Source: Burkholderiales bacterium
GTDB lineage: Bacteria; Pseudomonadota; Gammaproteobacteria; Burkholderiales; Ga0077523
Direction: 5' to 3'
Length of the DNA: 64,000 nucleotides
Assembly: GCA_019747905.1 (NCBI GenBank)
Contig: JAIEQG010000090.1
Location: 1 to 64,000 of the forward strand
Below are positions 1-64,000 of the stretch, in pieces. Numbering within the stretch: the stretch's first letter is position 1; every line of letters starts with the position of its first letter. The translations under genes were made by a program, and so were the position numbers. Under the pieces are notes generated by a model. It had not been told where the DNA came from. It worked only from the letters and a program-made list of their open reading frames with translations, and searched no databases.

Positions 1-155
1 GCCCGCCGGTCGCGGTCCGCGAAGGCGTTGGTGAGGTTGTCGTCGTGACTGAATCCGGCAGTCGCGTCCAGCCCCCACTCGGCAGGAACCGCCGCAGATG
101 GCAGCAGCAAGGCGCCGATGACGACGAAAGCCGCGGTTGGAGGGGCGTTGCGCAT
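1..155 (-). CDS. N-terminus of an exported, probably outer-membrane beta-barrel protein (truncated by window edge)
   Basis: Reverse-strand reading from ATG at 155 gives MRNAPPTAAFVVIGALLLPSAAVPAEWGLDATAGFSHDDNLTNAFADRDRR: signal peptide followed by a 'GFSHDDN' barrel-like start; open to the window edge. Confidence 0.55.
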   Translation of the reverse strand, partial: MRNAPPTAAFVVIGALLLPSAAVPAEWGLDATAGFSHDDNLTNAFADRDRR

Positions 156-401
156 GGGTGTCCGGCCGGAAAGTGGAGCCCGGGGCAAATCCCAGCAAGA
201 AGAACACCAAAAGGCCGGCCAGGTGTCGCCTGTCCGCCGCATTGAGCGCTTCTTCTTCGAACCGGATACCACCCCCTCTTAAGGGATTCTTACGATTCCG
301 ATAGGAGGGAATTAAGAGCGCTCGCCATGTCATCTGGATAACGTGGGCACCGTGATGCAAACCCGATCCGACCCCGTCAACCATTCCCGAGGAACACACC
401 C

Positions 402-881
402 ATGAACGCTTTGCGCATCCTGCTCTCGATCGCATTCACGGCCGTCATGCTCAAGACCACCCTGGCCGAAGCGGCCGACACCCGGGCGATCGAACGCGGC
501 CGCTACTTGGTGAAGATCGCCGGCTGCAACGATTGCCACACGCCCGACTATGCGGCCACGGGTGGCAACGTGCCCGAGAAGACCTGGTTGATCGGCGATC
601 ATCTCGGCTGGCGCGGCGACTGGGGAACCACCTACCCGCGCAATCTGCGCATGTACATGGGGTCGGTCTCCGAGAACCAGTGGGTGAAGGTCGCGCGTAC
701 TGCCCAGTTCCGCCCGCCCATGCCCTGGTTCGCCCTGCGTGACATGTCGGAGACGGATCTGCGCGCCATCTACCGGTTCGTGCGGTCGCTCGGGCCGGCG
801 GGCGCACAGGTACCCAGCTACGTTCCGCCCGACCGCGACCCGGTCGGACCGGTCATCAACTTTCCCCGATCGACCCAGTGA
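402..881 (+). CDS. Exported c-type cytochrome (single CxxCH)
   Basis: Signal peptide MNALRILLSIAFTAVMLKTTLAEA, heme motif CNDCH, late Met ligand candidates. Confidence 0.85.
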   Translation: MNALRILLSIAFTAVMLKTTLAEAADTRAIERGRYLVKIAGCNDCHTPDYAATGGNVPEKTWLIGDHLGWRGDWGTTYPRNLRMYMGSVSENQWVKVARTAQFRPPMPWFALRDMSETDLRAIYRFVRSLGPAGAQVPSYVPPDRDPVGPVINFPRSTQ

Positions 882-945
882 GGCGACGGTCGGCGCCAGG
901 GCTGTGTGCGAACGCGGCCCTCGTTCCCCCCTGCGAGGCATCGTC

Positions 946-1185
946 ATGAATCCTCAATCCACCTGGCTTCACACGCTCATCGAAGCATGCGGCGCTCACC
1001 TGATGATCCTGGCCCTCGCGACCGCGGTCTCCCTGGTGCAGGGTCCGCCAGCGGAAGCCGGAGGCTTCGGCGGTCCCCGGGCTGAGCGGGTCGCGGTGGC
1101 GACACCCGGCGCGAATCGGAGCTCCGCCGAAGCACCGCAAGCACCTCTCCGGGCCTCGCCCAGCGGCCGCCTGGTAAAAATTTAA
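946..1185 (+). CDS. Small hypothetical protein
   Basis: ATG at 946 (MNPQSTWLHTLIEACGAHLMILALATAVSLVQG...), hydrophobic N-terminal segment; no recognised family. Confidence 0.3.
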   Translation: MNPQSTWLHTLIEACGAHLMILALATAVSLVQGPPAEAGGFGGPRAERVAVATPGANRSSAEAPQAPLRASPSGRLVKI

Positions 1186-1319
1186 TCCTTATCCGTCATA
1201 TACATACGCATTCTCTTGACAGATTCGAACAGATCAGGTGCAAGTTTCCCCTAAACCTGAGAATCTTTCGTCCGAAACTAGGTCTATCAGGCACTTGGAG
1301 TAAGTTTCTGAGAAAGCCA

Positions 1320-2309
1320 ATGAAGAAGAGTTTCGATCAACAGCTGTTCCGGCTCGCCATGGCAGCCTCCAACGACGGTCTCGCGATCGCCGATGCGAGC
1401 CTGCCCGACATGCCGCTGATCTGGGTCAATCCCGCCTTCGAGCGGCTGACCGGATACAGCGCGGAGGAAGCGCTCGGACGCAACTGCCGGTTCCTGCAGG
1501 GCGAGGACACGGAACAGGTCGGGCTCGCCCTGGTGCGGGCTGCGCTCGAGAAGCGCGAAGGCTGCGTGGTGACGCTGCGCAACTACCGCAAGGACGGTTC
1601 ACCCTTCTGGAACGAAATCTCCTTGTCGCCGATCGCGGGTGCGGACGGCAAGGTCGAGCACTACCTCGCGCATCTCGACGACGTATCCGACCGCGTCTCG
1701 GCAGAAACCAAACTGCTCGCCCGCCAGAAGCAGTTGCTGGCGCGCAAGCGCGAGCTGGAGACCCTGGCGCTGCGCGACGGCCTGACGGGCCTGTACAACC
1801 GCCGCGCCTTCGACGAACAGCTCGAGCGCGAATGGAATCGCGCCCGTCGCGACCACACGCCGCTGTCGCTCATCATGATCGACATCGACCACTTCAAGCG
1901 CTTCAACGACACCTTCGGCCACCCCGCGGGTGACCAGTGCATCCAGATGGTCGCGAGCATCGTGCAACGCTGCTTCGCGCGCGGCTCGGACCTGGTGGCG
2001 CGCTACGGCGGCGACGAGTTCGTGGTGCTCGCGTCCGCCCAGGACCGCAAGCACGCTCAGCAGCGTGCCGACCAACTGCGCGCCACCGTGAAGGCCCTGG
2101 CGCTGCAGACCGGCGACAACGTGGTCACCCCGGTCACGCTGAGCGTGGGCGTCGCGACCGCGATTCCGCTGGATGGCGGACGTCCGGAGCATCTGCTCGA
2201 CGCGGCGGACCGCGCGCTGTACCAGTTCAAGCGTCTGCATCGCGATCGGCCGGTGCGCGCGGCGGCCACGAAGCCGCGCAGCCGCGGCGCGGTGGAGCGG
2301 GTGGCGTAA
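1320..2309 (+). CDS. LOV/PAS-GGDEF diguanylate cyclase
   Basis: LOV signature GRNCRFLQG, NYRKDGSPFWNEISLSPI; GGDEF domain ARYGGDEFVVL with upstream RGSD (RxxD I-site). Confidence 0.9.
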   Translation: MKKSFDQQLFRLAMAASNDGLAIADASLPDMPLIWVNPAFERLTGYSAEEALGRNCRFLQGEDTEQVGLALVRAALEKREGCVVTLRNYRKDGSPFWNEISLSPIAGADGKVEHYLAHLDDVSDRVSAETKLLARQKQLLARKRELETLALRDGLTGLYNRRAFDEQLEREWNRARRDHTPLSLIMIDIDHFKRFNDTFGHPAGDQCIQMVASIVQRCFARGSDLVARYGGDEFVVLASAQDRKHAQQRADQLRATVKALALQTGDNVVTPVTLSVGVATAIPLDGGRPEHLLDAADRALYQFKRLHRDRPVRAAATKPRSRGAVERVA

Positions 2310-2354
2310 GGGCGCTTCGTTGTACAACGCCACCGCGAGGTGGCGTGCGTTGCG

Positions 2355-2479
2355 GCCCCCATCCCAACCTTCCCCCACTTCGATGGGGGAAGGAGTGCAG
2401 GTAGGACGCAGCCGCACGAGCTCCAAACGCAGGCACTCCTTCCCCCGCGCGAAGCGTGGGGGAAGGTTGGGATGGGGGC
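2355..2479. repeat. BIME-like composite palindromic repeat, locus 1
   Basis: gcccccatcccaaccttcccccacttcgatgggggaaggag...ccttcccccgcgcgaagcgtgggggaaggttgggatgggggc; family also at 5794, 29728, 32446, 37607, 45421, 47481. Confidence 0.85.
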
Positions 2480-2503
2480 AATCTCCACGCGAACCGTGGG
2501 GCG

Positions 2504-3268
2504 ATGGTGAGCACCCCTTATCATGCGCAAGGTTCCCGCACCTGCGCCTTGACCTCGACCACTCCATCCCCGACGACTGTCCCCGTCGCCACACTGCGCG
2601 ACGTCGTGTTCGCGTGGAACCGTGAAACGCCGCCGGTGCTGCGCATCGCGCAGCTCGACATCGTCCCCCGCGAGCGAGTGTTCCTGCGCGGCCCGAGCGG
2701 CAGCGGCAAATCGACTCTCCTCAACCTGCTAGCGGGCGTCGTTCTGCCGCAACAGGGCTCCGTCGCGGTGCTCGGCACGGACCTCGGTGCACTGGGTGGG
2801 GCAGCGCGCGATCGATTCCGCGCCGATCACGTCGGCTTCGTGTTCCAGCTCTTCAACCTGATCCCGTACCTGACGGTCGTCGAGAACGTCGTGCTGCCGT
2901 GCCTGTTCTCCGCACGCCGCCGTGAACGCGCCATTGCGGCGAGCGGATCGGTCGACGCAGACGCCCTGCGCCTGCTGCAGCACCTCGACATGGCCGATCC
3001 CGCGGTGCTGGCGCGCCCCGCCACGGATCTCAGTGCGGGGCAGCAGCAGCGCGTGGCTGCCGCGCGCGCTCTCGTGGGAGCACCCGAACTGGTGATCGCC
3101 GACGAAGCCACATCGGCGCTGGACGCCGACCGCCGCGCGGCCTTTCTCGATCTCCTGTTCCGCGAGTGCGCCGCAGCCGGCGCAGCCATCGTGTTCGTGA
3201 GCCACGACGCATCGGCGGCCCCTGCGTTCGATCGCACCATCGAACTCGCCAGCATCAACACTACGTGA
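2504..3268 (+). CDS. ABC transporter ATP-binding protein (LolD/MacB type)
   Basis: Walker A GPSGSGKST, signature LSAGQQQR, Walker B LVIADEATSALD; start placed at MVSTPYHAQ. Confidence 0.9.
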   Translation: MVSTPYHAQGSRTCALTSTTPSPTTVPVATLRDVVFAWNRETPPVLRIAQLDIVPRERVFLRGPSGSGKSTLLNLLAGVVLPQQGSVAVLGTDLGALGGAARDRFRADHVGFVFQLFNLIPYLTVVENVVLPCLFSARRRERAIAASGSVDADALRLLQHLDMADPAVLARPATDLSAGQQQRVAAARALVGAPELVIADEATSALDADRRAAFLDLLFRECAAAGAAIVFVSHDASAAPAFDRTIELASINTT

Positions 3269-3314
3269 GACAGCCCCCCGCGCTCTCTTCAATCGCTGCC
3301 CTCAAGGTGCTGAC

Positions 3315-4565
3315 ATGATCTTCGGTCTCGCATGGAAGAGCCTGCGGCACCGGCGACTCACGGCGGCGCTGACCGTTGCGTCGATCGCGCTCGCAGTGCT
3401 GCTGTTGCTGGGTGTCGAGCGCATGCGCACCGAGTCGCGCTCGAGCTTCGCTGCCACCATCTCGGGCACGGATCTGATCGTGGGCGCCCGCAGCAGTCCC
3501 GTGCATCTGCTGCTCTCGTCCGTCTTCCATATCGGCAATGCCACCAACAACATCCGGCGCGACACTGCCCGGGCACTCGGTGAGCGACCCGAAGTAGCGT
3601 GGACCATCCCGATCGCGCTCGGCGACACGCATCGCGGCTATCGCGTGATCGGCACCACCGGGGCGAACTTCGAGCACTTCCGCTTCGGCGCCGGCCGGCC
3701 TCTCGCTTTCGAGGCCGGCAAGCCGTTCACCGCCGCCGACGAGGCGGTGCTCGGTGCCGAAGTGGCCCGGCGACTGCAATACCGCCTGGGCAGCCCCATC
3801 GTGATCGCTCACGGCGCCGGCGACGTGAGCTTCGTCCTGCACGATGATCGGCCATTGCGGGTCTCGGGAATCCTGAGCCGCACCGGCACCCCGGTGGATC
3901 GCGCCGTGTTCGTCCCGCTCGAAGCGCTCGATGCCGTCCACGCCGCCGCCAACGTTCAGGCGGAATCCGATCCTCTCGTGGCCGCCCTGAAGCAGCGTGA
4001 CAGCAACTCGGGAGGTTCCCTGACCGCGGTATTGGTCGGGCTCAAGTCTCGCGGCGCCGCGCTGGGCGCCCAACGCTCCATCGGCGAATTCGCCGGCGAG
4101 CCCCTCACCGCGATCCTGCCCGGTGTGACCTTGCAGGAAGTCTGGGAGATCACCGGCGTCGCAGAGCGCACGCTGCTCGCGGTCTCGAGCATGGTGGTGG
4201 TGGTCGGGCTCGCGGGAATGCTGGTGGCACTCCTCACGAGCTCGTCCGAGCGGCGCCGCGAAATGGCCATCCTGCGCTCGGTGGGTGCTCGCCCCGGGCA
4301 GGTGGCAGGCCTCATCCTCGGTGAAGCAACCTTGCTGACCCTCGCCGGCATCGTATCGGGGGTACTGGCCCTCTACGCCGGATTGCTGCTGGCGCGCGGC
4401 TGGATCGCCGCCCGTTTCGGACTGTTCCTGGCCGTAACATGGCCGTCCACCCACGAGTTGGCGTTGATGGCACTTGTCGCCGCCGCCGGTTGTCTCATCG
4501 GATTGATTCCAGCGTGGCGCACCTACCGCGTGTCGCTCGCTGACGGCATGACCGTTCGCCTTTGA
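3315..4565 (+). CDS. ABC transporter permease (FtsX/MacB type)
   Basis: N-terminal MIFGLAWKSLRHRRLTAALTVASIALAVLLLLG, C-terminal FtsX-like TM region REMAILRSVGARPGQV; immediately follows the ATPase. Confidence 0.9.
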   Translation: MIFGLAWKSLRHRRLTAALTVASIALAVLLLLGVERMRTESRSSFAATISGTDLIVGARSSPVHLLLSSVFHIGNATNNIRRDTARALGERPEVAWTIPIALGDTHRGYRVIGTTGANFEHFRFGAGRPLAFEAGKPFTAADEAVLGAEVARRLQYRLGSPIVIAHGAGDVSFVLHDDRPLRVSGILSRTGTPVDRAVFVPLEALDAVHAAANVQAESDPLVAALKQRDSNSGGSLTAVLVGLKSRGAALGAQRSIGEFAGEPLTAILPGVTLQEVWEITGVAERTLLAVSSMVVVVGLAGMLVALLTSSSERRREMAILRSVGARPGQVAGLILGEATLLTLAGIVSGVLALYAGLLLARGWIAARFGLFLAVTWPSTHELALMALVAAAGCLIGLIPAWRTYRVSLADGMTVRL

Positions 4566-5236
4566 GGGTTCCCATGCAATTCGTGCGCATCGCCTGTCTC
4601 CTCGTCCTGGTACTCGCTGCGTCGGCCGCGAGTGCCCAGAACGCCCGCCAGATTCTCTGGCAGGACCTGGCTCCGAAGGCTTCCGCCATCGCGACGGACC
4701 CGTTCGAGAAACTCACGCGCGAGCAACTGCTGACCCTGTCCGACGTGGCAGCGACACGCGAACGCAAAGCCAAGGGCGAAAAGATCTCGGCCGACGACCT
4801 CGCTCGCGAGATGTTCGGCACGAAGCGGCTCGAGCAGGAAGGGCTGGACGTGGACGGCCTGCTGTCGAAGCGCAAGGAACTCGCGAAGCAACGCAAGGCG
4901 CAGGGCGAGACGGTGAACGGCGCCCTCGACGGCCAGGCGATCCGCATTCCCGGCTACGTGCTGCCGCTCGAGATCACCGGCAAGCGCGTGACCGAATTCC
5001 TCCTCGTCCCCTGGGTCGGCGCGTGCATTCACACGCCACCGCCGCCGCCTAACCAGATCGTCTACGTGAAAACCGACACGCCGTTCGAGGTCACCACGTT
5101 GTTCGCCCCGGTGTGGGTGACCGGCAAACTCGCCGCCGGCGCCACCAAGCGCGAACTCACGCTGCTCGACGGATCGAGCGACATCGACATCGGCTATTCG
5201 GTCCGTGCGAGCCGGATCGAGCCTTACACGCAGTAG
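4562..5236 (+). CDS. DUF3299 family exported protein
   Basis: Signal peptide; IRIPGYVLPLEITG...LVPWVGACIHTPPPPPNQIVYV typical of DUF3299; overlaps the permease stop. Confidence 0.8.
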   Translation: MRVPMQFVRIACLLVLVLAASAASAQNARQILWQDLAPKASAIATDPFEKLTREQLLTLSDVAATRERKAKGEKISADDLAREMFGTKRLEQEGLDVDGLLSKRKELAKQRKAQGETVNGALDGQAIRIPGYVLPLEITGKRVTEFLLVPWVGACIHTPPPPPNQIVYVKTDTPFEVTTLFAPVWVTGKLAAGATKRELTLLDGSSDIDIGYSVRASRIEPYTQ

Positions 5237-5240
5237 CCCG

Positions 5241-5774
5241 TTACTTGAAAGTCGGCAGGGCGGCCAGCGAACCCGGCTGACCGGGAATGTGCTCGTGCGG
5301 CGCCGGCTTGTTCAGGATGGCGACAACCCGCACGTCTTCGACGCCGGGCTCCTGCACATCGACGCGAAACTGGGCCAGGGCGCGAAACTTGAGCTCCTGC
5401 GGATACCAGATGGTCATCGTGCTGGTATCGCCTTCGGTGCGCACGGTCACGATCAGGTTGACCGATTCCACCTGCCGCCAGAGGTTCTTCGAAGCCGCGA
5501 AGGAAGTGCTCATCACCGATTCCCCGTCCAGTTCCACCGTGACCGTGGTGTCGTCCGTGGCGCCGCCCTTCTTGATGACCTGCACGGCGCGGAACCAACC
5601 GGCGCCCAGCACCTGCAATCCGGTGCGCCCGCCCTCGGCGGTGGCACCACGATCGCGCTCGAGAATGACGGCTTCGCCGCGCAGGTCGCCTTCGACGCAA
5701 GCGAGGACATTGCCTTGTCCGAGCAGCAGCGCGACGCTCGTGGCCAGCAGCAGGAGGGTGCGGAAATTGACCAT
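5241..5774 (-). CDS. Hypothetical exported protein
   Basis: ATG at 5774, MVNFRTLLLLATSVALLLGQGNVLACVEGDLRGEAV...; convergent to the DUF3299 gene. Confidence 0.6.
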   Translation of the reverse strand: MVNFRTLLLLATSVALLLGQGNVLACVEGDLRGEAVILERDRGATAEGGRTGLQVLGAGWFRAVQVIKKGGATDDTTVTVELDGESVMSTSFAASKNLWRQVESVNLIVTVRTEGDTSTMTIWYPQELKFRALAQFRVDVQEPGVEDVRVVAILNKPAPHEHIPGQPGSLAALPTFK

Positions 5775-5793
5775 GCCGTAGCTTACACCGCTG

Positions 5794-5994
5794 GCCCCCA
5801 CCCCGACCCTCCCCCGCCTTCGACGGGGGAGGGAGTGCATGTCGGCAGCAGCACAGCAAGCTCCTTCCCCCACGACAAAGTCGTGGGGGAAGGCGGGGGA
5901 TGGGGGCAATCTTCCACGACAAACTCGTGGGGGAAGGCGGGGGATGGGGGCAATCTTCCGCGACGAAGTCGTGGAGGAAGCCGGGGATTGGGGC
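5794..5994. repeat. BIME-like palindromic repeat, locus 2, with an internal 44-bp tandem array (about 2.6 copies from 5883)
   Basis: gtgggggaaggcgggggatgggggcaatcttccacgacaaactc begins at 5883 and recurs at 5927 and 5971 (partial). Confidence 0.85.
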
Positions 5995-6008
5995 GCTAGA
6001 ATGCCCCC

Positions 6009-6656
6009 ATGCCCACCACCCCACTGCCCCCGCTCGCCCCGCTCGAGCTGCGCATCCTCGGCGTCCTGGTCGAAAAACAGCTCGCCACCCCCGATTACTA
6101 CCCGCTCACTCTCAACGCGCTGGTCGCTGGCTGCAACCAGAAGACCAGCCGCAATCCGGTCATGAGCGTGGCCGAGCGCGAAGTCCAGGTGGTCCTCGAC
6201 GACCTGCGCAGCCGCACGCTGGTGATAGAGACGTCCGGCGGCCGCGCCATGCGCTACGAGCACAACGTGAACAAGGTGCTCGGCATCGGCGAGGCCATGG
6301 TCGCGCTGCTCGCCGCGCTCATGCTGCGGGGCCCGCTCACCGCGGCGGAGTTGCGCGGCGCCTGCGACCGTCTCTACCGCTTCGCCGACGTCTCATCGGT
6401 CGAGGCGTATCTCGAAGACATGATCACCCGCGCCGCGCTACCGCTGGTGGTGAAGCTGCCCAAGCAGCCGGGTTCCCGCGAACACCGCTGGGCCCATCTG
6501 CTGGCCGGTCCGGTCGACACTTCCAGCGCTCCGGCTCCAGCCATGGAAGTCGCAGGCGGGACATCGGAGGATGTCGCCGAACTCAGGGCCGACGTAGCGG
6601 AGTTGCGAGAGGAACTTGCCGCGTTGCGCGCGCTCGTGGAGACGATGCGCGGCTGA
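6009..6656 (+). CDS. yceH: YceH family protein (UPF0502/DUF480)
   Basis: LELRILGVLVEKQLATPDYYPLTLNALVAGCNQKTSRNPVM and LRGPLTAAELRGACDRLYRF are family hallmarks. Confidence 0.9.
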   Translation: MPTTPLPPLAPLELRILGVLVEKQLATPDYYPLTLNALVAGCNQKTSRNPVMSVAEREVQVVLDDLRSRTLVIETSGGRAMRYEHNVNKVLGIGEAMVALLAALMLRGPLTAAELRGACDRLYRFADVSSVEAYLEDMITRAALPLVVKLPKQPGSREHRWAHLLAGPVDTSSAPAPAMEVAGGTSEDVAELRADVAELREELAALRALVETMRG

Positions 6657-6992
6657 TCACTTCTCCAGCATCGTGACCGGCTTGTCGGAGGACACGAAGA
6701 TCACCGAATCCTCCAGTGCGATCAGGTCGTGCTCTTCGCCGACATCGGTGAAGAAGTAGTCGCCGGTCGCCAGCGTGAAACCGCCGGAGAAGATGCGCCC
6801 CGACAGCACCAGCACGTCCTCGCCCGCCTGATGGCGATGGCGCTTCACGCGCGTGCCCTTCTCGATCGCAACGATGGATGTGCGCCCGCCATTGGGGCTG
6901 GTGCGCAACAAGGCACGCTGCCCGCCGGCGTAGCCCGCCGATTGCCACTCCCGCTCCGCCGCACTCTTCATGTACATGGCCGTCCTCCGCAC
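6657..6992 (-). CDS. Cupin domain protein
   Basis: KRHRHQAGEDVLVLSGRIFSGGFTLATGDYFFTDVGEEHDLIA. Confidence 0.75.
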   Translation of the reverse strand: MRRTAMYMKSAAEREWQSAGYAGGQRALLRTSPNGGRTSIVAIEKGTRVKRHRHQAGEDVLVLSGRIFSGGFTLATGDYFFTDVGEEHDLIALEDSVIFVSSDKPVTMLEK

Positions 6993-7031
6993 CGGGCGTT
7001 CCGGTGCGGCAACGTTAGCACGCCCTGCCGC

Positions 7032-8264
7032 CTACCACTGATAGACCAGCGTGACCCAGATCTTCGTGGTGTCCGGCTTGCGCGCCGTGCCGGCGAGCCG
7101 GTCGGATTCCTGGAAGTACGCGAGTTCCAGCTTGCCCGTCAGCTGCTTCGTGAAAGCCCGTGACGCGCCGATATCGAATTCGGACCCGTAGTGGATCGAT
7201 CCGAAGTCGGACCGGAAGTCGTGCGCTTCGGCGAGGAACTGCACGTCCCACGCCGTGGTCCCGGTCGACACGTAGACGTCGCGGATGCCCTGGGCCGGCG
7301 TGGTCAGGAACAGATCGGCCCAGCCCTGGAACAGGTGGTTCGTGCCGAGCGGGGTCTGGAATCCATAGACGCCAGCGTTGCTCCCGAGCCGGTCGTAGTC
7401 CAGGCGCACGAAACTCTTGCCGAACCCCGCACCGGCCCCGATGCGCGAATAGCTGGCGTCGATGCGGCTGTCGCCACCGGCGTAGGAATCCTGCTGTGCC
7501 AGTTCGGCGGTGTACAGGATCTTCATCGAGCCCGCGGGCCACGCGCCGTTCGCACGCACCCCGACGATGCGATTGGAGTTGTTGGCGAATCCCGTTGCCT
7601 GTCCCGTGTCGGGTTGATCCTGGAAGTAGGCGAAACCCACGAGCACGTTGTCCGGTCGCCAGGCCCATGCGGCCCGCAGCAGGTCGATGTCGGTCTGCCG
7701 CTGCTGGGCGAAGACGTTCTTGATGCGATCGAAGTGTGCGTAGTTCAACTCCACGTTCGGCAGCGACCGGTTCTCCACCAGCACGCCGGTCAACACCTGC
7801 ATCACCTGGCGAAATTCGACGTTGCCCACGAAACGCACGTTGTCGAGCTTGAGCGACTGCTTGCCGACACGGATGCGCGTATCCGGCAGGCCGGCGTAGT
7901 CGAGATAGATCTGGTTGAGATCGGTATTGTCCGGGTCCGCCACCGTGGGGTACACGGGCGAAGCGGCCGGCCCTTCGTTGAAGCTGCCGTTGAAGTTCGC
8001 CACATCGATCATCTGCGCCACCGCGGAAAAACCCTTCCAGGGTGCGGTCTGCCAGCCGAGCAGCGTGCGGTTGGTGAATGCCAGCGCATCGCTCGACTTG
8101 CCGTCCTGATCCACGGATTCCACGCGCGGCCGCAGATTGAGCAGCAAGCGCCCCTTGGTGATTGCCTCCATCGGATCGGCAGCCACTACCTGTTCTTCCG
8201 CCATCGCCATGCTCGCCAGCAGCAACGCTGCCGCCGGTACCGCTCCCAACCGCCACGTGTTCAT
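7032..8264 (-). CDS. Outer-membrane porin, alginate-export-like family
   Basis: ATG at 8264; signal peptide; LLLNLRPRVESVDQDGKSSDALAFTNRTLLGWQTAPWKGFSAVAQM...RVGKQSLKLDNVRFVG. Confidence 0.75.
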   Translation of the reverse strand: MNTWRLGAVPAAALLLASMAMAEEQVVAADPMEAITKGRLLLNLRPRVESVDQDGKSSDALAFTNRTLLGWQTAPWKGFSAVAQMIDVANFNGSFNEGPAASPVYPTVADPDNTDLNQIYLDYAGLPDTRIRVGKQSLKLDNVRFVGNVEFRQVMQVLTGVLVENRSLPNVELNYAHFDRIKNVFAQQRQTDIDLLRAAWAWRPDNVLVGFAYFQDQPDTGQATGFANNSNRIVGVRANGAWPAGSMKILYTAELAQQDSYAGGDSRIDASYSRIGAGAGFGKSFVRLDYDRLGSNAGVYGFQTPLGTNHLFQGWADLFLTTPAQGIRDVYVSTGTTAWDVQFLAEAHDFRSDFGSIHYGSEFDIGASRAFTKQLTGKLELAYFQESDRLAGTARKPDTTKIWVTLVYQW

Positions 8265-8286
8265 CGAGACCACCTCTTGTCGTAGT

Positions 8287-8673
8287 TCAGTTCGCGACGA
8301 GGAGCGTCGGACTCTTGGTGAGCGCGACGCCCAGGATGTAGAAGAAGACCACCTGCGCGCCGAACCAGGCCGCAAGGCGCCGGCCGCGGGTCCTGCCCCA
8401 GCGGAACGCTGTCATCCCGAGCAGGATGTAAGCGACGACGCCGCCGACCTTCGCAGCCAGGAAGCCGTGCAGGGCCGGATAAGCCGCCAGGTTCGCTGCA
8501 AGTCCGAGGGCACTCGCGAGCAGTACGGTGTCGATCACGTGCGGTGCGGTGCGCACCCAGCGCGCCTCGCTTGATGGCAGGGTGCCGAACCGCCAAAGAC
8601 CACGCAGCACGAAGAACGAGAAGCTCGCCAGCGCACAGCTCATGTGCACCTGCCGCAGCAGTTCATGACTCAC
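8287..8673 (-). CDS. SirB-like integral membrane protein
   Basis: MSHELLRQVHMSCALASFSFFVLRGLWRFG..., several TM helices. Confidence 0.65.
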   Translation of the reverse strand: MSHELLRQVHMSCALASFSFFVLRGLWRFGTLPSSEARWVRTAPHVIDTVLLASALGLAANLAAYPALHGFLAAKVGGVVAYILLGMTAFRWGRTRGRRLAAWFGAQVVFFYILGVALTKSPTLLVAN

Positions 8674-9149
8674 GGCGCGAACAAGCCCCCATGGACCCCG
8701 GCGGTCGCCCCAAGCACCGTCGCGAGGCTGGCGACAAGCAATACCCAGTGCAAGCGCCTGATCAGAGCGAACGTGCCGACGGCATCACGCCTCGCACGCA
8801 CCTCGAACCACCGGTGCAGCACCAGCGGTTCGAGGACGAACAGGAGCAACGTGAACAGCGCCCAGATCGCCACCATGGCGTGCATCCACCAGTAGTGGGC
8901 GTCGAGAAAACGCTGCCACAGGTTCCACTGCCAGACGAGCCAGAACCCCGATGCGCCGGCAGCCAGCGTCGTCCAGCGCGACTGCGCGGCAAAGCGGGCC
9001 TCGATGCGCTCGAAGAAAGTGACCCGTTCGGACTCGGCCACCTGTCGCACGGTCGCCGGCAGCAGCACCGTGGTGACCATCGCCACGCCACCGATCCACA
9101 GCACGATGGCGACCACATGCACCGCACGCGCCAGGGCGAATTCGTTCAT
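8670..9149 (-). CDS. CopD-like integral membrane protein
   Basis: MNEFALARAVHVVAIVLWIGGVAMVTTVLLPATVRQ..., conserved His/Trp TM positions. Confidence 0.6.
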   Translation of the reverse strand: MNEFALARAVHVVAIVLWIGGVAMVTTVLLPATVRQVAESERVTFFERIEARFAAQSRWTTLAAGASGFWLVWQWNLWQRFLDAHYWWMHAMVAIWALFTLLLFVLEPLVLHRWFEVRARRDAVGTFALIRRLHWVLLVASLATVLGATAGVHGGLFAP

Positions 9150-9153
9150 CGAC

Positions 9154-9816
9154 TCATTGCACGAGCGGCGAAACCACGGCGCCCCGCGGCACCTCGGACC
9201 GGCGCTGCAGCCAGGCGACGTACTGCCGTGCCGCCGCCTCCCACGAGGCGCCGGCGAGTTCGGTGCGTATTCGTTCGAGCACTGCCTCTAATGGAACTGG
9301 TCGGCCCGCCTCGCGCCGGTCGACGCGAACGATGTGCATGCCGTAGCGCGTGCGCACCAACTCGGGCAGCACACCGAGTGGCCCCTGGGTGAACAAAGCC
9401 TGCTCGAACTCCGGCACCGAGTCGCCGCGGCGCAGGCGACCGATATCGCCGCCTTTCTGGCCGCTGGGGCAATTGGAGAACTCTTGCGCACAGCGTCCGA
9501 ACTCCGCCGGTTCCGCCTGTAGCGACGCGAGGGTCCGTTCGGCCTGCCGGATCAGCGCCTGCACGTGTGCGCCGGGTGTCACCGCGAAGAGGATGTGCGC
9601 TGCGTCGACCCATTGGTCGACGACGAACCGATGCGGATTCGCATCGTAGAACCGGCGGCATGCGTCGTCGTCGGATTCGGGCACGCGGATCTCGCGCGCG
9701 AGCAGGCGTTCGATCACACCATCCGGACCGTCGGGTGCTTCGACACCGAGCTCGTCGGCGCGGGCCAGCAGCAGATCCCGTACCCCGGCCAACGTGAGGG
9801 ATTCGTCCTGGTTCAT
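9154..9816 (-). CDS. Peptidylprolyl isomerase, PpiC/parvulin type, nar-associated
   Basis: FSNCPSGQKGGDIGRLRRGDSVPEFEQALFTQGPLGVLPELVRTRYGMHIVRVDRREAG is a parvulin core; directly downstream of narI. Confidence 0.85.
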   Translation of the reverse strand: MNQDESLTLAGVRDLLLARADELGVEAPDGPDGVIERLLAREIRVPESDDDACRRFYDANPHRFVVDQWVDAAHILFAVTPGAHVQALIRQAERTLASLQAEPAEFGRCAQEFSNCPSGQKGGDIGRLRRGDSVPEFEQALFTQGPLGVLPELVRTRYGMHIVRVDRREAGRPVPLEAVLERIRTELAGASWEAAARQYVAWLQRRSEVPRGAVVSPLVQ

Positions 9817-9828
9817 GGTCTCAGCCCT

Positions 9829-9899
9829 CGCCGGGCCGCCCCAAGAGAGCTGGCCCCTTGGGGGAGGGACCGCAGGTCCATCGGGGAGACGTCATCTCA
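9829..9899. repeat. Diverged copy of the 82-bp repeat found at 19437-19678
   Basis: cgccgggccgccccaag...ccccttgggggagggaccgcagg...catctca aligns along the length of the 82-bp unit. Confidence 0.6.
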
Positions 9900-10589
9900 C
9901 CCCTTCGCCTGGTGGCGAGTGCGCACCACCTGGTACGGTCGCAGCGCGTAGCCCACCGCGGCGAAACCGCTCCAGATGTGCACCAGGCGCGTGAACGGGA
10001 ACACGAGAAAGATCGTGAGACCGAGCAGCATGTGCGCCTTGAAGACCCACCCGGCCTCGGCCAACAGGTCGACCGCGCCCGGCTGGAAGGTGACGATGCG
10101 CTGTGCCCACCCGGCCAGCCGCAGCATCATGCTGCCGTCCAGGTGCTGGGCCGACAGCGGGATCGTGGCGAGACCGAGCACGAGTTGCAGCCACAACAGC
10201 AGCAGAATGAAGATATCCGCCGGACGGCTGGTCTTGCGGATACGATCGTCGGAGAGCCGCCGATGCAACAACAGTGTCACGCCGATGAAGGCGGCTACGC
10301 CGGCGATACCGCCCGAGACCATCGCCAGCATCTGCTTCGATCCGGCGTTCAGAAGCCATTCGTAGGCCCAGTGCGGTGTCAGCATGCCCACGAAGTGACC
10401 GAAGAACAGGAACAGCACCCCCACGTGGAAGAGATTCGAGCCGAGCCGCAGTTGGCCGTGCCGCAACAGCTGCGAGGAGTCGCTCTTCCAGGTGTACTGT
10501 TCGCGATCGAACCGAAGCAGGCTGCCGGTGAAGAAGACGGCGAGCGCCAGGTAGGGATAAAGGCCGAAGGCGAAGTAGTCGAAGGTCAT
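9897..10589 (-). CDS. narI: Respiratory nitrate reductase gamma subunit
   Basis: MTFDYFAFGLYPYLALAVFFTGSLLRFDREQYTWKSDSSQLL...; downstream of narJ. Confidence 0.95.
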   Translation of the reverse strand: MTFDYFAFGLYPYLALAVFFTGSLLRFDREQYTWKSDSSQLLRHGQLRLGSNLFHVGVLFLFFGHFVGMLTPHWAYEWLLNAGSKQMLAMVSGGIAGVAAFIGVTLLLHRRLSDDRIRKTSRPADIFILLLLWLQLVLGLATIPLSAQHLDGSMMLRLAGWAQRIVTFQPGAVDLLAEAGWVFKAHMLLGLTIFLVFPFTRLVHIWSGFAAVGYALRPYQVVRTRHQAKG

Positions 10590-10603
10590 GGCGTTCTCCT
10601 CGA

Positions 10604-11278
10604 TCAGGCAGCGGCGGGCGGCGCGCATCCGCGGCCGGAAGCCGCGGCGCTGCACGATGGGTTGCCGGCGGTCGGCCCGAAAGCCGGCTCCTCGGCCCAG
10701 AGCGCGTCGATGTCCGGTTCGTCGCTCGGGTTCGGCCCGGTCGTGGCGCCGAGACCCTCTTCGCCGACTGCGGCCAGCAGCGCATCGAACACCGCCGCAT
10801 GCGTACTGCCACGCTCGCGTAGCGCACGCCCGATCAATCGCAGGATGTGCGCGCAATCCCGCAGCATCTCGCGCGCCTCTTCGAGCGGACGGTACGACAG
10901 GAACTCGAGCATCGCCGGCAGGAAATCCGGCAACTCACGGGGACCGAGTTCGAATCCCGCCGCTGCGTAGACCTGACCGAGATCCACCATCGCCTGGCCG
11001 CGATCGCGCGAATCGCCGTGCACGTGCTCGAACAGGTGCAGCGCCGTGGCCCGGCCACGATCGAACAAGGCCACATATTGCTCCTCGAGATCGAGCAGAT
11101 CAGTTGCCTGAAGCTCGTGCATCAGATCCTTGATCGCACCGCGACGTGTCCGGTCCACCAGCCCCTCTTCGACGATCACCGCATGCACGTCGGGCAAAGC
11201 CTCGATGAGTGCTCTGGTCGGATAGGAGATCAGGGCGCCGAGCGCCTGGAACGTCTTCATGGGATGCGTCGATTTCAT
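10604..11278 (-). CDS. narJ: Nitrate reductase molybdenum cofactor assembly chaperone
   Basis: LDLEEQYVALFDRGRATALHLFEHVHGDSRDRGQAMVDL; start at MKSTHPMK. Confidence 0.95.
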   Translation of the reverse strand: MKSTHPMKTFQALGALISYPTRALIEALPDVHAVIVEEGLVDRTRRGAIKDLMHELQATDLLDLEEQYVALFDRGRATALHLFEHVHGDSRDRGQAMVDLGQVYAAAGFELGPRELPDFLPAMLEFLSYRPLEEAREMLRDCAHILRLIGRALRERGSTHAAVFDALLAAVGEEGLGATTGPNPSDEPDIDALWAEEPAFGPTAGNPSCSAAASGRGCAPPAAA

Positions 11279-11306
11279 CGGTCTTTCCTCCTGCCGGGCA
11301 TCGCGT

Positions 11307-12830
11307 TCATGACTTCGCCGCGATCGGCACGAACTTGCTGCGCTTGCCGCCGAACAGGCTCGGGGCGCTGGTGCCGTCGGAGCAGCCGTTGCCAAACGAG
11401 AAGCCGCAACTGCCGCGCAGATCGAACGCATCCTCGGCGTACTCGCGATGGGTCGTCGGAATCACGAAGCGGTCTTCGTAGTTGGCGATGCCGAACGTGT
11501 GGTACATCGCTTCGACGTCGGCCAGCGTCAAACCCGCTTGGTCCAGGACGGCAGGATCGTCGCGACCCTCCACGTGGCGGCCGCGCATGAACGCGCGCAT
11601 CGCCAGCATCCGTTCCAGCGCGGTGATCACCGGCGCTTCGTCCCCGGCGGTGAGCAGGTTGGCGAGATAGCGCACCGGAATGCGCAGGCTGCGCACGTCC
11701 GGCAGCGCCCCGTTGATGCCCACCTGTCCGCTGTTGGCTGCCGCCTGGATCGGTGACAGCGGCGGCACGTACCACACCATCGGCAGCGTGCGGTACTCCG
11801 GATGCAGCGGCAGCGCCACTTTCCAGTCCACCGCCATGCGATACACGGGCGACCGCTTCGCCGCTTCGAGCCAGGCGTGCGGCACGCCGTCCTTGCGGGC
11901 CTGCTCGATCACCTTCGGATCGTCCGGGTCGAGAAAGACGTCGAGCTGCGCCTGGTACAGCCGCTTCGGATCGACGACCGCCGCGGCGGCCTCGATGGCA
12001 TCGGCGTCGTAGAGCAGCACGCCGAGGTAGCGAATCCGGCCGACACAGGTCTCCGAGCACACCGTCGGTTGTCCGGCCTCGATGCGCGGATAGCAGAAGG
12101 TGCACTTCTCGGCCTTGCCGGAAGACCAGTTGTAATAGATCTTCTTGTAGGGGCAGCCCGAGACGCACATGCGCCAGCCGCGGCACTTGTCCTGGTCGAT
12201 CAGGACGATGCCGTCCTCCTCGCGCTTGTAGATCGATCCCGACGGGCACGAGGCGACGCACGCCGGATTGAGACAGTGCTCGCACAGGCGCGGCAAGTAC
12301 ATCATGAAGGTGTTCTCGAACTGGCCGTAGATCTCCTTCTGCACCGCCTCGAAGTTCGCATCCTTCGAGCGCTTCTCGAACTCGCCGCCGAGAATCTCCT
12401 CCCAGTTCGGGCCCCATTCGATCTTCTCCATCCGCTTGCCCGTGACGAGACTGCGCGGCCGGGCCACGGGGGAGGCCTGCATCTCGGGCGCGACGTGCAG
12501 GTGCTGGTAGTCGAAGGTGAACGGCTCGTAGTAGTCGTCGATCTGCGGCAGGTGCGGATTGGCGAAGAGTTTCATGAGGAGCTGCCAGCGGCCGCCCTGC
12601 TTCGGCTCGATGCGCCCGTCGGGCTTGCGCACCCAGCCGCCCTGCCAGCGGTCCTGGTTCTCCCAGTCCTTCGGGTAGCCGATGCCGGGCTTGGTCTCCA
12701 CGTTGTTGAACCACGCGTACTCCATGCCCTCGCGATTGGTCCAGACGTTCTTGCAGGTCACCGAACAGGTATGGCAGCCGATGCACTTGTCGAGGTTCAT
12801 CACCATGCCGATCTGCGCGCGCACTTTCAT
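11307..12830 (-). CDS. narH: Nitrate reductase beta subunit
   Basis: MKVRAQIGMVMNLDKCIGCHTCSVTCKNVWT plus further Fe-S Cys clusters (CEHCLNPACVASCPSG). Confidence 0.97.
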   Translation of the reverse strand: MKVRAQIGMVMNLDKCIGCHTCSVTCKNVWTNREGMEYAWFNNVETKPGIGYPKDWENQDRWQGGWVRKPDGRIEPKQGGRWQLLMKLFANPHLPQIDDYYEPFTFDYQHLHVAPEMQASPVARPRSLVTGKRMEKIEWGPNWEEILGGEFEKRSKDANFEAVQKEIYGQFENTFMMYLPRLCEHCLNPACVASCPSGSIYKREEDGIVLIDQDKCRGWRMCVSGCPYKKIYYNWSSGKAEKCTFCYPRIEAGQPTVCSETCVGRIRYLGVLLYDADAIEAAAAVVDPKRLYQAQLDVFLDPDDPKVIEQARKDGVPHAWLEAAKRSPVYRMAVDWKVALPLHPEYRTLPMVWYVPPLSPIQAAANSGQVGINGALPDVRSLRIPVRYLANLLTAGDEAPVITALERMLAMRAFMRGRHVEGRDDPAVLDQAGLTLADVEAMYHTFGIANYEDRFVIPTTHREYAEDAFDLRGSCGFSFGNGCSDGTSAPSLFGGKRSKFVPIAAKS

Positions 12831-12844
12831 CGCTCGTCTCCTCG

Positions 12845-15800
12845 TCACGCGTGCGCCGCAGCGGGCGCGTCCATCCAGTCGACATGGGCCATCCGGCGCA
12901 CGATGACGAACTCGTCGCGGTTGGTGCCGATTGTTCCGTAGTAGTTGAACCCGTACGACAGCTGGGCGTAGCCGCCGATCATGTGCGTGGGCTTGGTCAC
13001 GCAGCGGGTCACCGAGTTGTGAATGCCGCCGCGAGCGCCGGTGATCTCCGAACCGGGCACATTCACGATCTTCTCCTGGGCGTGGTACATCATGCACATG
13101 CCCGGATTGACGCGCTGGCTCACCACCGCCCGTGCGGTGATGGCACCGTTCACGTTGAAGAGCTCGATCCAGTCGTTGTCGACGATGCCGGCCTTGGCCG
13201 CATCGGTTTCCGACAGCCACACGATCGGACCGCCGCGCGACAACGTGAGCATGATGAGGTTGTCGGTGTAGGTGGAGTGGATGCCCCACTTCTGGTGCGG
13301 CGTAATGAAGTTGAGCACCAGTTCCGCATGTCCGTTGCCGCGCACGCCGAGCATCGGGCCGACGGTCTTCAGATCCACCGGCGGGCGGTAGGCCGCGAGC
13401 GCTTCGCCGAAGGCGCGCATCCAGTCGTGATCCTGGTAGAACTGCTGGCGCCCGGTCAGCGTGCGCCACGGAATCAGTTCATGGACGTTGGTCCAACCGG
13501 CGTTGTAGCTCACCTTCTCCGATTCGATGCCGGACCACGTGGGGCTCGAGATGATCTTGCGCGGCTGCGCCTGGACGTCGCGGAAGCGGATCTTCTCGTC
13601 CTCCTTGGGCAACGCGAGATGGTTGTGGACGCGCCCGGTGATCTTCGACAGTGCCTCCCAGGCCTTCACCGCCACTTCGCCATTGGTCTCGGGCGCCAGC
13701 ATCAGGATCACCTCGGCGGCATCGATGTCGCTCTCGATGCGCGGCATGCCCTGAGTCGGGCCAGGCTCGGTCACCGTGCGGTTCAGGCGCGCGAGGGCGT
13801 CGACTTCATGTTCGGTATTCCAGGCGATACCCTTGCCGCCGTTGCCGACCTTGCTCATCAGCGGGCCGAGGGCGGTGAACCGGCGGTACGTGTTCGGATA
13901 ATCGCGTTCGACCACGGTCAGGTTCGGGCCGGTCCGGCCGGGCACCAGGTCGCACTCGGCACGCTTCCAGTCGCGCACGCCGATCGCCTGGGCAAGTTCG
14001 CCTGGCGTGTCGTGCATGAGCGGGGTCATCACCAGTTCCTTCTCGACGCCCAGGTGACCGACGCACACCTGCGAGAACTTGCGCGCAATGCCCTTGTAGA
14101 TCTCCCAGTCGGAGCGTGCTTCCCAGACCGGGTCCACCGCCGCCGACAGCGGATGGATGAAGGGATGCATGTCGGACGTGTTGAGGTCGTTCTTCTCGTA
14201 CCACGTGGCCGTGGGCAACACCACGTCGGAGTACAGGCACGTGGTGGACATGCGGAAATCCAGCGTCACGAGCAGGTCGAGCTTGCCCTCGGGCGCGCGC
14301 TCGTGCCACACGACCTCTTCGGGACGTGCATCGTCGGGGCCGAGATCGCGGCCCTGTACACCGTGGCGAGTGCCGAGCAGGTGCTTCAGGAAGTACTCGT
14401 GCCCCTTGCCGGAGCTTCCGAGCAGATTGGACCGCCAGACGAACAGGTTGCGCGGGAAGTTCACCGGGTCATCCGGGTCCTCGCTCGCCATGCGCAGCGT
14501 GCCTTCTTTGAGACCGCGGACCGCATACTCCTTCGGATCGACCCCGGCTGCCGTGGCTTCGCGACAGAGGTCGATGGGGTTGGCCGAGAACTGCGGCGCC
14601 GACGGCAACCACCCCATGCGTTCGGCGCGGACGTTGAAGTCGATCAGGCTGCCGCTGTAGTGCGCCGGATCGGCGAGCGGGCTCAGGATGCCTTTCACAT
14701 CGAGCTTCTCGTAGCGCCACTGATCGGTGTGCGCGTAGAAGAACGACGTGGAGTTCTGCTGCCTCGGCGGGCGGTACCAGTCGAGCGCGAAGGCGAGCGC
14801 AGTCCAGCCGGTCTGCGGCCGCAGCTTTTCCTGGCCAACGTAGTGTGCCCAGCCGCCGCCGGACTTGCCGACGCAGCCGCACAGCATCAGCAGGTTGATC
14901 ACCCCGCGATAATTCATGTCGGAGTGGTACCAGTGGTTCATCGCGGCCCCGATGATCACCATCGACTTGCCGCCGGTCTTCTCGGCGTTGTCCGCGAACT
15001 GGCGCGCCACCGTGATCACGTCCTCGGCTTTCACGCCAGTGATGCGCGCCTGCCAGGCCGGCGTGTACGGAACGTCGTCCTCATAGGAACGCACCACGGT
15101 CTCGTCAGCGAGACCGCGGTCGAGCCCGTAGTTGGCGCACAGCAGGTCGAACACGCTCGCCACCAGCGTCTCGCCGTCGGCGAGCTGCATGCGCTTCACG
15201 GGCACCTTGTGCACCAGCACGTCGCCGCCCTGGGCCGAATGGGAGAAGTGCGGCGTCTCGATGCCGCCGAAATACGGAAAAGCCACCGGAGCTACTTCGT
15301 CGCGCTTCTCGAGCAAGGACAACGCAAGCTCGATCTCTTCGCCCGAACCGGCATCACGCGCTTCGATGTTCCATCGGCGATCCGCACCGCCTTCCCAGCG
15401 AAAGCCGATGGAACCGTTGGGCACCACCACCTTGCCGCTGCGTTCGTCGAACCCGACCGTCTTCCATTCCGCCCGCTCTGATTGCGTCAATGCCCCGGTG
15501 AAGTCCGACGCGCGGACGAAACGCCCCGGCACCCAGCGCTCACCCTGCCGCTCCAACCGCACCAGCATGGGCAGATCGGTGTAGCGCCGCGCATAGTCGG
15601 TGAAGTACGGCACCTGCCGATCGAGATGGAACTCGCGCAGGATGACGTGCCCCATCGCCATCGCGAGCGCCGCGTCGGTGCCCTGCTTCGGGTGCAGCCA
15701 CAGGTCGGCGAACTTGGCGACTTCGGCGTAGTCCGGCGTCACCGCCACCACCTTCGCGCCCTTGTAGCGGACCTCGGTGAAGAAGTGCGCGTCCGGGGTG

Positions 15801-16579
15801 CGTGTCTGCGGCACGTTCGAACCCCAGGCGATGATGAAGGTCGAGTTGTACCAGTCGGCCGATTCGGGCACGTCGGTCTGCTCGCCCCAGGTCTGCGGGC
15901 TCGACGGCGGGAGGTCGCAGTACCAGTCGTAGAAGCTCATGCACACGCCGCCGATCAGGCTCAGGTACCGGCTGCCGGCCGCATAGGACACCATCGACAT
16001 GGCGGGAATGGGCGAGAACCCGACCACGCGATCCGGCCCCCAGCGCTTGATGGTGTAGGCGTTGGCGGCGGCGATCAGTTCCTCCACTTCGTCCCAGGTG
16101 GAGCGCACCAGTCCCCCCATGCCGCGCACCGACTGGTACGACTTCACCTTGGCCGGATCGTCGACGATCGAACCCCATGCCGCGACCGGATCGTGGACCT
16201 TGCGCGCCTCGCGCCACAGCCGGATGAGACGGCCGCGCACCATCGGGTACTTGATGCGGTTGGCGCTGTAGAGATACCAGCTGTAGGACGCGCCGCGTGA
16301 ACAGCCGCGCGGTTCGTGGTTGGGCATGTCGGGCCGCGTGCGCGGATAGTCCGTCTGCTGGGTCTCCCAGGTGACGACGCCACCCTTCACGTAGATCTTC
16401 CAGCTGCACGAACCGGTGCAGTTGGTGCCGTGGGTGGAACGCACGATCTTGTCGTGCTGCCAGCGCTTGCGATAGGCGTCTTCCCAGGTGCGGTCTTCGC
16501 GGGTCACGACGCCGTGGCCGTCTGCGAACGTCTCCTTGGCGCGGGTGAAGTACGTCAGTCGGTCGAGGAAATGACTCAC
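12845..16579 (-). CDS. narG: Nitrate reductase alpha subunit
   Basis: (V/M)SHFLDRLTYFTRAKETFADGHG, HGTNCTGSCSWKIYVKGG, EPRGCSRGASYSWYLYSANR; probable GTG start at 16579. Confidence 0.97.
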   Translation of the reverse strand: MSHFLDRLTYFTRAKETFADGHGVVTREDRTWEDAYRKRWQHDKIVRSTHGTNCTGSCSWKIYVKGGVVTWETQQTDYPRTRPDMPNHEPRGCSRGASYSWYLYSANRIKYPMVRGRLIRLWREARKVHDPVAAWGSIVDDPAKVKSYQSVRGMGGLVRSTWDEVEELIAAANAYTIKRWGPDRVVGFSPIPAMSMVSYAAGSRYLSLIGGVCMSFYDWYCDLPPSSPQTWGEQTDVPESADWYNSTFIIAWGSNVPQTRTPDAHFFTEVRYKGAKVVAVTPDYAEVAKFADLWLHPKQGTDAALAMAMGHVILREFHLDRQVPYFTDYARRYTDLPMLVRLERQGERWVPGRFVRASDFTGALTQSERAEWKTVGFDERSGKVVVPNGSIGFRWEGGADRRWNIEARDAGSGEEIELALSLLEKRDEVAPVAFPYFGGIETPHFSHSAQGGDVLVHKVPVKRMQLADGETLVASVFDLLCANYGLDRGLADETVVRSYEDDVPYTPAWQARITGVKAEDVITVARQFADNAEKTGGKSMVIIGAAMNHWYHSDMNYRGVINLLMLCGCVGKSGGGWAHYVGQEKLRPQTGWTALAFALDWYRPPRQQNSTSFFYAHTDQWRYEKLDVKGILSPLADPAHYSGSLIDFNVRAERMGWLPSAPQFSANPIDLCREATAAGVDPKEYAVRGLKEGTLRMASEDPDDPVNFPRNLFVWRSNLLGSSGKGHEYFLKHLLGTRHGVQGRDLGPDDARPEEVVWHERAPEGKLDLLVTLDFRMSTTCLYSDVVLPTATWYEKNDLNTSDMHPFIHPLSAAVDPVWEARSDWEIYKGIARKFSQVCVGHLGVEKELVMTPLMHDTPGELAQAIGVRDWKRAECDLVPGRTGPNLTVVERDYPNTYRRFTALGPLMSKVGNGGKGIAWNTEHEVDALARLNRTVTEPGPTQGMPRIESDIDAAEVILMLAPETNGEVAVKAWEALSKITGRVHNHLALPKEDEKIRFRDVQAQPRKIISSPTWSGIESEKVSYNAGWTNVHELIPWRTLTGRQQFYQDHDWMRAFGEALAAYRPPVDLKTVGPMLGVRGNGHAELVLNFITPHQKWGIHSTYTDNLIMLTLSRGGPIVWLSETDAAKAGIVDNDWIELFNVNGAITARAVVSQRVNPGMCMMYHAQEKIVNVPGSEITGARGGIHNSVTRCVTKPTHMIGGYAQLSYGFNYYGTIGTNRDEFVIVRRMAHVDWMDAPAAAHA

Positions 16580-16595
16580 GGCGGGGCTCCCGTAA

Positions 16596-18014
16596 CTAGC
16601 AGGGCATCGGCGCGTTGCGGCGGGCGTAGAACCACCACGTGGCGACGATGCAGGTGAGATAGAAGGCGATGAACAGGTACAGCGCACCTTCGGGGCCGCC
16701 GGTCATCGAGATCGACGTTCCGTAGCTCTTCGGAATGAAGAAGCCGCCGTACGCCCCGACCGCGCCCGAGAATCCGAGCACGGCGGCCGCCTCCTTGTTG
16801 CCGTCCTTCAGCGCCTGTTCCTCGGCGGCCTTCCCCATGCCCGCCGCTGCGCGCGTGCGTTCGGTCGCGAAGATCACCGGAATCATCCGGAACGTGGAAC
16901 CGTTGCCGATGCCGGTGGTGAGGAACAGCAGCAGGAACATCGCGAGGAAACCGCCGAAGTGTCCGCCGGATGGTCCGGACGGCAGGTAGTACAGGACACC
17001 GACCACCGCAAGCGCCATCACCACGAAGTTCCAGAACGTGACGCGAGCGCCACCCAGCTTGTCTGCGAGCCAGCCGCCGAAGGGCCGCACGATCGCGCCG
17101 ACCAGGGGACCCAGCCATGCGAACTGCAGCGCGTTCACGCCGGGGAATTGCGACTTGATGAGCAGCGGAAAACCGGCGGCGTAGCCGATGAACGAGCCGA
17201 AGGTCCCGAGATAGAGCCAGCACATGATCCAGTTGTGCCGGCGCTTGAAGATGATGGCCTGCTCCGCGAACGACGCCTTGGCGTCGGCGATGTCGTTCAT
17301 GCCGATCCACGCCGCGATGGCCGCGATCGCGATGAACGGCACCCAGATGAAGGCGGCGTTCTGGGCCCAGATCTCAACCTGCTGCCCGGCCTTGTTGGTG
17401 ATGAGCTGCGGGTCGCCGCCGAACGCGAGCCAGATCGGCATCGTCACGACCAGCGGCGCCAGGAACTGCACCGAGGACACGCCGAGGTTGCCGAGCCCCG
17501 CGTTGACCCCCAGCGCCGAACCCTTGCGCTCCTTCGGGAAGAAGAAGCTGATGTTCGCCATGCTCGAGGAGAAGTTGCCGCCGCCCAGGCCGCACAGCAA
17601 CGCAAGCACCAGCATCGTCGGATAGGTGGTGGTCGGGTCCTGCACGGCGATGCCGATGCCGATCGCGGGAATCAGCAGCGATGCGGTGGAGATGGCGGTC
17701 CAGCGCCGGCCGCCGAAGATCGGCACCATGAACGAATAGAAGATCCGCAGCGTGGCCCCGGAGAGCGCCGGCGCCGCGGCCAGCCAGAAGAGCTGGTTGG
17801 TGGTGAAACTGAACCCGAGCGCGTTCAGGTTGACCGCCACCACGCTCCACAGTTGCCAGACGGCGAAGGCGAGGAACAGGGCAGGCACCGAGATCCACAG
17901 ATTGAGATTGGCGATGGCCTGCCCCTGCTGCTGCCAGAATTGCCGGTCTTCCGGCGTCCACACGGTCAGCAGGCGGCCGCGCTTCGCACCCGGCTCCATG
18001 GTCGATATCGTCAT
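16596..18014 (-). CDS. narK2: Nitrate/nitrite MFS transporter (NarK2 type)
   Basis: MFS protein with GGGNFSSSMANISFFFPKERKGSALGVNAGLGNLGVS; adjacent to narG. Confidence 0.9.
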   Translation of the reverse strand: MTISTMEPGAKRGRLLTVWTPEDRQFWQQQGQAIANLNLWISVPALFLAFAVWQLWSVVAVNLNALGFSFTTNQLFWLAAAPALSGATLRIFYSFMVPIFGGRRWTAISTASLLIPAIGIGIAVQDPTTTYPTMLVLALLCGLGGGNFSSSMANISFFFPKERKGSALGVNAGLGNLGVSSVQFLAPLVVTMPIWLAFGGDPQLITNKAGQQVEIWAQNAAFIWVPFIAIAAIAAWIGMNDIADAKASFAEQAIIFKRRHNWIMCWLYLGTFGSFIGYAAGFPLLIKSQFPGVNALQFAWLGPLVGAIVRPFGGWLADKLGGARVTFWNFVVMALAVVGVLYYLPSGPSGGHFGGFLAMFLLLFLTTGIGNGSTFRMIPVIFATERTRAAAGMGKAAEEQALKDGNKEAAAVLGFSGAVGAYGGFFIPKSYGTSISMTGGPEGALYLFIAFYLTCIVATWWFYARRNAPMPC

Positions 18015-18045
18015 GTCGTCTTCTCCTCGTCGGTAGCCGCGATGC

Positions 18046-19320
18046 CTACACGGCGCGCGGCCCCAGCACCTCGATGCGCCGCACTTCGGTGAGATACATC
18101 CAGATCAACGAAACCCACACCACGCCGTACAGCAACATGAAGCAGCTCGAACGCACGCCGGTGAGGTCCACCAGCGCGCCGAACAGGATGGGCAACAGGA
18201 ATCCGCCCAGGCCGCCGGCCAGGCCGACGATGCCGGAGATGACTCCGATGTTCCCCGGGTAGTCGTTGGCGATGTACTTGAACACCGACGCCTTGCCGAA
18301 GGCCCAGGCCGTTCCCATCACGAACAGCAGCGCGGTGAAGGTCCAGACGTCGAGCCCGATGTGGAAGGCCTTCGGTCCCGATACGGTCATGACCGTGAAG
18401 TCGGTCTGCGGATACGACAGCAGGAACAGGCACACCCAGCTCACCCACAGCACCCACCAGGTGACGGTGTGGGCGCCCCAGCGGTCGGACATCCAGCCGC
18501 CCACGGCACGCAGAACCCCGCCGGGCAACGAAAAACAGGCGGCCAGCAGCGCCGCCGTGCGGATGTCGAAGCCGTACTCGCTCACGTAGTACTGCACCAT
18601 CCAGAGCGCCAGGCCGACGTAGCCGCCGAAGACGATGGAGTAGTACTGGCAGTATTTCCACACCTTCGGATCGCGCAGCGCGGTGAGCTGCTCGCGCCAG
18701 GTGACTCTGGCATCGACCTGATGCGACGGATCGGATGCCGTGAACAGCCAGAAGGCGATCGCGGTCACCAGCATGGCGATGGCGTAGACCTTCGGGACCA
18801 TCGCCCACCCGGCCGCAACCACGATGACCGGCGCCACGAACTTGGTCAGCGCCGCGCCGGAATTGCCGGCGCCGAACACGCCCATCGCGAAGCCCTGGCG
18901 CTCCCGCTTGAACCAGCGTGCCACGTATGGGGTACCGACCGAAAACGAGCCGCCTGCCAGACCGACGAACAGGCCCAGCACCAGGAAATGCCAGTAGGCC
19001 GTGGCGTACGACAACAACCAGATCGGCACCACGGTGCTGAGCATCAGCAGGAAGAACACGATGCGACCGCCGAAGCGATCGGTCCACATGCCGAGCGGCA
19101 CACGCACCAGCGACCCGGTCAGCACCGGCGTGGCGGTGAGCAGCCCGAACTGCGTCGCGTTGAGATCGAGCGCCTGGCGGATCGGAATCCCGATCACGGC
19201 GAACACCATCCAGACCGCGAAGCACACGGTGAACGCCAGCGTGCTCATCACCAGCACCGGAATGGCCTTGCCGGATCGTTCCGTCACGGTTGCCCCCTCG
19301 TCTCCCCGTTTCCCATGCAA
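18046..19320 (-). CDS. narK1: Nitrate MFS transporter (NarK1 type)
   Basis: GLLTATPVLTGSLVRVPLGMWTDRFGGR, GAGNSGAALTKFVAP; tandem with narK2. Start may be GTG near 19287. Confidence 0.9.
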   Translation of the reverse strand: MHGKRGDEGATVTERSGKAIPVLVMSTLAFTVCFAVWMVFAVIGIPIRQALDLNATQFGLLTATPVLTGSLVRVPLGMWTDRFGGRIVFFLLMLSTVVPIWLLSYATAYWHFLVLGLFVGLAGGSFSVGTPYVARWFKRERQGFAMGVFGAGNSGAALTKFVAPVIVVAAGWAMVPKVYAIAMLVTAIAFWLFTASDPSHQVDARVTWREQLTALRDPKVWKYCQYYSIVFGGYVGLALWMVQYYVSEYGFDIRTAALLAACFSLPGGVLRAVGGWMSDRWGAHTVTWWVLWVSWVCLFLLSYPQTDFTVMTVSGPKAFHIGLDVWTFTALLFVMGTAWAFGKASVFKYIANDYPGNIGVISGIVGLAGGLGGFLLPILFGALVDLTGVRSSCFMLLYGVVWVSLIWMYLTEVRRIEVLGPRAV

Positions 19321-19397
19321 GGAAGACTAGGGTTGCGTGCGTGCCCCCGCCATTCACCACACGTCGGTGCCATGCGCGCCGGAAGCAGGATGGGAAC

Positions 19398-19413
19398 TAG
19401 TTCTTTCGAACTA
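19398..19413. promoter_or_regulatory. Candidate operator TAGTTC-N4-GAACTA upstream of narK1
   Basis: Perfect 6-bp inverted arms (tagttc tttc gaacta). Confidence 0.35.
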
Positions 19414-19436
19414 CTGCCCGCGGGCTGGTCACAGCT

Positions 19437-19678
19437 CAGTGGCGCCGGGCCGCCCCAAGCCACTGAAGCGCCCCCTCAGGGGGCAGCGACCGCAGGGAGC
19501 GTGGGGGTGCGTACATCTCAGTGGCGCCGGGCCGCCCCAAGCCACTGAAGCGCCCCCTCAGGGGGCAGCGACCGCAGGGAGCGTGGGGGAGCGTTCATGT
19601 CAGTGGCGCCGGGCCGCCCCAAGCCACTGAAGCGCCCCCTTAAGGGGGCAGCGACCGCAGGGAGCGTGGGGGAATGCT
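19437..19678. repeat. 82-bp tandem repeat, about 3 copies
   Basis: cagtggcgccgggccgccccaagccactgaagcgccccctcagggggcagcgaccgcagggagcgtggggg... begins at 19437, 19519 and 19601. Confidence 0.95.
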
Positions 19679-19680
19679 TA

Positions 19681-20868
19681 TTACCCTGGGCGACCGTCCG
19701 CCCGCGGCCGCACCAGCAACGGTGCATACACCCAGAGATACACGACGAAGGCCGCGCTCCAGCAAAGTCCGGCGGCCTGCAACGCGACCGGATAGCCCGA
19801 GGGCCATGCGATCGGCAACAACACGCGCAGAAAGGCCGCGACGTGCACCAGGGCATAGGCCGCGATCTCGAGCCGGCCCACTTGCAGCGGCAGACCGCTG
19901 TGGCCGCGCGCAGTGCGCGTGATCATGCCGATGATCACGCCGCCCACGCCGCCGACGGCCAGGGCGTGGTCCGCGAGCATCACCGGGATCGGCGCACCCA
20001 GCGCTGCCAGCGCATGCAGCGCGAGGCCGACCGGGATCCACGCGTACGACAGGTGCAGGATCCACAGGATCGGCACCGCGCGTGTGCTCGCCGGATCCCA
20101 GTTCCACGCACGCACGAAGTGCAGCAGCGCAGCGATTGTGCAAAGAACACCGGTCAACACTGCGGGCGCACCCGCCACGATGCACGACAAGGCGGCGATG
20201 GAGCAGCCGATGGCAGCGCGATCCAGCGCAGGACTCTTGCGGATGCGCGCGCCGGGAATCGCGTTGGCGGTGAAGCTCGGAATCACGCGCCCTCCCATGA
20301 TCGTCACGATGGTCACGATGAGATACAGGGCGAAGCGCGTCGCCGCCGACGGACTGACGGCAGCGACGCCGGTCACCGCGAGGTGGAACACGACGTTCGC
20401 TGCGGCGAGCAGGAGCAGCAGACCGACGAAGAACCGATTCCGGTTGCGCGCCCGCTGCAGCGGCAACCACAACGCGATCGCAACCGCTGGCAGAAACGCG
20501 ACGTCGACGATCCCCGCCCAGGGTTCGGACGCCGCGAGGAGCGCGCCTCGCCCGGCAATCCACAGCGCTGCGATGGCACCGAGCGCGACGCCGGACGGCG
20601 TGGGCAGCCCGGTCCAGTTGCGGGCGGCCGTGAACAGGAATCCCGTGACCACCGCCACTGCAAATCCGAACACCATCTCATGGCCGTGCCAGTGCACGCC
20701 GGCGACGGGTCCGGCGAGTACCGCGTGGCCAGCCAACTGCGCCAGCCAGAGAACCATGCCAGCGCAGGCAAGCAGTGCTGCCAGCAGATAGAACGGGCGG
20801 AATCCGAGATTGAACAGGCCGAAGCCGCTCGGCGGACGCGGCCGATCTGCGAGCCGGGTGACGCGCAT
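19681..20868 (-). CDS. nnrS: NnrS family heme/copper membrane protein
   Basis: LGFRPFYLLAALLACAGMVLWL, VHWHGHEMVFGFAVAVVTGFLFTAARNWTG, GGRVIPSFTANAI. Confidence 0.93.
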   Translation of the reverse strand: MRVTRLADRPRPPSGFGLFNLGFRPFYLLAALLACAGMVLWLAQLAGHAVLAGPVAGVHWHGHEMVFGFAVAVVTGFLFTAARNWTGLPTPSGVALGAIAALWIAGRGALLAASEPWAGIVDVAFLPAVAIALWLPLQRARNRNRFFVGLLLLLAAANVVFHLAVTGVAAVSPSAATRFALYLIVTIVTIMGGRVIPSFTANAIPGARIRKSPALDRAAIGCSIAALSCIVAGAPAVLTGVLCTIAALLHFVRAWNWDPASTRAVPILWILHLSYAWIPVGLALHALAALGAPIPVMLADHALAVGGVGGVIIGMITRTARGHSGLPLQVGRLEIAAYALVHVAAFLRVLLPIAWPSGYPVALQAAGLCWSAAFVVYLWVYAPLLVRPRADGRPG

Positions 20869-21521
20869 CACGACTCGACCAGACCGTGTTCCACGGAAAG
20901 CACGGCGGCTTGCACCCTGCTCTGGAGATTGAGCTTCTTGAGGATGTGCTGCATGTGGATCTTCACGGTGCTTTCCGCAAGTTCGAGCTTGCGCGCGATC
21001 TCCTTGTTGCTCGCACCCCGGGCCACCTGCCGCAGCACCTCGCGTTCGCGCGGGCTCAACTGCGCCAACGCCGTCTCGACCGGATCGGATGCCGGGGCGC
21101 GGATACCCCGCACCAGCTTGCTCGTCATCGCGGGCGACACGATCGAATCGCCTTCGTGGGTGCGACGCAGCGCGTCGACCAACGCGTCGATGTCGGTGTT
21201 CTTGAGCAGGTAGCCGGCAGCACCCGCGCGCAGACAGTCGATGAGATCCTGGGCATCCTCCGACACCGTGAGCATCAGCACCTTCGCGTCGGGGACTTCC
21301 TCGGTGAGCAGCTTCAAGGCTTCCTTGCCGGACGTGCCGGGCATGTGCAGATCCATCAGCACGATGTCGGGCGCGAGCTGCTTCGCCCGCTTCACGCCTT
21401 CGAGACCATCGGCAGCTTCCCCGACCACTTCCACGTCGGCCTGGCGCGACAACAGCGCGATGACGCCGCTGCGGAACAGGGTGTGGTCGTCGACCACAAG
21501 CACCCGGATGCGCGGCATCAT
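20868..21521 (-). CDS. narL: NarL-type response regulator
   Basis: Receiver VLVVDDHTLFRSGV, DIVLMDLHMPG; LuxR HTH LSPREREVLRQVARGASNKEIARKLELAESTVKIHMQHILKKL. Confidence 0.92.
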   Translation of the reverse strand: MMPRIRVLVVDDHTLFRSGVIALLSRQADVEVVGEAADGLEGVKRAKQLAPDIVLMDLHMPGTSGKEALKLLTEEVPDAKVLMLTVSEDAQDLIDCLRAGAAGYLLKNTDIDALVDALRRTHEGDSIVSPAMTSKLVRGIRAPASDPVETALAQLSPREREVLRQVARGASNKEIARKLELAESTVKIHMQHILKKLNLQSRVQAAVLSVEHGLVES

Positions 21522-23446
21522 GCAGCCGCCTCGGTCGTTGCCACCGGCAGGGACAGCACGACCCGGGTCCCACTGCCTGCGGTCGACCGCACGTCGAGGG
21601 TGGCGCCGATGCGGTGCGCCCGCTCGCGCATGATCGCGAGGCCCACGTGGCTGCCCGAGGAATCGCGACGCGACGCGTCGAACCCGCGTCCGTCGTCGCG
21701 CACCGTGAAGCGATACACCGGACCACGCTCGAGGTTGACGGTGGTGGTCGTGGCGTTCGCATGCTTGCGCGCGTTCGACAAGGCCTCCTGGATGACGTGC
21801 AGCACCTGCACCTGTGCTTCGGCTGGCGGTTCGATCCCGCTGCCGGATTCGACGAACTCGGTGCGGATGCCGGTCTGCGCCTCGAAGCGCACCAGCGACT
21901 GCTTGAGCGCGCCGGCAAGATCGGTATCCGCCACGCGCAGCCGGAAATGCGTCAGCAGTTCGCGCACGTCGTCGTAGCTTTCCTGCACGCCCTCGCGGAT
22001 CCGACCCACCTCAGCGCGCGCCTCACCGAGTCGGCCGCTGCGCAGCGAATCGTCGAGCATCTGGGTCTGCAGGTTGAGAAACGCGAGCGATTGGGCGATG
22101 GAGTCGTGCAGCTCGCGAGCGAGCAGGTTGCGCTCGTCGGAGACCGCCATCTCGCGTTCGACGGAGCGCAGGCGCAGTGCCTGCAGCGCTGCACCGATCT
22201 GCTGCCCCAGCGCCACGAACAGGCGCTGTTCCCGCGCCAAGAACAGCCGGGGCTCCGCGAAGTAGAGGTTGAACACGCCCAGGACCTGGCGTTCGTGCCG
22301 AATCGGAAACGCCGCCATGCCGCGATAGCCGGCGGCCGCGCAATGCCGGCCGGGATCGTCCGCGACGGCTTCGACGATCGGCTGGTCGTGCAGGGCGGAA
22401 CGGCCGCAGGTGCAGTCGCGCGCATGCTCGCAGGTTTCGGCGCGCACCAGTTCCGGCGACAGACCTTCGGTCGCATGGATGTGCAGGTCGCCCGAACCGG
22501 ATTCGCGCAGTCGCACCGCACCGCCCGCAGCCCCGGAAGCCGACAGGATCAGCTTGAGGGATACCCCGCACAGCGCCTGGATATCGGCCGCCTCGTTGAG
22601 CGCCGTGGTCGCGTCGAACAGGGTCGTGAGCTCGCGGTTGCGCGACTCGAGGCTGCGGGTCTTTTCGGCTATCTTCGATTCCAGCGTGGCGTAGACGCCC
22701 TGCAGATGGTCGGCCATGGTATTGAATGCGCGTCCGAGCGCACCGAATTCGTCATCGGACTCGACCGGCACTCGCGCGCTGAAATCCTCCGCGGCCAGGC
22801 GCCCGATGCCCTGCTGGAGCGCGGTCACCGGTCGCACCACCAGCAGATACATGAGATAGATCAACGCCACCGTGCCCAGCACCGCTCCAGCGACGAGGAT
22901 CAGCTGGAATGACCGCAACCACGAGGTCACCGACGCATTGTCGCGCTCGATCGCGTCGACCACGTCGTCGATCGCCGCGACGAACCCGTCCACTTTGCGC
23001 CGCAGGATCTCGGCCCGAGCCTCCGAGCCCGCCGGATCAGCGAGGATGCCGTCCACGATCGGCCGGAAATCGTGCTGCCACCGCACCGCTATGTTCGCCA
23101 CGGCCACCGCAATGGCCGCATCGGTAGGCAGGGCGATGGGGCGTGCCGGATCGCCCTGCCGCACGCCGTCGAGAGTGCTCTCGAAGTCCTGCACCACCGC
23201 GCGCAGTTCCGCAGCGATCGCCGTGTCGCGCGGTGCGCGCGCCAACTCCGAACCCAGCAGCGCCACGCGATAGCTGCGCATGCGGGCACTGCCCATGTCG
23301 TTGATGGCAGCGGCCGCTCCCTCGAGCTTCCATGACTGCAGCAAGGTCATTCCGATGGCCGCCAGGGCGACCACCAGGAAGGCGAGCGCGATGCCGATCA
23401 GCTTGGTGGCGATGCCGCCGCGCCGTGCCCGTGCAGGAAGCTCCAT
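21518..23446 (-). CDS. narX: Nitrate/nitrite sensor histidine kinase
   Basis: P-box-like GSARMRSYRVALLG, HAMP, GAF, HisKA_3 ERNLLARELHDSIAQSLAFLNLQ, HATPase; overlaps narL. Confidence 0.92.
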   Translation of the reverse strand: MELPARARRGGIATKLIGIALAFLVVALAAIGMTLLQSWKLEGAAAAINDMGSARMRSYRVALLGSELARAPRDTAIAAELRAVVQDFESTLDGVRQGDPARPIALPTDAAIAVAVANIAVRWQHDFRPIVDGILADPAGSEARAEILRRKVDGFVAAIDDVVDAIERDNASVTSWLRSFQLILVAGAVLGTVALIYLMYLLVVRPVTALQQGIGRLAAEDFSARVPVESDDEFGALGRAFNTMADHLQGVYATLESKIAEKTRSLESRNRELTTLFDATTALNEAADIQALCGVSLKLILSASGAAGGAVRLRESGSGDLHIHATEGLSPELVRAETCEHARDCTCGRSALHDQPIVEAVADDPGRHCAAAGYRGMAAFPIRHERQVLGVFNLYFAEPRLFLAREQRLFVALGQQIGAALQALRLRSVEREMAVSDERNLLARELHDSIAQSLAFLNLQTQMLDDSLRSGRLGEARAEVGRIREGVQESYDDVRELLTHFRLRVADTDLAGALKQSLVRFEAQTGIRTEFVESGSGIEPPAEAQVQVLHVIQEALSNARKHANATTTTVNLERGPVYRFTVRDDGRGFDASRRDSSGSHVGLAIMRERAHRIGATLDVRSTAGSGTRVVLSLPVATTEAAA

Positions 23447-23479
23447 GGTCGCAATCTACCGGTCCGCCGGGGACCGTCC

Positions 23480-23493
23480 TTGACCTGCATCAA
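23480..23493. promoter_or_regulatory. FNR/ANR/DNR-type box TTGAC-CTGC-ATCAA
   Basis: ttgacctgcatcaa, one mismatch to TTGAT-N4-ATCAA, between divergent narX and cupin gene. Confidence 0.65.
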
Positions 23494-23588
23494 TGGACGC
23501 CGAGGCTGCTCGGGGGCGGCGCCGCCTGATGGGATCCCGCATTCGGTGCTACCCTTGTCTGCCCCCGCCACGTGCCCAGGAGCCGGCC

Positions 23589-23948
23589 ATGAAACACATC
23601 AACTGGAACGACATTCCGTACGAGGAATTGAACCCGAGCTTCAAGCGCAAGCTCGCCTGGGACGGCAAGGTCATGATCGGCCTGACCGAAGTGGAAAAGG
23701 GCTACGTCGTGCCGCCGCACTCGCACCCGAACGAGCAGGTGACCTGGGTCTTCAGCGGCAAGTGGCGCTTCCATCTGGAAGGCAAGAGCGTGGACGTCGG
23801 TCCCGGCGAGATGATCTTCATCCCGGCCAACGTCGTGCACACTGCGGACGCCGTAGAGAAGGTCGTTGCCTACGACATCTTCACGCCGCCGCGTGAGGAC
23901 TGGCTGTCCGGTACCGACAGCTACTTGCGCGCAACCGCGATCGCCTGA
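23589..23948 (+). CDS. Cupin domain protein
   Basis: MKHINWNDIPYEELNPSFKRKLAWDGKVMIGLTEVEKGYVVPPHSHPNEQVTWVFSGKWRFHLEG. Confidence 0.88.
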   Translation: MKHINWNDIPYEELNPSFKRKLAWDGKVMIGLTEVEKGYVVPPHSHPNEQVTWVFSGKWRFHLEGKSVDVGPGEMIFIPANVVHTADAVEKVVAYDIFTPPREDWLSGTDSYLRATAIA

Positions 23949-24119
23949 CGGCTGCGCGCCCCGCGGGCACGCTGGGCGCCTTTAGCGAATTCTTAGGGTT
24001 TCGATAGCGGCGATTTAGCGGCCGCCGGTTTTCCTGTTCCCTAGAGTGGGGGCATGGGATCGATCCACGCTGCAAGGCGTCGATCCCGTGCCAACGCCCC
24101 CACACGGAGACAGGAAACC

Positions 24120-24830
24120 ATGGAACACGCCGTCACCAGACGTGCAGCCGGCAAGGCTGCCCCGACCGCACCTCGCCACGACATCTACGCGTTCGTCCAC
24201 AAAGGGCTGCGCGCCTGGATGGGTGAAGTGCTGGCCCGCGTCGGACGCACCGACCCCGACGACGTCGCCGAGATCGCCACCACGCTCGACGCACTGAGTG
24301 CGCTGCTCGCGTTCTGTCGCAGCCATCTCGCCCACGAGAACGACTTCATTCACCGGGCCATGGAGTCGCGGCGGCCGGGTTCGGCCGACCTGACGGCGGC
24401 CGACCATGTGGCCCACGAGAACGCGATCCGTGAGCTCGAAGGCATCATGACGTCGGTGCAGTTCGCGGCACCCGGCGACAGCGCCGACGGCCTGCAGCGT
24501 CTGTACCGGCAACTCGCGCTGTTCGTGGCCGAGAATCTCGAACACATGGCCATGGAGGAATCCCACAACAACCTCGCGCTGTGGGAAACCCACACCGACG
24601 CCGAGATCCGGGAGATCGAGCATGCCCTGGTCGCCGCGATTCCACCCGATGCCATGATGGCGGCACTGCGCTGGATGCTGCCGTGGATGAACGCCAGCGA
24701 ACGCGCCACCATGCTGGGGGGCATGCGTCAGGGCATGCCCGCAGAGGCCTTCCGTGGCGTCCTCGCCATGATCCGCCAGCATCTGTCGGCGGACGAGTGG
24801 CGCAAGCTGACCGAGGCTCTGCGTGTCTGA
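24120..24830 (+). CDS. Hemerythrin-like (HHE) domain protein
   Basis: H...SHLAHENDFIH...HVAHENAIRELE...NLEHMAMEESHNN: spaced His/Glu ligands. Confidence 0.7.
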   Translation: MEHAVTRRAAGKAAPTAPRHDIYAFVHKGLRAWMGEVLARVGRTDPDDVAEIATTLDALSALLAFCRSHLAHENDFIHRAMESRRPGSADLTAADHVAHENAIRELEGIMTSVQFAAPGDSADGLQRLYRQLALFVAENLEHMAMEESHNNLALWETHTDAEIREIEHALVAAIPPDAMMAALRWMLPWMNASERATMLGGMRQGMPAEAFRGVLAMIRQHLSADEWRKLTEALRV

Positions 24831-24917
24831 GGTGGTGCTCTCCATGCCGTGCGGCCTCTCCCCTACGGGCGCCGCCCTCCTGGGGCGGCCCGGTGAGGGC
24901 AAGGACACCGGGGGCGC

Positions 24918-26270
24918 CTAGCGGACGTTGCCGGCGATCTCCACGGGCTTCACCGCGCCGGCCACGCGCAGACGGAACCGCCCGCGGCCGGTCTTCTCGA
25001 TGCCGAGATCGCTGCTGCGTTCGGCCAGGCGGCGCGTCAACAGGATCAGGCGCGCCTCCAGATTGTCCGCGATGTCCGGCAGACGGATGCTGGGGTCTAG
25101 CCGCAGTTCGCGGTTGCTGAATTCCGTGCGGCCTTCGCGCTCGTAGTCGCGCACCAGCTTCCAGAAGATGGCGCCGGCCACGCCCTTGATGAGGTAGTTC
25201 TCGCCGATGAAGATGCTGTGGTCCGCCGGGTAGTAGCGGATCGGAATGGCCGGTCCGCCGGCCGGCGCGCGTCTCGGCAGCGGTGCCGCCCGCTCCTCGT
25301 GCACGTCGGGGCTCGACTGGAGGATGTGGATCGCCATGGAGAGCTGCGCCGCCAGTGCGGCCAGCAGGTCTTCATCGTCGTAGCCGAACCGCATCTCCTC
25401 CGGGCTCTCCGCGAACAGCACCCCGAGCAATCGGCTGCCCAGGGTGAGGGGCACCGCCAGCTGGCTGCCGGGTGCGGCGAGCCCCGGAAACGGAATCTCC
25501 GTCTCGAGGCGGTCGGCAAAGCCGGCCTGCGCAGCACTCTCGCGGATGGCACGGCCGTACACGTAGTCGGACGTCGTGTGCGTGAGCCGGATGGGCGTGC
25601 GTTCGCGCGCGCACACGCCGACGATGCCATCGCCCATGGCGATCTCGGAGCCGACCCCCGACACTTCGTAGCCGCGGCTCGCCACCGTGTAGAGCCGCTT
25701 GCCCGGCTCGTCGAACATCAGCAGCATCGAGTGATGCACGTCGCAGTGACGCTCCAGCGACGTCAGCGTCTGATCGATGAGCTGGTCGAGGTCGGCGGCG
25801 TTCGCCAGCCCCTGCGTGCACGCGCGCAGCGCAGAGAGCATGTTGATGGCGGACGGCGGCGGCGGCAACGTCCGCCCCGGCACCCGTTCGAGCGACAGCA
25901 CCCGATAGACGTCGGCCCCGCGGAGCACGAACACGCCGCTCATCCCGGAGTGGGATGCGATACCGGCCAGCTTCGCCTTCATGCGCTCGAACAGCGGCCC
26001 CTCGGTTTCCGTCCGCAGGTAGCGCAGGGCAATGCGGAATTTCGCCGCCGTGTGGGGCTGCAGCAGCATGACGGTCACGAACGGATTCGCCAGCACGTTC
26101 TCGCGCGTCTTGCTGAAGAACTGGAACGTGAGCGCCAGGTGCTCGCTGTCCATGTAGTGCACTTCGGAGACGTAGCTCACGTTGGGCACGCCGTCGGCCG
26201 AACAGGTGGCGATGAGGCCCGGGATGGCGCCATCAAAACAGTCGCGGATCGAGTCGATGGTGAGCGTCAT
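24918..26270 (-). CDS. PNPOx-like flavin-binding domain fused to GAF domain and C-terminal winged-helix-like region
   Basis: N-term GLIATCSADGVPNVSYVSEVHYMDSEHLALTFQFFSKTRENV; GAF-like middle; C-term EFSNRELRLDPSIRLPDIADNLEARLILLTRRLAE. Confidence 0.75.
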   Translation of the reverse strand: MTLTIDSIRDCFDGAIPGLIATCSADGVPNVSYVSEVHYMDSEHLALTFQFFSKTRENVLANPFVTVMLLQPHTAAKFRIALRYLRTETEGPLFERMKAKLAGIASHSGMSGVFVLRGADVYRVLSLERVPGRTLPPPPSAINMLSALRACTQGLANAADLDQLIDQTLTSLERHCDVHHSMLLMFDEPGKRLYTVASRGYEVSGVGSEIAMGDGIVGVCARERTPIRLTHTTSDYVYGRAIRESAAQAGFADRLETEIPFPGLAAPGSQLAVPLTLGSRLLGVLFAESPEEMRFGYDDEDLLAALAAQLSMAIHILQSSPDVHEERAAPLPRRAPAGGPAIPIRYYPADHSIFIGENYLIKGVAGAIFWKLVRDYEREGRTEFSNRELRLDPSIRLPDIADNLEARLILLTRRLAERSSDLGIEKTGRGRFRLRVAGAVKPVEIAGNVR

Positions 26271-26776
26271 GGCGTCCCCGTCGATGCCAGCGGTGCGCCG
26301 GCCGCGGGACCCGGTGTCTGGTTGAAGGCCGCGTACGGCGTGAACGCGACGCCGACGATGTTCTCGTCGTCATGGCTCAGCATCGTTCGGACGTAGGAAT
26401 CCATCCAGCCGTAGTGCGCGAGATCCGCCGCCAGGGCGACGATGAAGTTCTCGAACAGCGCGGGGTCGTCCGGTTCGCGCGCCACCACCCGCGCATCGGC
26501 CCCCTTCAACTGGATGGTGTGGTGCGTGCTGGGCTGGCTGAACACCACGGCGATGGCGCCGTTGATGCGCAGGTTGTCGAGCAACCGCGCCGCGTCGGGC
26601 ACGGCGACGAATATCGTGACTGTGCAGCGGTCAGCGGATACGCGGCACCCGAGCGCGCGCGTGAGCGTGGGAATGTTGTGCGCGTCCCGCGCTGCCACGT
26701 TGATCGACACGCCGCTCGTCATGAACGCGACATGACCAGCATCGAGAACCGGTGCAGGCTGCGATGACTGGCTCAT
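26267..26776 (-). CDS. PNPOx-like small protein
   Basis: MTSGVSINVAARDAHNIPTLTRALGCRVSADRCTVTIFVAV...; overlaps the PNPOx-GAF gene by 4 nt. Confidence 0.6.
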   Translation of the reverse strand: MSQSSQPAPVLDAGHVAFMTSGVSINVAARDAHNIPTLTRALGCRVSADRCTVTIFVAVPDAARLLDNLRINGAIAVVFSQPSTHHTIQLKGADARVVAREPDDPALFENFIVALAADLAHYGWMDSYVRTMLSHDDENIVGVAFTPYAAFNQTPGPAAGAPLASTGTP

Positions 26777-26787
26777 GGTCTGTGCCC

Positions 26788-27792
26788 TCAGCCCGCGAGC
26801 AGCCGGGCGCGCGCAGCCGCGTACTCACGTACCAGGCGTTGCACGATCTCGGCCGCCGCCGGCGCATCCTGGATGTTGCCGACACCCTGCCCCGCGCCCC
26901 AGATGTCCTTCCACGGTTTCTTGCCGGCTTCCTTGCCGCGGCCGGTCCCGAAGTTCATGGAAGTCTTGTCCACCTCGGGCAAGTTGGCCGGATCGAGGCC
27001 GGCGTTCGCGATGCTGCTCTTGAGATAGTTGCCGTGCACGCCGGTGAAGTACGGCGTGTAGACGATGTCGGCGGCTGCGCTGTCGACGATCGACTGCTTG
27101 TAGGCGTCCGTCGCATTGGCCTCGCGCGACGCGACGAAACGCGTGCCGAGATAGGCGAAGTCGGCCCCCATGGCCTCGGCCGCCAGGACTCCGGCGCCAT
27201 CCGTGATCGCCCCCGAGAGTGCGATCGGACCGTCGAAGAAGCGCCGCACCTCACGTACCAGTGCGATGGGGCTCAACGTGCCCGCGTGGCCGCCGGCCCC
27301 GGCACATACCAGGATCAGGCCGTCGACACCCGCCTCGAGCGCCTTCTGCGCGTGACGGATGGAGATCACGTCGTGGAACACCACGCCGCCATAGTCGTGA
27401 ATACGCTTCACCACGTCGTCCGGTGCGCGCAGGCTGGTGATGATCATCGGTACCTTGTGGCGCACACAGGCATCGAGGTCATGGTCGAGCCGGTCGTTCG
27501 ACTGATGGATGATCTGGTTGACCGCGAATGGAGCCACCTTCGCGCCGGGATGCTCGCGTTCGTAGGCCGCCAGCGACGTGACTATGTGCCCGATCCACTC
27601 ATCCAGCACCTCTGCCGGTCGGGCATTGAGCGCCGGGAACGACCCGACGATCCCGCTCGTGCACTGGGCGATCACGAGGTCGGGATTGGAGACAATGAAC
27701 AGCGGCGCGCCGATCACCGGTAGCACCAGCCGGCGGCGCAGCCGCTGCGCCAGGGTGGATTCGGGGGCGTTCGTCGGTACGGGTCTCAACAT
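26788..27792 (-). CDS. Nitronate monooxygenase
   Basis: LPVIGAPLFIVSNPDLVIAQCTSGIVGSFPALN; LILVCAGAGGHAGTLSP; ADFAYLGTRFVASREA. Confidence 0.92.
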   Translation of the reverse strand: MLRPVPTNAPESTLAQRLRRRLVLPVIGAPLFIVSNPDLVIAQCTSGIVGSFPALNARPAEVLDEWIGHIVTSLAAYEREHPGAKVAPFAVNQIIHQSNDRLDHDLDACVRHKVPMIITSLRAPDDVVKRIHDYGGVVFHDVISIRHAQKALEAGVDGLILVCAGAGGHAGTLSPIALVREVRRFFDGPIALSGAITDGAGVLAAEAMGADFAYLGTRFVASREANATDAYKQSIVDSAAADIVYTPYFTGVHGNYLKSSIANAGLDPANLPEVDKTSMNFGTGRGKEAGKKPWKDIWGAGQGVGNIQDAPAAAEIVQRLVREYAAARARLLAG

Positions 27793-27817
27793 CGGTGGCG
27801 TTTCCTCGGGCGCTCGT

Positions 27818-28741
27818 TCAGGGGTGACTGTCGGTCGTTCCCGCGCTGTCCTGCTGCCGCCGGAATTCGCCCGGTGCGCAGCCGGCCTCGCGCCGGAAGA
27901 ACTTCACGAAATTGGTGGCCTCGGCAAAACCCAGATCATCGGCGATGTTCGAAACCGGCGCTGCGGTATGGGCCAGCAACCGCTTCGCCTCCAGGATGAT
28001 GCGGTTCACCAGGTAGGCCTTGGCGCTGACCCCGGCACTTTCCAGGGTCGCCCGCGTCAGGCTGCGTTCCGAACATCCCAGCCGTCGAGCATACCCTGCG
28101 AGGCCGTGTTCCCGCACGTAGTCCCGTTCCACCGCCGCCTGGAACCGCCGGAAGCGCTGCAGGCTCGCCGCCGAAGCCGGCTCGATCGCCCTCTTGCCGA
28201 CCGCCTCGATCGACAGGCGCAACAGCAGTGAATAGAGCTGATGCCTCAACAGCGCACCGGTATCGGCGGTGGGCGGCAGGCCACGGGCGTCCTCGTGGAT
28301 GCGCTGCAGGCATTCCACCGCCGCAGTGAGAGTTTGCGGTCCGAGATGCAGCAAGGTCGGCAACGCTTCGATCCGCCCTTGACCGTGAACGTCGCCCGCC
28401 GGGCCTTGCAGCGGCAGCAGGAATTCGGGCCGGAACATGGCGACCCAGCCCTGCCATTCCGGCGCGCGCTGGAAGCGCTGCACCTGCCCTGGCCGCAGCG
28501 CGAGCAACGTGCCCTTGGAACAGGTGTAGTGCTCGAAATCGACCATGTGGGCGAAGGCCCCGCGCGTCACCAGCACCAGCATGTGGAACTCGATCCGGTG
28601 CACGAAATGCCTCTGGCCTACGGGCATCCGGCTCCGCAGTTCCGCAACCGTCATCACTTCGAGGTCGAGCGCGTAGCGCTGCGGTGGCCGGTACGGGAGG
28701 GTCGTGATGCGCTTCGCGCGTGCCATGAATTGCGTGGACAA
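27818..28741 (-). CDS. AraC family transcriptional regulator
   Basis: C-terminal double HTH: LAGYARRLGCSERSLTRATLESAGVSAKAYLVNRIILEAKRLLAHTAAPVSNIADDLGFAEATNFVKFFRREAG. Confidence 0.9.
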   Translation of the reverse strand: MSTQFMARAKRITTLPYRPPQRYALDLEVMTVAELRSRMPVGQRHFVHRIEFHMLVLVTRGAFAHMVDFEHYTCSKGTLLALRPGQVQRFQRAPEWQGWVAMFRPEFLLPLQGPAGDVHGQGRIEALPTLLHLGPQTLTAAVECLQRIHEDARGLPPTADTGALLRHQLYSLLLRLSIEAVGKRAIEPASAASLQRFRRFQAAVERDYVREHGLAGYARRLGCSERSLTRATLESAGVSAKAYLVNRIILEAKRLLAHTAAPVSNIADDLGFAEATNFVKFFRREAGCAPGEFRRQQDSAGTTDSHP

Positions 28742-28754
28742 GACTTTGTTGTCC
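28736..28754. promoter_or_regulatory. Candidate operator GGACAA-N7-TTGTCC
   Basis: Perfect 6-bp inverted arms between divergent AraC and SnoaL genes. Confidence 0.35.
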
Positions 28755-28863
28755 GATTTCTACCACAACTGGTACCGATTGAACCTGTTTCAGGCGGGCT
28801 TCGATGACGAAAATGACCATCGTCGTCGCAGCCCTTCCACCCCTTCGACAGGAGCCCCCCCCA

Positions 28864-29709
28864 ATGAAACACCTTGTCCCGGCACTCGCCGCCGTCACCA
28901 TCGCCGTCCTTCCGCTCACCGCGCATGCCCAGGAGAAAGCCATGTCCACCAATCCGAAGGAACAAGTCACTGCCCTTCTGAAAAGCCTCGAGACCCGCGA
29001 CCCGAAGCCGGTCGCCGCGATCAATCCCGACAAGTACATCCAGCACAACCTCGCGGTCGCCGACGGGCTCGCAGGCATCGGCGCGCTGCTGCAGGCAGTG
29101 CCGAAAGGAGCCATCAAGGTGCAGACAGTTCGCGTCTTCCAGGACGGCGACCATGTCTTTGCCCACTCGGAATACGAGTTCTTCGGCCCGAAGATCGGCT
29201 TCGACATCTTTCGTTTCGAAAACGGCCGCATCGTCGAGCACTGGGACAACCTGCAGGAAACACCGGCCAAGCCGAATCCCAGTGGCCGGACGATGATCGA
29301 CGGGCCGGTAACGGCCTCCGATTTGGGCCGGACCGAAGCCAACAAGAAGCTGGTGCGTTCGTTCGTCGAGGATGTCCTGATGAACGGCCGCGGCGACAAG
29401 CTCGCGGGGTATCTCGACGGCGAGAACTACCGGCAGCACAACCCGCAAATCGCCGATGGCCTGACCGGCCTCGGGGCAGCCCTCGAGGCCCTGGCAAAGC
29501 AAGGCGTCACGCTCAAGTACACGCGCATCCACAAGGTGCTGGGCGAAGGCGACTTCGTACTGGTTGTGAGCGAGGGCGAGTTCGCTGGCAAGCATTCCGC
29601 GTTCTATGACCTCTTCCGGGTCGCCAACGGGAAACTCGCGGAGCATTGGGACGTGATCGAGGCGATTCCGGCGAAGGAGCAGTGGAAGAACGCCAACGGC
29701 AAGTTCTAG
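28864..29709 (+). CDS. Exported protein with two tandem SnoaL/NTF2-like domains
   Basis: Signal peptide; paired motifs IQHNLAVADGLAGIGALL...HWD and RQHNPQIADGLTGLGAAL...HWD. Confidence 0.8.
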   Translation: MKHLVPALAAVTIAVLPLTAHAQEKAMSTNPKEQVTALLKSLETRDPKPVAAINPDKYIQHNLAVADGLAGIGALLQAVPKGAIKVQTVRVFQDGDHVFAHSEYEFFGPKIGFDIFRFENGRIVEHWDNLQETPAKPNPSGRTMIDGPVTASDLGRTEANKKLVRSFVEDVLMNGRGDKLAGYLDGENYRQHNPQIADGLTGLGAALEALAKQGVTLKYTRIHKVLGEGDFVLVVSEGEFAGKHSAFYDLFRVANGKLAEHWDVIEAIPAKEQWKNANGKF

Positions 29710-29727
29710 GGCCTTGAGCTAACGGCA

Positions 29728-29818
29728 GCCCCCACCCTAACCCTCCCCCGGCGAAGCCGGGGGAGGGGATGTACTACTCCTTCCCCCACCAGTGGTGGGG
29801 GAAGGTTGGGATGGGGGC
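29728..29818. repeat. BIME-like palindromic repeat, locus 3
   Basis: gcccccaccctaaccctcccccggcgaagccgggggagggg...ccttcccccaccagtggtgggggaaggttgggatgggggc. Confidence 0.85.
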
Positions 29819-29915
29819 CGCTGTGTACGCCTCCGCACACTGCATCCTGCTCCCGCCTTCGCTGCTCCAGCCCTCGGCGCTATACTCCCTCGCTCCATAT
29901 GGAGGGGGCTACTTC

Positions 29916-30506
29916 ATGGGCAACATGGCAGACCAACGCGCTGGCTTCAAAACCATGCGCGAAAGCACCAAGGCGGACTGGGACATCATCGTCGAGCGCT
30001 ACCAGCCGTTCGCCCGCGAACTCCCCGACCGCATCCTCGGACATCTCAAGCTACTGGGCGGTGACGACGGCGGTTTTCTAGTGGACCGCCTGCATCACTC
30101 CCTGCTGACGGCCACCCTCGCCCACAAGGGCGGCGAAGACGAGGAGTACGTCGTCTGCGCGCTGCTGCACGACGTCGGCGACACGCTGGGGTCGTGGAAC
30201 CATCCCGACGTGAGTGCGGCCATCGTGAAGCCGTTCGTCTCCGAAGCCAACCACTGGATGGTGGAAAAGCACGGCATCTTCCAGGGCTATTTCTTCTTCG
30301 ACAAGATCGGCCTCGATCCGAACATGCGTGAGCAGTTCCGCGGGCATCCCCATTTCGAACGTACCGCCCGCTTCTGCGAACTCTACGACAACCCGGCGTT
30401 CGATCCGGCCATGGAATGCGCACCGCTCGAGTTCTTCGAACCGATGGTGCGGCGCGTGTTCGAATTTCCCAAGAACTCCATCTATCGCGACACCTGTCAC
30501 ACATGA
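29916..30506 (+). CDS. HD domain protein
   Basis: LHHSLLTATLAHKGGEDEEYVVCALLHDVGDTLG (H...HD). Confidence 0.75.
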   Translation: MGNMADQRAGFKTMRESTKADWDIIVERYQPFARELPDRILGHLKLLGGDDGGFLVDRLHHSLLTATLAHKGGEDEEYVVCALLHDVGDTLGSWNHPDVSAAIVKPFVSEANHWMVEKHGIFQGYFFFDKIGLDPNMREQFRGHPHFERTARFCELYDNPAFDPAMECAPLEFFEPMVRRVFEFPKNSIYRDTCHT

Positions 30507-30814
30507 GCGCCTCTCCCGAATCCAGCGTCGAGAAGCTGGTCACCGACTTTCAAACCCTGGTGGCCAACGCCGAATCCATCCTGCTCACCACGGCGGACGA
30601 CGCGAGCGAGAAAACCGCGGCGACCCGTGCACGCGTGCGCGAAGCGCTCGCCCAGGCACGGGAGCAGATCGACCGTGTCGAAGAAAAGGTACTGTTCGAG
30701 GCAAAGGTCGCCGCCCGCGAGGCCGACCGTTTCGTGCGTGAAAGCCCGTGGCAAGCCGTGGGCATCGCGGCAGCCGTGGGCCTCGTCATCGGCGTGCTGG
30801 TCAGCCGCAAGTGA
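30503..30814 (+). CDS. DUF883 (ElaB/YqjD-like) protein
   Basis: C-terminal ADRFVRESPWQAVGIAAAVGLVIGVLVSRK; start overlaps HD gene stop (ATGA). Confidence 0.88.
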   Translation: MSASPESSVEKLVTDFQTLVANAESILLTTADDASEKTAATRARVREALAQAREQIDRVEEKVLFEAKVAAREADRFVRESPWQAVGIAAAVGLVIGVLVSRK

Positions 30815-30841
30815 TCTCCTTACTTCGCCCTCTTCGCTGAC

Positions 30842-31234
30842 GTGGCGGAAGAGGAGCACAGGCCGACGGGGGGCATTCTCGATTCGGTGCGGCAACTCGG
30901 TGCGACGTTCGTCGGCCTGCTGCACACGCGCATCGAGATCGTTTCCGCGGAGTTCGAAGAGGAACGGATCCGGCTGAGGCAGGCGCTGCTGCTCGCGATC
31001 GTCGCCGGCTTCAGCCTGGCCGTGGCGGCGCTGTTGGCGGTGATGTTCCTGGTGGTGCTGTTCTGGGACACCCATCGCCTGATCGCGATGGGCGTGCTGT
31101 TCCTGGTGTTCTTCGGCGTCGGTGCCGGCTGCGTACTGACGCTCGTGCGACACAACCGATCGAGACCGCGCCTTTTCGCCACCACGCTGAGCGAGCTCGC
31201 CAAGGACGGCGAGCGCCTGCGCAAGTCGTCGTGA
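30842..31234 (+). CDS. Phage holin family / YqjE-like membrane protein
   Basis: Two hydrophobic segments, GTG start; follows DUF883 gene and precedes YqjK-like gene. Confidence 0.75.
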   Translation: MAEEEHRPTGGILDSVRQLGATFVGLLHTRIEIVSAEFEEERIRLRQALLLAIVAGFSLAVAALLAVMFLVVLFWDTHRLIAMGVLFLVFFGVGAGCVLTLVRHNRSRPRLFATTLSELAKDGERLRKSS

Positions 31235-31524
31235 ACGAACGGCTAGCCGCAGTCAGGACCCGGCGCGCGCTGCTGCAGGAACGCGCCGCTCACCAGCGCG
31301 ACGACATCGCACGACTGGTACAGGCCGCCATGCCCCCCGTCACTGCGGCCGAGTGGGGCCTGCGCGCGCTGCGCCTGATCCGCTCGAAGCCGGTGCTCGT
31401 GGCCGGTGCGCTCGCCGCCGCGGCGATCCTGCGGCCCGGGCGCGCGGCACGCTGGTCGATTCGTGCTTGGGCCGCGTGGCAGGCCTGGCAGCGTATCCGC
31501 GGCGGACCTGAGGGAAAGTCATGA
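31231..31524 (+). CDS. YqjK-like small protein
   Basis: RTRRALLQERAAHQRDDIARL; third gene of the yqjDEK-type group. Confidence 0.65.
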   Translation: MNERLAAVRTRRALLQERAAHQRDDIARLVQAAMPPVTAAEWGLRALRLIRSKPVLVAGALAAAAILRPGRAARWSIRAWAAWQAWQRIRGGPEGKS

Positions 31525-32396
31525 AGTTTCTGCCGGCAGAACTGGCTCTGCAACGCGAGGACATCCTCGGCGAGTGCCCGCTGTGGGACGATCGCGGGCA
31601 GGCGCTGTGGTGGGTGGACATCCGTGGGCCGAAGCTGTACCGCTGGAGCGGCACGGGCCACCCGCAGTCGTGGGCGTTCGACCAACCGGTCGGCAGCTAT
31701 TGCTTCGCGAAGGACGGCACCCTGCTACTCGCGATGAAGGATGCCGTGCGCCGCTTCGACCCCGCCACCGGCACCCTCACCGAGTTCGCGCGGCCGAAGA
31801 GCGAGCCGGAGACGAACCGCTTCAACGACGGGCGCTGCGATCGCGCCGGCCGCTTCTGGGTGGGGACCATGAGCGACGGCCCGCGCGAGCCGGTCGGCAG
31901 CCTCTACCGCGTCGACCCGTCGGGCAAGTGCGCGCGGCAATTCGGCGACGTGGTCGTGCCCAACAGCCTCGCGTGGAGTCCGGACAACAAGACGATGTAC
32001 TACGCCGACACGCACCGGCACACCATCTGGTCGTTCGAGTTCGACCTTGCGTCCGGCAAGCTGGGGCGCAAGCGCATGTTCGCCGACCTGAGTCCGCACA
32101 AAGGACGCCCGGACGGCTCCGCCATCGACAGCACTGGTTGCGTATGGAATGCGGAGTACGGCTCGGGGCAGGTGCTGCGGTACACGCCGGCGGGGCTGGT
32201 CGACCTCGTGATCACCGTGCCGGTCATGACGACGACGTGCTGTGCGTTCGGTGGGCCGGATCTCAAGACGCTCTACATCACGACCGCGCGGCAGCGGCTC
32301 ACGCCGGAGGATCTCGCGAAGCAGCCGCTCGCCGGCAGCGTGTTCGCGTTCCGGACCGAGGTCGCAGGATTGCCGGAGGCAAGGTTCGGGGCGTAG
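31521..32396 (+). CDS. SMP-30/gluconolactonase/LRE family protein
   Basis: LGECPLWDDRGQALWWVDIRGPKLYRW; NRFNDGRCDRAGRFWVGTM; NSLAWSPDNKTMYYADT. Confidence 0.92.
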   Translation: MKFLPAELALQREDILGECPLWDDRGQALWWVDIRGPKLYRWSGTGHPQSWAFDQPVGSYCFAKDGTLLLAMKDAVRRFDPATGTLTEFARPKSEPETNRFNDGRCDRAGRFWVGTMSDGPREPVGSLYRVDPSGKCARQFGDVVVPNSLAWSPDNKTMYYADTHRHTIWSFEFDLASGKLGRKRMFADLSPHKGRPDGSAIDSTGCVWNAEYGSGQVLRYTPAGLVDLVITVPVMTTTCCAFGGPDLKTLYITTARQRLTPEDLAKQPLAGSVFAFRTEVAGLPEARFGA

Positions 32397-32445
32397 TTCA
32401 CCCACGATTCCGCACGAGCCGCGCCGCAGGCACGAAGACTCCTTC

Positions 32446-32534
32446 TCCCACCCCAACCCCCTCCCGGCAAAGCCGGGTGAGGAAGCCGTACACCCCTTCC
32501 CCCGACTGCGTCGGGGGAAGGCTGGGATGGGGGC
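32446..32534. repeat. BIME-like palindromic repeat, locus 4
   Basis: cccaccccaaccccctcccggcaaagccgggtgagg...ccttcccccgactgcgtcgggggaaggctgggatgggggc. Confidence 0.8.
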
Positions 32535-32648
32535 AAGCGGCCCCGCGACCCGCCGCATCGATGCCCCATCCTCCACGACCACGTCGGAGCGGCGCACGTG
32601 CAACGCACCCGGATGAACCAGCACCGCCCGTAGTATCGTTGACCGACG

Positions 32649-33278
32649 ATGGAAAACGGCGGACTACATCAGGAGCCCTATGTCGATGGCCTGGCGGCCG
32701 TCGGCACGGTCCGGTCATACCCGAAGAACGTCGTTCTCATCCACGAAGGGGACCGCACCGATCAGCTCTTCGTCGTATTGTCCGGGCGGCTCAAGGTCTA
32801 TCTTTCGGATGCGGCCGGCAAGGAAGTCGTGATCGATACTCTGCGCGTCAACGACTGCTTCGGCGAAATGGCGCTCGAAGGAGAACCGCGCTCCGCTTCG
32901 GTGATGACCCTCGAACCATGCCGTCTTTCCGTCATCGAGCGCGACGATTTCAAGCGGCACCTCACGACCAATCCCGAGATCGCCTATGGATTGATCATGA
33001 TGCTGATCCGGCGCGCCCGCGGCCTGACCCGCGCGCTCGGCGGTCTGGCACTTCTGGACGTCTATGGTCGCGTTGCGCGTCTATTGCTGGATAACGCCAG
33101 CCAGGTCGACGGAAACCTCCTGGTGCAGGAACGGATGACGCAGCAGGAAATCGCGAAACGCATCAATTCCTCGAGAGAAATGGTGTCGCGCATCCTGACG
33201 GACTTGCGCGAAGGCGGGTACATCGGTATCGAGGACGACCGGATCATCATCTTGCGAACCTTGCCTGCACGGTGGTAA
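32649..33278 (+). CDS. Crp/Fnr family transcriptional regulator (Crp-like)
   Basis: cNMP pocket FGEMALEGEPRSASV; HTH MTQQEIAKRINSSREMVSRILTDL; no N-terminal FNR Cys cluster. Confidence 0.92.
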   Translation: MENGGLHQEPYVDGLAAVGTVRSYPKNVVLIHEGDRTDQLFVVLSGRLKVYLSDAAGKEVVIDTLRVNDCFGEMALEGEPRSASVMTLEPCRLSVIERDDFKRHLTTNPEIAYGLIMMLIRRARGLTRALGGLALLDVYGRVARLLLDNASQVDGNLLVQERMTQQEIAKRINSSREMVSRILTDLREGGYIGIEDDRIIILRTLPARW

Positions 33279-33297
33279 CGACACCTCCGGCCGGCGT

Positions 33298-36200
33298 TCA
33301 ATTCGAGGCGATGACGCGCAGGTGGGGATGTTGAACCGATACGGCACGCATCTCGGCTACGAGAGCGACTGCTTCCTCCAGCGCCTTGGGCCCGTCAGTG
33401 CGGGCGGCCGATTCTGCCAATGGGCACAGGAGCGCGAGCGCCTCGTCGATGCGGTGTCGTTCCGCCAGCATTCGCCCCAAGGTGACGGCAACACGCAGTT
33501 CCCACGCCACGATTCCCTGTGATCTCGCAACGTCGATGGCTCGACGAAAGGTGGCTTCGGCGCGCTCCCATTGTTTCATCGCGAGCAACGCGGAACCCTG
33601 CACATGCAGAAGATCGGTGAGCGCGCCGCGCTCGCGCCAGCCGGGACGCTCGACTTGCACCAAGGCCTCGTCCAGCAGACGCGAGGCCTCCTCCGGATCA
33701 CCCAGGTTGAGCCGGCATTCGGCGATACGGGCAAGGATGTTCGGAAGATGGATCTCCATACCGGCACCTTTCCAAGCGACCAGTACGGCGCGCAGCTTCT
33801 GTTCCGCCATCTCGAAAGACCCGAGTCGTAGCAGCCAGTATCCCCTGCTCAGCGGACAGTAGACCGTCTGGAAAAAAGCCAGGCTCTGTTCATCGGCCAG
33901 GCGTTCGGCATCGTCGAGCAGCGCATTCATCCAATCGGTATCTCGCGATTCGACCAGCAGCGTATGGGAGAGGAATGCCCGGACCCAGCAGTAGTCGAAA
34001 GCGTGCCCGCGAACCGACGAGTGCTCCACGGCAGCCCGAGCACTGGCGGCTGCCCGGTCCGGAAAGCCGAGGCGCCATTCCGCCCCCGCCTTGTAGGCGA
34101 GCGCGATGGTCTTCGGGTCGTGGTTGATCAGGTCCGCGATGCCCTTGTCTCGATCGAAGTCGTAGCGACGCAGGATCTCGTCCGCGTGCTGGACGCACTG
34201 CACGGGATTGCCGAGGAAATAGTGAGAGTTGCAGGAGGTCCAGTGCCCCGCAATTCGCATGACTTCGCTATCCCGAGCCTCGGCGACCACGAGCAGCCTG
34301 GATGCCCAGGCGAGCGACTCTTCGACTCGCCCCGCGCAGAGCGTGTACACCCAGAGCCCCCATAGCACGCGCACCAGGTAGGTATCGTCGACCAGAGCGG
34401 CATCGAGCTCGAGCGCCGGCTGGAGATTGGCGACCACGGCTGGATGCGTGTAGCCGTGGAGCTCGACCCATGCCATGCCGAGCAGTGCACGCAGCTTCAA
34501 CTCGAATGCATCTCTTTCTATCGATTTCGGAAGCGACTCCGCCGCCGCGAGCCCGCGTTCGAAGTGCCGGATTGCCTCACGCAGGGCGACGCGCCGTTGT
34601 GCGAGCTCGCCAGCCTTCTGCCATAGCGGTACCGCGGCTTGCCACTGCCCGGCCTCACTGTAGTGGTGCGCGAGCACTTCCGGTTCCGTCGTTTCCTTGG
34701 ACGAAAAGCGCTCCCGGATGGCCTCGGCAGCACGCAAATGCAACGCTTGCCGTTGGGACTTCAACAACGAATCGTAGGCTGCGTCCTGCACCAGCGCATG
34801 CTTGAACGTGTAGTGGGCGTTCGGCACCCTGCCTCGGCGAAACACGAGACCGGTCTCGACCAGCTTGTCGAGAGCGCGATCGACCTCGGGCGGCGACATC
34901 GACGAGACGGCGCTCACCAGCTCATAGGAAAAATCGCGTCCGAACACCGCACCGATCTGGGCCACTTCCTTCAGGGGCACCAGACGGTCCAGCCGGGCGG
35001 TGAGAGAGTCGTGCAACGAAGCCGGGATGTCGAGGCGGTCGCCAGATCGCACATACTCGTAGCGTCCGTCGATAGCTGTGAAACTGCTGGCCTCGATGAT
35101 CGCTCGCGTCATTTCCTCCAGGAAGAGTGGCACCCCGTCCGTCTTTTGCACGATCCGGTCGACGAGTTCCGTCGGCAAGGGCCTGTCCTGGGCCACTCGA
35201 ACAACCATTCTGGCGGCATCTTTCGGCCGCAATCGCCCGAGAACCATGCGGCAAACGTGAGGGCGGTCGACCCATGGAGGTTCGAACTCGGGCCGGTAGG
35301 TCATCAGGATCATGAGCGGCTTCGCTGCCGCCCGGGCCACCAGTAAGCCGAGCAGTTCGATCGAGCTCGGATCAGCCCAGTGCACATCCTCGAACAGCAC
35401 TGCACGCTGCCGACCAGAGGCCATCGCGACGACGACATCGGCCAGCAGCGCGAGCGTTTCGTCCTTCATGCGCTGCGGGCTCAGCCCCAGTGGGCCGTAT
35501 CGATCCAGGCACGGCAAGGCCAGCAACAGCGACAGGAGGTGACAATCGCGCGTGCTGCGCCCCAGGTCCTGGACCAGGTACCGCTCGACCTTGTGCAAGC
35601 GCCCTTCGATGCCGTCGGTGCGCTCGAATCCCATCGCGTGTTCGAGGCGCTCGGTGAATGGGTAGTAAGCACTGTGGACGTGAAACGGCGAGCACTGATA
35701 GCGGAGCGCGGCGTCGATGCCGTGGCCCAGTCGCTCGCGCAACGCACCGAGCATGCGCGACTTGCCGATGCCGGGCTCGCCTTGCAACAGCACGACCTGC
35801 CCTTGGCCGGATCGCACCAGGCCCCAGCGATCGACGAGCATTCCGAGTTCGCGATCGCGTCCGACCATCGGGGTCATGTGTCCTCCGGTCGCGGCGTCGA
35901 AGCGGCTCGAGGCCCTACCCAGACCCAGTACTCGCCAGGCCTGCACCGGTTCGAGGATCCCCTTGAGTTCGTGCACGCCCCGATTCTCGTAGTCGAACGC
36001 GCCCCGAGTCAGGATTCGTGTGCGTTCGGTCGTGATCACCTCACCCGGCGAGGCCAGGGCGTGAAGGCGCTGCGCGAGGTTCGGCGTTTCGCCTACGGCG
36101 CTCTTCTCAGGCGCAAGGATGTGGGAGACCACCACCAGCCCGGTGGCTATGCCCACGCGAACCTGCAGCCGGTGTTCGGACCCCGCATCGAGTTCGGCCA

Positions 36201-36696
36201 GTGTCTCGACGATGGCCAACGCCGACCGGATGGCTCGCTCGGCCTCGTTCTCATGCGCCAGCGGATAGCCGAAGTAGGCGAGCACACCGTCGCCTTGGAT
36301 CTGAGCCACGAAACCCTCGAACCGCTGCACTGCGGCGACACAGGTCTCGTGATAGCGGGACAGGACGACACGGTATTCCTCCGGATCCAGGCGATTCGAC
36401 AAGGCCGTCGAGCCGACGAGGTCGCAGAACTGAACCGTCACCTGTCGCCGCTCGCCCTCGGCCATCAAGGCGGGAATGCGCAGGCATTCCGAGTCGCCGT
36501 CTTTCCCGCGGGTCGCGGACCTTCCGGGTCGCAACGACATCGCGATGCGCTTGCGATGTCCGAGCGAGACGCCAAGCCACGCCAGTTCCGCATCGGACAG
36601 CAGCGGCAGCACGTCCAGATCCACGTCGTTCGCCTCGAAATTCTCGGCGTAACGCTCCAGTTGAATCGCGGCGAGCCATTGTCTGATGGTCGGCAT
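33298..36696 (-). CDS. SAM domain + class III adenylate/guanylate cyclase + AAA ATPase + TPR-like protein
   Basis: MPTIRQWLAAIQLERYAENFEANDVDLDVLPLLSDAELAWLGV (SAM); VTVQFCDLVGSTALS...QGDGVLAYFGYP (cyclase metal Asps); LLQGEPGIGKSR (Walker A). Start at 36696 follows GGGAGG; the track extends to 36741. Confidence 0.88.
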   Translation of the reverse strand: MPTIRQWLAAIQLERYAENFEANDVDLDVLPLLSDAELAWLGVSLGHRKRIAMSLRPGRSATRGKDGDSECLRIPALMAEGERRQVTVQFCDLVGSTALSNRLDPEEYRVVLSRYHETCVAAVQRFEGFVAQIQGDGVLAYFGYPLAHENEAERAIRSALAIVETLAELDAGSEHRLQVRVGIATGLVVVSHILAPEKSAVGETPNLAQRLHALASPGEVITTERTRILTRGAFDYENRGVHELKGILEPVQAWRVLGLGRASSRFDAATGGHMTPMVGRDRELGMLVDRWGLVRSGQGQVVLLQGEPGIGKSRMLGALRERLGHGIDAALRYQCSPFHVHSAYYPFTERLEHAMGFERTDGIEGRLHKVERYLVQDLGRSTRDCHLLSLLLALPCLDRYGPLGLSPQRMKDETLALLADVVVAMASGRQRAVLFEDVHWADPSSIELLGLLVARAAAKPLMILMTYRPEFEPPWVDRPHVCRMVLGRLRPKDAARMVVRVAQDRPLPTELVDRIVQKTDGVPLFLEEMTRAIIEASSFTAIDGRYEYVRSGDRLDIPASLHDSLTARLDRLVPLKEVAQIGAVFGRDFSYELVSAVSSMSPPEVDRALDKLVETGLVFRRGRVPNAHYTFKHALVQDAAYDSLLKSQRQALHLRAAEAIRERFSSKETTEPEVLAHHYSEAGQWQAAVPLWQKAGELAQRRVALREAIRHFERGLAAAESLPKSIERDAFELKLRALLGMAWVELHGYTHPAVVANLQPALELDAALVDDTYLVRVLWGLWVYTLCAGRVEESLAWASRLLVVAEARDSEVMRIAGHWTSCNSHYFLGNPVQCVQHADEILRRYDFDRDKGIADLINHDPKTIALAYKAGAEWRLGFPDRAAASARAAVEHSSVRGHAFDYCWVRAFLSHTLLVESRDTDWMNALLDDAERLADEQSLAFFQTVYCPLSRGYWLLRLGSFEMAEQKLRAVLVAWKGAGMEIHLPNILARIAECRLNLGDPEEASRLLDEALVQVERPGWRERGALTDLLHVQGSALLAMKQWERAEATFRRAIDVARSQGIVAWELRVAVTLGRMLAERHRIDEALALLCPLAESAARTDGPKALEEAVALVAEMRAVSVQHPHLRVIASN

Positions 36697-36801
36697 GCCA
36701 TACCTCCCCAGGCGCCTCGGTCCTGCTTCGACCATCATCACACGGCCAAGACCCAGGACCCGAAACCACCGACCGGCCCGCGCCGATCGGTCCGGGACAA
36801 T

Positions 36802-37287
36802 CTACTTCAGATGCAACGTACCTTTCCAGCGGATCGCCGCGAGGGCAGGATCGTCCGTCGGCGACGTTTCGAAGGTCCCGCCCCCGGATGCCTTCGAGAA
36901 TTTCCCTGTGCCAGGCCCCACCTCGTAGCTGCCCGCTCCGAACGCGAGTGACCGAAAACTGAAGAGGTCACCATCCTTGTCCGCGCCGCCGCACAACGTG
37001 ACGCAGGCCCCGTCCTTGCCACTGGCCGGGATGCGGCAGATCCATCGACAGTCCATGGACGCTCCGTTGAGCGGATAAGTCGGATCCTCCGTCTCGACGA
37101 TCTGCTTCGAGCCTCCGGTGAGATAGGTACTGCCGTCCGATAGCTTGCGCGTCTCCATGGGCAGCATGGCACCGACGTTTCGCCCCGCTGCAATCTTCCA
37201 CGACTGGGCGAACGCGCTCGTTCCCGATGCTGAAATGATTGTCACTGCCAGGGCGACTGCAGCATGACGAAACAATGAAGTCTGCAT
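36802..37287 (-). CDS. Hypothetical exported protein
   Basis: Signal peptide MQTSLFRHAAVALAVTIISASGTSAFAQ; four Cys; no recognised family. Confidence 0.6.
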   Translation of the reverse strand: MQTSLFRHAAVALAVTIISASGTSAFAQSWKIAAGRNVGAMLPMETRKLSDGSTYLTGGSKQIVETEDPTYPLNGASMDCRWICRIPASGKDGACVTLCGGADKDGDLFSFRSLAFGAGSYEVGPGTGKFSKASGGGTFETSPTDDPALAAIRWKGTLHLK

Positions 37288-37606
37288 GTTGGATCCTCCT
37301 CCATGAGTTTGTAACCACTGGGAACACCAATCCCCTCGGCGTCGCAACCGCCGAACGACGAGGTGCAGCCGCAGCCCAGTCTGAGCGCCCGCATACGATC
37401 GCAAGCACTCAGGGGCCAATCCATGACCCGCATCACGGATCCTGTGTGACCTGGGTCACACCCGGGGCGATGGCCTGATCAATCCCCAGACGGTCTGGAT
37501 CGAAAGCCGATGGCAGACCAGGTGTTCGCATTCCGAACTTGGGACAACGGATTGCTTCCGAGCGCGGTTCGCCCCCTCGCTTCCATCCTCCACAGCCACG
37601 AACACT

Positions 37607-37710
37607 CCTTACCTCACCACGGTGGGGGAAGGCGGGGGCGGGGGAAAAGGACTTCTGCAAAGGCTGCCGGCCCCCATCCCAGCCTTCCCCCACTGAGGTG
37701 GGGGAAGGAG
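37607..37710. repeat. BIME-like palindromic repeat, locus 5
   Basis: ccttacctcaccacggtgggggaaggcgggggcggggg...gcccccatcccagccttcccccactgaggtgggggaaggag. Confidence 0.8.
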
Positions 37711-37905
37711 CGTACGGCACACTCACCTGCGTTCTCTCGCGAGGTACGCAGTGCTGCGGCCGACGTCGTGGAGGGCGCGCATTCCCTCCGCCACCCCAAA
37801 CAAGGCAGAATCCGCGGGCGAGTCAACGCAGGCGGTGCCGTGGCCGTTTCGCGAGGACATCGCCGTACACAGACAGCCACGCACACCGTGGGAGGAGAAA
37901 ACAAC

Positions 37906-38922
37906 ATGAAGTGGCAACGCAAAGTCGCGCTCGCCGCATTGCTGACATCGAGCCTGCCGGTCGTGGCGCAGGAGGTCACGCTCAAGGTGCACCATTTCCT
38001 GCCGCCCACGTCGACGGCGCACGTGAAGCTCATCACGCCCTGGTGCGACCGCCTTGCCAAGGAATCCGGCGGCAGATTGAAGTGCCAGATCTACCCGTCA
38101 ATGCAGTTGGGCGGTACTGCGCCGCAACTCTACGACCAGGCGAAGGACGGCGTGGCCGACGTGGTCTGGACCGTCACCGGCTACACGCCGGGGCGCTTTC
38201 CGAAGACCGAGGTGTTCGAACTGCCTTTCATGATGACGAACCCCGAGGGCACCGGGCATGCCATGTGGGAGTTCGTGCAGCAGCACACCGCCGACGAGTT
38301 CAAGGACATCCGACCGCTCGCCATTCATCCGCACGGCGGCGGCGTGTTCCACATCGTCAAGCGGCCGATCAAGACCATGGCGGACTTCCAGGGCCTCAAG
38401 ATGCGGGCGCCCACGCGCCTCACCAACAAGATGCTTGCGGCCTTCGGTGCCACACCGGTGGGCATGCCGATTCCCCAGGTGTCCGAGTCGTTGTCCAAGG
38501 GCGTCATCGACGGCGCGCTGATGCCGTGGGAAGTGGTGCCGGCCGTGAAGGTGCAGGAACTGGTCAAGTTCCATAGCGAGACCGATCCGTCCCAGCCCGC
38601 GATCTACACCACCGTGTTCGTGCTCGCCATGAACAAGGTGAAGTACGACTCGCTGTCCGCGGATCTCAGGAAGGTCATCGACAACAACAGCGGCGTGGCG
38701 CTTTCCACGCTGGCCGGCAAGATCTTCGCCGAAGGCGACGTTGCCGGCAAAGCCACGGCGAAGCAGCCGATCAACGTCGTGCCCGCCGCCGAGATCGAGA
38801 ACTGGAAGAAGGCTGCGCAGCCCGTCATCGACGGCTGGGTGAAGGAAGTCGGCGACAAGGGTGCCGACGGCCAGGCGCTGCTTGCGGCGGCGCGCGGGCT
38901 GATCGCCAAGTACGCCAAGTAG
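37906..38922 (+). CDS. dctP: TRAP transporter substrate-binding protein
   Basis: Signal peptide; LKVHHFLPPTSTAHVKLITPWCDRLAKESGGRLKCQIYPSMQLGGTAPQLYDQAKDGVADVVW. Confidence 0.93.
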   Translation: MKWQRKVALAALLTSSLPVVAQEVTLKVHHFLPPTSTAHVKLITPWCDRLAKESGGRLKCQIYPSMQLGGTAPQLYDQAKDGVADVVWTVTGYTPGRFPKTEVFELPFMMTNPEGTGHAMWEFVQQHTADEFKDIRPLAIHPHGGGVFHIVKRPIKTMADFQGLKMRAPTRLTNKMLAAFGATPVGMPIPQVSESLSKGVIDGALMPWEVVPAVKVQELVKFHSETDPSQPAIYTTVFVLAMNKVKYDSLSADLRKVIDNNSGVALSTLAGKIFAEGDVAGKATAKQPINVVPAAEIENWKKAAQPVIDGWVKEVGDKGADGQALLAAARGLIAKYAK

Positions 38923-38928
38923 TCCGCA

Positions 38929-39447
38929 GTGAACGACTCCCTCGAGGCGCCGGCGACCGACGCCTGGAAAGGCGATGTCATGGGTCGAACGCTGCTCGTG
39001 CTCGCCCGCGCGCTGTCGTGGTTCGGCGGCAGCGTGCTGATCGCGATGCTCGGGGTGTCGGTGGTCAGCGTCGTTGGCCGCAAGTTCTTCGACTCGCCGG
39101 TGCAGGGTGACTTCGAACTGGTGCAGCTTGGTTGCGCGGTATGCGTCGCCTGCTTTCTGCCGTGGTGCCAGATCGAGAAGGGCCACGTCATCGTCGACTT
39201 CTTCACGTTGAAGCTTTCACCGCGCGCCAGGACCCGCCTCGATGCGATTGGCGCCCTGCTGCTCGCCCTGTGCGCGGCGCTGCTTGCGTGGCGCCTCGCG
39301 CTCGGCACGATGAGCGTGTGGACGAACCAGGAAACCACCATGATCCTGGGAGCACCGATATGGCTGGGCTATGGGCCGCTCGTGCCCGCCTTCGCCCTGC
39401 TCGCCGCGACCGGTCTGTACACCGCCTGGATCGAGTGGCGCCGATGA
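38929..39447 (+). CDS. dctQ: TRAP transporter small permease
   Basis: Four-TM DctQ pattern, GDFELVQLGCAVCVACFLPWCQIEKGHVIVDFF. Confidence 0.9.
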   Translation: MNDSLEAPATDAWKGDVMGRTLLVLARALSWFGGSVLIAMLGVSVVSVVGRKFFDSPVQGDFELVQLGCAVCVACFLPWCQIEKGHVIVDFFTLKLSPRARTRLDAIGALLLALCAALLAWRLALGTMSVWTNQETTMILGAPIWLGYGPLVPAFALLAATGLYTAWIEWRR

Positions 39448-40763
39448 GCGGCGTCACCCTTGCGCTGCTGTTCCTCGCGCTGATGCTGGTGTTGATGGCG
39501 GTGCGGGTGCCGATCGCCATCGCGATGCTGGTCACCGGCATCGCGGGATACGTCGCGCTCGCCGGCTGGTCGCCGCTGCTGAATCACTTGAAGTCCGCGG
39601 CCTTCGCCCGCTACTCCAACTACGACCTCTCGGTCGTGCCCATGTTCTTGTTGATGGGCAACCTCGCTTCGCGCGGCGGCTTGTCGGCAGCGCTGTTCAA
39701 CGCAGCCAGTGCGCTCATCGGCCATTTCCGCGGCGGCATCGCCATGGCGTCGGTCGGCGCCTGTGCGGGTTTCGGCGCCATCTGCGGTTCGTCGCTGGCC
39801 ACCGCTGCCACCATGGGCCAGGTCGCATTGCCGGAATTGCGCAAGCACAAGTACGACCCCGCGCTGGCGACCGGCGCGCTCGCCGCCGGCGGCACTCTCG
39901 GCATTCTCATCCCGCCCTCGGTCGTGCTGGCGGTGTATGCGATCCTCACCGAGCAGAACATCGCGAAGCTGTTCACCGCCGCCTTCGTCCCCGGGCTGAT
40001 CGCCACTGTCGGCTACATGCTGGCCATCGCCGTCGTGGTGCGGGTGAAACCCGGGTCGGGCCCCGCCGGGCCGCGCCACCGGTGGGACGAACGCCTGCGC
40101 ACGCTCGCCTCCATCTGGCCGGTCGTCGCCATCTTCATCGTCATGCTGGGCGGCATGTATGGCGGCTATTTCAGCGCGACCGAAGGCGCGGCCATCGGCA
40201 CCGCCGCCACCTTCATCCTCGCGGTCGTACGGGGCATGCGCGTGAAAGGGCTGCTCGAATGCTTCGACGCCACGGCCCGGGCCACCGGCATGATCTTCCT
40301 GATCCTGCTCGGCGCCGACGTGCTCAATTCGTTCCTCGCGCTCTCGCAGATGCCCGCCGAACTGGCCGGCTGGGTGCAAGGGAGCGGACTGCCGCCCTTG
40401 TCCGTGCTGTTCGCGATCATCCTGATCTACGTCTTCCTGGGCTGCGTGATGGACAGCCTGTCGATGATCCTGCTCACCATCCCGATCTTCTTCCCGATGA
40501 TCATGGGCCTCGACTTCTGGGGGCTCGAACAGACCGAGAAGGCCATCTGGTTCGGCATCCTCGCGCTGATGGTGGTGGAGATCGGCCTCATCACGCCACC
40601 GGTGGGCATGAACGTGTACATCATCAGCAGCCTCGCCAAGGACGTTTCCATGCGCACCGCGTTCCGGGGTGTCGTACCCTTTCTCGTGTCGGACGCGATC
40701 CGGGTATTGTTGCTGGTGTTCTTCCCGGTGTTGAGCCTGTGGCTCGTGCGTTCGATGAACTAG
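39444..40763 (+). CDS. dctM: TRAP transporter large permease
   Basis: VPMFLLMGNLASRGGLSAALFNAASALIGHFRGGIAMASV; ATGA overlap with dctQ. Confidence 0.93.
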   Translation: MSGVTLALLFLALMLVLMAVRVPIAIAMLVTGIAGYVALAGWSPLLNHLKSAAFARYSNYDLSVVPMFLLMGNLASRGGLSAALFNAASALIGHFRGGIAMASVGACAGFGAICGSSLATAATMGQVALPELRKHKYDPALATGALAAGGTLGILIPPSVVLAVYAILTEQNIAKLFTAAFVPGLIATVGYMLAIAVVVRVKPGSGPAGPRHRWDERLRTLASIWPVVAIFIVMLGGMYGGYFSATEGAAIGTAATFILAVVRGMRVKGLLECFDATARATGMIFLILLGADVLNSFLALSQMPAELAGWVQGSGLPPLSVLFAIILIYVFLGCVMDSLSMILLTIPIFFPMIMGLDFWGLEQTEKAIWFGILALMVVEIGLITPPVGMNVYIISSLAKDVSMRTAFRGVVPFLVSDAIRVLLLVFFPVLSLWLVRSMN

Positions 40764-40772
40764 GAAACCGTC

Positions 40773-41465
40773 ATGCGCGCTCTGAAGCGGACACCCCCCG
40801 GCATTCACCCGGAATACCTGTCGCCCGAGTACCGCAGCACGCGCGAGCGCGCACCGGCGCAGCCGCTGGTGGCGCTCGACCAGGGCAAGGACGAGCTCGC
40901 GGTGGCGGAGTTCTCGCCGTCGATCCTGCTGCCGCAGGACGCCGATCTCACGCGCCAGTCGAGTGCCGAACCGCTCGGGCAGCGCATCGTGGTAGCCGGC
41001 CGCGTCATCGACGAAGACGGCAAACCGGTGCGCAATTCGCTGGTGGAGATCTGGCAGTGCAACGCGGCCGGCCGCTACCACCACGCCAAGGACCAGCACG
41101 ACGCCCCGCTCGACCCGCATTTCCGCGGCATGGGCAAGGCGCTGACGGACGACGCCGGCAACTACCGCTTCGTCACCATACGGCCCGGCGCCTATCCGTG
41201 GCGCAACCATGCGAACGCGTGGCGCCCGGCGCACATCCACTTCTCCCTGTTCGGCAACGCCTACGCGCAGCGGCTGGTCACACAGATGTACTTCCCCGGC
41301 GACCCTCTGCTGCCGCTCGACCCGATCTATCAGAGCGTGCCCGAGCGCACGCGCGGACGCCTGGTCTCCGCCTTCGACCTCGACCTCACCGTCGAAGGCA
41401 TTGCGCTGGGCTATCGCTTCGACATCGTCCTGCGCGGACGCGAAGCCACGCCGGTCGTGCCCTGA
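40773..41465 (+). CDS. pcaH: Protocatechuate 3,4-dioxygenase beta subunit
   Basis: GRVIDEDGKPVRNSLVEIWQCNAAGRYHHAKDQHDAPLDPHFRG; RPAHIHFSLFG iron-ligand region. Confidence 0.93.
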   Translation: MRALKRTPPGIHPEYLSPEYRSTRERAPAQPLVALDQGKDELAVAEFSPSILLPQDADLTRQSSAEPLGQRIVVAGRVIDEDGKPVRNSLVEIWQCNAAGRYHHAKDQHDAPLDPHFRGMGKALTDDAGNYRFVTIRPGAYPWRNHANAWRPAHIHFSLFGNAYAQRLVTQMYFPGDPLLPLDPIYQSVPERTRGRLVSAFDLDLTVEGIALGYRFDIVLRGREATPVVP

Positions 41466-41479
41466 TCGGGATCATCGCC

Positions 41480-41977
41480 ATGTCCGGACTCACTCCTTCG
41501 CAGACCATCGGCCCGTTCTTCGTCGAAGCGCTGAAGTGGGCGATCGAACCGGCCGACCGGCCGCTTGCACCCGGCACCGTACGCGTCGTCGGACAACTGA
41601 CCGACGTCAACGGCAACGGCGCCGGCGACGCGCTGCTCGAGATCTGGCAGCCGGCCGCGCGACTCGGCGAATCCATCGCGGGCTTCCAGCGGGTAGCCAC
41701 CGATGACGAAGGTCGATTCACTTTTCGGATGCCGGCCCCGGGCACCGCTCAGGTAGCCGCCGACGTGACCATCCTGACCCGCGGTCTGCAACGGCACGTT
41801 TTCACCCGGGTGCACATCGGGCCGGACGGTGACCCGGCGCGAGCAACGGTGCCGGCGAACGTGCCCGCGGAGCGGCGCGCCACGTTGATCGCGAAGCGCT
41901 CGGCAGCCGATGCGAATGTCTTCGAATGGAATGTCCGGCTGCGCGGCGGCGCCGAGACGGTGTTCTTCGACCTGTGA
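41480..41977 (+). CDS. pcaG: Protocatechuate 3,4-dioxygenase alpha subunit
   Basis: MSGLTPSQTIGPFFVEALKWA; GAGDALLEIWQPA; follows pcaH. Confidence 0.9.
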   Translation: MSGLTPSQTIGPFFVEALKWAIEPADRPLAPGTVRVVGQLTDVNGNGAGDALLEIWQPAARLGESIAGFQRVATDDEGRFTFRMPAPGTAQVAADVTILTRGLQRHVFTRVHIGPDGDPARATVPANVPAERRATLIAKRSAADANVFEWNVRLRGGAETVFFDL

Positions 41978-43332
41978 GCGGCCACCTCTTCGAGCGCTTC
42001 GTCGTTGACCCTGCGGCCGATTCCGCGTTCTCGAACACGGCGATCCTGAGCGCCATGTTGCGCTTCGAGGCCGCACTTGCCAGCGCGCAAGCGCGCAGCG
42101 GCGTCATACCGGAGCCGGCTGCCGCCGCGATACGACGCCATGCCGGCACGCTCGCTCTGGATGCCGATCGATTGGTCCGCGACGGGGCTCATGCAGGTTC
42201 GCTGGCGATCCCCTTCGTCAAGGCCCTCATCGCGCACGTCGCTTCGCAGGATCCGCAAGCCGCGCGTCACGTGCATTTCGGCGCGACGAGCCAGGATGTC
42301 CTAGATACGGCACTCGCGCTGTGCACCCGGGACGCCGTCGCGCAACTGATCGAATCGCAGGCAAAGGCCATCGCGGGCGCGGCAACCCTGGCAACCCGCT
42401 TCGCGACCGCGCCGATGCTGGCACGCTCGTTCCTGCAACCGGCGGGCATCACGACGTTCGGCTTCAAGGCGGCCCAGTGGGCACACTCCCTGGCGCGCAG
42501 TCTCGCCCGGGTGCAGGCCACGGCATCCGGAGCGCTCGCCGTGTCCTTCGGCGGTGCGATCGGCAACCTGTCCGCGCAGGGCACGGCCGGCGGTGCCGTG
42601 CGCGCCGAACTCGCCCGGGAACTCGGCCTGCGCGATTCCGGTGCGAGCTGGCATACCCAACGCGAAACCTGGATCGCACTCGCCACGGACACCGCACTCG
42701 CTGCCGGCACCATCGGCAAGATCGCGCGCGACGTCGCGTTGATGGCCCAGGCGGAAGTAGGCGAAGTCGCCGAAGCGGAAGCACCCGGTCGCGGCGGGTC
42801 CACCGCCATGCCGCACAAGCGCAATCCGGTGCTCACGCTGCACGTGATCGCTGCCGTGCATCCGATTCCCGGCATGATCGCGAACCTGCTGGCAGCGATG
42901 CCGCAGGAACACGAGCGCGCGCTGGGCACGTGGCAGGCGGAGCTGGCGCAATGGCCCGACGTCTTCGTTCGGGCGATCACCGCCGCCCAATACCTGGGCG
43001 AACTGCTCGGCGGACTGCAGGTGGACGCTGCGCGCTGCCGCCGCAACATCGAGGCGCTGCATGGCGTGATCTTCGCTGAACGCCTGACCGAAGTCTTCGC
43101 ATCGGCGCTCGGCAAGACCGAAGCGCAGACTCTGGTGGCCCAGCTGTCGCAGAAAGCGACGAGCGAGCAACGTCCGCTGCGCGACCTCGCGCTCGAGCGC
43201 ATGGCAACGGACACCCGCCTGGCGAGCTGCAACAAGGCACAGGTGGACAAGGCGTTCGACCTGGTCGATGCCGCACGCGCATCCGCTGCCGCGGTCGAGG
43301 ATCTGCTGCGAGGCGTCCGGGCGGCGAACTGA
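41974..43332 (+). CDS. pcaB: 3-carboxy-cis,cis-muconate cycloisomerase
   Basis: Fumarase/aspartase superfamily; GGSTAMPHKRNPV signature; probable GTG start overlapping pcaG stop. Confidence 0.92.
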   Translation: MSGHLFERFVVDPAADSAFSNTAILSAMLRFEAALASAQARSGVIPEPAAAAIRRHAGTLALDADRLVRDGAHAGSLAIPFVKALIAHVASQDPQAARHVHFGATSQDVLDTALALCTRDAVAQLIESQAKAIAGAATLATRFATAPMLARSFLQPAGITTFGFKAAQWAHSLARSLARVQATASGALAVSFGGAIGNLSAQGTAGGAVRAELARELGLRDSGASWHTQRETWIALATDTALAAGTIGKIARDVALMAQAEVGEVAEAEAPGRGGSTAMPHKRNPVLTLHVIAAVHPIPGMIANLLAAMPQEHERALGTWQAELAQWPDVFVRAITAAQYLGELLGGLQVDAARCRRNIEALHGVIFAERLTEVFASALGKTEAQTLVAQLSQKATSEQRPLRDLALERMATDTRLASCNKAQVDKAFDLVDAARASAAAVEDLLRGVRAAN

Positions 43333-43348
43333 GCCACCCTTCGATCGG

Positions 43349-44317
<969 letters not shown>

Positions 44318-44419
44318 TCGATCATCCTCTCGTCGGAAAACGGCCTATGGTACCGTCGAAGTGGTGCCGCGCCGTCGAGTGCATAATCCTGAGCATCACT
44401 ACAACAACAGAGGTTCGTC

Positions 44420-45265
44420 ATGGGTATCGAGGTGACGAAGCAGGATGCACCTTGCGGCGCACTGGTGCGCGGCGTGGACCTGTCGGAGCCGCTGCCGGCA
44501 GACACGATCGGTCGAATCCGCGCGATCTGGCTTGCGCACCTGGTGATCGCGTTTCCGGACCAGCAGCTCTCGATCCAGGATATCGAGCGCTTCGCCCACT
44601 ACCTCGGGCCCTACGGCGAAGACCCGTACATCGAGGCGATTCCGGGTCATCCGCACGTCGTGCAGGTGAAACGCGAGGCCGACGAGAAGACACCGCTGTT
44701 CGCCGAGAGCTGGCACTCGGACTGGAGCTTCCTCCCGCGGCCACCCGCCGGCACGGTGCTCTACGGCAACGTGATTCCGCCCACCGGTGGCGACACGCTG
44801 TTCGCAAATCAGTATGCCGCGTGGGACGGACTGCCCGTCCATCTCAGATCGGTTCTCGCCGGCCGCAAAGGCGTGCATTCCGCGCGGCGCGGCTATTCGC
44901 GCGACGGCATGTACGGCGAGCGCGACAAGGGCCGGTCGATGGCGATCAAATACGGCGACTCGGCGATGAAGACGCAGTTGCATCCGCTCGGCCGCGCCCA
45001 CACCGAGACCGGCCGCGTCGCCTTGTTCGCCAGTCCGGGCTACACCATCGGCATCGAAGGCATCCCGGAGGACGAAGGCCACGCGATCCTGCGCGAGGTC
45101 TATGCGCACCAGGCACAGCCGGAGTTCGTCTACCGGCACCACTGGTCCGAGGGGATGCTGACCCTGTGGGACAACCGGTGCCTGATCCATGCCGCCACCG
45201 GGGGCTACGAAGGTCATCGGCGCCTGCTGCACCGGATCACGGTGGCGGACAGGACGCTGCAGTAG
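44420..45265 (+). CDS. TauD/TfdA-type Fe(II)/2-oxoglutarate dioxygenase
   Basis: WHSDWSFLPRPPAGTVLYG (HxD motif), distal HAATGGYEGHRRLLHRITV. Confidence 0.92.
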   Translation: MGIEVTKQDAPCGALVRGVDLSEPLPADTIGRIRAIWLAHLVIAFPDQQLSIQDIERFAHYLGPYGEDPYIEAIPGHPHVVQVKREADEKTPLFAESWHSDWSFLPRPPAGTVLYGNVIPPTGGDTLFANQYAAWDGLPVHLRSVLAGRKGVHSARRGYSRDGMYGERDKGRSMAIKYGDSAMKTQLHPLGRAHTETGRVALFASPGYTIGIEGIPEDEGHAILREVYAHQAQPEFVYRHHWSEGMLTLWDNRCLIHAATGGYEGHRRLLHRITVADRTLQ

Positions 45266-45287
45266 CCGGCCGGCTCCAGAAAAAATA

Positions 45288-45310
45288 AGGGCAGCCGAGA
45301 AGGCTGCCCT
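45288..45310 (-). terminator. Hairpin terminator; T-tract on the minus strand
   Basis: AGGGCAGCC-GAGAA-GGCTGCCCT perfect 9-bp stem; minus-strand reading continues TTATTTTTT. Confidence 0.7.
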
Positions 45311-45420
45311 GCTAAACCCCCTGGCGGGGGAGGAGACCTGCCCCTGTTTACGTCGAGGCGCGCCGGAACTTTAGGGATGCCGGTGGAATTATTTGCTTGG
45401 TTCGTTGAATCAAGGGGTTG

Positions 45421-45520
45421 GCCCCCACCCTAGCCCTCCCCCGGCACAGCCGGGGGAGGGAATGCACTCCGCCGTACACCCCTTCCCCCAACTTCGTTGG
45501 GGGAAGGTTGGGATGGGGGC
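45421..45520. repeat. BIME-like palindromic repeat, locus 6
   Basis: gcccccaccctagccctcccccggcacagccgggggaggg...ccttcccccaacttcgttgggggaaggttgggatgggggc. Confidence 0.88.
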
Positions 45521-45714
45521 AGGCAGTTCGCCCCACCTCAAACAGCGTTCGCCGCCACCCCCCCTCTTCCCCAGCCCCAACCCCAGCTTCAACCGCAAGC
45601 AATCCGACAGGCAATACTCCCGCGGCCCTTCCTGCCTCGCGAAGGACACCCCATCCACCTTGCCAAACGATCGCTTGCCTGAGCCGGCAGACCTTTGCTC
45701 GAGCGCCGTCCGCA

Positions 45715-46566
45715 TCATCGTGCGGGTTGCTCACGGACGAGGGTGGCCGGGCTGACACCGAACATGCGACGAAACGTGCGGCTCAAGTGGGCGGAGTCGG
45801 CAAACCCGGCCTTGTGTGCAGCCTCGGTCCAGGATCGGCCTTCGGTCATGACTTCCAGCGCACGAAGAATGCGAAGCCAGAGCACCAGGCCGCGGAAAGT
45901 CGTGCCTGTCTCCTCGACCAGCACGTGCCGCAGGCGGCTGGGTGAGAGGTGGACCGCTGCGGCCACCTGCGACAAGCTAACTGCCGATCCGCGCTGGCTC
46001 GAGAGGAAGTCGATCGCGGCGCACACACGGGCGCTGACGCGGGTTCTGTCGGGCGAGGGCCCCGCGAGTGAGGCAACGACCTTGCGTCCAGCATCGACGT
46101 AGGCGTCGTCGGCGGCAGCGGCGTTCTGTCGAAGCTCTTTCAGGACCGTCGTACCGCCGGCGCAGTCCCTCGGCAGCGCGGTGATGGCCGCGGTGCCGAA
46201 TCGCTTCATGAGAGCCCTCCCGGGATCCGTCTCCGGCTCGACAAAGACATGGGCGATCCAGCCGCCGCGACCGTCGAACTCGTGGCTGTGGTGGGGCATC
46301 ACGATAGCGGCCTGAAACTCGGCCCAACGGGGGGCGCCGCGTTCTCTTAGTACAAAGCCTGCGTCCTGCTCCCCCAGGGCAACCGTGATCTGAATGGCGT
46401 GGTGGGCATGGGGTGCGGCATGCCCTGCGTTGCGGCCGTACCAGAGGCTGCCGCCTTGCCAGGTGCAGATCCGGCCGATGCCGGCGACGTTCAGCGTGGC
46501 AGTCCGCGGAAGCTGCGGCGCCGCGACCAACGCGTCCGGCTGCGCACCCTGCTTTACCGGCGGCAC
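45715..46566 (-). CDS. AraC family transcriptional regulator
   Basis: VSLSQVAAAVHLSPSRLRHVLVEETGTTFRGLVLWLRILRALEVMTEGRSWTEAAHKAGFADSAHLSRTFRRMFGVSP. Confidence 0.9.
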   Translation of the reverse strand: MPPVKQGAQPDALVAAPQLPRTATLNVAGIGRICTWQGGSLWYGRNAGHAAPHAHHAIQITVALGEQDAGFVLRERGAPRWAEFQAAIVMPHHSHEFDGRGGWIAHVFVEPETDPGRALMKRFGTAAITALPRDCAGGTTVLKELRQNAAAADDAYVDAGRKVVASLAGPSPDRTRVSARVCAAIDFLSSQRGSAVSLSQVAAAVHLSPSRLRHVLVEETGTTFRGLVLWLRILRALEVMTEGRSWTEAAHKAGFADSAHLSRTFRRMFGVSPATLVREQPAR

Positions 46567-46630
46567 GGCATGTCCTTCAAGTCAGCCCTTTCGTTCAATT
46601 CCTTACCGGAGGACGCCAACACAATGCGCC

Positions 46631-46660
46631 CGTCGCTTGACCATCCCGGTCGGCGCTTGA
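46631..46660. promoter_or_regulatory. Direct repeat CG(T/G)CGCTTGA, 20-bp period, upstream of the Cys-rich ORF
   Basis: cgtcgcttga at 46631 and cggcgcttga at 46651; spacing close to two helical turns. Confidence 0.35.
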
Positions 46661-46682
46661 ACCAGTACGAAAGGAGATTGTG

Positions 46683-46856
46683 ATGGACCGTCGATTCCAA
46701 GATCAATGCCAGTGCGTCAACTGCCCGCAAGCGGGCTGTGATTGCGGTTGCCGGGCGACCGGCACGTTTGCGACACCAACAGCGCTTCCGCCCAGCTGCC
46801 AGTGCGCCGACCACTGCGGGTGTGACGCGGCTGAGCAGGGTTGCGTGTGCCGATGA
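46683..46856 (+). CDS. Metallothionein-like 57-aa cysteine-rich protein (12 Cys)
   Basis: Below the 60-aa track cutoff. MDRRFQDQCQCVNCPQAGCDCGCRATGTFATPTALPPSCQCADHCGCDAAEQGCVCR*; RBS aaggag 6-8 nt upstream of ATG. Confidence 0.75.
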   Translation: MDRRFQDQCQCVNCPQAGCDCGCRATGTFATPTALPPSCQCADHCGCDAAEQGCVCR

Positions 46857-47461
46857 ACAGTCCAGCCAGGCAACGTGCGATGCGCCCCCGGGACGACCGG
46901 CACCGGGTTCGATCATGGGTGTTTCCCTTCGTCGTGCTGGTAGCCCTGTCAGGATACTTGCGCGTCGCCCTGCCCTTTGCCGTCGATCCCGGCGGCATCG
47001 CAATCAACTACGTCGAGAACACCGGGAGTGTCGGATCTTCGGGTATGCCTACCGAGGACCAGTTCGACGAAATCGCCCGCGCCAGGTACGACGTGGTCGT
47101 GAACCTGGTACCGCCCGGATCGCTGGGTGCCCATCCGGACGAGCGCGAGCTCGTCGAAAGAAACAGAATGCGCTACGTCGGCATCCCTGTCAGCTACGCG
47201 GCGCCTCGCGCGGAGGATTTCGAGCAGTTCGTCCGCATTGTTCGAGAAAGCGCTGACGACCGTGTTCTGGTGCATTGTCAGCTTGGCTGGCGGGCATCGA
47301 CGTTCGTGTTCCTCTATCGCGTAGTGGAGCGGGGCGAGGATCCGGATGCGGCCTTCGAAGACGTGTTGCGCGTGTGGTCGCCAGCATCCCATTGGCGAGC
47401 GTTCATCCGGGACACCTTGCGCGAACGACACAAGGCCTTGCCTGCGCGGTTGGCAGCGTAG
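46853..47461 (+). CDS. DUF442/dual-specificity-phosphatase-like protein with N-terminal membrane segment
   Basis: GMPTEDQFDEIARARYDVVVNLVPP and active-site loop VLVHCQLGWRAS (CxxGxR); TM VRSWVFPFVVLVALSGYL; ATGA overlap with the Cys-rich ORF. Confidence 0.7.
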   Translation: MNSPARQRAMRPRDDRHRVRSWVFPFVVLVALSGYLRVALPFAVDPGGIAINYVENTGSVGSSGMPTEDQFDEIARARYDVVVNLVPPGSLGAHPDERELVERNRMRYVGIPVSYAAPRAEDFEQFVRIVRESADDRVLVHCQLGWRASTFVFLYRVVERGEDPDAAFEDVLRVWSPASHWRAFIRDTLRERHKALPARLAA

Positions 47462-47480
47462 CCTCGGAGGAAACATCGCG

Positions 47481-47570
47481 GCCCCCACCCCGACCCTCCC
47501 CTGGCAAGCCGGGGGAGGGAGCCGCATACCCCTTCCCCCGGCTACGCCGGGGGAAGGTTGGGATGGGGGC
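47481..47570. repeat. BIME-like palindromic repeat, locus 7
   Basis: gcccccaccccgaccctcccctggcaagccgggggaggg...ccttcccccggctacgccgggggaaggttgggatgggggc. Confidence 0.88.
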
Positions 47571-47589
47571 TGGCCCGAACGCCCCGAAC

Positions 47590-48060
47590 TCAGCTGTCCA
47601 CGCCCGCGACGCGCTTCCCCTCGCCGAACCGCACCTTCAACCGGCTCCGATCCGGCAGGCAGTACTCCCACACCGCATCCTGCCCAGCGAAGGACACCCC
47701 GCCCGGCTCGCCCAGGAGTTCCAGTACTTCCGCCGCCGAGGCCCCGCCGGCCTTCACTTGAGCGATGTCCTCCGGCCGGCGAATCGGCATGATCTCGCGC
47801 ACCTTCCCGTCACGTTCGTACACCACCCGCCAGGCACCCCAGGCGACGCGACGGTCGTTGAACTCCCAGACCTCTTCGCCCGAGCCGAGAAACCGCATGG
47901 CGTTCGGCAACCCGGTGCGGTTGCGCACCTCCTGCATCGTCCCGCCCTGGGGCGGCGTGCCGTAGATCGCGGCTTCGCCGGTCGGCCGTGCTGCACAACC
48001 GGCCAGGGCGGCCGCACCGATTGCCAGCGTGATCGCAAGTACATGGCGGATGGAGCGCAT
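47590..48060 (-). CDS. BamE/SmpA-like lipoprotein
   Basis: Lipobox LAGC; GGTMQEVRNRTGLPNAMRFLGSGEEVWEFN; second half repeats the pattern. Confidence 0.65.
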   Translation of the reverse strand: MRSIRHVLAITLAIGAAALAGCAARPTGEAAIYGTPPQGGTMQEVRNRTGLPNAMRFLGSGEEVWEFNDRRVAWGAWRVVYERDGKVREIMPIRRPEDIAQVKAGGASAAEVLELLGEPGGVSFAGQDAVWEYCLPDRSRLKVRFGEGKRVAGVDS

Positions 48061-48578
48061 CACGGCGTCAACCCTCCATACCCATGGGTGCTTCCGCTCC
48101 CCCGGTAATGCGCCCCGATCAGCGCCGTGCTCTTCAGCGTGTAGTCCGCATCGAACTCCACGACCAGCCGATGCCGCAGATTGCCGAAGTGGTGCAACCG
48201 CCACTCCCAATACAGCCGGTTGCGGATGAAGTAGATGAGGCTCGGCTCGCCCATGATCTCCACCAGTTCCTTCGAGGTCATGCCGGGCTTGATCTGCAGC
48301 TGGTCGGCATCCATCCGCATGCGCCGCGCACTCTTCACCACGTTGTCGGCACCGAACACGATGCGATAGGCATGGTAGCCGTTGGGGTTGTTGTTGTACT
48401 CCCAGATCTCCTCGCCTTCGGCATTGAACTTGATGACCGACGGCATGCCGATCCTCGACCGGACATCCTTCATGGTCGAACGGCCGGGGTCGATGCCCCA
48501 GGGCTTGGACTGGGCGAGCAATGCACCCGGGAGGCTCAAAGCCACCGCCAGGACCGCCCACCGCGAGAACCGCATCAT
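48060..48578 (-). CDS. BamE/SmpA-like exported protein, paralog of neighbour
   Basis: GRSTMKDVRSRIGMPSVIKFNAEGEEIWEYN...KPGMTSKELVEIMGEPSLIYFIRNRLYWEW. Confidence 0.7.
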   Translation of the reverse strand: MMRFSRWAVLAVALSLPGALLAQSKPWGIDPGRSTMKDVRSRIGMPSVIKFNAEGEEIWEYNNNPNGYHAYRIVFGADNVVKSARRMRMDADQLQIKPGMTSKELVEIMGEPSLIYFIRNRLYWEWRLHHFGNLRHRLVVEFDADYTLKSTALIGAHYRGSGSTHGYGGLTP

Positions 48579-48705
48579 GTCTTCTCCCGTTCGAACCGGA
48601 TCGTGCCGATTCGACTGATGCGCCCGGCGCGAGTTCAGGAACCCGAACCCCGTTCGCCGCGCGCCAGCGTTTCACGCTCCAGACTATCCGCCGACTGGAG
48701 CCGCC

Positions 48706-50013
48706 ATGCCCTTCCCGCGCTGCCTTGCCCTCGCCCTGCTGGCCTGCGCCACACCCGTCCACGCCTTCTGCGGCTTCTACGTCGGCAAGGCCGATGCCGG
48801 ACTGTTCAACGAAGCCTCGCAGGTGATCCTGGTGCGCGACGGCCACCGCACCGTCATCAGCATGCTCAACGACTACAAGGGCGAGCCTACCGAATTCGCG
48901 CTGGTCGTGCCGGTGCCGCACGTGCTGCCGCGCAGCCAGATCAACGTGGGCGACCGTCGCATCTTCGACCGCATCGATGCCTTCAGTGCGCCGCGCCTGG
49001 CGGAGTACTACGACGAAGACCCGTGTTCACCCCGCGAACTGGAGATGATGAAGCTGCGGCGGATGGCCCCCGCGTCGATCGCGATGGACGCCGCGATCAT
49101 GCCGAAGCGCTCGCTCGGCGTCACGGTGGAAGCCTCCTACACCGTGGGCGAATACGACATCGTGATCCTCTCCGCGGAGCAGTCCGATGGCCTGGAGACC
49201 TGGCTCATCGAGAACGGCTACCGCATCCCCCCTGGCGCCTCGCGCGCCCTCAAGCCCTACATCCGCCTCGACATGAAGTTCTTCGTGGCCAGGATCAACC
49301 TGCAGGAGCGCGCCAGGACCGGCCTCACCTACCTGCGCCCGCTGCAGTTCGCCTTCGAGAGCGAGAAATTCATGCTGCCGCTGCGCTTGGGGATGGTGAA
49401 CGCACGCGGCCCGCAGGACCTGATCGCCTTCATCCTCACGAAGAACGGGCGCGTGGAGGCCACCAACTACCGCACGGTCAAACTGCCCGCGAACATGGAC
49501 GTGCCGCTGTTCGTGAGCGGCGAGTTCAACCGCTTCTACAAGGCAATGTTCGACGAGCAGGCGAAACGCGAGAAGCACCGCGTCGTCTTCACCGAGTACT
49601 TCTGGGACATGAGCTGGTGCGACCCATGCGCAGCAGAACCATTGACGCCCGACGAGCTGCGCAAGAGCGGTGTTTTCTGGTTGAACGGTGACGACGGCCA
49701 AGGTGGCGCATCGAAGGTGATGCTCACACGCCTCCACGTGCGCTACACCCGCGCGACGTTTCCCGAAGACCTGATGTTCCAGGAGACCGCCGACCGCGAG
49801 AACTTCCAGACCCGCTACGTGCTGCGCCATCCGTGGACCGGCAAGGACGAGTGCGCCCAGGCAGCGGCCTACCGCGAATCCGTACGCAAGCGCCAACAGG
49901 TCGAAGCCACGACCCTGGCATCGCTGACCGGTTGGGAGCTCGGCGCCGTTCGCACCAGGATGGGCTTGCCGGCGCAACCCGAAGCCAAGTGGTGGGAACG
50001 GCTGTGGAACTGA
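48706..50013 (+). CDS. DUF2330 domain protein
   Basis: Signal peptide; AFCGFYVGKADAGLFNEASQVILVRDGHRTVISMLNDYKGEPTEFALVVPVP. Confidence 0.82.
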   Translation: MPFPRCLALALLACATPVHAFCGFYVGKADAGLFNEASQVILVRDGHRTVISMLNDYKGEPTEFALVVPVPHVLPRSQINVGDRRIFDRIDAFSAPRLAEYYDEDPCSPRELEMMKLRRMAPASIAMDAAIMPKRSLGVTVEASYTVGEYDIVILSAEQSDGLETWLIENGYRIPPGASRALKPYIRLDMKFFVARINLQERARTGLTYLRPLQFAFESEKFMLPLRLGMVNARGPQDLIAFILTKNGRVEATNYRTVKLPANMDVPLFVSGEFNRFYKAMFDEQAKREKHRVVFTEYFWDMSWCDPCAAEPLTPDELRKSGVFWLNGDDGQGGASKVMLTRLHVRYTRATFPEDLMFQETADRENFQTRYVLRHPWTGKDECAQAAAYRESVRKRQQVEATTLASLTGWELGAVRTRMGLPAQPEAKWWERLWN

Positions 50014-50837
50014 GCCTCCGCCCCGGCATCGACACGTTGCGCGGCGCCCTGCCAAAAGATGCGCGCGTCTTCCAGATCCTGTTTCTCGCATCGCTCCTGT
50101 CCATGGGCGTGCTCGCGCGCGACTTCACGCTGCGGTGGGAACAGATGGCTCTCACCTTTGCCGCAGGTTTGATGACGCAGGTTTACGCATTGCACCGGAT
50201 CGGCATGCCGAACGGCAGCTATCTGAGCGCCGTCGTGACCTGCTTCGGCTTGTCCATCCTGCTCCGAGCCGACAGTTTGTGGGTGCATCCGCTGATCGCC
50301 ATCATCGCGATCGGCTCCAAGTTCGTCCTGCGGGTGAACGGCAAGCACCTCTACAACCCGGCCAATCTCGGCGTCATGGTCGCCCTGATCCTGCTGCCGG
50401 GCGCGTGGGTTTCACCAGGACAATGGGGTCACGATCTCATCGCCGCCGGGTGGTTCCTGATGCTGGGCAGTGTCGTCACCGGGCACGCGCGGCGCTGGGA
50501 CGTGAGCTGGATGTTCCTCGGGTGCTTCCTCGGCATGGTCGCGCTGCGGATGCTGCTGCTCGGGCAGAACCCCTGGGTCTTCGTCCACCAGCTCGGCAAC
50601 GGCGCCCTGCTGCTGTTCACCTTCTTCATGATCTCGGATCCGATGACCATTCCGAACCACCGTCGCGCACGCCTGCTGTACGCGGCGATCGTCGCCGGCT
50701 TCGCGATCTTCTGGCAGTACGGCCTGTTCAAGCCGAATGCGCTGGTTTGGGCGTTGTTCCTGTGCACGCCGCTCGTACCGCTGCTCGATCGGTGGTGGAA
50801 GGCGGAAAGATTCCAGTGGCGACCGGCCACGGGATGA
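49989..50837 (+). CDS. RnfD/NqrB-like membrane protein
   Basis: GKHLYNPANLGVMVAL, MISDPMTIPNHRRARLLYA; GTG start uncertain (49989-50004), overlaps DUF2330 end. Confidence 0.75.
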   Translation: MVGTAVELSLRPGIDTLRGALPKDARVFQILFLASLLSMGVLARDFTLRWEQMALTFAAGLMTQVYALHRIGMPNGSYLSAVVTCFGLSILLRADSLWVHPLIAIIAIGSKFVLRVNGKHLYNPANLGVMVALILLPGAWVSPGQWGHDLIAAGWFLMLGSVVTGHARRWDVSWMFLGCFLGMVALRMLLLGQNPWVFVHQLGNGALLLFTFFMISDPMTIPNHRRARLLYAAIVAGFAIFWQYGLFKPNALVWALFLCTPLVPLLDRWWKAERFQWRPATG

Positions 50838-50894
50838 CGCGCGACGCGGCAGCCGCTATCGTTGCGGGATCGCCCAACCCGCCGGTCCGAATCC

Positions 50895-51533
50895 ATGCCG
50901 CTGAAATCCCCCCGTACCACCGTCAAGCGCCTGCCGAAGCGTGGCCACTACGATGTCGAGACCGTTCATGCCATCCTCGATTCCGCCTTCATCTGTCACG
51001 TGGGCTTCGTCGCGAACGGCCAACCCTTCGTCATTCCCACCGGCTTCGGCCGCGACGGCGACACGCTCTACATCCACGGCTCGGCGGTGAGCCGCACGCT
51101 CAAGTCTCTGGCCGAGGGCATACCCATGTGCCTGACGGTGACGATCCTGGACGGCCTCGTACTGGCGCGTTCCGGTTTTCACTCGTCGATGAACTATCGC
51201 TCGGTGGTCGTGCTCGGCAACGCCAAGCCCGTCGCCTCGGAGAAGAAGGAACACGCACTCGTCGTCATCTCGGAAAACATCCTGAAGGGCCGCTGGGACG
51301 AAATCCGCAGGCCGACGCGCAAGGAGCTGAACGGCACGTTGGTGCTGGAGCTGCCGATCGAGGAAGCCTCGGCCAAGATCCGGACCGGCGGGCCGATCGA
51401 CGATGAAGAGGACTACGCGATGCCGGTCTGGGCAGGTGTCGTGCCGCTGGCACTGAAGGCGGGGAAGCCGATTCCGGATGAGCGGTTGCCGGATTCGATT
51501 CCGGTGCCCGCTTACGTCAAGCGGCGGCGTTGA
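50895..51533 (+). CDS. Pyridoxamine 5'-phosphate oxidase family protein
   Basis: HAILDSAFICHVGFVANGQPFVIPTGFGRDGDTLYIHGSAVSRTLKSL. Confidence 0.9.
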   Translation: MPLKSPRTTVKRLPKRGHYDVETVHAILDSAFICHVGFVANGQPFVIPTGFGRDGDTLYIHGSAVSRTLKSLAEGIPMCLTVTILDGLVLARSGFHSSMNYRSVVVLGNAKPVASEKKEHALVVISENILKGRWDEIRRPTRKELNGTLVLELPIEEASAKIRTGGPIDDEEDYAMPVWAGVVPLALKAGKPIPDERLPDSIPVPAYVKRRR

Positions 51534-51606
51534 CCGTCACCCGGCTGCGGCGAACCATGTTTCGTTGCTCCCGGTCGATCCACCACACGTAAACGGAGGA
51601 GCAATC

Positions 51607-52050
51607 ATGCCAGGTACCGTCCGCCTGCACCGCGTACTACGCGCCCCGCCTGAGATCGTCTACAAAGCATTCCTCGATCCGGACGCGATGGCGAGATGGC
51701 TGCCGCCCTACGGCTTCACCGCCAAGGTGCACCACATGGACGCCAAGGTCGGCGGCATGTTCAGGATGTCGTTCACCAATTTCAGGACCGGCAACGGCCA
51801 CGCCTTCGGCGGTTCGTATCTGGAACTGGTGCCCGGCAAACGCCTCCGGTACACCGACAAGTTCGACGACCCGAATCTCGCGGGCGAGATCGTGGTGACG
51901 GTGGACCTGACGAAGGTCTCCTGCGGCACCGAGATGAACGTCGTGCAGGAAGGCATTCCCGACGTGATCCCGCTGGAGATGTGCTACCTCGGCTGGCAGG
52001 AGTCACTCAAGCAACTGGCGACGCTCGTCGAACCCGATATCCCAGGCTGA
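51607..52050 (+). CDS. SRPBCC/AHSA1 family protein
   Basis: RVLRAPPEIVYKAFLDPDAMARWLPPYGFTAKVHHMDAKVGGMFRMSF. Confidence 0.88.
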   Translation: MPGTVRLHRVLRAPPEIVYKAFLDPDAMARWLPPYGFTAKVHHMDAKVGGMFRMSFTNFRTGNGHAFGGSYLELVPGKRLRYTDKFDDPNLAGEIVVTVDLTKVSCGTEMNVVQEGIPDVIPLEMCYLGWQESLKQLATLVEPDIPG

Positions 52051-52059
52051 AGGCGAGCC

Positions 52060-52707
52060 ATGCCCAAGTTGCGCGTCAGTGCCTTCGGACTGTCGATCGA
52101 TGGCTTCGGTGCCGGTGCGCACCAGAGCCTCGAGAATCCACTAGGCGTCGGTGGCGAGAGTCTGCACCACTGGTTCTTTCCGACACGCACTTTTCAGAAG
52201 ATGCACGGCAGCGGCGACGGAACGACCGGCGTCGATGAAGACTTCGCTGCCCAATCCATGGCCAACCTCGGTGCATGGATCCTCGGTCGCAACATGTTCG
52301 GGCCGATCCGCGGTCCGTGGTCCGACGAGAACTGGAAAGGCTGGTGGGGTGAGGAGCCGCCCTATCATGTGCCCGTGTTCGTCCTCACCCATCATCCACG
52401 GCCGCCGTTGGTGATGAAGGGTGGTACGACCTTTTACTTCGTGACCGAGGGCATCCATGAAGCGCTGAAGCGCGCGCAAGAGGCTGCGGGGGGCAAGGAC
52501 ATCCGGGTGGGTGGTGGCGCTGCAACCATCCGGCAGTATCTGCGTGCCGGGTTGATCGAAGAGATGCACCTTGCGATCTCGCCGGTCATCCTCGGCTCAG
52601 GTGAAAGCCTGCTCGAAGGCATCGACCTGCTTGCGCTCGGATTCCAGTGCACGCGGCACGTCACTACGCCGAGTGCAATGCACGTGGTGTTGTCGAATAC
52701 CAAGTAG
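52060..52707 (+). CDS. Dihydrofolate reductase / RibD C-terminal family protein
   Basis: MPKLRVSAFGLSIDGFGAG...GGAATIRQYLRAGLIEEMHLAISPVILGSGESLLEGI. Confidence 0.88.
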   Translation: MPKLRVSAFGLSIDGFGAGAHQSLENPLGVGGESLHHWFFPTRTFQKMHGSGDGTTGVDEDFAAQSMANLGAWILGRNMFGPIRGPWSDENWKGWWGEEPPYHVPVFVLTHHPRPPLVMKGGTTFYFVTEGIHEALKRAQEAAGGKDIRVGGGAATIRQYLRAGLIEEMHLAISPVILGSGESLLEGIDLLALGFQCTRHVTTPSAMHVVLSNTK

Positions 52708-52739
52708 TCGCCGCCGCGTGGATACGCGGCGGCCGCCTC

Positions 52740-53013
52740 ACCCCCGCTTTAGCGCCCGCGCCAACGCCTCGGCCATCGCAGCGTTGGCTGGCGCAGGCTG
52801 CGATCCCGGGCGCGGTCCAGGAGTCGGTTTCCCGCCACGCGCCCGTGCATCCTGCCCCGCGTGGGAGGGAGCCTTCTTCGTTCCGCCGCGCGGTGATGGC
52901 CGTTCCTCGCGCCGCTCTCCACGACCGCCATCACGTCGCCCGGCACCCTCGCGCGGAGCATCGTCCAACCGCATGGTCAGCGCTATGCGCTTGCGCTCCA
53001 GGTCCACCTCGAC
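52740..53013 (-). pseudogene. Duplicated 3' end of tex (orphan fragment)
   Basis: 274 bp matching 57603-57876 with one visible mismatch (53002 g / 57865 a). Confidence 0.93.
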
Positions 53014-53112
53014 TCGCGGGCTGACCATACAGACGTCCTTGGCATATCGATGGGCCGGAGCCGCTTCCACCCGTAGTTCACCTGCCATAGCCGACCGTGT
53101 AGATTCTCGGCC

Positions 53113-56100
53113 ATGACCTCCCGCGACGTCGCCCTGGCGAAGTTCTGCCGACCGCGCCTGCACGACGCGGTTCCGCGCGAACGACTCTACGCCCGGCTCG
53201 ACGCGCTCCGGCAGAATGCGGCTCTGGTCTGGATCGCCGGCCCGCCCGGCGCCGGCAAGACCACGCTGGCAGCCGGCTATCTCGAAGCACGCAGGCTCGG
53301 CGGACTCTGGTACCAGGTCGACCGCGGCGATCTGGACCTCTCCACCTGGTTCTTCCACCTGCGTGCCGCGGCTGGACCCCTTGCCAACGACTCCTTACAA
53401 CTCCCCCTTCTGACACCCGAGTACCGCGCTGACATCGCTGGCTTCGCGCGACGCTGGTTCCGCCAGTTGTTCGCCCACCTCGACACACCGAGCGTGCTGG
53501 TCCTCGACAACTATCAGGAGGCGTCCGACTCCATCCTCGACACGGTGGTGAGCGTGCTGACCGCAGAGATTCCCGCGGGCATCACGGTGATCCTGGTGAG
53601 CCGCAACACCCCGTCGGCCGCCTTCGCGCGGGCCACTGCCCACGGCGACATGGCCGTGCTGGGATGGGAGGAACTGCGCCTGACTCTGCAGGAAGCTCAG
53701 GCCATCGCCGCGACCCGGGACGTGCTCTCGGACGAATTGGTGCGCACGGTGTGGCGAGACTGCGAAGGGTGGGCGGCCGGCTGCACGCTGATGCTCGAGG
53801 GCGCCCGGCTCACCGGATCGACGACTACAACCAGCGATCTCGGGTCAATGGAAACCGTCTTCGCCTATTTCGCGGGACTGGTCTTCGACGCGCTTCCCGA
53901 TGACACGAAGCGCGATCTTGTGCTTTGCAACTACCTGCCGACCGTTTCGTCGACCCAGGCGTCTGCGATGACCGGCAATCCGAATGCAGCGAACCTGCTG
54001 GATGACTTCTATCGGCGCCACCTCTTCACCAATCGCACGCGTGCGCCTGAATCGGTCTATCAGTTCCACGCCTTGTTTCGCGGCTTCCTGCGGGACCGGG
54101 CTCCGAAGGTGCTCACGCGCGAGCGCCAGCGCCGTGCGCTCGAGGACGCCGCAAAGTTGCTGATGGCGGCTGGCCAGGGCTCCGACGCCCTGGCCCTGTA
54201 CGTCGAGCGCGAAGACTGGTCGGCAGTCGAAACCGCGATCCTTACGGAGGCCGCTGCGCTGCTGGCGCAGGGCCGCGGCCAGACCTTGCGCGACTGGATC
54301 GGAATGCTTCCCGACGCGCAGCTCGAGCGATCTCCCTGGGCCCGCTACTGGCTAGGCGCGGCCCTCGCGCCGCACGATCAACAACGGGCTCGCGCGCTGC
54401 TGACACGGGCATACGAACACCTGCATGAGCGGGACGACTTCGCCGGTCAGGTGGTGACAGCCTCCGGGGTAGTAGACACGTACTTCTTCAGCTTCTCGGG
54501 ATACGTCGGCCTTGCAGAGTGGACGCCACGCATTGCCCGACTGCTGGAACAAGTGGATCGCTTCACCTCGCCGGAGCAGCGCCTGCAGGCGTGCAGCAGT
54601 TGCCTGCTCGCCTCGTTCTTCAGCGACGGGGCTCACCCGGCCATTCCGGCATGCGTGGAAGAGATGAAGCGATTGATCCGCGAACCTCTCGACCCGAACC
54701 TGCGCCTGCGCGCCGGAACGTTCCTCGTGTCGTACGCGGGAGCGTCGCTCCAACCCACGCTGGTGCGGGACGACGTCGAGCTGCTCGAAGGCCTCGCCGT
54801 CGATCGCGCGGTGATGCCGATGCGGCAGGTGCAATGGCAGATCCGCTACGGCTCCTACTGGTATCAGTTCGGGGAGTTCGAGCAGGCCGATGCACGGCTG
54901 ACGGAAGCGGAACGCCTGTGCCACGAGCATGGACTAGTGGTGCCCGCAAGTATCCTCAACCTCATCCATGTCTACGTGCTCACAGCCAAGGGCGACATGC
55001 ACCGCGCCACCCAATTGGTCGATCGCTGGGAACGGATGCTCACCACAGAGCGTCCCGTTGAGCGCTCGCAACTCAACGTGGCGCGCCTCGTCACCCTGCT
55101 GCGGACGGAGGAACGCAAGCGCGAGTGGCCGATGCTTGCACGTGAGGTGGCGCAACAGATGGATGGCACGGGACAGACCTGGATCCGACTTGCCAATCGC
55201 ATTCCCGGCGCCTACGCCCTGATCGAGTGCGGCGAGCACGACACGGCCCGACAGTGGGTGACCGACCTGCGCACGATACTCGCCGATACCTGGTTCGGAC
55301 GTTACGAACGCGACGTACTGTTAATCGAAGCGTACCTGGCATTGCACGAGAACGACATCGAGACGGCTCGCGCCCGCGTGGGTCGTGCCCTGCATCTGAC
55401 AGCCGAGGCGGACATTCCGCTGCTGTGTGCACAGAATGCACGCGCATTCTCGCGACTCCTGAGTTTTGCCCGAAGCGAGAATATCGAACCCGAAACAGCC
55501 AATGCACTTGCTGCCCGCTATCGACTTTCGCTCGATGTGGTCGACGGAACCGATACCTCGGCCCGGATCCGTATCATGACGCTCGGCCGCTTCGCCTTGA
55601 CGAAGAACGGACAGCAACTCGTCTTCAAAGGCAAGGTGCAGCAACGGCCGCTGAGTCTGCTGAAATTCCTGGCCGCACAGGCTGACCGTGGAGCAGCGAT
55701 GTCCGACATCAGCGCAGCCCTCTGGCCTGACTCGGATGGCGACCTGGCGGCCAATGCACTCAAGGTTACGCTGCATCGGCTGCGCAAGTTGCTTGGCAAT
55801 GACGAGGCGATCGTGGTGCGCCAGGGCTCGGTCTTTCTCGAAGAACGGTTCTGCTGGACCGATGCGCACTCTTTCGAGGATTACGCAGATCGCGCCGAGC
55901 GCCTCCGGATCGCCGAACGGATGAGTGCGTTCGAAGCAGCGGCGGCCGAAGCCCTGGCCCGGTATCAAGGACACTTCTTGCCGGCGGAGGAAGCGGCACC
56001 GTGGGTCGTGGCCACGCGTGACCGCCTGGCCCGTCGTGCGCGGCACCTCGTCCTCACCCTGGGCCGCCATCTGGAATCCATAGGCCGGGCGAACGAAGCC

Positions 56101-56325
56101 TGCATGCATTACGAGGCAGGGCTTGCGGCCGATCCGTTGGCCGAACCGCTCTACCAGCGATTGATGGGCGCTCATCTCAGCCTCGGGCAGCATGCTGAGG
56201 CAATGCAGGTCTACCGGCGCTGCCGCGAGATGCTCTCGATCGTCCTTGGCATCGCGCCTTGCGCCGACACCCAGGCTCTGCACCGGAAGATCCGGCAACA
56301 GGATCCACTCGTCGATCATCCGTAA
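53113..56325 (+). CDS. MalT/SARP-like large ATP-binding regulator with C-terminal OmpR-like DNA-binding and BTAD regions
   Basis: WIAGPPGAGKTTLAAGYLEARR (Walker A), VLVLDNYQEA; C-term IMTLGRFALTKNGQQLVFKGKVQQRPLSLLKFLAAQ...LWPDSDGDLAANALKVTLHRLRKLLG. Confidence 0.85.
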   Translation: MTSRDVALAKFCRPRLHDAVPRERLYARLDALRQNAALVWIAGPPGAGKTTLAAGYLEARRLGGLWYQVDRGDLDLSTWFFHLRAAAGPLANDSLQLPLLTPEYRADIAGFARRWFRQLFAHLDTPSVLVLDNYQEASDSILDTVVSVLTAEIPAGITVILVSRNTPSAAFARATAHGDMAVLGWEELRLTLQEAQAIAATRDVLSDELVRTVWRDCEGWAAGCTLMLEGARLTGSTTTTSDLGSMETVFAYFAGLVFDALPDDTKRDLVLCNYLPTVSSTQASAMTGNPNAANLLDDFYRRHLFTNRTRAPESVYQFHALFRGFLRDRAPKVLTRERQRRALEDAAKLLMAAGQGSDALALYVEREDWSAVETAILTEAAALLAQGRGQTLRDWIGMLPDAQLERSPWARYWLGAALAPHDQQRARALLTRAYEHLHERDDFAGQVVTASGVVDTYFFSFSGYVGLAEWTPRIARLLEQVDRFTSPEQRLQACSSCLLASFFSDGAHPAIPACVEEMKRLIREPLDPNLRLRAGTFLVSYAGASLQPTLVRDDVELLEGLAVDRAVMPMRQVQWQIRYGSYWYQFGEFEQADARLTEAERLCHEHGLVVPASILNLIHVYVLTAKGDMHRATQLVDRWERMLTTERPVERSQLNVARLVTLLRTEERKREWPMLAREVAQQMDGTGQTWIRLANRIPGAYALIECGEHDTARQWVTDLRTILADTWFGRYERDVLLIEAYLALHENDIETARARVGRALHLTAEADIPLLCAQNARAFSRLLSFARSENIEPETANALAARYRLSLDVVDGTDTSARIRIMTLGRFALTKNGQQLVFKGKVQQRPLSLLKFLAAQADRGAAMSDISAALWPDSDGDLAANALKVTLHRLRKLLGNDEAIVVRQGSVFLEERFCWTDAHSFEDYADRAERLRIAERMSAFEAAAAEALARYQGHFLPAEEAAPWVVATRDRLARRARHLVLTLGRHLESIGRANEACMHYEAGLAADPLAEPLYQRLMGAHLSLGQHAEAMQVYRRCREMLSIVLGIAPCADTQALHRKIRQQDPLVDHP

Positions 56326-56409
56326 CCGCCGGGTAACCGCCGCTGCCTCACCGTGACTGGTGCGGAAGCACCCCGTTTCCGCAATCGAGGACCAATGGGA
56401 GGGCACGGC

Positions 56410-57525
56410 ATGCAACAGGAACATCGGATTGCAACGGACCGCACGGTCTGCATAAGCATGATCGGATGGGTGATAGCGGTTGTCGCCCTCGCGTCGGGCG
56501 CGCCGCAAGCGCTTGCAGGGGCGGATCATCAGATCCACGACTTGGGCGCCTTCGCCCTCGAGAGCGGCAAGACCCTTCCCGATGCCAAGCTCGCTTACGT
56601 CACGCACGGCACGCTTAACGCGGACAAGAACAACGTCGTACTCCTGCCGTCGGCCTACGCCGGCAATCACCACGGCTACGACTACCTGATCGGCCCCGGC
56701 AAGGCGCTCGATCCCGCCCGGTACTTCATTGTCGTCACGAACATGTTCGGTAACGGGCTTTCGACCTCACCGAGCAACACACCGGCACCCTTCGACGGGC
56801 CGAACTTCCCGTCGGTCTCCACCCGGGACAATGTCAACGCGGCGCATCGGCTACTCACAGAAAAACTGGGCGTCAAACGATTGAAGGCCGTGATCGGATT
56901 CTCGATGGGAGCTCAGCAGGCGTTCCAATGGGCCGTCAGCCACCCCTCCCTGATGGACGCGATCGTTCCGTACTGCGGCACGGCCAAGGAATACCCGCAC
57001 GGCATCGCTCGGCTCGCCGGTTTCAAGAGCGCTGTAATGGCCGATGCAGCCTTTGATGGCGGTCGCTACGCCGCACCGCCGCTCAAAGGACTGAAAGCTG
57101 GCGGGAGGCACTGGGCCGCATGGGGCACTTCGCAAGAGTGGTATCGGCGTGAGCTATTCAAGCAGTTCGGCCACAAGGACCTCGAAGATCACCTGGAGAA
57201 CTTCTGGGAAGCCTTCTTCAGCTCCCAGGATGCGAACAACCTCATCGCGCAGGCCGATACTTGGCAACAGAACAACGTGGGCAATACCGAAGGCTACAAC
57301 GGCGACCACGAAAAGGCCCTGCGTTCCATCAAGGCCCGTGTGCTGTACATGCCGTGCCAGACCGACCTCTACTTCCCGCCCGAGTACGCCCGCTACGAGG
57401 CCGGTTTCATCGGTCGAGTGAAGCTCGTGCCGATTCCTTCGGTTTGGGGACACCTTGCCGGCCTCGGCGTGAACGGACCCGACAACGACTTCATCAACAA
57501 GGCAATCGCGGATTTCCTGAAATGA
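56410..57525 (+). CDS. Alpha/beta hydrolase, homoserine O-acetyltransferase-like
   Basis: GKTLPDAKLAYVTHGTLNADKNNVVLLPSAYAGNHHGYDYLIGPGKALDPARYFIVVTNMFGNGLSTSPSN; GFSMGAQQAFQWAV nucleophile elbow. Confidence 0.85.
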   Translation: MQQEHRIATDRTVCISMIGWVIAVVALASGAPQALAGADHQIHDLGAFALESGKTLPDAKLAYVTHGTLNADKNNVVLLPSAYAGNHHGYDYLIGPGKALDPARYFIVVTNMFGNGLSTSPSNTPAPFDGPNFPSVSTRDNVNAAHRLLTEKLGVKRLKAVIGFSMGAQQAFQWAVSHPSLMDAIVPYCGTAKEYPHGIARLAGFKSAVMADAAFDGGRYAAPPLKGLKAGGRHWAAWGTSQEWYRRELFKQFGHKDLEDHLENFWEAFFSSQDANNLIAQADTWQQNNVGNTEGYNGDHEKALRSIKARVLYMPCQTDLYFPPEYARYEAGFIGRVKLVPIPSVWGHLAGLGVNGPDNDFINKAIADFLK

Positions 57526-57600
57526 CCGAGCCGGGGCCAGAGGTCCAGAGGCCTCGGCATTCCGTATGCGCTCGAGGACTACCTTCCTCGGGCGCGTGCA

Positions 57601-60030
<2,430 letters not shown>

Positions 60031-60155
60031 GAAATCGGAGATGAGGAGTGAAGGCGAAAAGGTCGCGCACTATACCAACGTTGGGGCTGCACTTGTGGCG
60101 CCGATACCCGTCAACTGACCATCTTGTCGTGCTCGGCATGCGTACCGATCCAGAA

Positions 60156-60365
60156 TCACACGATTCCGTCCACCACTTGACTGCCCAGGGCTCGGTGGTG
60201 AACACCGACGCGGACCGACCACAACTCGCCGACCTTCTTGAAGTGGAGGGAGGGATGCTTCGGATCCTGCTTCAGAAGACGATAGTTCTTGTCCGCATTT
60301 GTTCGGACGTCCTCAGGAAGGGCAGCGTACTGCGCCCAGAATCGCGAGGAAGCGTAGTGCTTCAA
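60156..60365 (-). CDS. RelE/ParE-like toxin, C-terminally truncated by in-frame TGA
   Basis: LKHYASSRFWAQYAALPEDVRTNADKNYRLLKQDPKHPSLHFKKVGELWSVRVGVHHRALGSQVVDGIV*; frame continues FWIGTHAEHDKMVS*. Confidence 0.7.
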   Translation of the reverse strand: MKHYASSRFWAQYAALPEDVRTNADKNYRLLKQDPKHPSLHFKKVGELWSVRVGVHHRALGSQVVDGIV

Positions 60366-60565
60366 AGCTCGCGCGTCTTGCCCGTCTCGTAGTCGGCCAG
60401 CGCATCGCTCACCAAGCGATCGAGCTTGCCGGCCTTCGCGTCCGCCGCGATCTGCGCATCCCACAACTTAGCGTCGAACTCCGCGAACCAATCGCGAAAT
60501 TTTTTCAGATCTTCCGGCGAAAGCCCCTCGATGCGTTCGGCGAGCTTCTCCAACTCATTCATCAC
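60362..60565 (-). CDS. Putative type II antitoxin paired with the RelE-like ORF
   Basis: MMNELEKLAERIEGLSPEDLKKFRDWFAEFDAKLWDAQIAADAKAGKLDRLVSDALADYETGKTREL; overlaps toxin start. Confidence 0.75.
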   Translation of the reverse strand: MMNELEKLAERIEGLSPEDLKKFRDWFAEFDAKLWDAQIAADAKAGKLDRLVSDALADYETGKTREL

Positions 60566-60770
60566 CGCGCTCCATTAATGCAGCGCTTTTCATTCTACGA
60601 TCGTTACGGACGAGCCTCTTGCCGCAACAACAAACACGCCAACCCAAACCGAGTGGGATCGCGGTCTGATCGAGCCCGCCAGTGCTCGGGACACACCGTT
60701 TGGTCCGATGCATCACCGGAAGAGTAGCGGTGGGAATCTCGGCAAGCCGATGCGTCCCACCGCCCTCGCA

Positions 60771-60803
60771 GAACCGGACTTGGAGCGTTACACCATCCGG
60801 CTC
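60771..60803 (-). ncRNA. Group II intron domain V
   Basis: Minus strand GAGCCGGATGGTGTAACGCTCCAAGTCCGGTTC matches the bacterial domain V pattern. Confidence 0.8.
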
Positions 60804-60841
60804 CCAGCACGAGGCATCGGCAGCGTGGGCGGGATCAACGA

Positions 60842-61660
60842 GTGAAGGATGCGAGGTGGTGTCAGCAGGACCGCAGGGAAGCGCGCCCAGTTGATCGACC
60901 GGCGCTGACTGCGACGGTTGAGCCACTTGAACAGCAACCGGGCGACGCGAAAAGCATAGTTGCGCACGCTGCGACTGTTGCCCCGGACCGCGTAGTACTG
61001 CAAGTGTCCTGCAAGATGGCGACGCACGTCGTGCATCATCGCCCGTCCTCCCTGCGAGCGCAGGGTGGCCAGTCGTTTGCCCAGTTCCTTCAACTTGCGC
61101 GCGAATCGCTGACGCCGCGTCTTGCGTCCCAGACCGAGGCGGCCGCTGCAGGTGCGTCGGAAGTAGTGCCTAAATCCGAGGAAGTTGAAGCTCTGCGGCC
61201 GTCGATGACCATCGCGACGGCAGTCCCACGGAGCGTGAGCCCCAAAGCGCAGCACCGAGGTTTTAGTCGATTCGACCTGCAGACTGAGTTGCCCCAGCCG
61301 CTCGCTAAGCGCCGGGAGGAACCGCTTGGCCATCCTGTTCGTTGGCGAAACTCCGGCTCCCAGATCGCCTGCAGGATGCGGCTTAACCGATCCTGCACGA
61401 TCCGGTCTTCGAAGCTCGGCCCCCCCAGGGGCCTGCGTCCGCCCGCTGCCTTCGGGATGTACACCCGGCGCACCGGCTTGGGTACGTGACCCATCCGGCG
61501 CAGCGCCGCCGACAGCCGATCCAGCCTGTCTTCGACGCCTTGGGCGTAGTCCGCCTTTCGCACCCCATCGACCCCGGGCGCTTTGTTGCCGGGTTGCGCC
61601 TCGAAGCTCTCGCGCAAGCCTTCCGGCTCCGCCAACAGCCCCATCAACGCATTGAACCGC
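60842..61660 (-). pseudogene. Group II intron reverse transcriptase, internally deleted and frameshifted
   Basis: N-part NKAPGVDGVRKADYAQGVEDRLDRLSAALRRMGHVPKPVRRVYIPKAAGGRRPLGGPSFEDRIVQDRLSRILQAIWEPEF; C-part in another frame FLPALSERLGQLSLQVESTKTSVLRFG...FNFLGFRHYF. Confidence 0.88.
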
Positions 61661-62269
61661 GTCCCCGGCTCCTCTCGCGCCCGCTCTCGTGAAACGGATA
61701 GGTCTCGTGCTCATGGGGATAGTCCGCTCAGTGTCGGGCCATGTTTCCCCTACCCGTTGTCTCGCGCCGGCACCCCTTGGCTCCCGCCGCGTTACCGGCG
61801 TTCCTCGCTACTACGGGTGCCTCCGACTTCCGGACACCACCGCCCTCGTCCTCGCCTTCTACACTTGTCGGAGGGTGCGCGTTGCTCCGCGCCGATGCCC
61901 TGATCTCCATGGTTACTGCCTGCTCCTCGTCAAGCTCGATGCGGCTTTCCATCCCGGGGGCGGCGACGCAGTCTTGCCCTTCGCGTCTGCGCCGCTGTTG
62001 CCTGCCAGCGTCTTGAAACTGTCGGCCTTCCCCAATGCGGTCATTTCGGGACTTTCCACCTTCACCGCCGGCTTCACCCGGTTCCATTGCTCCTCGCTTG
62101 CTTTCGTGCCTACGCATCAAGCGCGTTGTCACCAACCTGCCTGCAAGGCTCGATACCAGACCCGCGGCTAGCGGTTATCTGGGCGGGACTCCCACCCGCT
62201 GGATCACGCAGCATTGCCATGCCGCTACCAAGACCCCCTTCCGCCCCAGTCCGTCCGCTCAACACCCCG

Positions 62270-62421
62270 GCCGCCGAACGGGTCAGGCCAATGCACTCAT
62301 CGACCTGCTTGAGCAGCATCAAGCCCCCGTCGCTGGAGAGCTCCCCGCCCGAAAAGTCCGCCTCTATCGCCCGGCGTCCAAGCTTCCCAAATCCGATCCG
62401 ACTCTCGGTACACTTTGGCAT
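62270..62421 (-). pseudogene. IS1380-like transposase N-terminal fragment
   Basis: MPKCTESRIGFGKLGRRAIEADFSGGELSSDGGLMLLKQVDECIGLTRSAAGVLS then divergence. Confidence 0.7.
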
Positions 62422-62597
62422 GGCGAGGCCTCCTTCCAATTGCGCGCAAACACTTGGAAAGCCTCAGGCTTCGGAGGTTTCGCCACCGCGCCGATGAGAT
62501 ATCCGGGCTAGGCAGCCAGCTGTGGCTTATGGGCCAGCACGCGTACACATCAGCGATTGCCAATGCCAAACAATCGCGGATGCCCAGGAGAGCTCTG

Positions 62598-63566
62598 ATG
62601 GATCGATTCGATGCGCTGCAGGCCTTTGTGCGTGTGGTGGAGGCCGGCAGCTTCACCAGGGCGGCGCAGACCCTGCACACGAGTAAGACCACCGTGACGC
62701 AGTTGGTTCAGCAGCTGGAGGCGCGGCTGCGCGTCAAGCTGCTGCACCGGACCACGCGCCAGGTGCAGGTCACCGCCGATGGCGCCGCGTACTACGAGCG
62801 CGTCGCGCGCCTGCTGGCCGATCTCGAGGATGCCGACACCAGCCTGTCCAGCGCCTCGGCGCAGCCGAGGGGCCGCCTGCGCGCAGACGTACCCAGTCCG
62901 CTGGCATGCATGGTTCTCGTGCCCGCCTTGCCGGCCTTCCATGCGCGCTACCCCGAGATTCAACTCGATCTGGGCGTCAGCGACCGCATGGTGGACCTGA
63001 TCGGCGACAACGTGGACTGCGTGCTGCGCGGCGGCGAACTCACCAACCCCTCGCTGGTGGCACGCCGCGTCGGAGATCTGCAACTCGGCATCTACGCGGC
63101 GCCGAGCTATCTGGAGCGCGCGGGAATGCCTTCGCATCCTCGCGAGCTGATGGACACGCATCACCGCATCGTCGGCTTCACGCGCGCCGGCAGTGGTAAG
63201 GTCGCGCATGTTGCCCTGCGGCGAGGCAACGAGCGCTTAGCGGTCCAAGGTCGGTACATCGTGGCGGTCGATGACGGCAATGCATGCCTGGCGGCAGGCC
63301 TGGTCGGCATGGGCGTGCTCTGGCTGCCGCGGTACATGGCCGAGGCACACGCAGCGCGAGGCGAGCTGGTATCCCTGTTCGACGACTGGCACATCGACCC
63401 GATGCCGCTGTACGTGGCGTTTGCGCCCAACCGCCATGTCAGCGCCAGGCTGCGCGTGTTCATCGACTGGGTGGCCGAGCTGATGGCTGTTCACGCGCCT
63501 CTCGTAGGCCGCCCACCACGCACGCCCGCGCGTACTGCGCTGGCGGCACGTCGGCGTGGCGCGTGA
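62598..63566 (+). CDS. LysR family transcriptional regulator
   Basis: MDRFDALQAFVRVVEAGSFTRAAQTLHTSKTTVTQLVQQLEARLRVKLLHRTTRQVQVT. Confidence 0.95.
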   Translation: MDRFDALQAFVRVVEAGSFTRAAQTLHTSKTTVTQLVQQLEARLRVKLLHRTTRQVQVTADGAAYYERVARLLADLEDADTSLSSASAQPRGRLRADVPSPLACMVLVPALPAFHARYPEIQLDLGVSDRMVDLIGDNVDCVLRGGELTNPSLVARRVGDLQLGIYAAPSYLERAGMPSHPRELMDTHHRIVGFTRAGSGKVAHVALRRGNERLAVQGRYIVAVDDGNACLAAGLVGMGVLWLPRYMAEAHAARGELVSLFDDWHIDPMPLYVAFAPNRHVSARLRVFIDWVAELMAVHAPLVGRPPRTPARTALAARRRGA

Positions 63567-63757
63567 ACGCGATGCCAGGCCGGGTCCTGGTGCATCCGCC
63601 TTAGCGCGAAGCTAACCGTCCTCAGCAAGCCGGCGCGTCGTGGAATTTCATTGTTTGGCCGATGCAAACAGTGATTGTGCGAACTGCTGGTTTATCTGCG
63701 ATTGGCTTGGTCCTAGAGTAGGTTCATCCACAACCGCTCTTCGAAGGAATGCCTGTC

Positions 63758-64000
63758 ATGACCACACGCGACGTTGTTACCCCGCCTGAACGTCACGCCC
63801 TGTATGAGCGGCATCGCTATTCACCCGCGATCCGCGCCAACGGCCTGCTGTTCGTGTCCGGCCAGGTCGGCAGCCGGCCCGATGGCTCGCCCGAGCCGGA
63901 GCTCGATGAGCAGGTACGCCTCGCGTTCCGGAATCTCAACGCGATCCTCGCCGCGGCTGGCTGCAGCTTCAGCGACGTCATCGATGTGACCGTGTTTATG
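63758..64000 (+). CDS. RidA/YjgF family protein (truncated by window end)
   Basis: MTTRDVVTPPERHALYERHRYSPAIRANGLLFVSGQVGSRPDGSPEPELDEQVRLAFRNLNAILAAAGCSFSDVIDVTVFM, open to window edge; not in the ORF track in this frame. Confidence 0.9.
   Translation, partial: MTTRDVVTPPERHALYERHRYSPAIRANGLLFVSGQVGSRPDGSPEPELDEQVRLAFRNLNAILAAAGCSFSDVIDVTVFM

Follow-up and report, generated by a model that had tools for sequence, protein, structure and literature searches.

A 12-cysteine metallothionein-like protein of Burkholderiales linked to an AraC-family regulator

Does a very short, cysteine-rich open reading frame that overlaps the start of a phosphatase-like gene encode a real protein and, if so, which of its neighbours is its partner? 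We investigated this question at one locus of a 64-kb stretch of Burkholderiales DNA (henceforth the window), for which a sequence-only reading had proposed a 57-aa metallothionein-like protein with a ribosome-binding site, two six-cysteine clusters and a stop codon overlapping the next start. All of these features were re-derived from the sequence exactly as claimed (see Table 1). The predicted protein, which we will refer to as MT, has the translation MDRRFQDQCQCVNCPQAGCDCGCRATGTFATPTALPPSCQCADHCGCDAAEQGCVCR and the cysteine layout CxCxxCx4CxCxC followed by CxCx3CxCx6CxC, with a cysteine-free linker in between; its stop shares the ATGA at 46853-46856 with the ATG of the downstream, DUF442-like gene. 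Like metallothioneins as a class, it is short, cysteine-rich (12 of 57 residues, i.e., about 20%), built on CxC and CxxC motifs and poor in aromatic residues (two Phe, no Trp or Tyr), and no signal peptide is evident in its sequence. Neither an Rfam match nor a consensus sigma-70 promoter or terminator was found at the MT locus.

Table 1. Features of the AraC-MT-DUF442 unit and its flanks (positions in the window).
Feature	Position	Strand	Evidence or remark
REP-like hairpin, upstream of the unit	45421..45524		second copy downstream, 47478-47575
Degenerate copy of the 3' end of a BamE-like gene	45566..45652		77% identity over 87 bp to 47614-47700
AraC-family regulator, divergent from MT; N-terminal cupin and HTH_18	45715..46566	-	domain matches, alignment
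Conserved box AGCCCTTTCGTTCAA (consensus AGCCSTTTCRTTCAA), putative AraC operator	46584..46598	+	alignment of 7 loci
ACAAT, conserved -10-like element, 22 bp 3' of the box	46621..46625	+	alignment
Ribosome-binding site AAAGGAG, 6 nt 5' of the MT ATG	46670..46676	+	sequence; GGAG-like site at the same position in other loci
12-Cys metallothionein-like protein (MT), 57 aa	46683..46856	+	sequence, homologues, invariant Cys columns
MT cluster 1 (residues 9-23)	46707-46751	+	
MT Cys-free linker	46752-46796	+	
MT cluster 2 (residues 39-56)	46797-46850	+	
DUF442/PTP-fold protein with membrane anchor, 202 aa; its start codon overlaps the stop of MT	46853..47461	+	sequence, model, PDB matches
CX4R loop of the DUF442-like protein (within HCQLGWRAS)	47276-47293	+	sequence

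Homologues of MT were found at 14 further Burkholderiales loci in a capped sample of genomes, in which a first filter scored part of the candidates, giving 15 loci in total. The closest is a 77% identical copy in a genus-mate (genome G005, locus L021, a Burkholderiales MAG), followed at about 46-56% identity by L022 (a Betaproteobacteria MAG), L023 (Aquabacterium terrae), L024 (a Burkholderiaceae MAG) and G238 (a genome from another family of the order). In the alignment of these five with the window's MT, all 12 cysteines are invariant while 38 of the 57 columns vary; the probability that all 12 would fall by chance among the 19 invariant columns is about 7e-8. When the alignment was extended to 13 members, 11 of the 12 cysteine columns remained invariant and the twelfth nearly so, and no invariant histidine column was present in either alignment. 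The reading frame is conserved as well: against L022, the homologue most divergent at the level of bases, the MT frame keeps 26 of 57 residues, compared with 11-17 in the other five frames. Conservation of the cysteine positions and of the frame in related genomes, on which the sequence-only reading had staked its proposal, is thus borne out.

Its other safeguard, a Ka/Ks that should not lie near 1, gave a divided answer: dN/dS is 0.89 in the closest pair (window and L021; 5.2 synonymous and 16.8 non-synonymous changes, i.e., a ratio resting on about five synonymous changes) but 0.07-0.52 in those deeper pairs for which it could be computed. The value in the closest pair implies weak constraint on MT outside its cysteines and, taken together with the invariant cysteines, the set of values fits a protein whose thiols matter and whose remaining sequence is loose. 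Such looseness outside the thiols is what is expected of metallothioneins. We conclude that the 57-aa, 12-Cys frame is a real gene and that its product is a genuine, conserved and unannotated metallothionein-like protein, whose cysteine pattern suggests that it binds metal as thiolate clusters.

The family is patchily distributed, being present in 2 of 12 genomes of the window's own genus and in few across the order; a profile search of 301 genomes of one family (f49) added further members. The C terminus reads CGCDAAEQGC(V/L)C in a major subgroup and CxCxxxCxC in another, whose members are shorter, and Cupriavidus sp. P-10 carries a 14-Cys variant. Weak matches at E-values of 0.03-1 were treated as noise, and a second weak match in Aquabacterium terrae (L070/L081) covers 23 residues, falls within a long reading frame and is probably due to chance. 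A scan of viral contigs for MT found nothing. A tblastn search of plasmids with the MTs returned no match, yet the Cupriavidus query missed its own plasmid, so the low-complexity filter was probably blinding the search and the lack of plasmid matches carries no weight. On a plasmid of Cupriavidus oxalaticus X32 (L096, 6001-6305), the promoter box described below precedes an MT frame that stops after the first half of cluster 2; no AraC gene was found beside it, and the frame is apparently a decaying remnant.

How does this family relate to known metallothioneins? Plant type-1 and other two-domain metallothioneins consist of two six-Cys, CxC-rich domains separated by a cysteine-free spacer. MT has the same general layout but a much shorter linker, different cysteine spacing and no sequence match in Pfam or the PDB, so the likeness is probably convergent. 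No member of the family matched Pfam (including Metallothio_Pro, PF02069), NCBIfam or the PDB, and no homologous structure was found in the latter. PF02069 likewise had no match in the window's whole genome, while the same search did match the control genome of Synechococcus elongatus. This result, the lack of a conserved histidine and the different cysteine layout agree with the sequence-only reading in placing MT outside the SmtA/BmtA family. The two kinds nevertheless have much in common, as both are small, cytosolic, cysteine-rich proteins that begin with CxCxxC and face a divergent regulator across an intergenic operator (a putative one in the case of MT); in the SmtA/SmtB system, the dedicated regulator is divergent and its operator lies within the shared intergenic region (PMC7387436). 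They differ in that MT carries 12 cysteines in two six-Cys halves, whereas the Pseudomonas type is Cys9His, and in that the neighbouring regulator is of the AraC type, whereas SmtB is a repressor of the ArsR/SmtB type. The mycobacterial MymT, another small, cysteine-rich metallothionein, is credited with a role in copper detoxification (PMC7387436). No Pfam or NCBIfam model matches the MTs reported here. We know of no AraC-type regulator for MymT, and we found no description of an AraC-controlled metallothionein in the open-access literature searched, which is weak evidence of novelty. MT belongs to an uncatalogued, all-cysteine, two-cluster family within a known kind of protein; none of the domain libraries tested picks this family up, and gene length cut-offs can readily hide it. 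Few families of bacterial metallothioneins are known, and very few of them have a known function or regulator.

The constant partner of MT is the AraC-family regulator rather than the phosphatase-like gene. An AraC orthologue adjoins MT in 12 of the 15 loci (window, L021-L024, G238, G919, G972, G967, G813, Cupriavidus P-10 and, as a partial match, G1040), mostly in divergent orientation, although in G967, G1040 and Cupriavidus P-10 it lies in tandem upstream of MT; no such neighbour was found at the MT loci of G981, G976 and G896. These orthologues are 41-86% identical, and within a 399-genome sample of the order those with E<1e-45 occur only in the three genomes of that sample that carry MT and in G268. 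The window's regulator has the C-terminal double helix-turn-helix domain typical of the family (HTH_18, 71.6 bits against a cut-off of 33.6; PDB entry 2k9s was also matched) and shares with AraC-family activators the same cupin plus two-helix-turn-helix build, differing in its link to a metallothionein. Its cupin residues H53, H55, Q59, H95 and E110 are invariant in all aligned members and would be compatible with a metal site. Since HxH/H residues are common in AraC cupins, and AraC regulators usually sense organic effectors, we hypothesise rather than conclude that this regulator may sense metal directly. In G238 (L069), the AraC gene has an in-frame TGA (near 8598-8691) at an N-terminal Trp that is conserved in the other members, reflecting a nonsense mutation, an alternative start or an assembly error.

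Regulator and MT are additionally linked by a shared promoter element. In seven aligned loci the box AGCCSTTTCRTTCAA and the element A(C/G)AAT downstream of it are always 22 bp apart, and the same spacing was found behind boxes that differ at no more than one position in G919, G967, G972, G813, G896 and a Polaromonas plasmid; the box of Cupriavidus P-10, likewise with no more than one mismatch, is followed by a poorer -10. The box is close to unique: its exact sequence occurs only at this locus in 6 of 7 whole genomes scanned (the window's included), the reversed box used as a control gave no match in 6 of 7 genomes even with one mismatch allowed, and within the 64-kb window there is a single match at up to two mismatches. 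G005 has a second exact box away from MT (C83:3260-3274). No -35 hexamer is recognisable upstream of MT, which would fit an activator-dependent promoter. We infer that the regulator binds AGCCSTTTCRTTCAA and activates the MT promoter. Since 12 of the 15 loci keep the regulator and have the promoter box in common, control of MT by the neighbouring AraC gene, which the sequence-only reading had raised as a possibility, is very likely as judged from genome comparison.

We then considered which other genes are found with this regulator and box. The window has no metal-transport gene next to its AraC-MT-DUF442 unit. By contrast, in Cupriavidus sp. P-10 the AraC gene, the box and the 14-Cys MT stand just upstream of genes for an outer-membrane factor, then an adaptor of the CzcB/CusB kind and a CusA/CzcA permease (759 bits to TIGR00914, which exceeds the curated cut-off), providing the genomic link to metal homeostasis that is expected of a metallothionein and that the window lacks. 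G972 has AraC divergent from MT-YtkA-MauG, while in G981 MT is divergent from YtkA-MauG. G268 (L068) has this regulator and box too, but opposite them, in place of MT, are DUF3703, YtkA-like and MauG-type genes. The Polaromonas plasmid carries the box in front of a gene for a DUF3703-YtkA fusion and one for a MauG-type peroxidase, and behind these comes an AraC homologue. On a Marinobacter plasmid, DUF3703 has a cation diffusion facilitator and SCO genes as neighbours; on one from Comamonas, it adjoins an RND efflux system. These metal-gene neighbours in relatives are the best genomic evidence that the AraC-MT unit handles metal. The module of DUF3703, YtkA-like protein and MauG-type di-haem peroxidase recurs in L068, L083, L085 and L090; it has the box in common with the metallothionein in L068, L083 and L090 and is metal-linked by context. 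We found no paper on DUF3703 in the open-access literature searched. Downstream of MT in L022/L067 lies a BrnT/BrnA toxin-antitoxin-like pair (L067, 7455-8001; judged by eye).

We propose, with a probability of roughly 70%, that MT serves in the cytosol as a metal sink built of thiolates only, and that its gene is switched on by an AraC activator of its own. Specifically, the regulator would respond to too much of a thiophilic metal (Zn, Cd or Cu) or to an effect of this excess, bind AGCCSTTTCRTTCAA and recruit polymerase to a promoter without a good -35; MT would then be made in the cytosol and sequester the metal in two metal-thiolate clusters, while downstream genes on the same transcript would add periplasmic functions. 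This cargo would vary by genome, being the DUF442-like gene in the window and YtkA-MauG or DUF3703-YtkA-MauG in relatives. A more specific version, in which the activator senses metal through its cupin histidine site and a single box is reused for MT, DUF3703, YtkA-MauG and DUF442-like cargo, is tentative. If this version is correct, the unit would be a positive, one-component metal switch with a logic opposite to that of the SmtB repressor. The family also ties the orphan genes DUF3703, YtkA-MauG and DUF442-like to a probable metal regulon, and the combination of a regulator with a short, near-unique box makes inducer and metal testable together by reporter.

What, then, is the role of the overlapping downstream gene? 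The N-terminal membrane segment and the HCQLGWRAS loop reported for it by the sequence-only reading are both visible in its sequence. The AlphaFold model (pLDDT 86.6) has a PTP fold preceded by a hydrophobic helix at residues 16-42, among PDB entries the protein is most similar, in sequence as well as in fold, to 3gxg/3gxh (whose annotation reads DUF442 putative phosphatase), and the best Pfam match is PTP-NADK (PF22741), with PF04273 well under its cut-off. The protein thus combines a PTP fold with an active-site Cys-Arg loop, in which H141, C142 and R147 are invariant in aligned homologues. This loop, in the window as in those homologues, is a six-residue HC-x4-R, and the HCx5R P-loop of protein tyrosine and dual-specificity phosphatases (e.g., VHR, one residue longer) is absent. 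The name phosphatase, which had been derived from the loop, therefore does not hold on that basis: CX4R is the loop of DUF442/3gxg, and its length is also that of rhodaneses. For the DUF442 domain of Blh, thiosulfate sulfurtransferase activity has been demonstrated (PMC5823870). The window's protein resembles Blh and 3gxg/3gxh in PTP fold and CX4R loop but is membrane-anchored and lacks the ETHE1 dioxygenase domain. Its N terminus is Arg-rich before the membrane helix and many homologues look secreted, which places the modelled catalytic domain probably in the periplasm; with MT in the cytosol, the two products would probably never meet.

The gene follows MT in only three genomes from two families (window, L021 and G238; 81% and 53% identical to the window's copy in L021 and G238, respectively). 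It was absent beside the other MT loci examined and, conversely, the 1.5-kb flanks of other DUF442-like homologues contained neither an MT-like cysteine-rich ORF nor an AraC orthologue. The ATGA overlap is present in the window and L021, but G238 has a gap of 40 bp, so translational coupling is not general. The proposed two-gene unit hence stands as a real pair in two families and fails as a description of the other MT loci; given this restriction, the DUF442-like gene is accessory cargo rather than core.

One could still argue that MT is a redox or sulfane-sulfur buffer, carrying persulfide on its 12 thiols, with the DUF442-like protein moving sulfur and the AraC regulator sensing oxidative or sulfur stress. 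The CX4R loop and the sulfurtransferase activity of Blh speak for this, as do the MauG-type di-haem peroxidases that neighbour the unit in some relatives. We nevertheless consider it unlikely, because the DUF442-like gene is missing from most MT loci and its product is probably in a different compartment, the AraC-MT pair of Cupriavidus is followed by a CusA/CzcA operon, and CxC-rich pairing is typical of metal-thiolate clusters. Only slightly less plausible is the idea that MT does not store metal in bulk but hands it, as a small chaperone or donor, to a partner, either the AraC sensor or an efflux pump. This would agree with the tight linkage of MT to the regulator and with the operons of relatives, in which genes for metal transport or for periplasmic metal functions occur; yet 12-14 cysteines in two clusters are far above the two that a chaperone needs, and there is no conserved non-Cys docking surface save the C-terminal AAEQGC of the major subgroup. 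Cooperation of MT with the downstream protein as a two-gene, metal-binding and phosphatase system is improbable: the pair is kept in three genomes and overlaps in two of them, but it is absent elsewhere and spaced apart in G238, its loop is not the canonical phosphatase loop, and the catalytic domain is placed on the far side of the membrane. A chance cysteine-rich frame in GC-rich DNA, to which the shortness of the ORF and the dN/dS of the closest pair might point, can be dismissed almost entirely, as frame, cysteine positions and ribosome-binding site are kept across several Burkholderiales families and conservation extends to a homologue with very different codon usage.

The AraC-MT-DUF442 unit is enclosed by the two copies left from an old duplication of part of a BamE-like gene, an arrangement that is possibly a trace of the unit's insertion. 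The unit is also flanked by REP-like, GC-rich elements, whose core GGGGGAAGGTTGGGATGGGGG has nine matches with up to three mismatches in the 64-kb window where none would be expected; one of these hairpins folds at z = -5.1.
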